Shown here one piece after another: positions 1 to 40,444 of a stretch of DNA of 40,444 nt. A program made the translations under genes and the position numbers. Numbering within the stretch: the stretch's first letter is position 1; every line of letters starts with the position of its first letter. This DNA is from Fervidicoccus sp. (GTDB lineage: Archaea > Thermoproteota > Thermoprotei_A > Sulfolobales > Fervidicoccaceae), in NCBI GenBank assembly GCA_002899805.1, contig POCB01000098.1:1-40444 (forward strand), given 5' to 3'. The notes beneath the pieces were generated by a model. The model made no database searches. It saw only the letters and a list, made by a program, of their open reading frames with translations, and had not been told where the DNA came from.

Positions 1-1
1 T

Positions 2-3000
2 TTCGATATTCTGATTATCACGACGAGCTTTCTTTCGAGAAGGTTCGATGTCCTGAAAAATAAGGTTTTTGGGCTTATCGTTGTAGATGACGCTGACTCT
101 CTTCTGAAAGATTCAGCTAATGTTGATAGGGTTCTAGTTCTTTCAGGTTTTAAAGAACATGAGATATCTGCTGCTATGAAGATCATTAAGATAAGAAACG
201 AGCTCTATTTTCTAAAAATAGCCAATAGAAGTAACGAAAAAATAGAGAGCCTTGAAAGAGAGCTTGAAGAGCTTGAAATTATCGTAGCAAAAGCAAGAGG
301 AGAAGGTTCGAGAGGGCAACTTCTTATCTCAAGTGCTACTGGAAGACAGTCTGGCATTAAGCCTAAACTGTTTAAGGAGCTTTTGGGCTTCGAAGTTGGA
401 GGGATCCACGCATATATGAGGAATGTTATAGACTCCTATGCCATTCTTAACAAAGAAGAGGAAACAAGAGACAAAGTTCTTGAGCTCGTGAAAACACTAG
501 GTAGTGGTGGGCTAATATTCATCTCGAGGGATAAAGGTGTTTTCGAAGCAAAAAGTTTGGTCAGTTATCTCGTATCAAATGGTATTAGGGCGGAGCTAGC
601 TATCGCTGGAAAAAAGTCCATTGAGAAATTGAGAAGAGGCGAGGCAGATGTTCTTGTTGGAGTCTCAAGCTATTACGGTGTTGCTGTAAGGGGAGTTGAT
701 TTACCTGAAAAAGTGAGATATGCTATATTCTATGGTGTCCCGAAAAACAGAATGTTATTGGAACAGTCCCTCATTAATCCCAGAAGGCTACTTCAGGTTC
801 TTGCGCATCTGTCGGAAAACGAAGATAAATTGAAGAGTATTTTCTCTGAACTTACGGGGAGGCTGTCAAAACTAACCCCCTCTGAAATCAATGTCTTGAG
901 GATAGCTCTAATGAAAGAAGAGATCGAGGGACTAGGTGATTGGCTCAGAGCGATTGCGGAAAGCATCATCAATGCAATTAAAGAGATTAAAATAGTGCTC
1001 AAGAACAAAATGAAGGTGAAAGAATCTATAAGCGTTGGTACTGCTATTATTGTAAGAGAAGGCGAAGAAGAGTTCTATCTAATATCGCCTGACCCATTAA
1101 CTTACATTCAAGCAAGCGGCAGAACGAGCAGATTCCTCAATGATAAAATGACTCTCGGTCTAAGCATTATTCTAGAATCCAACAGGGAAATTATAGAGGC
1201 TTTTGAGAGGAAGATGTCCATTTACTCCAGGAACTTTTCTCTGAAACCTTTAGAGGCCGTTGACCTCAGAGAAACATCTATGATGCTGGATTCCTCGAGA
1301 AGAGGAGGAGAAGGAGTCAAAAGCTTCAGACCAGCCAAATCGCTATTGATGGTTGTGGAATCTCCAAACAAAGCGAAAACTATAGCGTGGTACTTTGGAA
1401 GACCCTCACGGAGAAAGTTCGGGAGAGTAGTTGCTTATGAAATACCTATAATCGATGATGAGACTCTTGATACATATCTCGTCACGATTGTCGCCACTAA
1501 GGGACACATCTTTGATTTGGCCATCGATGACGGACTTGGTATATATGGAGTTATCACTACAGACAGGGAATTCATGCCAGTATATGCCCCCATTACTGTA
1601 TGCCATTCATGTGGAAAGTCATTTTCGAGTATAGAAAGCAAATGTCCCTACTGTGGCGAAAAAGCTAGGTTAAGTAGGTCCACCGAAACCGTTCAAGCTC
1701 TCAGAAAGCTAGCACTTGAGTCAGAGGAAGTAGTTATAGCAACCGATCCTGATGTTGAAGGAGAAAAAATTGCCTGGGACGTATATTTGACACTTAAGCC
1801 TTTTTCCAGAAAGCTGAAGAGGGCAGAGTTCCACGAAGTGACTCCTGATGCTATTATCAATGCGTTGAGAAACCTCAGAGAAATCAATATGGGAAGGGTT
1901 CGGGCCCAGATTCTGAGAAGGATAACAGATAGATGGATCGGTTTCCCTCTTTCTACTGTGCTCAAAGAGAAGTATCAGAAGCCATGGCTTGGAGCTGGAA
2001 GGGTTCAGACTCCCGTGCTGGGTTGGACAATCGATCGGTTCAAAAAATGGAAAGAAGATATGGGTTATTTTGTTAGAGTAAAAACTGAAGAGGGCATAGA
2101 GGTCCAGTTCTTCAGAAGAGAAAAGAAAGAAGCTGAAATTCTTGCTAGTCGTATAAAAGAGGCAGGTCACCTCAGAATCTCCTCTTTTGAGAAAAGGATA
2201 GAAGAAACAAATCCAGCTCCACCCTACACAACTGATTCATTATTATTCGATGCTAGTAGGAATCTCAAATTTAGCGCATCATTCACAATGAAACTCCTTC
2301 AAGACCTTTTTGAAGCCGGACTTATAACATACCATAGGACCGACAGCACTCACATTTCAACAAAAGGAATCTCTGTTGCTAGAGAGTATTTCGAGAAGAT
2401 CATCAAGAGACCAGATCTCTTTAAACCGAGAGCATGGGGGAACGAAGGAGCCCATGAGGCTATAAGACCTACGAAAGCACTCAATGCAGAAGGATTGAAA
2501 AAGAGCATACTTGATGGAACGATAAGAGTTCCATCTAGCTTCACTTCGAGGCATTTCGATCTTTATGATTTGATTTTCAGGAGATTTATTTCGAGCCAGG
2601 CTAGAGCCTCAAAACTTGAGATCGGCGTTCTAAAAATAGAATCACCTGAAGGTGATGTGATCGAAAAGGAAGTTGTTTTAAAGGAAGTGGTTGAGGGGTC
2701 AGCACAACTGAGCGGAATTACCACTATACTAGGAATAGATTCGATCGCTGCTTCGGGAAGATTGAATGTGATTGAGGATAACATATTGCTTTACAAGTCA
2801 TCACTCACTCCCCTCTATTCGGAGGGTAATTTAGTGAAACTCATGAAAGAGAGAGGAATAGGCAGACCAAGTACGTATGCTAAGATAATAGAAAGCCTCA
2901 GAAGACATGGATATGTAATTATATCAAAAAAGAAAAGCTTCGTCATACCCACGTCAATTGGTATAGAGGCCCATGATTTTCTTGTGACAAACTACCCCGA

Positions 3001-3184
3001 TCTAGTGGGAGAACAAACTACCAGAGAGCTCGAAAGTAGAATGGATTCAATTGAGAACGGAAAGGAATCTTACGAGAGATTAATGAATGAACTGTATGAA
3101 AAGCTCCGTTCGGCAGGTCTCCTGGAAGAAAAAGGAATGCTCACTTCGATAAAGAAAGACTATCTAGAAGAAGCGCTAGCTTGA
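2..3184 (+). CDS. rgy: Reverse gyrase, 5'-truncated by the window edge
   Basis: ATP-dependent type IA topoisomerase that adds positive supercoils to DNA, a hallmark of hyperthermophiles. The frame is open from base 2, so the gene starts upstream; about 1060 codons remain. Visible in order: helicase motif II VVDDAD at codons 27-32; second RecA-like half with the segment YYGVAVRGVDLPE; motif VI QASGRTSR; topoisomerase half opening with Toprim VVESPNKAKT (Glu near codon 453), a Cys4 zinc finger (CHSCG and CPYCGE, codons about 534-551), DPDVEGE near 582, the catalytic tyrosine in TYHRTDS at codon 777, and GIGRPSTYAKI. The N-terminal zinc finger and Walker A must lie upstream of the window. No frameshift is seen and the C-terminus looks complete. 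Which of the crenarchaeal reverse gyrase paralogues this is cannot be told from the fragment. Confidence 0.97.
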   Translation, partial: FDILIITTSFLSRRFDVLKNKVFGLIVVDDADSLLKDSANVDRVLVLSGFKEHEISAAMKIIKIRNELYFLKIANRSNEKIESLERELEELEIIVAKARGEGSRGQLLISSATGRQSGIKPKLFKELLGFEVGGIHAYMRNVIDSYAILNKEEETRDKVLELVKTLGSGGLIFISRDKGVFEAKSLVSYLVSNGIRAELAIAGKKSIEKLRRGEADVLVGVSSYYGVAVRGVDLPEKVRYAIFYGVPKNRMLLEQSLINPRRLLQVLAHLSENEDKLKSIFSELTGRLSKLTPSEINVLRIALMKEEIEGLGDWLRAIAESIINAIKEIKIVLKNKMKVKESISVGTAIIVREGEEEFYLISPDPLTYIQASGRTSRFLNDKMTLGLSIILESNREIIEAFERKMSIYSRNFSLKPLEAVDLRETSMMLDSSRRGGEGVKSFRPAKSLLMVVESPNKAKTIAWYFGRPSRRKFGRVVAYEIPIIDDETLDTYLVTIVATKGHIFDLAIDDGLGIYGVITTDREFMPVYAPITVCHSCGKSFSSIESKCPYCGEKARLSRSTETVQALRKLALESEEVVIATDPDVEGEKIAWDVYLTLKPFSRKLKRAEFHEVTPDAIINALRNLREINMGRVRAQILRRITDRWIGFPLSTVLKEKYQKPWLGAGRVQTPVLGWTIDRFKKWKEDMGYFVRVKTEEGIEVQFFRREKKEAEILASRIKEAGHLRISSFEKRIEETNPAPPYTTDSLLFDASRNLKFSASFTMKLLQDLFEAGLITYHRTDSTHISTKGISVAREYFEKIIKRPDLFKPRAWGNEGAHEAIRPTKALNAEGLKKSILDGTIRVPSSFTSRHFDLYDLIFRRFISSQARASKLEIGVLKIESPEGDVIEKEVVLKEVVEGSAQLSGITTILGIDSIAASGRLNVIEDNILLYKSSLTPLYSEGNLVKLMKERGIGRPSTYAKIIESLRRHGYVIISKKKSFVIPTSIGIEAHDFLVTNYPDLVGEQTTRELESRMDSIENGKESYERLMNELYEKLRSAGLLEEKGMLTSIKKDYLEEALA

Positions 3185-3327
3185 AGAGTTTTTGAATAGT
3201 CTCATATGAGATCCACGAATGAAAATATGGCTTCGGGCGAGAGAAGATCAGCTAAGTTACGAAGCTTCCTGAAATGCCAGATGGATAGAACGAAATTATT
3301 TCTGGACAGAACTGTAGGTTCTAGGTT

Positions 3328-3624
3328 TCAGATTTTAACTTTTATTTCAATATAAGGGAAGATCCTTCTACCCACTCTTTCCGAACCTATGTTCACTTTG
3401 ACAAGTTTCAGAGATTCGCCCATTCTAGCTTTCATCTCATTATATACATCTATAGCTTTTTCAATGAACTCTCCTCTACCCTTGATCACAACCACTTCAT
3501 TCTCTGAAAGACCTCGCAGGGAGACGATTGCCCTCAGAGCATACTCGCTTGTATCACCATTTCCGATAATGATGAGATCCCCAATTTTCTCCGCCACTTC
3601 AATCAACCTCTCATATCCATTCAC
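3328..3624 (-). CDS. Alba-superfamily nucleic-acid-binding protein, divergent
   Basis: 98 residues with the layout of Alba chromatin proteins: a first strand ending IIIGNGDTSEYALRAI, a helix, the strand VVVIKGRGEFIEKAID (compare Alba IVIKARGRAISKAVD), then two strands, VKVNIGSERVGRR and YIEIKVKI, around the arm loop. Alba binds DNA or RNA as a dimer; the superfamily also includes the RNase P/MRP proteins Rpp20 and Rpp25. The lysine pair that follows the first Gly in canonical Alba (GKKPVMNYV), including the acetylated Lys16, reads Asn-Gly-Asp-Thr here, so this is not the standard chromatin paralogue and may prefer RNA or another partner. The start is GTG; the codon before it is TTA and no better start is seen. 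It lies tail-to-tail with reverse gyrase. The family call is fairly sure, the role open. Confidence 0.72.
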   Translation of the reverse strand: MNGYERLIEVAEKIGDLIIIGNGDTSEYALRAIVSLRGLSENEVVVIKGRGEFIEKAIDVYNEMKARMGESLKLVKVNIGSERVGRRIFPYIEIKVKI

Positions 3625-3744
3625 TAACTGCCATGTGAGAAGAGAGATAATAACCTTTCTAGTCCTTTGTGATATAAGGAATTTCGAGGGAAATTAATCC
3701 GGGAAAGAAATCTTAATATCAAGCTGTATAAAGCACAACGAAAA

Positions 3745-5115
3745 TCAGATCCCATACATATATACAATTAAGGAATAAATGGTTAGTAGCAATGCTGGTG
3801 GAATTGAACATATAGCTACGAGCTTTACATCTTCTTTTTTCCTCGTAGATACAAAGGCATATATCACTTTGTTGAATATAGCAGCAGATATTGAAAGCAT
3901 AGAGCCAACACTTATGACCTTCAGGGAAACCGACGATCCAAGCGAAAGGAGAGAGAGAACAGTTGCAAGTGCGTTAACTAATCCTCCAAGAAATGAGGTA
4001 GCAAAGACTGCATAGCTACCAGAATAAGTCGCCACAAGCTTTACTATTACCAATATAGCCGCATAGAGAGCTACACCAACCAAAGCTATCTTCATGTTCA
4101 ACGGGCTTGTTATCTTAATCTCTTCCTTTTTGGTTTTTTCAACATTGTTTTTTCTCTTAGAAACGAAATAGGATATTGAAAACAATAGAGCGAGAGTTAC
4201 GAGAATTCCGATAGAAATTGTCTTTGCGAAATTAATGTAATCGCTTAAGCTTAAGAAAGCAAAAGTGCTTATCAGCACGGTCGTTGCCACTCTTATTATC
4301 ATAGCTGCATTGTCAACGGCTACTACTGAAACAAGCACGCTCTCCTGTAGTTCCATCTCTAAAAGATTCATGAGGGTTGCCTCACTGTTTATCAACCCAC
4401 CGAGGAATGAAATTACAGGTAACGACTTAGGTCCAATGATTTTGTACATCATGTAGCTGAGATAAGATATTGCGAGTATTAATGCGAAGAAGATATAGAG
4501 CCCCTTCAGGCTGAGCCCAAATATGCTGTAGTCAGTACCAAAAGCAAGCGGTCCGAGGATGAATATAACGAATCCAAGCTCCAGTCCGGCGGAGATATCT
4601 TCATAGCTGAGTCTTTCGACTGAAGCAGTGACTGCTTTTTTTATGGCGAGTATCCCGGCTACAAGAAACGTCAAACCCATGGAGATAATATAGAAACCAT
4701 AGCCTGTTAAGAAGCCTACAATAAACGTCAGTATGAAGACAAAATAGCTAGTCAATCCAGTTATACCGGCTACAAACATCTTATATCTTATGTAGATAAC
4801 AATCAAAGCAAGAACGAAAGCAACTCCAACCACAGCCACTGTTATTTGCGATAAAAACGAGACAGCGACCTTTCCGCTGAGAATTAAAGCAATTACTGTT
4901 CCAAGGATGCTGGTGAGTCCGTATGTTCTAACCCCAGGTATCTCTTCCATTCCTTTCTCTCTCTCAACGTGCTCCAGTTTAACTTTGTATCTTTCTAGTC
5001 CCAATAGGCCTCCTTCGAGGAAAGATATCAAGAGGGTTACAATGATTTCGACATCCGAAGAGGTAACCTGGAAAGATATCAACGATCTCACCTCAGCCGG
5101 GATTCTAGGACTCAC
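3745..5115 (-). CDS. MgtC/SapB-DUF4010 family membrane protein
   Basis: Polytopic membrane protein of 456 residues. The N-terminal region (about residues 20-160) has the MgtC/SapB signature, with LLISFLEGGLLGLERYK followed by an Arg-Thr-Tyr-Gly motif and four or five hydrophobic segments. The remainder has a further eight or so membrane segments and the glycine-rich FLGGLINSEAT and FLGGLVNALAT repeats typical of DUF4010. The family is widespread in archaea and bacteria; MgtC itself is linked to Mg2+ homeostasis and membrane ATP synthase control, but the function of the DUF4010 fusion is unknown and no substrate is assigned. The start is GTG at 5115; an in-frame TAG two codons upstream rules out anything longer. 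It stands alone, with no obvious operon partner. Confidence 0.85.
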   Translation of the reverse strand: MSPRIPAEVRSLISFQVTSSDVEIIVTLLISFLEGGLLGLERYKVKLEHVEREKGMEEIPGVRTYGLTSILGTVIALILSGKVAVSFLSQITVAVVGVAFVLALIVIYIRYKMFVAGITGLTSYFVFILTFIVGFLTGYGFYIISMGLTFLVAGILAIKKAVTASVERLSYEDISAGLELGFVIFILGPLAFGTDYSIFGLSLKGLYIFFALILAISYLSYMMYKIIGPKSLPVISFLGGLINSEATLMNLLEMELQESVLVSVVAVDNAAMIIRVATTVLISTFAFLSLSDYINFAKTISIGILVTLALLFSISYFVSKRKNNVEKTKKEEIKITSPLNMKIALVGVALYAAILVIVKLVATYSGSYAVFATSFLGGLVNALATVLSLLSLGSSVSLKVISVGSMLSISAAIFNKVIYAFVSTRKKEDVKLVAICSIPPALLLTIYSLIVYMYGI

Positions 5116-5209
5116 CCGCTACCGCGTCATCGATAGGGCACTCATCACAGTTCAGCCAATTTACTATCTAAATAGAAATATAAAGATTACTAAATATATT
5201 TAGTTCTCT

Positions 5210-5719
5210 TTATTTCTCGAAATGTTCTTCATCAAAATAGCCCTTAGGATTGTTAGCATTCATCTTACTCAAAGCTTCCTTTATCGATGGTAAAAGCTTC
5301 AGAAGAGAATCGAGAGAAATTAGGAAAGCTCTTTCTGAGATGCTCTCAATTGTTTTAATGTCAAACCCTCCACTAGATTTAATGCTTTCAGGAAGCAACC
5401 TCAGCTTAATTTCCTTTTTTTCTGACCTGATAGGTACTATATGAAAGCCAGGAATAGATATATTTGGAGCTCTGATTAAGCGATCTGTTTCTGATCCCCA
5501 ACACTTGATATCAACCATTCCGTATCCTTCCCTCACATGAGGAGATATATCTTTACCTAAGACTTCCAAATCAGGGCAAGGCAGATTCAACCTTATGTCG
5601 AGTAGCTTTTCATCCTGAATGAACTGCAATCCCCTGCTCGAAAGAGAACTCAATAGGATAGAGTGCGACAAATAATCTTTCGAGAATAGTGTCAATTTCA
5701 TCCAGCACTTGCATTTCAT
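5210..5719 (-). CDS. Conserved-looking hypothetical protein
   Basis: Not recognised. The start chosen is the ATG at 5719, which has a strong ribosome binding site (GGAGGG, six bases upstream); the 15 additional codons that remain open upstream would bury that site inside the gene. The product is 169 residues, opens with a Cys-rich MKCKCW, then a mixed alpha/beta pattern, a middle segment rich in Pro and Gly (PCPDLEVLGKDISPHVREGYG), and a helical C-terminal third. No signal peptide, membrane segment or catalytic motif is apparent. It could be a small soluble protein specific to a crenarchaeal group. The open frame, good ribosome binding site and normal codon use support a real gene. A box C/D sRNA is encoded just upstream on the same strand, so the two could share a transcript. 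Confidence 0.6.
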   Translation of the reverse strand: MKCKCWMKLTLFSKDYLSHSILLSSLSSRGLQFIQDEKLLDIRLNLPCPDLEVLGKDISPHVREGYGMVDIKCWGSETDRLIRAPNISIPGFHIVPIRSEKKEIKLRLLPESIKSSGGFDIKTIESISERAFLISLDSLLKLLPSIKEALSKMNANNPKGYFDEEHFEK

Positions 5720-5738
5720 GCGGGTCCCTCCGAACTGA

Positions 5739-5803
5739 CACTCAGACGGGGATAACGCTTTCACAGCCTATTGGCTCGAGCCTTCTAAGCCTCATCATCG
5801 TGG
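5739..5803 (-). ncRNA. Possible second box C/D-like RNA
   Basis: On the minus strand a perfect C box ATGATGA (5792-5798) is followed 46 bases later by CTGA (5742-5745) with 12 unpaired bases before it, and the flanks CAC and GTG can pair. No convincing internal D' and C' pair is visible, and the element runs into the leader of the hypothetical gene downstream. It could be part of a tandem sRNA transcript with the clear C/D RNA just upstream, or chance. Confidence 0.25.
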
Positions 5804-5816
5804 AGACATAACTTCA

Positions 5817-5879
5817 AAGCGCTCAGCAACACAGGCCATCATCAATCTTCAGCTATCGGCACAATGTCATCAACGCGCT
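5817..5879 (-). ncRNA. Box C/D guide sRNA
   Basis: Textbook archaeal layout on the minus strand: terminal stem AGCGC (5875-5879) with GCGCT (5818-5822), C box TTGATGA (5867-5873), 14-base first guide, D' box CTGA (5849-5852), 3-base spacer, C' box TTGATGA (5839-5845), 12-base second guide TGGCCTGTGTTG, D box CTGA (5823-5826). Such RNAs assemble with L7Ae, Nop5 and fibrillarin and direct 2'-O-methylation of the target base paired five positions before the D or D' box. The D guide would match a target containing CAACACAGGC, methylating the A in the fifth position; rRNA is the natural place to look. An AT-rich stretch with TATA-like sequence lies just upstream and is shared with the divergent zinc finger gene. 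Confidence 0.83.
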
Positions 5880-5931
5880 CAGAATTTATATTAAATAGCC
5901 GGGATAAAATATCTTTATAGCTACTTTCAAG

Positions 5932-6183
5932 ATGGGGAGGTCGCCTAAGTTGGCAATAAAGCATAAATGTGTAGTCTGTGGAAAGGAGTTCTACGACGGG
6001 CAGGGATACGTAATTTCCAGGAGCGGAATGCATCTCGAATTTCATTCTAGCAGATGCTTGGCTAAATTTTTTACCAGAGTTCTATTTGAATCCTCCGATG
6101 TTTCCTGTATAAATGAAACTATTAAAAAGCTAACCAAAGAATATGAAGAAATACAAAGCAAAAAGGCAAAAAAGATAGAGTGA
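5932..6183 (+). CDS. L24e/TRASH-like treble-clef zinc finger protein
   Basis: Small protein of about 83 residues with one zinc-binding unit resembling ribosomal protein L24e and TRASH domains: CVVCGKEF, a short beta hairpin, then FHSSRC, followed by a charged helical tail rich in Lys and Glu. The usual Cys-X3-Cys half reads His-X3-Cys, which can still bind zinc. Two starts are possible. ATG 5932 adds MGRSPK; TTG 5950 is preceded by a near-perfect ribosome binding site, GGGGAGGT at 5934-5941, eight bases upstream, and would give a 77-residue product. The ribosome binding site favours the TTG, while leaderless translation would favour the ATG. The next gene, the ferritin-VIT1 protein, starts 15 bases downstream, so the two are probably cotranscribed, hinting at metal handling rather than the ribosome. 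Confidence 0.75.
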   Translation: MGRSPKLAIKHKCVVCGKEFYDGQGYVISRSGMHLEFHSSRCLAKFFTRVLFESSDVSCINETIKKLTKEYEEIQSKKAKKIE

Positions 6184-6198
6184 ACAGGGGGAAGGGGG

Positions 6199-7092
6199 AT
6201 GGAAAAAATCGAGGAGGAAATTCGAAGATTCTGCCAAGATGAACTTGTAGATAGCTCAATTTATGAAGCTCTCGCAAAACGGGAAAAAGATCCCAAGAAG
6301 AGGGAAATTCTCGAAAGAATGAGCAGAGACGAGAGAATGCATTATGAGTTTTGGAAGAAAATGCTTGGAGCAGATTGCCATGTAGCTGGACTCAAATGGA
6401 GAGTTCTTCAGATAGTCATCATCAGAAAGCTATTTGGTCTTACATTCACATCACTTCTACTAGAAAGGCATGAAAGAGACGTCGTTGAAGCATATGAAAA
6501 ATTTGAGAAGTATATACCCAAAGAAGAAGCGGAAGTCTTGAAAAAGGTCATTGAGGATGAAGAAAGGCATGAAAAAGAAACTATATCCGGTATAGATGAG
6601 AAAATAGTCAAGTATATGAGTTTCATCATATTGGGGCTAGCTGATGCTATAGTAGAGATAAACGGGGTTCATGCAGGCTTTCTCGGAGTAACAGAGTCCA
6701 CAATTGTAACAGGTATAGCCGGACTTGTTGTTGGGTTGTCAGCGGCAATATCTATGGCTTCAGCCGCCTATCTTCAGGCAAAGCATGAATCTGGAAAATC
6801 ACCGCGAACTTCTGCTCTCATGACAGGCATCGCTTATATACTAGCCGTAGTTGCTCTTGCCCTTCCTTATTTCATAATAAGGCATATGCTTTCAGCATTT
6901 GGAATCTCCATAAGCCTTGGAATCGCTATGATAGCTGGCTTTACTTATTATGCTTCAGTCCTTCAGGAAAAAGACTTTTTGAAGGAGTTTTTCGAATCGA
7001 CAACTCTAATGATGGGAACAGCTCTTGCTTCGTATCTATTTGGCGATGTATTGGGCACATTCTTCGGTATAAGAGGGATATTTGGACCGTGA
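6199..7092 (+). CDS. Ferritin-like/VIT1 fusion, membrane iron transporter (Mbf-type)
   Basis: 297 residues. The N-terminal 135 or so form a ferritin-like (rubrerythrin-type) four-helix bundle with metal ligands visible in DELVDSSIYEAL, RDERMHYEFW, LLERHERD and IEDEERHEKE (Glu and ExxH pattern). From about residue 145 the protein becomes a CCC1/VIT1 membrane domain: ILGLADAIVEINGVHAGFLG, then further hydrophobic helices ending GTFFGIRGIFGP. VIT1-family proteins move Fe2+ or Mn2+ across membranes; membrane-bound ferritins of this fusion type export iron and counter peroxide stress. ATG 6199 sits directly after a purine-rich GGGGGAAGGGGG tract. The partner upstream is a small zinc finger protein that could be a regulator. 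Substrate iron is inferred from the family; direction of transport is not shown by the sequence. Confidence 0.9.
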   Translation: MEKIEEEIRRFCQDELVDSSIYEALAKREKDPKKREILERMSRDERMHYEFWKKMLGADCHVAGLKWRVLQIVIIRKLFGLTFTSLLLERHERDVVEAYEKFEKYIPKEEAEVLKKVIEDEERHEKETISGIDEKIVKYMSFIILGLADAIVEINGVHAGFLGVTESTIVTGIAGLVVGLSAAISMASAAYLQAKHESGKSPRTSALMTGIAYILAVVALALPYFIIRHMLSAFGISISLGIAMIAGFTYYASVLQEKDFLKEFFESTTLMMGTALASYLFGDVLGTFFGIRGIFGP

Positions 7093-7207
7093 ACCATTTC
7101 ACCTGTAAGGGTAGAACCTTTTTTAGGAACAAATTGCTAGTAAAAAGCATCCTCTCGAACCTAGGAGGGTAATCTGCATCATTTCACTCAAATCGAGATA
7201 TAGGTCT

Positions 7208-8296
7208 TTAACCTTTGGCCCTGCTGAGCCTCTCCAGTATGTTATCAATTGAATTTTTGATAGATTCAGGCAGTCCAGTAGTTCCGGTTTCCAGAAATCC
7301 TCTGACCAGAAGAGATATAGCTTGCTCCTCAGTAAATCCCTTTGTCTCCAGATATTCTAGCTCTTCTTTCTTTATCTTTCCAATGCTTGCTTCATGTGTG
7401 AGCTCTGCATCCGAAGACATGGAACTAAGCTCCGGGATCGTTGATATCTCTCCTCCATCTCCTAGTAACATTCCCTTGCAATCTATATGTCCCTTTGTCT
7501 CTTTCTCCTCAGCAACTATCTTCGTTTTAGATTTAATTTTACCTCTATCTCTCGAGAGAAGTCTCGATATCAATTGAGAAGAAGTTCCTTTCCTCGACAG
7601 AAAGACCTCAGTGCTATATTTAAGATCACCGGTGCCACTGGTGGCAATTATTTGGTCTGCCCTAGATGCAGAATAATCACCCTCATGATATATTCGAGTG
7701 TTGAATGATATAGACCTAGCCTCCGAATAATTCACATATATATCTTGGTATTTTCCTCCTCTTCCTAATTGTACAGCTGTAAATGCTGAAACACTTATTT
7801 TCGGGAGCCAGTTGTGGAGCATAACCTTTGTAAAGCTCGCATTTGACCCCACATGTATTTCCTCGAGGCTAGAATGAATTGCTTCATTCACCAAAGTGAA
7901 GCAACCAGATAAACCTATCGCTTTGGAATCATCTTCAATTATAATCAAGTTGTAAATCCTCTGAACGATACCTCTCTTTCCCAAGACAAAGCAATTGAAT
8001 ATGGGCTTTTCTAGTATAACTCCCCTTGGAACATAGAGAAATACTCCACTATCAATTTCCTTCAAACTTCCTCTCACTTTCATAAAGGCATGCTTTTCAA
8101 AGATATCGGAGTACTCTTTGGCAGCTTCATGTATTTCGGTGTATATTATACCCTTTTTCTCAAGCTCCTCGGAAAGCCTCCTGAATAGCATCGTCTCATT
8201 CAACACGATACTTCCTCCCTTTTCCACATCAATCCCGAGCTCCTTCGCTTTCCCCAGTGCTTCAGTTAGCTTTTCATTGGCGTCATTTGACAACAA
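7208..8296 (-). CDS. SufB/SufD family Fe-S scaffold protein (SmsB-like)
   Basis: Partner of SufC in Fe-S cluster assembly, folding as a beta helix. At 362 residues it is shorter than bacterial SufB (about 470-495) and close to the minimal archaeal type found in two-gene systems (SmsCB). Conserved blocks near the C-terminus: GHIDCKGMLLGD, IPEL, and ELTHEASIGKI, which carries the His-Glu pair equivalent to E. coli SufB His433-Glu434. Aligned by eye without gaps, the position of E. coli SufB Cys405 is serine. No second SufB/D gene is adjacent, so this protein would have to serve as a homodimer unless another copy lies elsewhere. The start is TTG 8296, chosen because the sufC stop overlaps a perfect ribosome binding site, AGGAGGTGA, five bases upstream. 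It is clearly cotranscribed and translationally coupled with sufC. Confidence 0.88.
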   Translation of the reverse strand: MLSNDANEKLTEALGKAKELGIDVEKGGSIVLNETMLFRRLSEELEKKGIIYTEIHEAAKEYSDIFEKHAFMKVRGSLKEIDSGVFLYVPRGVILEKPIFNCFVLGKRGIVQRIYNLIIIEDDSKAIGLSGCFTLVNEAIHSSLEEIHVGSNASFTKVMLHNWLPKISVSAFTAVQLGRGGKYQDIYVNYSEARSISFNTRIYHEGDYSASRADQIIATSGTGDLKYSTEVFLSRKGTSSQLISRLLSRDRGKIKSKTKIVAEEKETKGHIDCKGMLLGDGGEISTIPELSSMSSDAELTHEASIGKIKKEELEYLETKGFTEEQAISLLVRGFLETGTTGLPESIKNSIDNILERLSRAKG

Positions 8297-8299
8297 TCT

Positions 8300-9028
8300 T
8301 CACCTCCTGTAAAGATTTTCGTATCCTTCATTCAGTACAATTTTGAGAATCTTCCTAGCATCTCCTCCCGGAGAAACTATTCCTCTCATCATAACATATC
8401 CCTTCCCCAATCTCCTTAGGTATCTTGCCAATAAGCCCACATGTGTAACTAGAAGTATACCTGTGCCTTCCTCGGCTAATTGGTCTATGAGCTTAGCTAT
8501 CTTTCTAACAGATTCTACATCCACACCACTGTCTGGCTCATCTAATAAAGCTACCTTAGGTTTGGAAAGTAGTATTGTTGTTAACTCAGATCTCTTTATT
8601 TCCCCACCACTGAATCCGGAGAAAGCATCTCTTTCCAGAAGATGGGTAATCACTGTTTGGTTAACAGCATTTGTAATGTTTACCTCTTTTCCGTATATCT
8701 TTGATATCCTTTCAAGCAGCATGCCCATTTTAATCGGCAGAGGAGGAGGATTCTGATAAGAGAGTGCTAACCCCATTCTCGCCCTTTCCCAGGGAGGCAA
8801 AGAAGTTATATCAACAGAATCGAGCAAGATCTTCCCTTCAACGATTTTGTAATCGGAGAGACCCATGATCGCCTTGAGCATTGTTGTCTTCCCGCTACCG
8901 TTTGGTCCCAGCAGAACCGAGATTTCCCCTCTCTCGATCTCAATATTCGCGTTTTTTACTACAATCTTACCTCCAACTTCGACTGTAAGATTTGAAACCT
9001 CTAGAATCTTTTGTGGCAATACTATCAC
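8300..9028 (-). CDS. sufC: SufC Fe-S assembly ATPase
   Basis: Soluble ABC-type ATPase of 242 residues that drives Fe-S assembly on the SufB/D partner. Motifs: Walker A GPNGSGKTT (41-49), Q-loop YQNPPPLP (about 91-98), signature FSGGEIKR (139-146), Walker B VALLDEPDSGVD (159-170), H-loop histidine in LLVTH (196). The Pro-rich Q-loop and DSGVD D-loop are typical of SufC rather than of transporter ATPases, and no permease gene is nearby. It is the first gene of a two-gene minus-strand operon, with three bases between its stop and the next start codon. The start is uncertain: GTG 9028 gives the full length; TTG 9019 has GGTGAT just upstream and would remove only three residues. Confidence 0.95.
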   Translation of the reverse strand: MIVLPQKILEVSNLTVEVGGKIVVKNANIEIERGEISVLLGPNGSGKTTMLKAIMGLSDYKIVEGKILLDSVDITSLPPWERARMGLALSYQNPPPLPIKMGMLLERISKIYGKEVNITNAVNQTVITHLLERDAFSGFSGGEIKRSELTTILLSKPKVALLDEPDSGVDVESVRKIAKLIDQLAEEGTGILLVTHVGLLARYLRRLGKGYVMMRGIVSPGGDARKILKIVLNEGYENLYRR

Positions 9029-9187
9029 CAGCAGGTTTCTGATAAGCTCGTTGCTCTTCGTTGATCATCCCATAGGAGTAATATATAGCGTAATAAATTT
9101 TTACCAGATGTTGAGCTCGAAGACGAGTTCGTATCAGGAAGCACTTATACAAAATATATTTGAATGGTTAAGTAAACTAACCAAACT

Positions 9188-9196
9188 TTTAAATAT
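9188..9196 (+). promoter_or_regulatory. TATA box of the first molybdenum hydroxylase operon
   Basis: TTTAAATAT is centred 22 bases before the ATG at 9214, the spacing expected for a leaderless archaeal transcript, and no ribosome binding site precedes that ATG. This supports the long start for the large subunit. Confidence 0.6.
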
Positions 9197-9213
9197 TTTC
9201 ACAAGATAACAAT

Positions 9214-11571
9214 ATGTTTGTGGAATTAAGGTGGATAGAATTGTCCTCCTTCGATCTTGAAAGATTGATGAATAAATGGCTCAATGCCGAAGAATTCTAC
9301 GTAGTTGGAAAAAGGATAGAAAGGGCTGATACGCTAGATAAGGCACTCGGAAAAGCTAAGTTTATCGAAGATTACTATACGAATGACATGCTTTTCATAA
9401 AGCAGGTTACTAGCCGATACCCTCATGCGAGAATAGCTTCCATTGACGAATCCGAGGCAAAGAAGGTCAGAGGTTTTGTTGCAAATTTCACAGCGAGAAA
9501 TATACCAGGAGAAAACCAGGTTGGTTACTCGCTTCCAGACCAACCTCTTCTTGCTGAGAGAAAGGTAAGGTATGTGGGTGAACCTGTTTCTCTGGTAGTC
9601 GCTAGAGATTTTGAAGCTGCTATAGAAGCTGCGAACCAGATAAAGATTAGTTATGAACCTCTTCCTCACATACTAGATCCGCTGGAAGCCAAAAGTAGAG
9701 TTGATGTGTTAATTCATGAGGAAGCAGGCTCGAATATAGCATTTAGAACAAAGGCCAGAAAAGGAGACGTAGAAAAAGGTTTTTCAGAGTCGCATGTAGT
9801 AATTGAAAACGTCTATAGAACTTCCCAACAGGATCATGTTTATTTAGAAACAGAAGCTGCTATAGCTATTCCAGGTCTGGAAGGTAAATTAACGATCCTT
9901 TCTCCGTCTCAACATCCTCACTTGACTCAAAGAATTGTGTCAAGGGTACTTGGGCTCCCTGCAAGTTCAATAAGAGTCGTCGTTCCTTATTTGGGAGGAG
10001 GCTTCGGTGGGAAAGATGATGAAGGACCTCTGATTTCTGCTAAAGCGGCTTTGGTAGCTTACCTTACTGGAAGACCTGCTTTTATCGAATATTCAAGAGA
10101 AGAGAGCTTTGCTATTCATCCAAAGAGAGAGGCGACGGTAATAAGATACAAAAGTGGTGCCGATACAGACGGCAGACTTAAGGCAATAGAGGTTGAAATA
10201 GTACATGATACTGGAGCATATGCCAACAGAGGTCCTTTCATTCTTTGGAGAGCGACAATGCATGCGTCAGGTCCATACTTCGTCCCAAATGCTAAAGTAG
10301 ATGGCTACTGTATATATACGAACAAAGTATATCAAGGTTCCTTCAGGGGATTCGGAAACCCCTCAGTACAGTTTGCTGCTGAAAGCCAGATGGATCTACT
10401 GGCTGAGAAACTGGGTATGGATCCTCTCGACATTAGACTGAAGAATATCCTCACTCCTGGAAGTACTACAATTACAGGTCAGGTACTCGACACTTCAGTA
10501 GGAGTTAAAGAAGCTTTGGAATCTGTTGCTAGCAAGGCCGGATGGAGAGATAAGTGGAAGACGTATTCAACCTATAATGGGAGGTTCAGAAAAGGGATAG
10601 GAATAGGAGTTGCTTGGCACGGTATAAGTACTTCAAGAGGGGTACCCGATTGGTCTGCTGGTACTGTGAAAATAGAGCCAGATGGTTCTGTCTCTGTTCT
10701 GGTAGGAATTGTAGAGATTGGGCAGGGTTCCCCAACTTCTTCTCACAGACAAATAGTCGCAGAAGTTCTTGGTGCTCCTCTGGATATGGTGCACGTATAC
10801 TTTGGAACTACCGATGCTCCTGATACGGGTGCGACTCATGCGTCTAGAGGTACAGGGGTAGGCGCTATAGGAGTATACGTTGCTTCGATAGAGCTCAGGG
10901 AGAGGCTGAACTCATTTGCTGCTAAATTGCTCAATACAGAGCCTGAAGACGTAGTTATCCACGATGGAATTGTCAGCTCAAGAAGGGATCCCTCTAAGAG
11001 CATTGGCTGGAAAGAGTTCATAAAAAAGGCTTACAACAGCGGCGTCAACACAACAGCTTCAGGATATTTCTTCCTTCCAAAAGGTAAGTTCGACGATGAA
11101 GCTGGTCAGGGATTTGCATATATCTCTTACAGCTATATGGTGGTTATAAGCGAGGTAGAAGTGGACACTGAGACAGGAATAATAAAAGTGCTCAGAGTAT
11201 ATCCAGCTATCTCTGCTGGAAAGATAATCAATCCGATTCAAGTGGAGGGCCAAATAGAAGGAGGATTCGTCCAGGGAATGGGACTGGCATTGATGGAAGA
11301 GTTGAAGTTCAACGAAAAGGGAGAGATAATGAACAGGGATCTTACGGACTATGTGATCCCGACATCCCTTGACGCACCAGAAATTGAGAAGCCAATCTTC
11401 ATCGAAGACAGATTCAAATATGGTCCATTGGGCGCTAAGGGGGTCGGAGAGATGGCTCTTATACCTGCGCCCGCCTCTATCGCTAATGCTGTTTCCCACG
11501 CAATTGGAAAAAGAGTCACAGAGCTTGCCCTAACTCCCGAAAAAGTGCTCAAACTGTTGGAAAAGGGGTGA
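9214..11571 (+). CDS. Molybdenum hydroxylase large subunit 1 (xanthine dehydrogenase family)
   Basis: 785-residue molybdopterin subunit of a xanthine/aldehyde dehydrogenase-type enzyme (L-M-S heterotrimer). Domain order: Ald_Xan_dh_C-type a/b domain from about 28 (VVGKRIERAD), then the Moco domains. Moco-contact loops: QDHVYLE (Gln206), GGGFGGKDDE (261-270), GSFRGFG (Arg378), and the catalytic glutamate in KGVGEMAL (Glu746). By eye Asp268 sits at the bovine xanthine oxidase Glu802 position and Arg378 at Arg880, so an acidic residue and the arginine that bind purine rings are both kept; a purine substrate is plausible but aldehydes are not excluded. The start ATG 9214 is supported by a TATA box 22 bases upstream; Met19 at 9268 is the alternative. 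Followed by its FAD and Fe-S subunits. Confidence 0.93.
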   Translation: MFVELRWIELSSFDLERLMNKWLNAEEFYVVGKRIERADTLDKALGKAKFIEDYYTNDMLFIKQVTSRYPHARIASIDESEAKKVRGFVANFTARNIPGENQVGYSLPDQPLLAERKVRYVGEPVSLVVARDFEAAIEAANQIKISYEPLPHILDPLEAKSRVDVLIHEEAGSNIAFRTKARKGDVEKGFSESHVVIENVYRTSQQDHVYLETEAAIAIPGLEGKLTILSPSQHPHLTQRIVSRVLGLPASSIRVVVPYLGGGFGGKDDEGPLISAKAALVAYLTGRPAFIEYSREESFAIHPKREATVIRYKSGADTDGRLKAIEVEIVHDTGAYANRGPFILWRATMHASGPYFVPNAKVDGYCIYTNKVYQGSFRGFGNPSVQFAAESQMDLLAEKLGMDPLDIRLKNILTPGSTTITGQVLDTSVGVKEALESVASKAGWRDKWKTYSTYNGRFRKGIGIGVAWHGISTSRGVPDWSAGTVKIEPDGSVSVLVGIVEIGQGSPTSSHRQIVAEVLGAPLDMVHVYFGTTDAPDTGATHASRGTGVGAIGVYVASIELRERLNSFAAKLLNTEPEDVVIHDGIVSSRRDPSKSIGWKEFIKKAYNSGVNTTASGYFFLPKGKFDDEAGQGFAYISYSYMVVISEVEVDTETGIIKVLRVYPAISAGKIINPIQVEGQIEGGFVQGMGLALMEELKFNEKGEIMNRDLTDYVIPTSLDAPEIEKPIFIEDRFKYGPLGAKGVGEMALIPAPASIANAVSHAIGKRVTELALTPEKVLKLLEKG

Positions 11572-11576
11572 AGAAG

Positions 11577-12443
11577 ATGTACTATAGATTACCCCAGTTT
11601 GAATATTTGAGACCAAACGACCTTCATCAGGCTTTGGAAACCATCAGAGAGGGCGACTGGAAACCTTTAGCTGGAGGAACAGATCTGTTGTTAGACATGA
11701 AGAACGGGAGACAATCTCCGAAGAAAATAATCGATATTTCGAGGCTCAGTGAGCTCAGATATGTGAGGACAAACGATAGCAGAGTCTTGATTGGAGGAGG
11801 CTCCAGACTCCAGGAACTGCTTGAGAATGTGATAGTCAAGGAGAAGCTCCCCCTTCTTAGTTCAGCCATATATGAGATGGCATCCTGGCAGATCAGGAAT
11901 ATAGCAACAATAGCCGGAAACCTCTGCAATGCATCTCCAGCCGCCGACTCTGCACCTCCCCTCTTAGTACATGGAGCAAGGGTCAAACTGATTTCCTCCT
12001 CTGGTAGCAGAACAGTCCCATTGAGCGAATTCTTCTTAGGTCCCAGAAAAACAGTTCTTTCGAACAATGAACTAATGGGAGAAATTGATGTGCCACTGTT
12101 GGAGGGATACTATTATCGGTATTATAAGATTGGAAGGAGGCATGCATTCACACTATCAGTTGTCTCTATGGCTATAGCCGTGAAAATTGAAAATGGAATT
12201 TTCTCTGATGTCAGAATAGCGATGGGATCTGTTGCTCCGAAGCCAGTAAGAGCACTCAATGTCGAGAAAGAGCTGATTGGTAAGGAAGCGAAAACCGTAG
12301 AGATCACTAAAGCGATCGATCTAGTGAGTGAGGACATTTCACCAATAAGCGATGTTAGGGCTTCCGCCGAATACAGGATGAAGGTTACGAAGTTTTTACT
12401 TAAAGAATCTCTTCAAGAATCTCTCAAATATTTTTGGAAGTGA
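11577..12443 (+). CDS. Molybdenum hydroxylase FAD subunit 1 (CoxM/XdhB type)
   Basis: FAD-binding medium subunit of about 288 residues, passing electrons from the Fe-S subunit to an external acceptor. Two flavin loops are clear: LAGGTDLLLDMK near the N-terminus and the IATIAGNLCNASPAADSAPP segment around residue 107-127, followed by a CO-dehydrogenase flavoprotein C-terminal domain (VRALNVEKELIGK, DISPISDVRASAEYR). The frame is open from GTG 11568, which overlaps the large-subunit stop (GTGA), but ATG 11577 is preferred because AGGGGTGA lies five bases before it. The gene ends six bases before the Fe-S subunit. The C-terminus is complete and the length normal for the family. Confidence 0.92.
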   Translation: MYYRLPQFEYLRPNDLHQALETIREGDWKPLAGGTDLLLDMKNGRQSPKKIIDISRLSELRYVRTNDSRVLIGGGSRLQELLENVIVKEKLPLLSSAIYEMASWQIRNIATIAGNLCNASPAADSAPPLLVHGARVKLISSSGSRTVPLSEFFLGPRKTVLSNNELMGEIDVPLLEGYYYRYYKIGRRHAFTLSVVSMAIAVKIENGIFSDVRIAMGSVAPKPVRALNVEKELIGKEAKTVEITKAIDLVSEDISPISDVRASAEYRMKVTKFLLKESLQESLKYFWK

Positions 12444-12449
12444 GGCAAA

Positions 12450-12914
12450 ATGAAGGTCTCATTCAAACTGAACGGAAATCCTGTAGAAGTTGAAGTTCCT
12501 CCAAATGAAATATTGCTAGATACTTTGAGACTGAGGCTTGGAGTGAAGGGACCGAAGAGAGGTTGTGAAAGAGCTGAATGTGGTACGTGCACAGTCCTCC
12601 TGGATGGAAAGCCTGTCTATTCGTGTAATATACTAACAGTACAGGTTGATGGAAGCAGTGTTCAAACCATCGAAGGTATAGCTAACGATGAATTAGGCAG
12701 AAGACTTGCGGAGAGCTTTTCGAAGGAAGGAGCAGTGCAGTGTGGATTCTGTACCCCAGGATTCGTTACAACTTCTTATGCATTGGTAAAAAGCCTTCAC
12801 GAGGTCTCAGATGAGCAGATCAAAAAGTACATTGAAGGTAACCTGTGCAGGTGCACAGGATACAAGAAGATTGTTGATGCCATCAAGAACGTTATTTCCT
12901 CACAGCGGAAGTAA
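12450..12914 (+). CDS. Molybdenum hydroxylase [2Fe-2S] subunit 1 (CoxS/XdhC type)
   Basis: 154-residue small subunit with two [2Fe-2S] clusters. The N-terminal plant-type ferredoxin domain has CERAECGTC and a fourth cysteine in PVYSC; the C-terminal helical domain has CGFCTPGF and CRCTGY, the canonical type I cluster ligands. All eight cysteines are present. ATG 12450 follows GAGGCAAA and the FAD-subunit stop by six bases. Its last 23 bases overlap, tail-to-tail, the 3' end of the amidohydrolase gene on the other strand. With the two genes before it, it forms a complete L-M-S operon. No maturation gene (XdhC/MocA type) is visible in the window, so the cofactor must be inserted by factors encoded elsewhere. 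Confidence 0.95.
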   Translation: MKVSFKLNGNPVEVEVPPNEILLDTLRLRLGVKGPKRGCERAECGTCTVLLDGKPVYSCNILTVQVDGSSVQTIEGIANDELGRRLAESFSKEGAVQCGFCTPGFVTTSYALVKSLHEVSDEQIKKYIEGNLCRCTGYKKIVDAIKNVISSQRK

Positions 12915-14250
12915 GCCTGGATACCGAAGTTCCTCTTTTTTCAGCCTCAATTTTGCCCTCTCTAACTACTATTTCTCCTCTTAGCAAAGTGAATTCGACC
13001 TTACCCTTCATTTTCATTCCAATGAATGGAGTTACAGGACTCTTCGTAATGAGCCATTCTCTAGTTATTTGTGTTTCTGCATTTGGATTAACAATGACAA
13101 TATCTCCATCGGCACCTGGCATCAGCTCCCCTTTCTTAGGCCAGAGCCCAAAAAGTCTAGCTGGATTCCTCGCTAGAACTCTGGGGATTTCCCTCAAATC
13201 GAATGCACCATTAAGAGCTAAGTTCAACATGGAGGGTAGAAGTGTTTGGACTCCGACGAAACCTGCTGCTACTTCCCAAACATTCCTTTTATCGCTCTTT
13301 TCTTCGGGTGAATGCGGAGCGTGGTCCGAGCCAATAGCGTACATCGTCCCATCAGCAATGGAGGTCAAGAGAGCTCTTCTATGTTCTGTCTCTCTTATGG
13401 GAGGGTTAACCTTGATCCTATTTCCATGGGTCTCATAGTGAGAGCTATCGAAGTACAGATAATGAGGACAAGTTTCCCCGGTCAAATTTACACCTTCGTA
13501 TCTTGCCTTCTTTAGATAGTCGATGGTTCCCTCTGAAGATATATGTGCTATATGAGCCCTGCCACCTGTCTCTTTACTCATTAGATAAATTCTCATGACA
13601 GCCATCTCTTCGGTTATTGGTGGTCTGGAGAGCATATGAGCAATAGCATCACTCCTTCCTGAAGACTTCACTCTATCAACAAACATATTGACAAGCGAAT
13701 CATCTTCAGCATGAAAAACTACTGTGAATCCATGCAGTCTTGAAAGCTCTAGTGCTTTATATATAGTGGCGTTGCTTGGAGGGGGAAGATTGCCTGTCGT
13801 GGGTCCCATGAAAGCTTTGAATCCAACAGCTCCTTCTTTCAGCATCTCTTCGATTCTACTTACACTGGTATCTGTGAGAACCCCATAAAGGGCGAAGTCA
13901 ACATATGCTTTCTTCTCCAGAAGTTCTCGTTTCGATCTGACTCTTTCCCCCGTATCGACTGGAGGAAGAGTATTGGGCATTTCAATAACAGTAGTGACAC
14001 CACCAACCGCCGCCGCCTTTGTACCATGTTCAAAATCATCTTTATATTCGAGTCCTGGCTCTCTCATGTGGACATGTTCATCTACTATTCCAGGAAATAC
14101 AAGCTTTCCGCTGGCGTCTATTACCTCCTCTTTACTTGCGGGAGAAAGAGATTTTCCAATCATCTCAATTTTTCCATCTCTTATATATATATCGCCTTCG
14201 AAAATATTCTCGGGAGTAACGATGTGTCCTCCTCTTATAAGAATACTCAC
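12892..14250 (-). CDS. Cyclic amidohydrolase of the dihydroorotase/allantoinase/hydantoinase family
   Basis: TIM-barrel amidohydrolase, about 452 residues, that opens or closes cyclic amide rings. Metal ligands: GIVDEHVHMREPG (first His pair), the presumed carbamylated lysine in VGFKAFMG, histidines in VVFHAED and RAHIAHISS, and aspartate in GSDHAPHSP; ETCPHYL is also diagnostic. Sequence features shared with both dihydroorotase and allantoinase are present and the substrate cannot be read by eye. Context argues for ring opening in purine breakdown: molybdenum hydroxylases lie on both sides, and no pyrimidine-synthesis gene other than the carbamoyltransferase-like one is near. The start chosen is GTG 14250 because GGAGGTTGA lies at suitable distance upstream; ATG 14268 would sit within that site. 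Divergently transcribed from the second hydroxylase operon, sharing an 99-base AT-rich promoter region. Confidence 0.88.
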   Translation of the reverse strand: MSILIRGGHIVTPENIFEGDIYIRDGKIEMIGKSLSPASKEEVIDASGKLVFPGIVDEHVHMREPGLEYKDDFEHGTKAAAVGGVTTVIEMPNTLPPVDTGERVRSKRELLEKKAYVDFALYGVLTDTSVSRIEEMLKEGAVGFKAFMGPTTGNLPPPSNATIYKALELSRLHGFTVVFHAEDDSLVNMFVDRVKSSGRSDAIAHMLSRPPITEEMAVMRIYLMSKETGGRAHIAHISSEGTIDYLKKARYEGVNLTGETCPHYLYFDSSHYETHGNRIKVNPPIRETEHRRALLTSIADGTMYAIGSDHAPHSPEEKSDKRNVWEVAAGFVGVQTLLPSMLNLALNGAFDLREIPRVLARNPARLFGLWPKKGELMPGADGDIVIVNPNAETQITREWLITKSPVTPFIGMKMKGKVEFTLLRGEIVVREGKIEAEKRGTSVSRLTSAVRK

Positions 14251-14349
14251 AATTATTTCAACCTCCATAAGTTTTCAGTATTGTTATTAAACAATTAAAA
14301 TATAAAAATTTAAATAAATAATAACCTTAAATTAATCTCGGGATGTTTC
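14251..14349. promoter_or_regulatory. Divergent promoter region between amidohydrolase and second hydroxylase operon
   Basis: Strongly AT-rich spacer with TATA-like sequences for both directions: TTTAAATAAATA (14311-14322) for the plus strand and a TTTTATATTTTA-type run (14299-14312) for the minus strand. The amidohydrolase ribosome binding site GGAGGTTGA falls at 14260-14268. A shared control region suggests the two transcription units respond to the same signal. No regulator gene lies next to it. Confidence 0.5.
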
Positions 14350-16701
14350 ATGCTGAATATAGCAGAAAGATATTCTTTCATAGGTAAAGATATCCCAAGA
14401 AGAGATGCTGATAGTAAAGTGAGAGGACTGCTGGAGTTCTCTACCGATATCAGCGTTCCTGGAATGTACTATGGAAGGATAGTATATAGCCCCCACCCGT
14501 TTGCAGATATCGAAGAGATCGATACAAGAGAAGCAGAATCGATGGGAGCTGTTGTTATAACTCCGAAAGATGTACCAAGCAAACCCTTCAACATAAGGCT
14601 TGTGAGCGTGAATGAGGTTACCTTCAAAGACTGGAACATTTTGACCTTTTCTCCGAGATATCTCGGGGATCCGGTCGCTGCTGTTGCTGCTCCATCAGAG
14701 GAGCTTGCCCAGAAAGCAGCAGAATCCATCAAATTCAAATTCAGAAAAGTTTACGATCCAATTCTTGACGCTTTCGAATCAATGGGAAGTCAATCTGCAC
14801 CAATACGAGAGAAGATTCTAAAAGGAGAGGAAGAAATCCCGGTGAGGAGAAATGTTGGGGCTGAGCTCAATTATCTCGAAGGCGATTTAGAGAAGGGAAA
14901 GAGAGAGGCAGATGTAGTAATAGAGAGAGCATTTAAGACGAACAGGAGATACCATTTCCAGCTGGAGCCCAAAACATCGCTCTGTGTTCCGGAACATGAC
15001 GGGAGGTTCAGTATATATACTACTACACAGACTATTCACAACACGAGGATTCTCATAGGACAAGTTTTCGGGATACCTCTGAGCAAAATATCCGTAAAGA
15101 GGATACCTATAGGTGGTTCGTTTGGTTCAAGTATACAGACGAACCTCGTGACACTCATCAGCGTTGCCCTCTGTATGAAAGCAAAGAAACCTGTGAAAAT
15201 ATCCTTGACTAGAGAAGAGGATATGTACGATCATGCAGACTATGAAATGCATCTAAAGCTCAGAGTTGGAGCAAGGAGAAGTGGAGAACTCACTTTTGGA
15301 GAATTGGTAAACATCATGGACATAGGAGCTCATCAAGTTCAAGCTTATCCATTACTTGGAACGGCACTGGGATGGTTTGTCTCTTTGTATAAATGGAAAA
15401 ACATTAAATATGAGGGGAAGGCGGTCTATACGAACAAAACCCCCTCCTGTGCATTCAGGGGATACGGTGCCCCTCAAATATCATGGGCCGTCGAATCGAT
15501 AATGGATGAGCTCGCTGAAGAGCTCGGTATGGATCCTCTAGACCTGAAGTTGAAGAACTATGTAGGATTGGGAGATGTTTTTTGGGGTCAGGGTCCAACA
15601 GTGAGAAGTGTAATCAGGTCAGACGGAGTCAAAGAACTAGTAGAGAAAGGAAAACAACTCATTGGTTGGGACAGAAGGAAACCTCCCTCTATGAAACAGG
15701 GTAGATACAGAACAGGTATAGGATTTGGCAGATCATTCCATACTTCAGGAGCAGGAGGTCCTATCTCAGGAGAAGTCATAGACTATACGGGAGCTACTCT
15801 GAAACTCAATGAAGACGGAACTCTTGATTATATTACAGCCCTCCAAGACCACGGAGGAGGCACCCTTGAAGCTCACGCCAAAATAATTGCTGAAGAGCTA
15901 GGCGTACCCCCCCATCTGATCAATATCGTACCATCAGATACGAGCGTTACGCCGTATGATGTCTGTACGCATGCTTCTAGAGGTACCTATGTAGGAGGAG
16001 AGGCGGCTCAAATAGTTAAGTCCAAAGTTTTTGAAGCGGCTACCAGAATCCTTCCGAAGGCTGTGAACCCTGAAGCATTCAAACTCGTATATGACGAGAC
16101 CCTCGAACAAGCTGTAGTATATGTTGAAGGAATGAAAGATATGAGGATTACTCTCTCTGAAATAGCAAGGACTTCCTGGCAAAGAAATTGGGGGACAATA
16201 GCCGCGACTGTTAGCTATAGAGCAACTTCTGCACCTCCCACCTTCACCGTTTTCTTCGTTGAGGTTGAAGTAGACACCTATACAGGAAATGTGAAGCCAA
16301 AGAGAGTTGTAGCAGGCGCAGACCTTGGGACAGTGATAAATCCGAAGCTGGCTGAAGGTCAGCTCCATGGCGGTTTTGTGATGGGATGGAGCATGGCATA
16401 TTTAGAAGATACCATCTACGATAGGAGAACGGGAGAACTGCTCAACAAAGGGATGGTTGTGGACTACAAGATCCCTACTTCTCAAGACTCACCAAAACTC
16501 GAAGACTTCAAGGTCATCTTTGCCAATACATATGAGCCGACTGGACCGTATGGAGCCAAAGGACTTGGGGAAGCTGCCCTCAATCCGGTAGCTGGTGCTG
16601 TAGCAAATGCTATATACAATGCGGTTGGGGTGAGGTTCTATACCCTTCCAATCACTCCCGAGAGAATCTTAGAGGCAATCTCCGGAGGGGGGAAGCAGTG
16701 A
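14350..16701 (+). CDS. Molybdenum hydroxylase large subunit 2 (xanthine dehydrogenase family)
   Basis: Second molybdopterin subunit, 783 residues, paralogous to the one at 9.2 kb but clearly diverged. The catalytic glutamate is in KGLGEAAL (Glu741) and AFRGYG keeps the arginine (Arg370). The other Moco loops differ: GGSFGSSIQ replaces GGGFGGKD, placing Ile262 where bovine xanthine oxidase has Glu802, and RYHFQLE places Arg200 where it has Gln767. The pocket should therefore accept a different substrate from the first enzyme. An extra segment with ALGWFVSLYKW (about 338-350) is seen in some bacterial heterocycle hydroxylases. It heads a four-gene operon (large, FAD, Fe-S, carbamoyltransferase) in which every junction overlaps by four bases. 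Purine or another N-heterocycle is a reasonable substrate guess. Confidence 0.92.
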   Translation: MLNIAERYSFIGKDIPRRDADSKVRGLLEFSTDISVPGMYYGRIVYSPHPFADIEEIDTREAESMGAVVITPKDVPSKPFNIRLVSVNEVTFKDWNILTFSPRYLGDPVAAVAAPSEELAQKAAESIKFKFRKVYDPILDAFESMGSQSAPIREKILKGEEEIPVRRNVGAELNYLEGDLEKGKREADVVIERAFKTNRRYHFQLEPKTSLCVPEHDGRFSIYTTTQTIHNTRILIGQVFGIPLSKISVKRIPIGGSFGSSIQTNLVTLISVALCMKAKKPVKISLTREEDMYDHADYEMHLKLRVGARRSGELTFGELVNIMDIGAHQVQAYPLLGTALGWFVSLYKWKNIKYEGKAVYTNKTPSCAFRGYGAPQISWAVESIMDELAEELGMDPLDLKLKNYVGLGDVFWGQGPTVRSVIRSDGVKELVEKGKQLIGWDRRKPPSMKQGRYRTGIGFGRSFHTSGAGGPISGEVIDYTGATLKLNEDGTLDYITALQDHGGGTLEAHAKIIAEELGVPPHLINIVPSDTSVTPYDVCTHASRGTYVGGEAAQIVKSKVFEAATRILPKAVNPEAFKLVYDETLEQAVVYVEGMKDMRITLSEIARTSWQRNWGTIAATVSYRATSAPPTFTVFFVEVEVDTYTGNVKPKRVVAGADLGTVINPKLAEGQLHGGFVMGWSMAYLEDTIYDRRTGELLNKGMVVDYKIPTSQDSPKLEDFKVIFANTYEPTGPYGAKGLGEAALNPVAGAVANAIYNAVGVRFYTLPITPERILEAISGGGKQ

Positions 16702-17603
16702 GCAGCCTCAACAGAATGAACACCAGAATCTTACCAACCTCTTTCAACTATTATGAACCTAGGACGATCGATGAGGCTCTCAAGCTTCTCTCTGAACTAA
16801 GTCCTGAGGTTAGGATTCTGGCTGGAGGGACTGATCTGATAGTCAAAATGAAAGCGAGGCAAGTAGAACCAAAGAATATCATAAACATAAAGAGAATAGA
16901 AGGGCTCAGGTACATCACAGAGGAAAAGGGAAAAATTAAGATAGGGGCTCTTGCCACCTGGAGAGACCTTGAAAAATCATGGCAAATTTCTAAGAAGATC
17001 CCTGCGCTTTTTGATGCCATATCTGTCATGGGGAGCGTGCAGGTGAGAAGTATGGCAACGATAGCTGGAAACCTATGCAATGCGTCTCCAGCCGCTGACT
17101 CCGCACCTCCTCTCTTGGTGCATGGAGCTATAGTTAAAGCTTCTAGTATCAGAGGAACGAGAGAGATTCCGCTCGATAAATTCTTCTTATCTCCAGGCAA
17201 GACCATTCTCATGCCTGACGAAATTGTTGTAGAAATAGAGATTCCTGTTCCCCCGCAGAGAAGCTCTTCGGCCTTCTTGAAGCTCTCAAGGACAGCGATG
17301 GATTTAGCGAAAGCTAGCGCAGCTGCTTATTTGGAGGTTGAAGATGGAAAAGTTGTAGATGCGAAGATTGCTTTGGGGGCTGTAGCACCTAGACCAGTTA
17401 GATCTCTTAGTGCTGAAGCTGAGCTCATTGGGAAACCTGCCACTGAGGAGACTTTTTCACTGGCTTCAAGGCAAGTTGTGAAGGATATTTCACCGATCGA
17501 TGATATAAGATCTACTGCCTCATATAGAAAGAAAGTTTCGCCCATTCTAGTGGAAGATGCCCTGAAGTTAGCATTTTCGAGAATAAGAGGTGAGCTAGGT
17601 TGA
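16698..17603 (+). CDS. Molybdenum hydroxylase FAD subunit 2 (CoxM/XdhB type)
   Basis: 301-residue FAD subunit of the second hydroxylase. Flavin loops: LAGGTDLIVKMK and TIAGNLCNASPAADSAPP, near-identical in design to the first copy, then the C-terminal domain ending in DISPIDDIRSTASYRKK. GTG 16698 overlaps the large-subunit stop (GTGA) and is preceded by GGAGGGGGGAAG, so this start is kept; ATG 16716 is possible. The protein shares much more with the first FAD subunit than the two large subunits share with each other, as expected if the operons arose by duplication and only the substrate subunit was re-specialised; this is an impression from reading, not a computed identity. Confidence 0.92.
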   Translation: MSSLNRMNTRILPTSFNYYEPRTIDEALKLLSELSPEVRILAGGTDLIVKMKARQVEPKNIINIKRIEGLRYITEEKGKIKIGALATWRDLEKSWQISKKIPALFDAISVMGSVQVRSMATIAGNLCNASPAADSAPPLLVHGAIVKASSIRGTREIPLDKFFLSPGKTILMPDEIVVEIEIPVPPQRSSSAFLKLSRTAMDLAKASAAAYLEVEDGKVVDAKIALGAVAPRPVRSLSAEAELIGKPATEETFSLASRQVVKDISPIDDIRSTASYRKKVSPILVEDALKLAFSRIRGELG

Positions 17604-18064
17604 TTATTAAGTTCAAGTTGGATGGGAAAGAAGTCTCAGTCGACGCAGAGCCCAACGAACTCCTGTTAAACGTTCTGAGAGATAAGCTTGGAGTTAAGGC
17701 TCCAAAGTACTCATGTGGAATCGGAGAATGTGGTGCGTGCACTGTTCTCTTGGACGGAGAACCTGTATTATCATGCCTTACGCTCGCTGTAGACGCCAAT
17801 GGAAAAGAAGTTATAACAGCAGCAGGGATCGAAGAGGAATATGCAGCATTGATTTCGAAGGCGTTCAGCGAAGAAGGAGCAGTCCAATGTGGCTACTGTT
17901 CTCCTGGATTCGCTGTAATGAGTTATTTGCTCCTTCGCGAGAAGAAAAACTTATCCGAAGAAAAAGTAAGGGAGTTTTTGAGAGGGAACCTCTGCAGATG
18001 TACGGGCTATGTAAACATAATTAAAGCGGTTTTAAAAGCATCAGAGGTGATGGGAGGTAAATGA
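17600..18064 (+). CDS. Molybdenum hydroxylase [2Fe-2S] subunit 2 (CoxS/XdhC type)
   Basis: 154-residue iron-sulfur subunit of the second hydroxylase. Cluster ligands: CGIGECGAC and PVLSC in the ferredoxin-like half, CGYCSPGF and CRCTGY in the helical half; all eight cysteines are present. The start TTG 17600 overlaps the FAD-subunit stop (TTGA) and has AGAGGTGAG just upstream. The stop TGA (18062-18064) overlaps the ATG of the carbamoyltransferase gene, and GGAGGTAA at 18053-18060 serves as its ribosome binding site, so the next gene is translationally coupled to this one. Confidence 0.95.
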   Translation: MIIKFKLDGKEVSVDAEPNELLLNVLRDKLGVKAPKYSCGIGECGACTVLLDGEPVLSCLTLAVDANGKEVITAAGIEEEYAALISKAFSEEGAVQCGYCSPGFAVMSYLLLREKKNLSEEKVREFLRGNLCRCTGYVNIIKAVLKASEVMGGK

Positions 18065-18984
18065 AGGATCTCAAAGGCAAGGATATTCTATCGGCTTTTG
18101 ATTTTGATAGAGAAACATTGGAACATTTATTCACCGAGGCCGATGAACTGAGAAAAAAGCTCTCTGAAGGAAAGATCAAGTTAGCTGATGGTAAGATAAT
18201 GGCGACTGTATTTCTAGAACCCAGCACTAGAACAAAGATAAGCTTTCAAATGGCAATGGTGAAGCTAGGAGGAAGTATAATTGATTTTCAGCCCGAGTCC
18301 AGTTCTTTGCAGAAAGGAGAGAGCGATCTAGATACAATCAAAATTATAGATGGTTATTCGCCAGACTTGATAGTATTAAGACAGAGCAAGCCCTATTTCC
18401 CCCATAGCATTAAAGACAAGATTGAGACTCCGATAATAAATGGCGGTGACGGAACCAATGAGCATCCAACTCAAGCACTTCTGGATTTATACACTATCTG
18501 GAGAGAACTGGGGAGAATAGATGGCTTGAAAATAGGGATCATGGGAGATCTAAAATACGGGAGAACTGCCCCCTCTCTATCCTACATGCTAACTTTCTTC
18601 AAAGGAGTAAAAGTGTATTATATTTCACCGAAGGAACTTAGGCTGAGAGATGAAGTGAAGAATAAAATCAACGGGAAAATCATATATGAAGAGATGGAGA
18701 GATTGGAGGAAATAGAAGACGAACTCGATGTGCTATATGTTACCAGGCTTCAAAAGGAGAGGTTCAGTGATCCTACAGAATATGAAAGGCTAAAATCGAG
18801 CTATATTGTGACTCAAGACTCTCTGAAAAAATTGAAGAAGATCCCAATCATAATGCATCCACTTCCGAGAGTTTGGGAATTGCCTGAGGAGATCGATTCC
18901 CTACCACAGGCGAAGTACTTTGAACAAGCAAAGAACGGTATGTTTGTGAGGGCAGCTCTGATCAAGGAAATACTCGGGTTGTAG
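18061..18984 (+). CDS. Aspartate/ornithine carbamoyltransferase family enzyme, divergent PyrB-like
   Basis: 307-residue carbamoyltransferase. Carbamoyl-phosphate site: EPSTRTKISF (Ser55-Thr56-Arg57-Thr58), SSSLQKGES (the Ser and Lys lent by the neighbouring subunit), GTNEHPTQALLDLY (His135), GDLKYGRT, and TRLQKERF, all as in aspartate transcarbamoylase. Two segments differ: the consensus HPLPRVDE reads HPLPRVWE (Trp272), and the usual Arg-His-Pro after the beta strand reads Arg-Gln-Ser (107-109) followed by KPYFPHSI. The amino-acid side of the pocket may thus be changed. No regulatory pyrI is adjacent. The gene overlaps the Fe-S subunit by ATGA, making it the fourth gene of the second hydroxylase operon. 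It may be a biosynthetic PyrB in an odd place or a catabolic enzyme like YgeW; the context favours the latter. Confidence 0.85.
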   Translation: MKDLKGKDILSAFDFDRETLEHLFTEADELRKKLSEGKIKLADGKIMATVFLEPSTRTKISFQMAMVKLGGSIIDFQPESSSLQKGESDLDTIKIIDGYSPDLIVLRQSKPYFPHSIKDKIETPIINGGDGTNEHPTQALLDLYTIWRELGRIDGLKIGIMGDLKYGRTAPSLSYMLTFFKGVKVYYISPKELRLRDEVKNKINGKIIYEEMERLEEIEDELDVLYVTRLQKERFSDPTEYERLKSSYIVTQDSLKKLKKIPIIMHPLPRVWELPEEIDSLPQAKYFEQAKNGMFVRAALIKEILGL

Positions 18985-19218
18985 CTGAATGAGTTTTTTC
19001 GCTTTTATTACTTCACTTGACTGTCGATATTCTAGCAAGTAACAGAATGAAAACTCTCTACAAATAACTGCTATTTTGACATTACATTATACCTTTTTTC
19101 CATCATAAAATGGAACATTATCATCATATCGTATCATGTTCTTTCGGGAGAACTTCTGCAGTAAATGATTTAGAAGGCCGATTCCAAAGCAAAGATCTCT
19201 GTTCGTGGTGAATTTGAA

Positions 19219-20667
19219 ATGGGGTTGTCCGAATTCTTTGAGCTCGATAAGAGAGGTTCTACCGTTAAAATAGAAGTTATCGCTGGAGTGACAACTTTCC
19301 TTTCCATGGCTTATATTCTCTTTGTAAACCCGACCATATTGACAGATGGGTTTTCAATAGCTCTTCATCAAGCACTAGGGATCCCGATTGGCAACCCACT
19401 ACCAGAACAATATCAAGGACTTCTATATAGTATTAGACTTGGTTTCACAGTGGCAACGGCTATTTCAGCTGCCTTTGCTACCCTGATAATGGCTATCTAT
19501 GCAAAGCTTCCTTTTGCCCTTGCTCCAGGGATGGGCGAGAATGCATTTGTGGCTTACACGATCATACCACTTTTTGCCGAAATAATATTATCCAGTGAAA
19601 AGGCCGCTGGCGTCGAGGCAGCAAAATTGGCAATCTATTTAGCCTTGGTCTCTGTACTTCTCAACGGTATATTATTCTTGATATTTTCTGTCGGTAAGAT
19701 AAGGGAATTTATAATCAACTCAGTTCCCGAGTCACTCAAGCTGGGGATAGGGATAGGGATCGGCCTCTTCATCACACTCATAGGCTTTTCAGATGTGGGG
19801 ATAGTCAAAGGGGGAATTGCTACGCCTATTACATTTAATGCCAGTGCGCTGACCGCTCTTCCTTTTTATCTGGGGATGTTAAGCTTTGTGTTAGCATCGG
19901 TATTACTCGTGAAGAAGGTCATAGGAGGATTCATTATAGCTATACTTGCTTCAACTATAGCAGCGGGGGCTTTAGGGATGATCACAATGCCCCCATCTAT
20001 TCTGATGGCACCAACATTCTCAACATCGATACTCAATGATCTCCCCAGATCTTTCTACCTATATGCCTCTCTCTTCGGTATAGGCTTTCCGATAGCCTTC
20101 TCTTTGTTTTTAGTGGACTTCTTCGATGGAATCGGTACAGTAACTGGTCTAGCAACAAAGGCTAAGCTTGTCGAAAATGGAAAAATAATTGGAATAAACA
20201 GGGCTCTTATTACGGATGCCCTCTCCTCTATATTTGCTCCCTTCTTCGGTACTTCCACTGTAGTAATCTACGTAGAGAGCGCTTCTGGTATTGAACAAGG
20301 AGGCAAAACTGGTCTAACTGCCCTAACAACGTCTTTGCTCTTCTTCGCATCTATAGCCTTGGCACCTCTTTTCACGGTGATACCCTCATTCGCAACTGGT
20401 GGTGTTCTCATGTTAGTTGGGCTTCTCTTTCTATCGCTATCGGGGAACTTGACCAAGCTTGAGGACTACAGTGAACTGATTCCAGCATTTGTTACTATTA
20501 CTTCAATACCTTTCACCTACAGCATTACTACGGGAATAGGTCTGGGATTCATTACTTATACCATCATAAAGATGCTATCGGGTAAATTCAGAGAGATAAA
20601 ACCAGGTATAGCAGTGATAACGCTTCTGTTTCTGATATACTTTATATTGACCGCTAAAGGATTCTAA
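19219..20667 (+). CDS. AzgA-type NCS2 purine permease
   Basis: 482-residue membrane transporter of the nucleobase-cation symporter 2 family, AzgA branch (adenine, guanine, hypoxanthine). Diagnostic stretches: FFELDKRGSTVKIEVIAGVT at the N-terminus, LSMAYILFVNPTIL, ALAPGMGENAFVAY in the first half, VDFFDGIGTVTGLATKA and TSTVVIYVESASGIEQGGKT in the second. About 12-14 hydrophobic segments. ATG 19219 follows GGTGA eight bases upstream. A 234-base spacer with a T-rich run (18993-19009 region) separates it from the hydroxylase-carbamoyltransferase operon, so it probably has its own promoter. It supplies the strongest hint that the neighbouring molybdenum hydroxylases act on purines. Substrate within the purine group is not decided by the sequence as read. 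Confidence 0.93.
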   Translation: MGLSEFFELDKRGSTVKIEVIAGVTTFLSMAYILFVNPTILTDGFSIALHQALGIPIGNPLPEQYQGLLYSIRLGFTVATAISAAFATLIMAIYAKLPFALAPGMGENAFVAYTIIPLFAEIILSSEKAAGVEAAKLAIYLALVSVLLNGILFLIFSVGKIREFIINSVPESLKLGIGIGIGLFITLIGFSDVGIVKGGIATPITFNASALTALPFYLGMLSFVLASVLLVKKVIGGFIIAILASTIAAGALGMITMPPSILMAPTFSTSILNDLPRSFYLYASLFGIGFPIAFSLFLVDFFDGIGTVTGLATKAKLVENGKIIGINRALITDALSSIFAPFFGTSTVVIYVESASGIEQGGKTGLTALTTSLLFFASIALAPLFTVIPSFATGGVLMLVGLLFLSLSGNLTKLEDYSELIPAFVTITSIPFTYSITTGIGLGFITYTIIKMLSGKFREIKPGIAVITLLFLIYFILTAKGF

Positions 20668-20822
20668 TCGTACTTAATTCATTCTTTTTTCTTTTGAACA
20701 TAATTACCTTCGAGATAAATCTAAATGCAAAACTTAGAAGTATAACCTCCCTTGGATAATTTATTTGAGATGTTAATGCTATGAGATAAAACTTGGTTCA
20801 GTAAAGTTTAGGTTGATTATCA

Positions 20823-21956
20823 ATGCCTAAAATCGCGTTAATAGTTAATCCGATAGCAGGGATCGGAGGTCCCATTTCCCTCAAAGGGAGTGATGGCGTA
20901 GCTTGGAAGGACCTTGGGATCTACATTGGCCCATCATACAAGATATCAATTTTGTTTGCTAGACAGCTCAAGACCTTAATAGCGGGAAGGGAGCTCGGAA
21001 ATTTGGAAATTCTAGTACCTAGAGGTATAATGGGAGAGGTAGCAGCAAAGGAGCTAATCAATGAGCCTAAGGTTATATGTAGACCACATTATCCAAGCTC
21101 CAGTGAAGATACGAAATTCTGTGCAGAGAGAGCCTCAGAAGAGCAAGCAGATCTGGTAGTATTCGTTGGAGGCGATGGAACAGCTTTTGATGTTTTCGAA
21201 GGAACTCGGGGAAAAATGCCTTTGCTTGGTGTTCCAGGAGGCACGAAAGTATATAGTTCGATTTTTGCCAGAAGCCTCAGTTCTGCTACCAGGCTCATAA
21301 TAGCTTACCTAGATAATGAGTATTATCCCACAGTTGGTGAGATCCTCTTAGTTGATGAAAACAAGTTAAGAGAAATGGGAGAGCTTGCCATAGTTAAATA
21401 TGCGACTGCCATGACGATCGAATCTAAAAAGGCGGAGGAGCATCAACAAAGCAAGGATTTTGGCGCGTCTAGTGAGGATGAGATTTTCGAACTTGCTGAA
21501 TGTGTTGCGCGAGAGATATCAGAGGAGCAACCCCTATTAATAGGTCCTGGAAGGACAGCGAAAGCCATCTCAGAAGCTTTGGGGATAAAGAAGAGCAACC
21601 TATTGGGCGTTTCAGCAGGGTGGAAAGGAAAGACGTACTGTGATGATTGCTCATCCCTCGATGTTCTTTCGTTCTGCAATGAATCGGGAGGAGCCCATAG
21701 GGTGAAGGTTATAGTTTCTCCACTCGGTGCTTCAGGGTTTGTTCTTGGAAGAGGCAATCAGCAGATCCCGATTTCGGTCCTAAAAGAAATGAGCCTTGAT
21801 AACATCATAGTTGTAGCAACTAGAAACAAAGTGATGAGATTGAAAAAGCTATATGTAGATTTAAGAGGGAGCGGAATAGAGGAAAAATTCAGCGGGTATG
21901 TGAGAGTTAAAATCGGCTGTGAAGAAGAGTTAGTCATGAAAATTTTTCCTGCTTAA
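20823..21956 (+). CDS. ATP-NAD/AcoX-like kinase (COG3199 type)
   Basis: 377-residue member of the NAD kinase/diacylglycerol kinase fold, AcoX-like branch. The N-terminus ALIVNPIAGIGGPISLKGSDG and the central VVFVGGDGTAFDVFEG (about 118-133) are the nucleotide-binding signatures; GVPGGTKVYSSIFA follows as in this subfamily, and the C-terminal half has LLIGPGRTAKAI and a Gly-rich VLGRGNQQI segment. The family was first named from acetoin catabolism clusters but its archaeal members have no agreed substrate, NAD or a related molecule being likely. Two Cys pairs occur in TYCDDCSSLD and SFCNESGG. No ribosome binding site is evident before ATG 20823. There is no acetoin dehydrogenase gene nearby. 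Confidence 0.82.
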   Translation: MPKIALIVNPIAGIGGPISLKGSDGVAWKDLGIYIGPSYKISILFARQLKTLIAGRELGNLEILVPRGIMGEVAAKELINEPKVICRPHYPSSSEDTKFCAERASEEQADLVVFVGGDGTAFDVFEGTRGKMPLLGVPGGTKVYSSIFARSLSSATRLIIAYLDNEYYPTVGEILLVDENKLREMGELAIVKYATAMTIESKKAEEHQQSKDFGASSEDEIFELAECVAREISEEQPLLIGPGRTAKAISEALGIKKSNLLGVSAGWKGKTYCDDCSSLDVLSFCNESGGAHRVKVIVSPLGASGFVLGRGNQQIPISVLKEMSLDNIIVVATRNKVMRLKKLYVDLRGSGIEEKFSGYVRVKIGCEEELVMKIFPA

Positions 21957-22074
21957 GACACAACTCTTTATTGTTGAAACAATGGAGAACATACTGTAAT
22001 ACCAAAGTTATAGCAAGAAGAGATCCCGCGGGTAAAATCGTTATTAGAGCGAGGAGATTATTTAATATCAGAAA

Positions 22075-22084
22075 TTATTTATCT
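22075..22084 (+). promoter_or_regulatory. TATA box of polB1
   Basis: TTATTTATCT is centred about 27 bases before ATG 22106, the normal distance to an archaeal transcription start, so the mRNA would be leaderless and begin at that ATG. This argues against the longer open frame that reaches back to 21971. Confidence 0.55.
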
Positions 22085-22105
22085 CGAACCAAAAGGGTTT
22101 TGAGG

Positions 22106-24802
22106 ATGCCGATGGAAAAGAAGAAAGGAAAGATGCCAACGTTGTTGGACTTTGCTGACAAGAGAAGCCAACCCAACTTAGGAATAGAAGAAATAATTGC
22201 CAAAGAAGTTTCTGCAAAGAATGAAAAAGAACAAATGGTTCATAACGCAAACCAGTCTACGAGAACAACAACAGAATCTGAAACTAAACTACTTTGGTAT
22301 TCAATCATAGATGAAGCCGTAATAAACAATGCCCATTTACTTTCCTACTATTATGATTCAGAGAGAAATACCGCCCTGCTCTGTTTCTATGATGAAGACA
22401 GAAACACACTCGTCTACTGGTACGACAAGACAGACCATAAACCTTATTTCATAGTATCCGAAGAGCCAACTGAAGCTGAAAAGCTGATCCCGAAGGACTT
22501 GAAGGGAAGAGTGGTCTCTCTGGAAAGGATAGAAAAAGTCAATCCACTCAGTATGAAGAAAGAGAAGTATACGAAGATAACAGTCACAGATCCGCTTGCT
22601 GTCAAAGAGCTAAGAGGAAGGTTCAGAGACAGCTGGGAAAGCACAATAAAATACCATCAGAACTTCATATATGACAGAAGGTTAATTCCAGGCTATAAGT
22701 ACAAGGTTAGTGGAAAAATTTTAGCTCCAGTAGAGATCGGATCAACGTCAGCTAAGGATCTTAGAACAGTATTCGATGGAGAGAGTGAAGAAGTTCAAAG
22801 GTTTGCTGAAGAGCTTTATGGTTTGTTTGAGCTCCCTCCACCCATACCTAAAATGGTAGCTATAGATGTTGAAGTTTACTCTCCATATGCGAACAGGCTC
22901 CCCAATGTCGCCACAGCTCCCTATCCAATTCTTTCCATAGCTATAGCAGGTACAGATGGGAGGAAGAAAGTACTGGCAATATCTTACCCCCATGCTTCTA
23001 AATCGCCTATAAAGGATAAGTTCTTGGGAGAAATTGAAGTGGAAATTTTTGACAGCGAGCATGCGATGCTTATGGAAGCTTTCAGAATTCTCGGTGATTA
23101 TCAAGTCATATATTCATACAACGGAGATAACTTCGATTTACCTTATCTCAGAAACAGAGCTAGAGTTCTCGGCTTTAGGCCGCAGGAGGTTCCCATAAGG
23201 GAGTTCCAAGACTATTATACGTTTAAACGCGCCATTCATATAGACCTCTACAAGGTTTTCGAGAATAAGGCTCTGAAGACTTATGCATTCGGAGGTAACT
23301 ACAGAGAGAACACGCTTGACAGTGTGGCGATGAGCATAATAGGAGTTGGCAAAGTGAAAATAGAAGAAAGTCCTGGAATGTTGGGGATTTCAAAGTTAGT
23401 GGAGTACAACTATAGAGATGCTGAAATAACCCTTGCTCTCGTTACATGGAAAAACTTCTTGACCTGGAAGCTCCTGATACTTCTATCCAGGCTCACAAAG
23501 ACTGGGATAGAGGAGCTCAGCAGGAGCCAGATCAGCAACTGGATAAGGAACATGCTTTACTGGGAGCATAGGAAAAGAAACTTCCTCATACCTAAACAGG
23601 AAGACATACTTAAGCATAAGAAGGAGATAAAAAGCAAAGCGATAATAAAAGGGAAAAAGTACGCTGGAGCTATAGTTCTTGATCCTCCCGTAGGAGTATT
23701 CTTCAATATACTTGTGCTAGACTTCGCCAGCCTGTACCCATCAATAATGAAAGTATGGAACCTCAGCTATGAAACTGTTAACCCTTCATACGAGTGCAGG
23801 AACTTGAAGGAAATACCAGATGTAAAGCATGTAGTTTGTATGGACAGGAAAGGGATGACATCTTTGATGATAGGGACCATGAGGGATCTGAGGGTAAAAG
23901 TCTACAAGAAGAAGAGCAAGGATAAAAATCTAAGCAACGAGCAGAAAGAATGGTACAATACCGTTCAGTCGGCTCTGAAAGTATTACTCAATGCCAGTTA
24001 TGGAGTTTTCGGTAGCGATGCCTTTGCTCTCTATGCTCCTCCTGTAGCTGAAAGCGTCACAGCAATAGGAAGATTCACGATTATGAGTACTATAAAGAAA
24101 GCTCTCGCATTGGGGTTGAGAGTTCTATATGGGGATACTGACAGCATGTTCATTTGGAATCCGGAAAAGGAAGCTTTGACGAAGTTAGTCGGTGAAGTGG
24201 AGAAAGAATTCAGCTTAGATCTCGAGATAGACAAGGAGTTCAGATATGTTGCCTTTTCGGGGCTCAAGAAGAACTATCTCGCAGTCACCAATTCGGATGA
24301 GGTAGTGATAAAGGGCTTGCTTGGAAAGAAGAGAAACCAGCCTGAGTTTCTGAAGAGTTCATTTTCCGAAGTCATTGTAATGCTTAAGGAAATCAAAACC
24401 CCTAAAGACTTTTCTGAAATTCATGATAAGATAAAGGATAAGGTGAAGGAAATCTACAGGAGATTGAAGAACATGGGATATACTCTGGACGAGTTAGCTT
24501 TTAATGTGATGCTCAATAAGGACATAGATGGATACGTTAAAAACACACCGCAACATGTCAAAGCAGCATTGCTACTCAAGAACTTCGATAGGAGGCTAGT
24601 CAAGGGCGATATAATATCTTATGTCAAAGTCAAAAATAAAGAAGGCGTAAAGCCAGTAGCAATGGCAAAGCTCTCAGAGGTCGATGTTGATAAGTACCTC
24701 GAGATAGCGAGAACAACTTTCGAGCAGATACTGAAGACAATAAACATAAGTTGGGAAGATATTGAAGGAGTTGCCAGGCTCGAGAGCTTCTTCGGAAAAT
24801 AG
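22106..24802 (+). CDS. polB1: Family B DNA polymerase, PolB1 (Dpo1) type
   Basis: Main replicative DNA polymerase of crenarchaea, about 898 residues. Exonuclease: AIDVEVYS (Asp254, Glu256), YNGDNFDLPYL, YNYRDAE. Polymerase: motif A DFASLYPSI (539 onward), motif B KVLLNASYGVFGSDAFALY, motif C YGDTDS (675-680). Many stretches match Sulfolobus Dpo1 as I remember it, such as YWEHRKRNFLIP, NTPQHVKAAL and FSGLKKNY. The N-terminus MPTLLDFADK resembles the short TLFD-type N-terminal motif of Dpo1. The open frame extends to 21971, but the ATG at 22106 (or 22112) is preferred because a TATA box lies 27 bases upstream and the extension is not part of the family. The stop codon abuts the stop codon of the convergent peptidase gene with no spacer (TAG|CTA). 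No inteins or split are present. Confidence 0.96.
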   Translation: MPMEKKKGKMPTLLDFADKRSQPNLGIEEIIAKEVSAKNEKEQMVHNANQSTRTTTESETKLLWYSIIDEAVINNAHLLSYYYDSERNTALLCFYDEDRNTLVYWYDKTDHKPYFIVSEEPTEAEKLIPKDLKGRVVSLERIEKVNPLSMKKEKYTKITVTDPLAVKELRGRFRDSWESTIKYHQNFIYDRRLIPGYKYKVSGKILAPVEIGSTSAKDLRTVFDGESEEVQRFAEELYGLFELPPPIPKMVAIDVEVYSPYANRLPNVATAPYPILSIAIAGTDGRKKVLAISYPHASKSPIKDKFLGEIEVEIFDSEHAMLMEAFRILGDYQVIYSYNGDNFDLPYLRNRARVLGFRPQEVPIREFQDYYTFKRAIHIDLYKVFENKALKTYAFGGNYRENTLDSVAMSIIGVGKVKIEESPGMLGISKLVEYNYRDAEITLALVTWKNFLTWKLLILLSRLTKTGIEELSRSQISNWIRNMLYWEHRKRNFLIPKQEDILKHKKEIKSKAIIKGKKYAGAIVLDPPVGVFFNILVLDFASLYPSIMKVWNLSYETVNPSYECRNLKEIPDVKHVVCMDRKGMTSLMIGTMRDLRVKVYKKKSKDKNLSNEQKEWYNTVQSALKVLLNASYGVFGSDAFALYAPPVAESVTAIGRFTIMSTIKKALALGLRVLYGDTDSMFIWNPEKEALTKLVGEVEKEFSLDLEIDKEFRYVAFSGLKKNYLAVTNSDEVVIKGLLGKKRNQPEFLKSSFSEVIVMLKEIKTPKDFSEIHDKIKDKVKEIYRRLKNMGYTLDELAFNVMLNKDIDGYVKNTPQHVKAALLLKNFDRRLVKGDIISYVKVKNKEGVKPVAMAKLSEVDVDKYLEIARTTFEQILKTINISWEDIEGVARLESFFGK

Positions 24803-25888
24803 CTATATAACTTTAAGCTCAAGAGGATATTGTCCTAAGATTTCTGCCCTTCCTTTTAAAGCGACTACATCTACTTCAAGTCTGACACCAAACTTATTTG
24901 GAAAGTAAACACCTGGTTCGATCGTAAACACACTTCTTTCTTCTATTACGTCTTTTGAATGGGGAGCCACGTTTGGAAGCTCATGAATGTCTATTCCTAT
25001 GCCATGCCCAGTCCTATGGGTGAATTGTTTTTCCAAGCCCCTTTCTTTCAGCTTTTCTCTCACAACAAAGTCGAGATCTCCTGCTGGTATTCCAACCTTT
25101 ACTCCAGCTATCCCTGCTTCAAGAGCTTCTCTTACAGCTTCATATGCCCTTTCTATTTCTGCATCGGGTCTTCCAAGAGAAAATACCCTCGTGAGGTCGG
25201 CGTTATACCCTTCATATGATACGACTAGATCTAAAAGCACAATATCTCCCTTCTTTATTTTTCTAGAGGAGTATTCATGGTGGGGAACAGCAGTGTTTGG
25301 ACCGCTTTGGACAGATAAAGATTTTGGGGCATCAGATCCCAGTTGTTGAGATAGAAATGACAATTTCATCATTATTTCAGCCTCCGTAACTCCTTCTGAT
25401 ATCAGCGATTCAGCTTCTTTGAAAAGCTCGTCCAGGATGGAAGCAGCTTTTCCAATGCTTTCCAGTTCATAGTCATCTTTCTTCATCCGCTCAATCAGGA
25501 TAGCTTCCTTTCCGTTGACCAAATTGAAGTCAGAAAGGCTCTGACTCAACTTGAAGAATAAATCGATCTTCATTTCAGGGTCAAGGGCTATCACATCCTT
25601 TCCTTTAACTCCCATCGCCCTTAACTCAGCAGATAACCTAGGAAAGGGATCCTCTCCATCAGAATATAGAATCATTTCACCGCATCTTATATCTGATACT
25701 CTTTCTTCCTCTAACTTTGGAGCTACAATAAGGCACTCGTCTCGCGTAGCTGCTATGAAAAGGGATCTTTCAAAGCTTTTTATATCCTTTCCTGTTAAAT
25801 AGAAGAAATTTGGTCCAGAAACTGCTATTATTGCTGAGAAACCATGAGACAGTATTCTCCTTACTCTCCCCTTCTCGAAGCCTGGCAT
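24803..25888 (-). CDS. M24-family aminopeptidase P / Xaa-Pro dipeptidase
   Basis: 361-residue cytosolic metallopeptidase that cleaves peptides next to proline. The N-terminal creatinase-like domain includes FSAIIAVSGPNFFYLTG. The C-terminal pita-bread domain has the five metal ligands: aspartates in VLLDLVVSYEGYNADLTRVF, histidine in HRTGHGIGIDIHE, glutamates in IEPGVYF and RLEVDV. ATG 25888 follows AAGGGGAAGG, a good ribosome binding site. It is transcribed alone, tail-to-tail with polB1. Prolidase versus aminopeptidase P cannot be settled without comparison; members of this size in archaea are usually called PepQ. Nothing unusual in length or motif. Confidence 0.93.
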   Translation of the reverse strand: MPGFEKGRVRRILSHGFSAIIAVSGPNFFYLTGKDIKSFERSLFIAATRDECLIVAPKLEEERVSDIRCGEMILYSDGEDPFPRLSAELRAMGVKGKDVIALDPEMKIDLFFKLSQSLSDFNLVNGKEAILIERMKKDDYELESIGKAASILDELFKEAESLISEGVTEAEIMMKLSFLSQQLGSDAPKSLSVQSGPNTAVPHHEYSSRKIKKGDIVLLDLVVSYEGYNADLTRVFSLGRPDAEIERAYEAVREALEAGIAGVKVGIPAGDLDFVVREKLKERGLEKQFTHRTGHGIGIDIHELPNVAPHSKDVIEERSVFTIEPGVYFPNKFGVRLEVDVVALKGRAEILGQYPLELKVI

Positions 25889-25970
25889 GACCTTCCCCTT
25901 TGACTTTTTTCTTAAGTTAAATGCTCTTACCTTTCGATTTTAAACTATTCAACGTACATCGCGAAATTTT

Positions 25971-26111
25971 AACCTATCGGAGGTCAAGGAAGCGAAAGCC
26001 TTTTTCGTGAGGGATGAGATGGATGGTGCATAGTAAGCTTCCTGGAAGAAGCAGGGAATCCTCACCTCGCGAAGTGAGGATGACCCCCCCGGTAGGAGCG
26101 GGATAGCTCAC
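25971..26111 (+). repeat. Solitary IS605/TnpB right-end-like repeat, copy A
   Basis: About 141 bases closely related to 33046-33185 (copy B), sharing the blocks ACCTATCG, ATAGTAAGCTT, GAAGAAGCAGG, AATCCTCA, CGCGA and a 3' hairpin ending in TAGCTCAC. This resembles the 3' end of archaeal IS200/IS605 tnpB genes and the guide RNA derived from it, but no tnpB frame precedes it. The 403-base stretch 25889-26291 otherwise holds a small palindrome (CTCCTAAAGGAG, 26113-26124) and a TATA-like run near 26226-26236 serving the next gene. Confidence 0.6.
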
Positions 26112-26291
26112 AGCTCCTAAAGGAGAAAGCTCAGAAAAAACATTTGGCTAAATTCGTAGAACCCTCTCGAGAATCTAAAGTTAAAGTTATCAATAAGGAG
26201 TTCAAATTTAATACCCCCCTCACAAATATAAATATATTGATATGCTGATCGAAAAAGACTGCTTTCCTTCGATCTCTAAGGTGAAAAGAGG

Positions 26292-26678
26292 TTGAAAAAT
26301 ACATCCAACGGCAAATCTCTTCAGAGAGAGTTACTGAAGATTGTGGAAGCTTCGGGTTCCAATGGAGTTTCAATGAAAAGCCTCATCAAATATTTCAAAA
26401 TAGAGGATAACAGAATAAGCGAACTGGTAGAGCTTCTGGAAAGGCGAAAACTTGTCAAGGTAGTTAAAATAAAACAGGGAAATAGAGAGGAGTTGCTTCT
26501 TTATCCTTCTAAAGTAAAGGTACCTATGATTCCAATATCTCTCGCTACAGTCTCAGAAGTGCCATGCTTTTCATGTAAGTACCTGAAAGAGTGTGAAGTA
26601 GAAAAGAACCCCTCTCCAACCACATGTGAAATATTGAAGATCTGGATTGAGAAGAAAGTCAAAGAAAGCAATAAATGA
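26292..26678 (+). CDS. Archaeal homologue of RNA polymerase III subunit RPC34
   Basis: 128 residues: an N-terminal winged-helix (about 8-60, with the basic wing KLVKVVKIKQGNREELLLYP) and a C-terminal four-cysteine motif at Cys92, Cys95, Cys101 and Cys112 (PCFSCKYLKEC, then SPTTCEILKIWIE). The same spacing and the Ser-Pro-X-X-Cys turn occur in eukaryotic RPC34/RPC39, where they bind a [4Fe-4S] cluster. Orthologues are known from crenarchaea and thaumarchaea and have been proposed to act in transcription initiation, perhaps at stable RNA genes. The start is TTG 26292 with AAAGAGG just before it. A TATA-like run lies about 55-65 bases upstream. It stands alone in a region of repeats. The assignment rests on the Cys motif plus winged helix. 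Confidence 0.8.
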   Translation: MKNTSNGKSLQRELLKIVEASGSNGVSMKSLIKYFKIEDNRISELVELLERRKLVKVVKIKQGNREELLLYPSKVKVPMIPISLATVSEVPCFSCKYLKECEVEKNPSPTTCEILKIWIEKKVKESNK

Positions 26679-26764
26679 GCCAAGCGGTCAACATTCTCTA
26701 AAAACCACTAAAGCTTCAGTTAAATGCGAAAAACATGTCCTTTTAATGTTATCACGCTTTTCGC

Positions 26765-27751
26765 TCAAACTAGCAGTTCCAACTTCTTTGATTCTATGTA
26801 ACAATAGATATCATTGAGCAACATGTCGAAGTAGTGAAGCGAATTAGATATCAGCAAGAGAGCATCTCTCAGCGATCTATTTTTCATCTCTTTGCTGAGT
26901 ACTTCTTCCAACTGTTTCATTAATGTATTTATCATTCCTCTCGCACTTTCAATCCTCTTTATACTCTCGTTGGTCAATCCCCCAATTATCTCCCATGTTA
27001 TGTTTAGAAACATCGATAAAACATTCCTCACACTCTCTGCATCTTCAGTACTCACAAGATTCAAAGGATCTGTTCTTTTTACTACTTCAACGAGGGCTCT
27101 ATGGATGCTATTCAGTCCCAAGCAAACGTTATATGATGTAGAAATGAATGTACAAACTCTTCTTTCCTCTATGAGATCTCCCCTACTACCCTCAATTATC
27201 CTTGATATATGCTTTCTAGTTAGTCTCCTCTGTTCAAAGAGCTCTTGGATTTTCTCAAGTTTATCGACCAAATCAGGCACAGGAGACTCTACCGCTTCAA
27301 GTATAATAGAAAAGGATTTCTCTAGCAGAGAAATTGCCTCCCTTATCATAGCCCCTACGTCTTCATAAGACAGCTTGTTTACGAGAACAACATCGAATGT
27401 AAAGGGGTCAACTTTATTCAGCTCAAAATCTCTATCGGAGAGGATAACGCTTCTTACGGCTTCCTCAACTTCAGTTGAGATGGGCGATTTCGATTTTATT
27501 CTTATATTTGAAAAACCCATCTGCATTGCGCATCTCAAAAGCTTCAAGCTATCCTGAAGATTATCCTGCTCCAATGCAATTACAACTGTGAATTCGCCCT
27601 CACTATGGAAGGGAACTATTCTGAGTTCTCTCTCTTTCTCTACCAAGTAAACTGAATCTCCAGGCTTTATGCCAAGCCTATTTACCCAGGTTTTTGGTAA
27701 TGTTACTATTAGAGAGGAGGTTCCCAGTTTCTGAACTTTTCTTATTTCCAA
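26765..27751 (-). CDS. AbrB/SpoVT-PhoU domain transcription regulator
   Basis: 328 residues. The first 45 or so form a swapped-hairpin AbrB/SpoVT DNA-binding domain (VQKLGTSSLIVTLPKTWVNRLGIKPGDSVYL split around GTSS and PGD), followed by an alpha-helical PhoU-type region with regularly spaced acidic helices to the end. Archaeal proteins of this architecture are annotated as phosphate uptake regulators; the PhoU half may bind metal. The start is TTG 27751, with AAGGGGA supplied by the end of the upstream small gene. No pst transporter genes are in the window, so the phosphate link is inferred only from the domain. It is cotranscribed with a stand-alone AbrB-type protein (12 bases between the genes). 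Confidence 0.85.
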   Translation of the reverse strand: MEIRKVQKLGTSSLIVTLPKTWVNRLGIKPGDSVYLVEKERELRIVPFHSEGEFTVVIALEQDNLQDSLKLLRCAMQMGFSNIRIKSKSPISTEVEEAVRSVILSDRDFELNKVDPFTFDVVLVNKLSYEDVGAMIREAISLLEKSFSIILEAVESPVPDLVDKLEKIQELFEQRRLTRKHISRIIEGSRGDLIEERRVCTFISTSYNVCLGLNSIHRALVEVVKRTDPLNLVSTEDAESVRNVLSMFLNITWEIIGGLTNESIKRIESARGMINTLMKQLEEVLSKEMKNRSLRDALLLISNSLHYFDMLLNDIYCYIESKKLELLV

Positions 27752-27763
27752 CTCTTAGTCCCC

Positions 27764-27937
27764 TTACTTTTTCCTTTGGAGTGGAAGGGGTATAATTCTT
27801 ACTTCATCGTTTTTTTCCACTACATAGACAGTATCGCCTGGAAGGATCTCTTTTCTTTCAGTCCAGTCTGATGGTAACTCTACAAATAGGCGACGGCCAA
27901 GCGAAACAACTTTTTTAACCTTCATCATGAACACCAT
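27764..27937 (-). CDS. Small stand-alone AbrB/SpoVT-type DNA-binding protein
   Basis: 57 residues when started at ATG 27937, which has AAGGA six bases upstream; ATGs at 27928 and 27925 are alternatives. The sequence reads as a single swapped-hairpin domain: VVSLGRRLFVELPSDWTER, ILPGDTVYVVEKNDEVRIIP. It aligns by eye with the N-terminal domain of the AbrB-PhoU protein encoded 12 bases downstream (both have LP..W, PGD.VY.VEK, R.I.P), so the pair looks like a duplication. AbrB domains are obligate dimers, so the small protein could form heterodimers with, or compete with, its larger neighbour. Functional target unknown. Confidence 0.8.
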   Translation of the reverse strand: MVFMMKVKKVVSLGRRLFVELPSDWTERKEILPGDTVYVVEKNDEVRIIPLPLQRKK

Positions 27938-28167
27938 TGAACATCCTTAATTGTTATGAAATTGCAAAAACTCTTTAAAATAATTAATCATTGTTTTAAA
28001 AAAGCCAAATCCTCCTTAATTAGTACAGAATAACTTCTTTCAACAAGAACTAATCAGGTATTCGTTTAACCTTACTAACAACAGAGATCCTCACTCGAAA
28101 GTTAAAAAGAAAACCATAAGCCCCTCTTTACGAAAGAAATATTTTTCCGGTTATTTGTGAAAAAAGC

Positions 28168-29199
28168 TTAGGCTGTTACTTCTTCAGATGCATGAAATCT
28201 GTAACCACAATATGGACAGAATTTAGAACCTGGAATGACTTTTCTGCCGCAATTAGGACAGAAATTAAAGGTTACTTCTTCTTTGTTCTTCTCCAGGAAA
28301 ACTTCTCTAGCTTTCATAGCATCTTGAGAGGTGAATTTTTCCATATATTCCTTCTTGAGGTCGTCTTTAACTAGATGCATATATACCTGTGTAACTTTTA
28401 TATCAGAGTGTCCCAAAATTCTTTGAAGAGCTGGTAAGCTGATACCCCTTCTTATTGCTACTGTCGCAAAAGTATGTCTGAGAACATGAGGTCTTATTTT
28501 CCTTTTATCCAGTCCAGCACGCTTCGCTAGGCTTTTTAGTCTCTTGTAGAGACCATTATACGAAAGTTCTACGAGCCTTCTCCCCTTCTCTTCTCCAAGG
28601 AGCGCTAACCTTCTTTTTACTGCTTCACTTGAGAATTCACCCAAGAAGACAGTCCTTTCCTTTCCGTATTTAGCATTCCTCACGACAATTTCTCCCTTAT
28701 CGATATCTACATCCTCCCCAGTTATAGATAAGAGCTCATTAGCCCTAACACCTGTTTCGAAAAGGAGCGATACTATTAGCAAATCCGTTAGGTCACGGCA
28801 TGCGGAAAAAAGCTTTTCAACTTCTTCTTCACTCATTGCAGATATCTCAGCAGAGGAGGGTCTTTTGACAACCGGTACAACTTCTTTTGGAAAACCTAGC
28901 CAATTGAGCCATTTTCTCACGAAAAGCGAATAATAGTGCATTGTCACTTGTATTTTCCTTTTCTTAGTAACATCCTTGCCCGCCGATTTGAGCTTTGAAT
29001 TTATCCAGGAAACGATAACAGATTGGTTTATATCCTTCACTGTAGAGGCTCCGGTTGAAGCTATAAAATCCTCGATTGCAGCTTTGTAGCTCAATATAGT
29101 TTTCTCACTGGATCCAGAAGCCCTGAGCAGATTAAGAAAGAACTCCATTGCCGTTCTTAGATCGCCCTGCTTAATATGCTCAGGAGGAGGGGTTAGCAA
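28168..29199 (-). CDS. Tyrosine recombinase, XerA-like, with C-terminal zinc ribbon
   Basis: 343 residues. Core-binding domain about 12-105, catalytic domain 115-290 with the full set: Arg152 (ETGVRANELL), Lys in the beta hairpin around 178-182, His238-Leu-Leu-Arg-His type motif (HVLRHTF, Arg241), His264 (LGHSDIKVT) and the nucleophile Tyr273 (VYMHL). The core is like chromosomal XerA of archaea, which resolves dimers at dif, but this protein adds about 50 residues with a Cys4 zinc ribbon, FCPNCG and FCPYCG (about 312-335). A helper role in DNA or protein contact is possible. It lies close to a tnpB relic and an orphan tRNA 3' half, so an element integrase is the alternative. No dif-like site was recognised. 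Confidence 0.82.
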   Translation of the reverse strand: MLTPPPEHIKQGDLRTAMEFFLNLLRASGSSEKTILSYKAAIEDFIASTGASTVKDINQSVIVSWINSKLKSAGKDVTKKRKIQVTMHYYSLFVRKWLNWLGFPKEVVPVVKRPSSAEISAMSEEEVEKLFSACRDLTDLLIVSLLFETGVRANELLSITGEDVDIDKGEIVVRNAKYGKERTVFLGEFSSEAVKRRLALLGEEKGRRLVELSYNGLYKRLKSLAKRAGLDKRKIRPHVLRHTFATVAIRRGISLPALQRILGHSDIKVTQVYMHLVKDDLKKEYMEKFTSQDAMKAREVFLEKNKEEVTFNFCPNCGRKVIPGSKFCPYCGYRFHASEEVTA

Positions 29200-29345
29200 T
29201 GTTGCATCTCCTGAATGATCTTCTTAACTATTGTGCGTTTTAAAGGGAAATAGCCGAAACAACAAATTGGAATTTTAGTTGCCGTTATCAGCAGTTTCAA
29301 AATCGATAGATTTAAACAGATGTAATATAGGGTAATATATCTTGA

Positions 29346-29750
29346 TGGATAGACTTTACATGCTCAAAGAAGCATAACAGGAACATAGAAAAGAGCGATC
29401 GGAGGATAATATACAAGTTTATGAGCTATAAAGCCAATACTGTAATCCTCAATCGGTATAACTCCTCAAAGAAGTTCTCCAGATGTGGGATGAATCATGC
29501 CCAGAAAGGAGCACTATACGAGTGCAAATCTTGCGAGTTGAGGATTGACAGGCAACTCAATGCTGCCATAAACCTGTACCCTCAGATCGAGAGGCTTTCC
29601 CTAAGCCCGAGGCTCTTTGAAGAGCTGATGAGGGCTTGGAGCGGGTTCACCCAGACAGGGGAAGAGGATGATGAGAGCTCCGATGAACTCGAGAGGAGCC
29701 CTAGGCTAATGAACCCTCAGAGCTACGTATGTCTACCAATGACTACATAG
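29346..29750 (+). pseudogene. tnpB (IS200/IS605 OrfB) C-terminal relic
   Basis: Only the last quarter of a TnpB protein survives: the segment from about FMSYKANTV through NSSKKFSRCG, the zinc ribbon, and RIDRQLNAAINLY with the last RuvC aspartate, to a tail ending NPQSYVCLPMTT. The frame is open back to a TGA at 29343-29345, and the catalytic RuvC I and II motifs are missing. The first ribbon cysteine is Phe (FSRC instead of CSRC). The intact family is about 400 residues and acts as an RNA-guided nuclease. No tnpA is nearby. ATG 29421 would give 109 residues but is not a natural start. Clearly decayed. Confidence 0.85.
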
Positions 29751-29861
29751 CCTAGAACCCTTGGTACCCCTCCTTTCAGTAGAATCTTTAAAAATTAAGG
29801 TGATAGAAAGAAAGTATTTTCTACTTTTTAGATAGCGATAGATTCAAGGAGAAAGATATCA

Positions 29862-29880
29862 GCCACCGTGGCCTTTTTTT
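29862..29880 (+). terminator. Hairpin plus T-run, possible terminator
   Basis: GCCA-CCG-TGGC followed at once by seven T residues. Archaeal intrinsic termination depends mainly on the T-run. It would close any transcript coming from the tnpB relic and insulate the tRNA half-gene downstream. Confidence 0.4.
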
Positions 29881-29987
29881 GATAGAATGAGAAGCAAATC
29901 TTATTTGAATGCTCAAGCAAAGTGTAGAACAAGATGCAAAAAATTTAAAGGCAACTTGAGAATAAACCTTAGACAGGGGGTTGAGGA

Positions 29988-30060
29988 GGCTGGGGAGATC
30001 CCCCGCGACCGGGGTTCGAATCCCCGCCCGGCTACCATTCAATCGTTTTTCTCCCCAGCC
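29988..30060. repeat. 11-bp inverted repeat enclosing the tRNA 3' half
   Basis: GGCTGGGGAGA at 29988-29998 is perfectly complementary to TCTCCCCAGCC at 30050-30060. The left arm ends exactly where tRNA position 38 would begin (29999); the right arm lies in the last codons of the convergent XPF gene. The enclosed 51 bases are the tRNA half plus a short T-rich tail. Confidence 0.6.
29999..30037 (+). tRNA. tRNA 3' half, Gln-like, without a 5' half nearby
   Basis: From tRNA position 38 onward the structure is complete: anticodon-stem 3' strand CCCCC (30000-30004), five-base variable loop GCGAC, T arm CGGGG-TTCGAAT-CCCCG (30010-30026), acceptor strand CCCGGCT (30027-30033), discriminator A and an encoded CCA (30035-30037). 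The acceptor requires a 5' strand A/G-GCCGGG; an A1-U72 pair with variable loop GCGAC points to archaeal tRNA(Gln). No such 5' half lies within several hundred bases upstream, and none was found in the window. A TATA-like ATTTAAAG (29943-29950) about 25 bases before GACAGGGGG suggests independent transcription. GGGGG at 29976-29980 can pair with the CCCCC strand. It is either a trans-spliced half-gene or an integration scar. Confidence 0.65.
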
Positions 30061-30815
30061 CCTATCTCTTTCTCTTCATATTTCAAGTTGAAGAGTCTGA
30101 ACAGCCTTTTAGCTCTCGCCTCTCCTATCCCCTCAATACTTTTTAGTTGTTCTATGCTCAAAGAAAATACTTCTTTCAGACTTCCATAGGTTCTCAGAAG
30201 CTTTCTTGCCGTCTCATATCCACTCAATACAGCAAGGGAATTGAGGATCCTTTCACTATCTGAAGGCGCTTTCTTCTTTACATATGGCAAGAATTTTCCT
30301 CCCCCTACTTTTTTTCTGAGCGATTTGATTTTTGATACCATCCAAGATGCTGTCATTTCTGGGTCTTTTGTATAAATAATCGGAATCTTGAAAGTCAAAA
30401 CGATTTCATCTATTGCCCTAATTACAGCCAATTGAGGTATTTCTCTGTTTTCCATTGCATCCCAGAGATCACCCTCTATGAGAAAAACAACATCCATGTT
30501 ACTTTCTTTAGATATTTTAGAGAGTGATTCAGCTTGAGTCCAAAGCCTTGAATCTAATATGCTATTTATAAAGTCATCAACCCTCTTCCTTTCTATTAAA
30601 AAACCACGTGGTTCTGATCCTAGAGGAATGAAATAATCTCCTGCTTCTAGCTTGCTAACAGCCACTCTCATTCCTAACCTTTTGAGCTCTTTGATAACTC
30701 TTTCCGAGTGATATTCCTCATTTGAATCCACAACTACATCTGCAGGAAATAGCATGGAGTTGCCGCCTATCAATATAAAGTCACCCTTTTTCACATAATT
30801 CCAATAGCCAAGCAT
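30039..30815 (-). CDS. xpf: XPF/ERCC4-family structure-specific endonuclease (short crenarchaeal form)
   Basis: Nuclease of about 238-258 residues that cuts 3' flaps and branched DNA and in crenarchaea works with PCNA. Nuclease motifs: VVVDSNEE (metal Asp30), EAGDYF (Asp60), and the signature IERKRVDDF (75-83). C-terminal helix-hairpin-helix pair at about 195-245 with SIEGIGEARAKRLF. There is no helicase domain, as expected in crenarchaea. The start is uncertain: ATG 30815 gives 20 residues before the first strand; ATG 30755 begins MLFPADVVVD, nearer the family norm. A TATA-like TTTATAA sits at about 30826-30832, which would place transcription start near 30802 and so favour the shorter form. 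The stop codon is one base from the encoded CCA of the tRNA half on the opposite strand. Confidence 0.92.
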   Translation of the reverse strand: MLGYWNYVKKGDFILIGGNSMLFPADVVVDSNEEYHSERVIKELKRLGMRVAVSKLEAGDYFIPLGSEPRGFLIERKRVDDFINSILDSRLWTQAESLSKISKESNMDVVFLIEGDLWDAMENREIPQLAVIRAIDEIVLTFKIPIIYTKDPEMTASWMVSKIKSLRKKVGGGKFLPYVKKKAPSDSERILNSLAVLSGYETARKLLRTYGSLKEVFSLSIEQLKSIEGIGEARAKRLFRLFNLKYEEKEIGAGEKND

Positions 30816-30850
30816 GGATAATAATAATTATAAAACTTTCAAAACGAAAA

Positions 30851-30931
30851 CCCCGCCATTTATGGGGGATGAGCCGTGAAGAGCTCATCCTAAACGCTGA
30901 AAGGCCCGCTATTTAGAGCGGAGTAGCTAAC
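30851..30931 (+). repeat. Solitary IS605/TnpB right-end-like hairpin array, copy C
   Basis: Three consecutive hairpins: CCCC (30851-30854) with GGGG, GATGAGC (30868-30874) with GCTCATC (30883-30889), and CCGCT (30906-30910) with AGCGG (30917-30921), ending in GAGTAGCTAAC. The terminal hairpin and its tail resemble the ends of copies A and B (TAGCTCAC and TAGTTCAC). It fills the spacer between the xpf and DUF373 genes; no tnpB frame is attached. Confidence 0.5.
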
Positions 30932-30941
30932 TGGAACTCAA

Positions 30942-32021
30942 TCATTTTTCAAGATATTTCCTCTCTAAATAGGTTATAGCTACTGTAAGTAGTCCTGCAA
31001 TTCCTATCCCAACGATCAAGATTTCAAGGAAGCCCGAATCGAACAATGCAATTCTCAGAATGTCTAGATTTGTGGTACCTTTGGCCGTAGAAAGCGAATC
31101 GCCGAGTCTCATAAAGGCGAATATGAAGATAAGGGTGAGGATCATTCCTAAAATATCTCTCCAGACCTTTATGCTTCTATTTATCAGCTTCACAATCCCT
31201 TTTCCAACTAAGATGGAAAAAGCACTGAGCCCAAAGATTGGGGCAGAGTTCTCTATTGCTATACCGACAGAAGAAATTGTTTGAGAAGAAGATATAGTGT
31301 AGGAGAATAGAACGGCTCCTGCTATTAAAAATATTGTGGCGACTGTTGATGATACAAACATTATAGGGCTACTAGCCCAATACTCGTAGATCTTTTCCTC
31401 TAAATTGAATCCTCTAACTATCATAGCTCCTCCTAATATAACTCCAATTACAAGTGTAGCGTATTGAAGATAACCCATGAAGCTTAACAGGACAACAGAT
31501 AGCAATATGATACCAGGCACTCCCAAGAAAATCCTAGAAAATCTAGGCTCAAATATTGCTTTTCTCAGATATTTTCCCAACAATATATATGTCTCTTCTA
31601 CTCCTCTCATTTGCTCAACAACAACTCTCTTCACTGAGAGGATAGGGATAACAGACTGTATCACAGGTATTACAAGCTCGTCTTCTGTCCCATCGCTCAC
31701 AATTATAGCCCCATCAGCATTTAATTCATTCTTAAGCTTTTCCACATCACTCTTTATTCTCAGATCGCCTTTAACAGGATCGCTCTCATTACCGGCAACA
31801 AGGGCAATTTCAGCATCGAGCCCCTGTTCTTTCAGTCTATCGAGTAGTTGAATTCCCGCGAACATTACGTTGAGATCGCTGTCCTCTGGGGAGTATTTCG
31901 CAAAATTAATTGCGGCCTTTAGAACATTCTCTCTCCCGACAATAGGAGCCTTCAGATTGGTGCTTTTTTCAATATCGTCATCCCTATCGATGATCAAAAG
32001 CAGTATCTTTTTTCCTGTCAC
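30942..32021 (-). CDS. DUF373 family archaeal membrane protein
   Basis: 359 residues with a soluble N-terminal half and a membrane C-terminal half. The first 140 residues read as a Rossmann-like domain (KILLLIIDRDDDIEKSTNLK, later GAIIVSDGTEDELVIPVIQS) conserved in DUF373; four to six hydrophobic segments follow from about residue 165 to 350, ending in a basic ERKYLEK tail. The family is confined to archaea and has no established function; the Asp-rich DRDDD and SDGTEDE motifs suggest metal or nucleotide binding. The start is GTG 32021. The neighbours (xpf, ogg) are on the same strand but separated by about 100 bases, so no operon is implied. Confidence 0.88.
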   Translation of the reverse strand: MTGKKILLLIIDRDDDIEKSTNLKAPIVGRENVLKAAINFAKYSPEDSDLNVMFAGIQLLDRLKEQGLDAEIALVAGNESDPVKGDLRIKSDVEKLKNELNADGAIIVSDGTEDELVIPVIQSVIPILSVKRVVVEQMRGVEETYILLGKYLRKAIFEPRFSRIFLGVPGIILLSVVLLSFMGYLQYATLVIGVILGGAMIVRGFNLEEKIYEYWASSPIMFVSSTVATIFLIAGAVLFSYTISSSQTISSVGIAIENSAPIFGLSAFSILVGKGIVKLINRSIKVWRDILGMILTLIFIFAFMRLGDSLSTAKGTTNLDILRIALFDSGFLEILIVGIGIAGLLTVAITYLERKYLEK

Positions 32022-32123
32022 TTCTCTTCACTCTCGTATTGGGGAAGAAAAAACGAAATGTACTTCAAACTCTGAATTAGTTTAACTGTATTTGCAGTTA
32101 AAAATTTTGCCTACATTACATTT

Positions 32124-32756
32124 TTATTTAAGCACTTTGCCTGTCTCCATGTACCATAAATACAAGTCAAGAGCATCCAGCCCTATTCCTACTTCTGAAG
32201 CAATCTTTTCGAGAGCTTCCTCTATTTCTAAATATTTTTTCTTTGTCAGAGTTTTCGGTTTTTTGATGATCCCGTACTTTTCTAAAAGATTCAATATGTG
32301 GAAGTCTATTATTGCGACATCTGAAAATCCCACGTTTCTGAGAAAATGACTTGCTTCTTTCATTCCAATTCCATGTACATTCTCTACAAGCCATTCTCTA
32401 AGCTTTTTTCCAGAACCTGTTCTAATCATTTTGCAGATAGTCTCAAGAAGCGGTCTGTTTTTCACTATGAATTCTGCTCTTTTTTCAGGGTATCTATGAC
32501 CCATTCTTTTCAAAATATCCGTTAGCTCGTTTTTTTGTAAATAGAGGAAACCATTCCCCACAGCTTTCTGGATAGCTATTCCACCCTCAGCCGAATAATT
32601 GGCTGTCAGTATGCAGAAGGAAAGCTCAGAAAATATCTCTTCACAGCTTCCTTCATTTCTCAATCTTCTGAATTCTACTAACCTCTCTTCGACGACCTTT
32701 CTTATCTCTTCCTTATCCATGAGTTTGCGGATGTCATTAATGAGCTTCTCAGACAT
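32124..32756 (-). CDS. ogg: 8-oxoguanine DNA glycosylase/AP lyase, Ogg2 type
   Basis: About 210 residues, the usual size for archaeal Ogg2. It excises 8-oxoguanine and nicks the backbone through a lysine Schiff base. The helix-hairpin-helix signature is NVHGIGMKEASHFLRNVG with catalytic Lys133, followed by AIIDFHIL with catalytic Asp151 (numbered from the start used here). The frame is open to 32816, but ATG 32756 follows GAGGG at good distance and matches the family N-terminus (MSEKLINDIRKLM), so the 20-codon extension is rejected. The C-terminal helix ends LYLWYMETGKVLK, as in homologues. A TATA-like TTTATATA on the opposite strand just upstream points the other way. Confidence 0.93.
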   Translation of the reverse strand: MSEKLINDIRKLMDKEEIRKVVEERLVEFRRLRNEGSCEEIFSELSFCILTANYSAEGGIAIQKAVGNGFLYLQKNELTDILKRMGHRYPEKRAEFIVKNRPLLETICKMIRTGSGKKLREWLVENVHGIGMKEASHFLRNVGFSDVAIIDFHILNLLEKYGIIKKPKTLTKKKYLEIEEALEKIASEVGIGLDALDLYLWYMETGKVLK

Positions 32757-32817
32757 TTGCTTCCCTCTTTTCGTAAAATACGAAGAAATGTGGCTGTTAA
32801 TTTTTATTTTTGTCATG

Positions 32818-32825
32818 TTTATATA
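32818..32825 (+). promoter_or_regulatory. TATA box for a leaderless small ORF
   Basis: TTTATATA centred 27 bases before ATG 32849. The spacing predicts a transcript starting at or beside that ATG. Confidence 0.45.
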
Positions 32826-32848
32826 GCTAGTTATTCTTTCCTTTTTTT

Positions 32849-33010
32849 ATGTTCAGATACATACAGGGCTATGCTCCAAGACTCAAAGAGTTGCTTGTAT
32901 TTAGGAGATCAGTTCCGTTTTGGTCAGCGGCTGTTCACAATTTAACGGCGAACCTCCATGGGCTTTGGTCGAGAAACAGGACCTTTCGATGTGAGCATAA
33001 AAAGAATTGA
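32849..33010 (+). CDS. Possible 53-residue small protein
   Basis: Open frame of 53 codons starting MFRYIQGYAPRLKELLVF, basic and aromatic-rich (two Trp, several Arg and His), ending in CEHKKN. Not recognised. What argues for it is the position of ATG 32849 about 27 bases from a TATA box, giving a leaderless mRNA. What argues against it is the short length and the lack of any known relative that I can name. The 458-base stretch between the ogg start and the eS30 gene otherwise holds repeat copy B. An alternative is that the TATA box drives a noncoding RNA that reads into the repeat. Confidence 0.35.
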   Translation: MFRYIQGYAPRLKELLVFRRSVPFWSAAVHNLTANLHGLWSRNRTFRCEHKKN

Positions 33011-33045
33011 AATGATAGGAATTAACTTCTAAAGAGAAGCGAATT

Positions 33046-33185
33046 GACCTATCGAGGGGGTTAAGGGGAAGAAAGACCTTTCCGTGAGGTAGGCAATAGG
33101 TAGTTTATAGTAAGCTTTCTAGAAGAAGCAGGAAATCCTCATCGCGAGGTAAGGATGCCCTCTCCACGAGGGTGGAGTAGTTCAC
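33046..33185 (+). repeat. Solitary IS605/TnpB right-end-like repeat, copy B
   Basis: 140 bases related to copy A over the whole length with small gaps. Shared blocks include ACCTATCGA, ATAGTAAGCTT, AGAAGAAGCAGG, AATCCTCA and CGCGA. The 3' hairpin is CTCCAC-GAG-GTGGAG, followed by TAGTTCAC, a typical IS605 right-end tail. No tnpB coding sequence is attached. It lies about 110 bases before the eS30 start in the same orientation, as copy A does before the RPC34 gene. Confidence 0.6.
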
Positions 33186-33294
33186 GGAGAACGCATAGAA
33201 AGGCCCTTTTTTAGATTTGCGTGGAATACAGAACATAGCATTATAAACCCTGTTATAAGATATAGTAATAACGGTGAAAACCGGGGGTATTCAG

Positions 33295-33459
33295 ATGCCA
33301 AGCCACGGTTCGCTTACCAAAGCTGGAAAAGTTAGAAATCAGACGCCCAAGATCGAGCCAAAGGGGAGAAAGAACAAGCCGCCCAAAGTAAGGAATAGAA
33401 TAGAGTATTTTGTCAGAGTTGTTAAGCCAACATTGAAGGTGGCTCAGACCAGAAGGTGA
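33295..33459 (+). CDS. rps30e: Ribosomal protein eS30
   Basis: 54-residue, very basic small-subunit ribosomal protein of archaea and eukaryotes (in eukaryotes made as a ubiquitin-like fusion). The sequence [20 protein letters not shown], then [12 protein letters not shown], and the end KVAQTRR match the family; [11 protein letters not shown] is its signature. The frame is open from GTG 33274 but ATG 33295 has CGGGGGT six bases upstream and matches the family start. A small membrane protein gene follows 25 bases later and is probably cotranscribed. Confidence 0.95.
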
Positions 33460-33484
33460 CTATTAGGAGAAATGGGAAGTAAAG

Positions 33485-33745
33485 TTGAGTTGTTCTGTAT
33501 CCGGAAAGAGAATTGCTAGGGCTTTTACTATTGGGGCAATTGTTTCACTGATAGGATTTTTCGGCCTCTTGCTCTCAATTTTACTTATTCGAATAGAGTT
33601 TCTCTACTTATCTTCAGCCTACTTTCTGATAGTATTGGTTAGATTTGCTTTAGCTGGCTTTATAATTATACTATGGTTATATACTTGGTGGAAGGTCACG
33701 ACCATCATCAGAAATAAAATTATCAATAATCCAGTAGAGGACTGA
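33485..33745 (+). CDS. Small two- to three-helix membrane protein
   Basis: 86 residues, not recognised. Three hydrophobic segments are seen, at about 13-35 (TIGAIVSLIGFFGLLLSILL), 40-52 and 54-67, with a positively charged segment after the last (KVTTIIRNK), which predicts a cytoplasmic C-terminus. The start is TTG 33485 with GGGAAG about eight bases upstream. It lies 25 bases after eS30 on the same strand. No motif suggests a function. Confidence 0.6.
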   Translation: MSCSVSGKRIARAFTIGAIVSLIGFFGLLLSILLIRIEFLYLSSAYFLIVLVRFALAGFIIILWLYTWWKVTTIIRNKIINNPVED

Positions 33746-33800
33746 AATACAAAAATTTCTGGAAAGGAAATCGAAATAAAACTCTTTCAATAAAAAGCAT

Positions 33801-33873
33801 AGAGGGATGATGATAACGGGGGATACCTTAGGTTTACTGAATTCATGTGGAAAATGGTAGCCCCTGACCTTTT
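33801..33873 (+). ncRNA. Probable box C/D guide sRNA
   Basis: C box ATGATGA (33807-33813), D' box CTGA (33837-33840), a degenerate C' box ATGTGGA (33845-33851), a 12-base guide AAATGGTAGCCC and D box CTGA (33864-33867). The flanks AGAGGG (33801-33806) and CCTTTT (33868-33873) form a six-pair terminal stem with two G-U pairs. The first guide interval is longer (23 bases) than the usual 12. The D guide predicts a target with GGGCUACCA methylated at U. It lies tail-to-tail with glnA in a spacer of 145 bases. Confidence 0.6.
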
Positions 33874-33890
33874 AAAATAGAAGTAAATGT

Positions 33891-35285
33891 TCATATGTTT
33901 AGATAGTAGTACATCTCCGCTGGAGAGATCAAGGAGTTGAGCTTACGCAGCTCTTCTCTCTTCATTTCAAGATATGCATCGATTACAGACTTCGTAAAAG
34001 CTGGAAGAAGGAATTCGTAATCCGTTTCCAACTCACCTAGAGCCTGTTCTAGCGAGGAGGGAAGTCTCTCTATTCCGAGCTCTCTTATCTTCTCCTGGGG
34101 CATGTGATATATGTTCTCATCCACAGGATCTCCCGGTTCTATCTTTTTCTTGATCCCATCTAAACCTGCTAAAAGTACTGCGGAGGCAGCAAAATAAGGA
34201 TTTGCTGATGGATCTGGTGGTCTATACTCAATTCTCTTAGATTTGATGGAATTCCTGTGATAAGCAGGTATTCTCACTGCTGCGCTTCTATTTCCTTTGC
34301 TCCATGCGAGAAATATTGGCGCTTCATAGCCCGGTAATAACCTCCTATAGCTATTGATGGTAGGAGAAACTAAAGCGGAAAGGGCCTTTCCATGGTATAG
34401 TAGCCCTCCGATGAAGTACCTCGCCTCTTGACTAATATAGGCGTAGTTATCTGTTTCGTCATAGAAAATATTCCTCTCCTTGTTCCAAAGACTAACATGT
34501 ATGTGCATTCCACTTCCGTTGTCACCATATATCGGTTTAGGCATGAATGTTATGACTTTGCCATGCTTGCTAGCAACTACCCTAGAAACATATTTAACGG
34601 TCTGTACGTAGTCGCCTAGCCTAGAAGGAGTCGAAGATTCAAAGTTTATTTCTCCCTGTCCTGCTGCACCTACTTCATGATGGTGTGCTTCGACTTTCAG
34701 ACCAAAGTAACTTTCAAGCACTTCACCTATTTCCTTCCGGACGATAAATGAATCATCTAGTGGAGGTGGAGCATAATATCCCCCCTTTGGAGCAAGAGAA
34801 TAGTTAATCTTTTTTTCAAAACCACCGGAGTTAGTTTTAATCTTATATCCTGAAGAAATATTCGACATCCATACTTTGACTTCATCAAAAATATGAAACT
34901 CTAGTTCAGCACCTACCAAAGGAGTGTAACCTTCTGAAGATATAACACCCTCTGTTTTTTCTGCTATGAATCTAGGATCCTTTTCGAACCTTTTTTCGCC
35001 AAAACTATCGTATATAGTGACAAATACATCTGCGGTGCTTTCAAAGAAGGGATCGGCTTTGAAAGTTTCTGGTATTAACTTAATCACTAAGTCGCTTTCG
35101 AATATCTCTTTGAAGCCTGCTACACTGCTGCCATCGAGCTTCCCGAAACCTTCTTTCAAAGTAATGTCGTTCAAAAGGGATGAAGAGAGAGTAACCTGAT
35201 GTAGCTGTCCTGAGAGACTCGTCAAGAAAAGGTTTATCCATTTGATTTTTTTACGTTCTATCTCTTCTATCAAACTTTCGGTCAT
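33891..35285 (-). CDS. glnA: Glutamine synthetase, type I
   Basis: 464 residues; makes glutamine from glutamate, ammonia and ATP. Conserved sites: GAELEFHIFD (metal Glu), EAHHHEVGAAGQGEINFE, GDNGSGMHIHVSLW, NSYRRLLPGYEAP, NRSAAVRIP (substrate Arg region) and YRPPDPSANPYFAASAVL. The latch tail SPAEMYYYLNI is present. No Tyr adenylylation loop of the bacterial beta type is seen, so control is more likely by feedback or effector proteins, but no glnK is in the window. ATG 35285. It is divergent from the methyltransferase gene across 215 AT-rich bases. It could serve ammonia released by the purine block, though that link is inferred only from general metabolism. Confidence 0.95.
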   Translation of the reverse strand: MTESLIEEIERKKIKWINLFLTSLSGQLHQVTLSSSLLNDITLKEGFGKLDGSSVAGFKEIFESDLVIKLIPETFKADPFFESTADVFVTIYDSFGEKRFEKDPRFIAEKTEGVISSEGYTPLVGAELEFHIFDEVKVWMSNISSGYKIKTNSGGFEKKINYSLAPKGGYYAPPPLDDSFIVRKEIGEVLESYFGLKVEAHHHEVGAAGQGEINFESSTPSRLGDYVQTVKYVSRVVASKHGKVITFMPKPIYGDNGSGMHIHVSLWNKERNIFYDETDNYAYISQEARYFIGGLLYHGKALSALVSPTINSYRRLLPGYEAPIFLAWSKGNRSAAVRIPAYHRNSIKSKRIEYRPPDPSANPYFAASAVLLAGLDGIKKKIEPGDPVDENIYHMPQEKIRELGIERLPSSLEQALGELETDYEFLLPAFTKSVIDAYLEMKREELRKLNSLISPAEMYYYLNI

Positions 35286-35500
35286 AGATATACCCTTTTT
35301 AATACACCAACTGATAATCTCCCGAAAATAAATGCTTTTTGCTCTTTTTATAAAAAATTATTCAGAGAATTAGTTCTAAAATTAAAAAATATTCAAGAAA
35401 AATTCGGAACGCAAAGTTTTTTGAAAATGTTTTAAACTTGATAATTTATGTACTGTATTTTCCGTACTAGCTATATAATCATAGAGGATCAAAGCGGAAA

Positions 35501-36304
35501 GTGGGAAAGTTGGAAACCTGCCTTGAGAAAATATTGAAGGAGCTTAGTGGAGAGGTCGGAGAAGATGTGGTTCAGAAAAATGTAGAAAATATATTGAAAA
35601 GTAAGGAAATGAAAGCTCTTCTCAAAATCCCAGAAGTGTGCTCTGAAGAATTCGATTTAAGGAAACTCAAGGTTTACAGAGAACTTGTCAAGAAACTCAA
35701 AAAGATAAGGTATTACGAAAGGAGAAAGTTCCGAAGTTTAGAAGGGAAAGAAATTAGCATTGATGAGAGGGGGGAGAAAGTTTTCGAAGTTGTTGATAAA
35801 GTAGCTGAGATCTTCAAAACCATAGGTGGAGTCACATTGCTCGACATCGGTTGCGGGGAATTCCCCCTTTTCCTAGGAAATAAGCTCCCAAGTGGTACTA
35901 TCTATATTGCCATCGATTCGAGAAAAGAGATAATTGAATCTCTGAAGGCCTTTAAATCTAATGGATTGAAGCTTATACCAGTGCTTTCTGACGCTACGGA
36001 GATCGACTTCAGAGAACTTCTCAGGAAGCATGGAATCACAAGAGTCGATCTCACACTACTCCTAAGAACGCTCAGAGTCCTCCAAAGAACGAGAAGAATA
36101 GACCCAGTTGAGTTCATAGAGTCGATTCCTACAAGGGCACTGTTAATAAGTGAGCCTCTGAAAAGTTTGGTAAAGGAAGAAAGCATTGAGAGAAGAGAGA
36201 GGAAATACCTGATCTCTATTGCTAGAAAGTTAGAAGAAAGAGGAATATTTGCTTACTATGAAATTTGGAGCTCGGGAAGTGAAATTTTTGTTCTGCTGAA
36301 GTGA
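35501..36304 (+). CDS. Class I SAM-dependent methyltransferase, unknown target
   Basis: 267 residues. A helical N-terminal region of about 100 residues (KLKVYRELVKKLKKIRYYERRK) leads into a Rossmann methyltransferase domain with motif I LLDIGCGEFPLFLG (about 114-127), the acidic residue after strand 2 (YIAIDSR) and VDLTLLLRTLRVLQ at motif IV. The combination of a basic helical N-domain and a CGxxPL motif I recalls Arm/FmrO-type 16S rRNA methyltransferases; this is resemblance only. The start is GTG 35501. The C-terminus ends at the strand pair FAYYEIWSSGSEIFVLLK, so the domain is complete. It is convergent with leuS, 15 bases apart. RNA is the most likely substrate. Confidence 0.75.
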   Translation: MGKLETCLEKILKELSGEVGEDVVQKNVENILKSKEMKALLKIPEVCSEEFDLRKLKVYRELVKKLKKIRYYERRKFRSLEGKEISIDERGEKVFEVVDKVAEIFKTIGGVTLLDIGCGEFPLFLGNKLPSGTIYIAIDSRKEIIESLKAFKSNGLKLIPVLSDATEIDFRELLRKHGITRVDLTLLLRTLRVLQRTRRIDPVEFIESIPTRALLISEPLKSLVKEESIERRERKYLISIARKLEERGIFAYYEIWSSGSEIFVLLK

Positions 36305-36319
36305 TCTGATTTCAAGAAA

Positions 36320-39235
36320 TTAAATAATTAGATTTATTGAAGGACGGAAGGGGATTGGTTTTCTCCTAGAAATAAACTGTACAGCTTCATTATCATCTTC
36401 ACTTAATATCTTCACTCTGCATCCAACTTCTTTTTCGAGAATTCCCACTAATCCTTTTAAGGATACAATCTCATCGAACTTATTTTCCTTCACAAACTTT
36501 CTCAAGTCTTCAGGGAGGCTCTGGTAAAATTCGTATAGATAGATAGTGGCGTCTTGTGGTTTTACGCCCAAGTTTGATTTGCCTATTTCTTTCATCAAGT
36601 CCTTCATTTGCGCTCCTTCTTCAAGCATTGCGAATACCTTCGAAGACACCTCTTGCTTGTTTCTGCTCGCGGTTACAATAACGATTTCTTTGGGCTCTTT
36701 CTTCAGAGCACCCTTTACGTTCTCTATATCTTCCTTTATTTTCTCTAAGAGTATGAAGGCGATTTCCTCTTGAGGATAGTACTCGAGTTGCTCAGCCACC
36801 GGCCAATTCTCTAAAGTCACAGACCCTTTCATCCCCATCTCATGCCATAGTTCTTCCGCGAAAGCAGGCGTTATTGGTGCCATCATTTTTATCCATTCTT
36901 CAGAGATATTTCTCAGCAATTTCCAATTGGGCTCACTCTTCATAGAGATATAGCGGCGGAGGTCCTGTTCCATTAGAAAATATATTCCAATAGCTGCATT
37001 CCTGAACTGATATTTTTCCATATTTTCAGTTATGGAAGCAACTCTCCTCCTGAAAGTACTCTTTATCCACTTTTCTTCTATACCTTCGCTTCCATCGTTT
37101 TCGACATGTTGAGAAATTTGCTCTATAAGTTCTGCTATTTTTCTGAGTCTTTCATGGACAACTGGAACAAGATCTCTGCTATAGTTCGCATCATTTCCTA
37201 TCTCCGCCGAATAAGCGATAGCAAGCCTGAGAGAGTTAGGTCCAACCTCTCTCATTGCCTTGAAGAGAGGTATAAAGTTTCCTAAACTCTTGCTCATCTT
37301 TTCTCCTTCAACCATTATATGTCCATTGACAACTATCCTTCGTGGCCATAGCTGTTCCGGAAAAATGGCTACATGGTTAAATACCATAAAGGTCAGGTGA
37401 TTGGGGACCAGATCTTTGGCACTATGCCTATTGTCCAAGGGATACCAGTAAAGAAATTCATCTCTCATCTCCTCCAATTTTTTGGCACTTACTCCAAGCT
37501 TTCCTGCGAGCTCAGAACTATCTCCCCTTCCCAGAAACACGTAATCCCAGAAGCTCTCGTCCAGTTTCCCAGCTGGAATATTTAGCTCCTTTATCTTATG
37601 AATGACCGTGTAGAATGCCATATATATTGTTGAGTCACTTAAGCTTTCAATTACCCATCTCTCATCCCACGGAAGAGGAGTCCCCATCCCCCTAGTCCTC
37701 GCACATGCTCTCTTCTTAAGCCAATCCACGACATTCATGAACCAGCTTCTGTATTCGGAAGGTATGATCTCAATTGTATTGTTCAGAGCCCTCTTAACTT
37801 CAGATTTCCACTGCTCATTCTCGTAGTCAATGAACCATTGATTTTCTAAGATCTTGACAACTATTTCATTTCCACAACGACAGTAAACCGGTCTGTTGGC
37901 TATTTCATAGAATGAATCAGCTTTTCCTATTCTTTTCAGAAAATCTATTACTGATTCTCTGGATTCCTTCACCGTTTTTCCAGCTATGCTCTGAGCGAAT
38001 TCCCTTACGAGATCATTTCCAGAAAGTTCAACTATGGAGCTGTCCATTACTCCATCATTGAACTCTTTTAAGTAAAGCTCTTTTGTTGCCCTGTCAAGAA
38101 GTTCTTTCTGAGCTGTACTCTTAATTCCCATTAACTTCACTTGGATTTCTGCTGGGTTACCTTCATATCCTCTCAGGGAGATCACTCTGACGGGAGAGAT
38201 CTTTAAACCTCTAAACGATTCATCCGATTCCATAATCTCAATTAAGGCAACATAATCATATGGAGCGTGCGCTGGGACACTCATAACGATTCCTGTACCA
38301 AAACTCACATCAACAAAAGTAGCAGGAAGAACAGGTATTTTCTTTCCAGTCACAGGGTTTTCAACAACTCTTCCTATAAGTTCTTTGCCGTTTATCTCTT
38401 GAACTAAGATTTCTATGTCCTTCTTCTGAAACGTAATTTTGAAAAAGGCCTCCTTAGAAAGAACCATAACCTTTCCTTCAATTCTCGCAATTGTATATTT
38501 CCCCTTTGGATTGACCCAAACGTTGACGGCACCGAAAATAGTCTCGGGTCTGAGCGTCGCTGCGGGAAATATAAGACCATCATCGCTTAAAAAATAGATA
38601 AGCGTGAGTTCCTGTATTTCCGGTTCGACATCTCCTTTGGTGTCGTGCATTCCAACCGGCATTTGATGTACAGGACACCATCCAACTGGGTGAGTCCCTC
38701 TCACAATATAGTTTCTTTCTTTCAGTTTGAGGAACTGCCACCTTATGAAAGACTTGTATTCTTCATCCACAGTCGTAAATTGTCTTCTCCAATCTATCGA
38801 AAGCAAGTAATTTTTCATATCGTTTTCTGCTCTTTTTTTGAAATACTTTGCTAGGTCTAGTGGTGATTTTATTCGTTCAATGTCTTCTTCATCGACTTCA
38901 TACAGCTCGCGATACTCCCTCAGGAGGTTTTCATCGCGAGTGAGTAGCGCCTCAGTAGCAGTTAGGATGGGTGTTCCCGTAAAGTGGAAACCCATTGGAA
39001 AGAGAACATTGATCCCCCTCATCCTCTTGTATCTAGCCACTATGTCAGGGATAAGATATGTTCTCGCATGACCAAGATGCAGAGGCCCATTGGTGTATGG
39101 GTAAGCAGCTGTGAGGAAGAACTTCTCTTTTCCTTTCACAGGTTCGCTCTCATAGATTCTCGTCTCTTCCCAATGTGTTCTCCACTTCTTTGAAATTTGG
39201 TTGTCAAAATCGCTGAAATTCTCATATTTACTCAG
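36320..39235 (-). CDS. leuS: Leucyl-tRNA synthetase, apparent CTG start
   Basis: Class I synthetase, 971 residues with the start used here. HLGH at 53-56, the editing (CP1) domain between about 180 and 480, KMSKS near 645, anticodon-binding domain after 700, and an archaeal-type C-terminal domain. The frame from GTG 39139 begins MKGKEKFFLTAAY, but the 32 codons before it encode SKKWRTHWEETRIYESEP, which is the conserved LeuRS N-terminal helix. No ATG, GTG or TTG exists between that stretch and the in-frame TGA at 39251-39253. The only plausible start is CTG 39235, six bases after GGTGAG (39242-39247). A base error is the alternative. The gene is divergent from the HARP gene. Confidence 0.93.
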   Translation of the reverse strand: MSKYENFSDFDNQISKKWRTHWEETRIYESEPVKGKEKFFLTAAYPYTNGPLHLGHARTYLIPDIVARYKRMRGINVLFPMGFHFTGTPILTATEALLTRDENLLREYRELYEVDEEDIERIKSPLDLAKYFKKRAENDMKNYLLSIDWRRQFTTVDEEYKSFIRWQFLKLKERNYIVRGTHPVGWCPVHQMPVGMHDTKGDVEPEIQELTLIYFLSDDGLIFPAATLRPETIFGAVNVWVNPKGKYTIARIEGKVMVLSKEAFFKITFQKKDIEILVQEINGKELIGRVVENPVTGKKIPVLPATFVDVSFGTGIVMSVPAHAPYDYVALIEIMESDESFRGLKISPVRVISLRGYEGNPAEIQVKLMGIKSTAQKELLDRATKELYLKEFNDGVMDSSIVELSGNDLVREFAQSIAGKTVKESRESVIDFLKRIGKADSFYEIANRPVYCRCGNEIVVKILENQWFIDYENEQWKSEVKRALNNTIEIIPSEYRSWFMNVVDWLKKRACARTRGMGTPLPWDERWVIESLSDSTIYMAFYTVIHKIKELNIPAGKLDESFWDYVFLGRGDSSELAGKLGVSAKKLEEMRDEFLYWYPLDNRHSAKDLVPNHLTFMVFNHVAIFPEQLWPRRIVVNGHIMVEGEKMSKSLGNFIPLFKAMREVGPNSLRLAIAYSAEIGNDANYSRDLVPVVHERLRKIAELIEQISQHVENDGSEGIEEKWIKSTFRRRVASITENMEKYQFRNAAIGIYFLMEQDLRRYISMKSEPNWKLLRNISEEWIKMMAPITPAFAEELWHEMGMKGSVTLENWPVAEQLEYYPQEEIAFILLEKIKEDIENVKGALKKEPKEIVIVTASRNKQEVSSKVFAMLEEGAQMKDLMKEIGKSNLGVKPQDATIYLYEFYQSLPEDLRKFVKENKFDEIVSLKGLVGILEKEVGCRVKILSEDDNEAVQFISRRKPIPFRPSINLII

Positions 39236-39241
39236 TTTGAG

Positions 39242-39247
39242 CTCACC
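39242..39247 (-). promoter_or_regulatory. Ribosome binding site that decides the leuS start
   Basis: GGTGAG on the minus strand, six bases before CTG 39235. It is the only Shine-Dalgarno-like sequence before the conserved N-terminal codons and supports initiation at CTG. Confidence 0.55.
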
Positions 39248-39362
39248 ACTTCAATTTATAATGAAATGGATAAAGGAGCTCCTAATAAATATTAGAATCG
39301 TATTAACAAATGAAATAACGAGAAATACTGTCATATCAAACAACCAGAGAGGTAGGTAGGCT

Positions 39363-40031
39363 ACGGGAGGAGTTGAGAGCGAAGAACGCTCGAAGAGGAC
39401 ATTATCAGTCTACGTCCTAGATACAAGTGCCCTCACCGACCCTAGACTCAGGCCATTGTTAGGCACCGATAGCCTTGACTCTACACTTAAGTCTATTTCT
39501 GCACTAATTGCCGAGCTTAGGTTCAGGTTAGATATCCAGTTCTACACCACCCCATCTATGGCTGGAGAGATGAGGAAGTACTTCCTGGCAAACGGAGTCT
39601 CACTAGAGACACTCAATGATTTCTTTTCATGGATAATGGTGAAGGCGCCTGACATGCTCTCTACGAAAATACCGGCAATAATAATGAGCGAATATATAAC
39701 CAGCATTCGCTTGAGGTCTTATAGGGGTCTGCGCCTGCTCGAAGATATAATAAGAAAATCGATCAGGGAGATGGGAACAAAAGAGAGGAACGAAGTTTAC
39801 ACTCAGCTCATACATGAAGCTAGGGAGAAATTCCGTGAGATAATGAGAAAAGGAATAGTCGACAGTCCAGAAGACTTCGATGTAGTTGTCTTAGCATATG
39901 AGTTGAAGGGAACCATTGTTACGAATGATGAAGGAATAAAGAAGCTATCTGAAAAGATGGGGATTATTGTTATTGACCCTATGACTTTCATAGAAGGACT
40001 AAAACGTCTCAAGCTGATGATTTCTCAATAA
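39363..40031 (+). CDS. HARP, RNA-free RNase P (PIN-domain, RNA ligase partner family)
   Basis: PIN-domain nuclease of the HARP group (homologues of Aquifex RNase P), which removes tRNA 5' leaders without RNA. Signs: N-terminal YVLDTSALTDPRLRP with the first catalytic Asp (codon at 39420), a helical protrusion with MLSTKIPAIIMSEYI, and the C-terminal KGIVDSPEDFDVVVLAYELK, IVTNDEG and IDPMTF. The first in-frame standard start codon is TTG 39456, which would delete the catalytic aspartate. Upstream the frame is open to TAG 39357-39359 and holds no ATG, GTG or TTG. The coordinate given is ACG 39363, which lies after GAGAGGTAGG, but the true start is unknown. A base error or a non-standard start is possible. 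Confidence 0.85.
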   Translation, partial: TGGVESEERSKRTLSVYVLDTSALTDPRLRPLLGTDSLDSTLKSISALIAELRFRLDIQFYTTPSMAGEMRKYFLANGVSLETLNDFFSWIMVKAPDMLSTKIPAIIMSEYITSIRLRSYRGLRLLEDIIRKSIREMGTKERNEVYTQLIHEAREKFREIMRKGIVDSPEDFDVVVLAYELKGTIVTNDEGIKKLSEKMGIIVIDPMTFIEGLKRLKLMISQ

Positions 40032-40444
40032 ATCTTTCTTCATCAGATTCTTCTCTTCAAATTTCACTTTTAATGAATAATTAAGGAACAGAATTTTTTA
40101 ACGGGGGCAATTCTCCGACTTTCCTTTTCTCATTAGAAGTTATTTCCCATTATTCATACCTTTTCATGGTCGCATCTGAAGGTTCCGTCTCTCGACTAAA
40201 GCCCAGAAGGATCGCCATTGAATCATGGATAAGACTCGAGCCTAACGGAACGAAGTTTCCACACGCTAGCAACCATTTGAGTTTTGGAGCGATGCTCCAA
40301 TGACCCGTAAAACTCCAATAGATACAAATTTCTCAGCTTTTTTTATTAGATATTCTCGTTGAACTCGAAATCGCAAACCGCTCACAGCTCTCCAAATAAA
40401 ATATGATAATCCGAATAGATGGGATGGGTCTATTATCCTCAGAA
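40032..40444. other. Terminal 413-base stretch without a recognised gene
   Basis: No convincing open frame on either strand. It has T-rich runs after the HARP gene, a 7-bp inverted repeat GTTCCGT (40182-40188) with ACGGAAC (40245-40251) around a 56-base interval, a small GGAGC-GAT-GCTCC hairpin (40288-40300), and an AT-rich TATA-like run near 40396-40405 that could serve a gene beyond the window. Confidence 0.4.

What the first reader, a model, noticed from the sequence alone, without database searches (positions are those of the whole stretch)
29976..30037. Orphan tRNA(Gln)-like 3' half with its own TATA box: split tRNA or integration scar
A complete tRNA 3' half from position 38 to CCA exists with no 5' half upstream. 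It is preceded by a 23-base purine-rich leader (29976-29998) and a TATA-like box at the right distance. Split tRNAs with GC-rich leaders are known in several crenarchaeal orders, and mobile element insertion has been proposed as their origin; a recombinase gene and a tnpB relic lie within 2 kb. Integration into a tRNA gene would leave the same 3' fragment, so both readings are open.
Basis: partly seen in the sequence, partly recalled or inferred. Interest (0 to 1): 0.78.

Follow-up and report, generated by a model that had tools for sequence, protein, structure and literature searches.

The report
Split glutamine tRNA gene, shared half
This hot-spring archaeon appears to build its glutamine tRNA by joining two separately encoded RNA pieces; the piece found here is the 3' half, and close relatives seem to use one such 3' half for both of their glutamine tRNAs, giving a rare step-by-step view of how tRNA genes break apart.

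Summary
Window 30000-30037 is the 3' half (position 38 to CCA) of tRNA-Gln, preceded by a G-rich leader and a TATA-like box. The 5' half lies on another contig of the same genome (G000:C169:13447-13484, anticodon UUG). Its trailer is a perfect 16-bp complement of the leader (0 of 20,000 shuffles reach this), and the junction forms a canonical bulge-helix-bulge at 37/38. Joined in silico, the halves read as tRNA-Gln(UUG). The 3' half and leader are 100% conserved in two sister species and 92% in another genus. Across genera leader and trailer change together, so this is a maintained gene, not an integration scar. The recombinase is a conserved XerA; the tnpB relic is private to this genome. In three relatives two 5' halves (UUG, CUG) face a single 3' half, which must serve both. 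Two other genera keep two 3' halves, so sharing looks derived. Gln(CUG) is also split in another family and in further genomes. tRNA-Lys(CUU) is split in this family too. Split tRNAs are a known kind; tRNA-Gln split at 37/38 in this order was not found in the literature searched. Expression is untested.

The parts
29941..29949 (+). TATA-like box (AAATTTAAA) of the 3' half, about 26-35 bases before the leader
   Evidence: Sequence. A/T-rich TATA-like stretches at similar distance precede most 3' halves in relatives. Function inferred.
29976..29999 (+). Leader of the 3' half (removed on splicing)
   Evidence: Conserved 100% in G001 and G002; pairs with the trailer of the 5' half.
29978..29993 (+). 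Leader stretch (GGGTTGAGGAGGCTGG) perfectly complementary to the trailer of the 5' half at G000:C169:13486-13501 (helix h')
   Evidence: 16 contiguous Watson-Crick pairs; 0 of 20,000 shuffles reach 16.
29994..29997 (+). GGAG, the 4-bp central helix of the bulge-helix-bulge, pairs with C32-U35 of the 5' half
   Evidence: Inferred from the canonical hBHBh' geometry; the G004 version (AGAG) also pairs (sequences).
29998..30000 (+). 3' bulge AT|C with the predicted cleavage between 29999 and 30000
   Evidence: Inferred from BHB geometry; the joined 76-nt product is called tRNA-Gln.
30000..30037 (+). tRNA-Gln 3' half, positions 38-76, CCA encoded
30050..30060 (+). TCTCCCCAGCC, 11-base complement of leader 29988-29998; role unknown
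   Evidence: p about 0.001 in G000; a different, covarying 11-mer in G004; interrupted in G002; weak or absent in other genera.
30039..30815 (-). XPF/Hef-type ERCC4-HhH nuclease gene, convergent neighbour that marks this locus in relatives
28168..29199 (-). XerA-type tyrosine recombinase gene, found at the same place in G001, G002 and G006; not a mobile-element integrase
   Evidence: NF040815, 209 bits, just under its 220 cut-off.
29421..29750 (+). TnpB C-terminal relic, private to this genome
   Evidence: PF07282; no matching insertion in the XerA to 3'-half interval of G001 or G002.

Best explanation
A split (trans-spliced) tRNA-Gln gene. The 3' half is transcribed from its own promoter as a short RNA. 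Its leader pairs with the trailer of a 5' half encoded elsewhere (G000:C169) and forms a bulge-helix-bulge at 37/38. The tRNA-splicing endonuclease (two subunit genes present) cuts both strands, and a ligase joins the halves to mature tRNA-Gln(UUG). In the clade of this genus and its sister genus the same 3' half serves both the UUG and the CUG 5' halves. Shown here: both halves, complementarity, covariation, lack of an intact copy, sharing by gene count in relatives. Inferred: transcription, cleavage, ligation and use in translation. The CUG 5' half of this genome was not found (79% complete assembly).
For: 5' half found by an independent pattern. Perfect 16-bp leader-trailer duplex. Joined product called tRNA-Gln(ttg) with a full cloverleaf, 3' half alone not called. 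Leader and exon conserved at the same place in relatives. Leader and trailer covary: strong duplexes for cognate pairs in all genera where both were found, weaker for most cross-genus pairs. Two 5' halves but one 3' half in G001, G002 and G004. Tally of G002 tRNAs lists no cis tRNA-Gln. Two PF01974 endonuclease genes in the genome. Sister families have cis tRNA-Gln, many with an intron at the same site.
Against: No transcript data. The assembly is 79% complete in 312 contigs, so an intact tRNA-Gln could be missing from it, although none is seen in the 99%-complete relatives. The helix next to the bulge is imperfect for the two G001 trailers and the G002 CUG trailer.
Confidence: 0.96

Rival explanations
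1. Integration scar: an element recombined into a tRNA-Gln gene and left a copy of its 3' part (att site).
For: A tyrosine recombinase and a tnpB relic lie within 2 kb.
Against: No intact tRNA with this 3' part in the genome. Leader conserved across species and locus conserved beside XPF. Recombinase is XerA-like and found at the same place in other genomes. tnpB relic private to this genome. A matching 5' half with complementary trailer exists.
Confidence: 0.01
2. Dead tRNA fragment (pseudogene) with no function.
For: No expression evidence in hand; the 3' half alone is not recognised as a tRNA.
Against: 100% conservation of 63-65 bases in two other species and compensating leader-trailer changes in other genera. 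It is the only tRNA-Gln 3' half in the genome.
Confidence: 0.02
3. Permuted tRNA or one half of a long-intron cis gene, with the 5' half nearby on the same strand.
For: Adjacent arrangements occur in this order (adjacent Gln(CUG) parts in G044; adjacent Lys(CUU) halves in G002).
Against: No 5' half near the 3' half in the window; the matching 5' half lies on another contig beside other genes.
Confidence: 0.01

Closest known systems
Nanoarchaeum equitans split tRNAs, including Gln(UUG) and the Glu pair that shares one 3' half (PMC3218864 Table 1; PMC4033280)
   Same: Trans-spliced tRNA-Gln; one 3' half serving two isoacceptors (there Glu, here Gln).
   Different: N. equitans Gln is joined at 32/33, this one at 37/38. 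Different phylum, no reduced parasite genome, and here relatives show the unshared state.
Desulfurococcales split tRNA-Asp(GUC) (Aeropyrum, Thermosphaera) and Lys(CUU) (Staphylothermus) (PMC3218864)
   Same: Same broad group, hBHBh' junction, G/C-rich leader; Asp joined at 37/38. The Lys(CUU) split seen here is at the same 30/31 site.
   Different: Different amino acid; the halves are unlinked and the gene is conserved across a whole family; 3' half shared by two isoacceptors.
Caldivirga maquilingensis split and tri-split tRNAs (PMC4033280)
   Same: Interchangeable halves giving synonymous tRNAs.
   Different: Two pieces only; no tri-split; not the same tRNAs.

Membership tests
Archaeal split (trans-spliced) tRNA | 5' and 3' halves encoded at separate loci | tested here: met
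   different contigs; in the single-contig G004 at about 102, 963 and 1009 kb.
Archaeal split (trans-spliced) tRNA | Complementary leader and trailer that bring the halves together | tested here: met
   16-bp perfect duplex; cognate duplexes in relatives.
Archaeal split (trans-spliced) tRNA | Bulge-helix-bulge at the junction | tested here: met
   3-nt bulges (GG|A and AT|C) and 4-bp helix CUUU/GGAG by inspection; cofold of the pairs agrees in outline, the 4-bp helix being only partly predicted.
Archaeal split (trans-spliced) tRNA | Joined halves give a functional-looking tRNA | tested here: met
   ARAGORN: tRNA-Gln(ttg).
Archaeal split (trans-spliced) tRNA | No intact copy of the tRNA | tested here: met
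   limited in G000 by 79% completeness.
Archaeal split (trans-spliced) tRNA | Own promoter for each half | tested here: inconclusive
   TATA-like boxes upstream of both halves; no transcription data.
Archaeal split (trans-spliced) tRNA | Two-subunit (alpha2beta2) splicing endonuclease | tested here: met
   Two PF01974 genes in G000, G002, G004, G005, G006; one found in G001. Assembly into a heterotetramer is inferred.
Archaeal split (trans-spliced) tRNA | Half-transcripts and spliced product in cells | not testable with these tools
   Needs RNA.
Integrase att scar | Intact tRNA elsewhere with the same 3' end | tested here: not met
Integrase att scar | Locus linked to a mobile element and variable among relatives | tested here: not met
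Permuted tRNA | 5' half just downstream on the same strand | tested here: not met

The most novel reading that the evidence does not exclude
The order holds a readable series of tRNA splitting: cis-intron tRNA-Gln, adjacent halves with an internal promoter, dispersed halves with private partners, and finally loss of one 3' half so that a single 3' half makes both Gln isoacceptors. In the sharing clade the 3'-half leader may also pair with its own 3' trailer, so that it becomes free to find a 5' half only after 3' trimming.
Probability: 0.35. Interest if true: 0.78.

Novelty: new member of a known kind. Interest (0 to 1): 0.62.

Why it matters
Whether split tRNAs are relics of early life or late breakages is debated (PMC3218864). 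Here the split gene, its unshared form and its cis-intron relatives lie within one order, and leader and trailer covary. The direction of change can therefore be read, and the move from two private 3' halves to one shared half can be tested. It also explains why standard gene callers would report these genomes as lacking tRNA-Gln.

Tried and rejected
Integration scar, pseudogene, permuted and long-intron readings were tested and rejected. The inverted match between leader and downstream sequence was considered as a hairpin or terminator. Folding z-scores are unremarkable, no terminator is called there, and the match is confined mainly to the sharing clade with an interrupted version in G002, so no role is claimed. 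A protein-based scan of genome contigs with the XPF gene found nothing. The CUG 5' half of G000 and a partner for the XPF-adjacent 3' half of G006 were not found.

Full report
Check of the observation. ARAGORN finds no tRNA in the window, and no second copy of the 3' half exists in the 1.46-Mb, 312-contig, 79%-complete genome.

The partner. A pattern for a 5' half beginning GCCGGGTR with a D arm gave one hit in the genome, G000:C169:13448. It reads AGCCGGGTAGTCTAGCGGCCAAGGATGCGGGGCTTTGG and then ACCAGCCTCCTCAACCC. The trailer is a perfect 16-bp complement of leader 29978-29993; 20,000 shuffles reach at most 14. The junction is a standard hBHBh': bulge G36 G37|A, helix C32-U35 with GGAG (29994-29997), bulge A T|C38, then the long helix. 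This geometry is my reading; the cofold shows the outer and inner helices and predicts the central one only in part. The joined 76-mer is called tRNA-Gln(ttg) with all arms paired; the 3' half alone is not called.

Conservation. Leader and exon are identical in two other species of the genus (G001, G002) and 92% identical in G004, another genus of the family. In this genus, G005 and G006 a 3' half sits beside the XPF-type nuclease gene; in G004 it is 7 kb away. Leaders and trailers differ strongly between genera, yet each cognate pair forms 11-16 contiguous pairs, while most cross-genus pairs form 4-9. Exceptions are within-genus pairs and some C-rich/G-rich cross pairs such as the G002 UUG trailer. 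This is compensatory change.

Sharing. G001, G002 and G004 each have two 5' halves, with CTG and TTG anticodons, and one 3' half. In G002 a listing of the detected tRNAs contains no cis tRNA-Gln. G005 has two 5' and two 3' halves, and duplex lengths and cofold energies pair each 5' half with its own 3' half (CUG with the XPF-adjacent one, UUG with the one next to a tRNA-Met). G006 also has two 3' halves. A five-protein tree joins this genus with G004 against the other three genera at 100/100. With two cis tRNA-Gln genes in sister families, the simplest history is two separate splits, then loss of the UUG-specific 3' half and retargeting of the UUG trailer. The reverse, a shared half later duplicated, is not excluded. 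G000 itself shows only the UUG 5' half; its assembly yields 12 tRNAs over the cut-off against about 41 in G002, so absence there means little.

Why not a scar. No intact tRNA has this 3' end. The recombinase at 28168-29199 is closest to the archaeal XerA model (slightly under its cut-off) and stands beside the same locus in G001, G002 and G006. The tnpB relic (29421-29750) is absent from the corresponding interval in G001 and G002, so it most likely came later.

Machinery. Two tRNA_int_endo (PF01974) genes are present in this genome and in G002, G004, G005 and G006, as in the two-subunit endonuclease of Crenarchaeota that PMC3218864 links with split tRNAs. The ligase was not searched for; RtcB is assumed from general knowledge.

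Wider pattern. Among the 59 genomes sampled, Gln(CUG) 5' halves without a cis 3' half also occur in all six sampled genomes of family f5 and in G013, each with an 11-16-bp match to its own leader; in G044 the two parts are 169 bases apart and might still be a long cis intron. tRNA-Lys(CUU) is split at 30/31 in this family: 5' halves in G000, G001, G002, G004 and G006, 3' halves found in G001, G002 and G004, adjacent in G002 and about 88 kb apart in G004, with covarying 11-14-bp duplexes.

Literature. N. equitans Gln(UUG) is split at 32/33; Glu shares a 3' half there; Asp and Lys are the splits reported in Desulfurococcales (PMC3218864, read; PMC4033280). No held paper joins Fervidicoccus with split tRNA, and no report of split tRNA-Gln at 37/38 in this order was found. 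Subscription papers and tRNA databases could not be searched. The family is unnamed in these tools. G004 (single contig, 1,319,206 bases) has, from memory, the size of Fervidicoccus fontis, but this was not verified.

Verdict. A real split tRNA gene of a known kind, in a lineage and for a tRNA where it seems unreported, with an unusually clear evolutionary series. Expression and splicing remain to be shown.

Noticed in passing
G000:C154:9162 (L279), L290, L295/L302, L282/L300, L298, L299: tRNA-Lys(CUU) is also split (30/31) in this family: 5' half in G000 with trailer GCCCGATACCCC; adjacent halves with an internal TATA-like box in G002, far apart in G004, covarying leader and trailer.
   Followed up: partly
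G021, G031, G055, G048, G040, G011 (f5), G013, G044: L080-L085, L105, L066, L060, L063, L064, L075, L078, L309, L310: tRNA-Gln(CUG) also split in family f5 and G013; adjacent parts 169 bases apart in G044.
   Followed up: partly
G000:C169:5057-5120, C121:1248-1297, C5:4894-4952 (L009, L010, L011): Three shortened tRNA genes (one Pro(UGG)-like, one Gly-like) lacking the anticodon arm, with short repeats at some deletion ends; full-length counterparts of the Pro and Gly types in G002. Assembly artefact or real deletions, unknown.
   Followed up: partly
window 29988-29998 and 30050-30060: Leader and downstream sequence of the 3' half are 11-base complements in G000, G001 and, with a different sequence, G004; interrupted in G002, weak or absent elsewhere.
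   Followed up: partly
G006:C33:110412 (L120): XPF-adjacent tRNA-Gln 3' half with an unusual leader whose 5' partner was not found.
   Followed up: no
window 30840-30925: Short inverted repeats (cccgccatttatgggggatgagccgtgaagagctcatcc...) that look like the end of an IS200/IS605-type element, next to the XPF gene.
   Followed up: no
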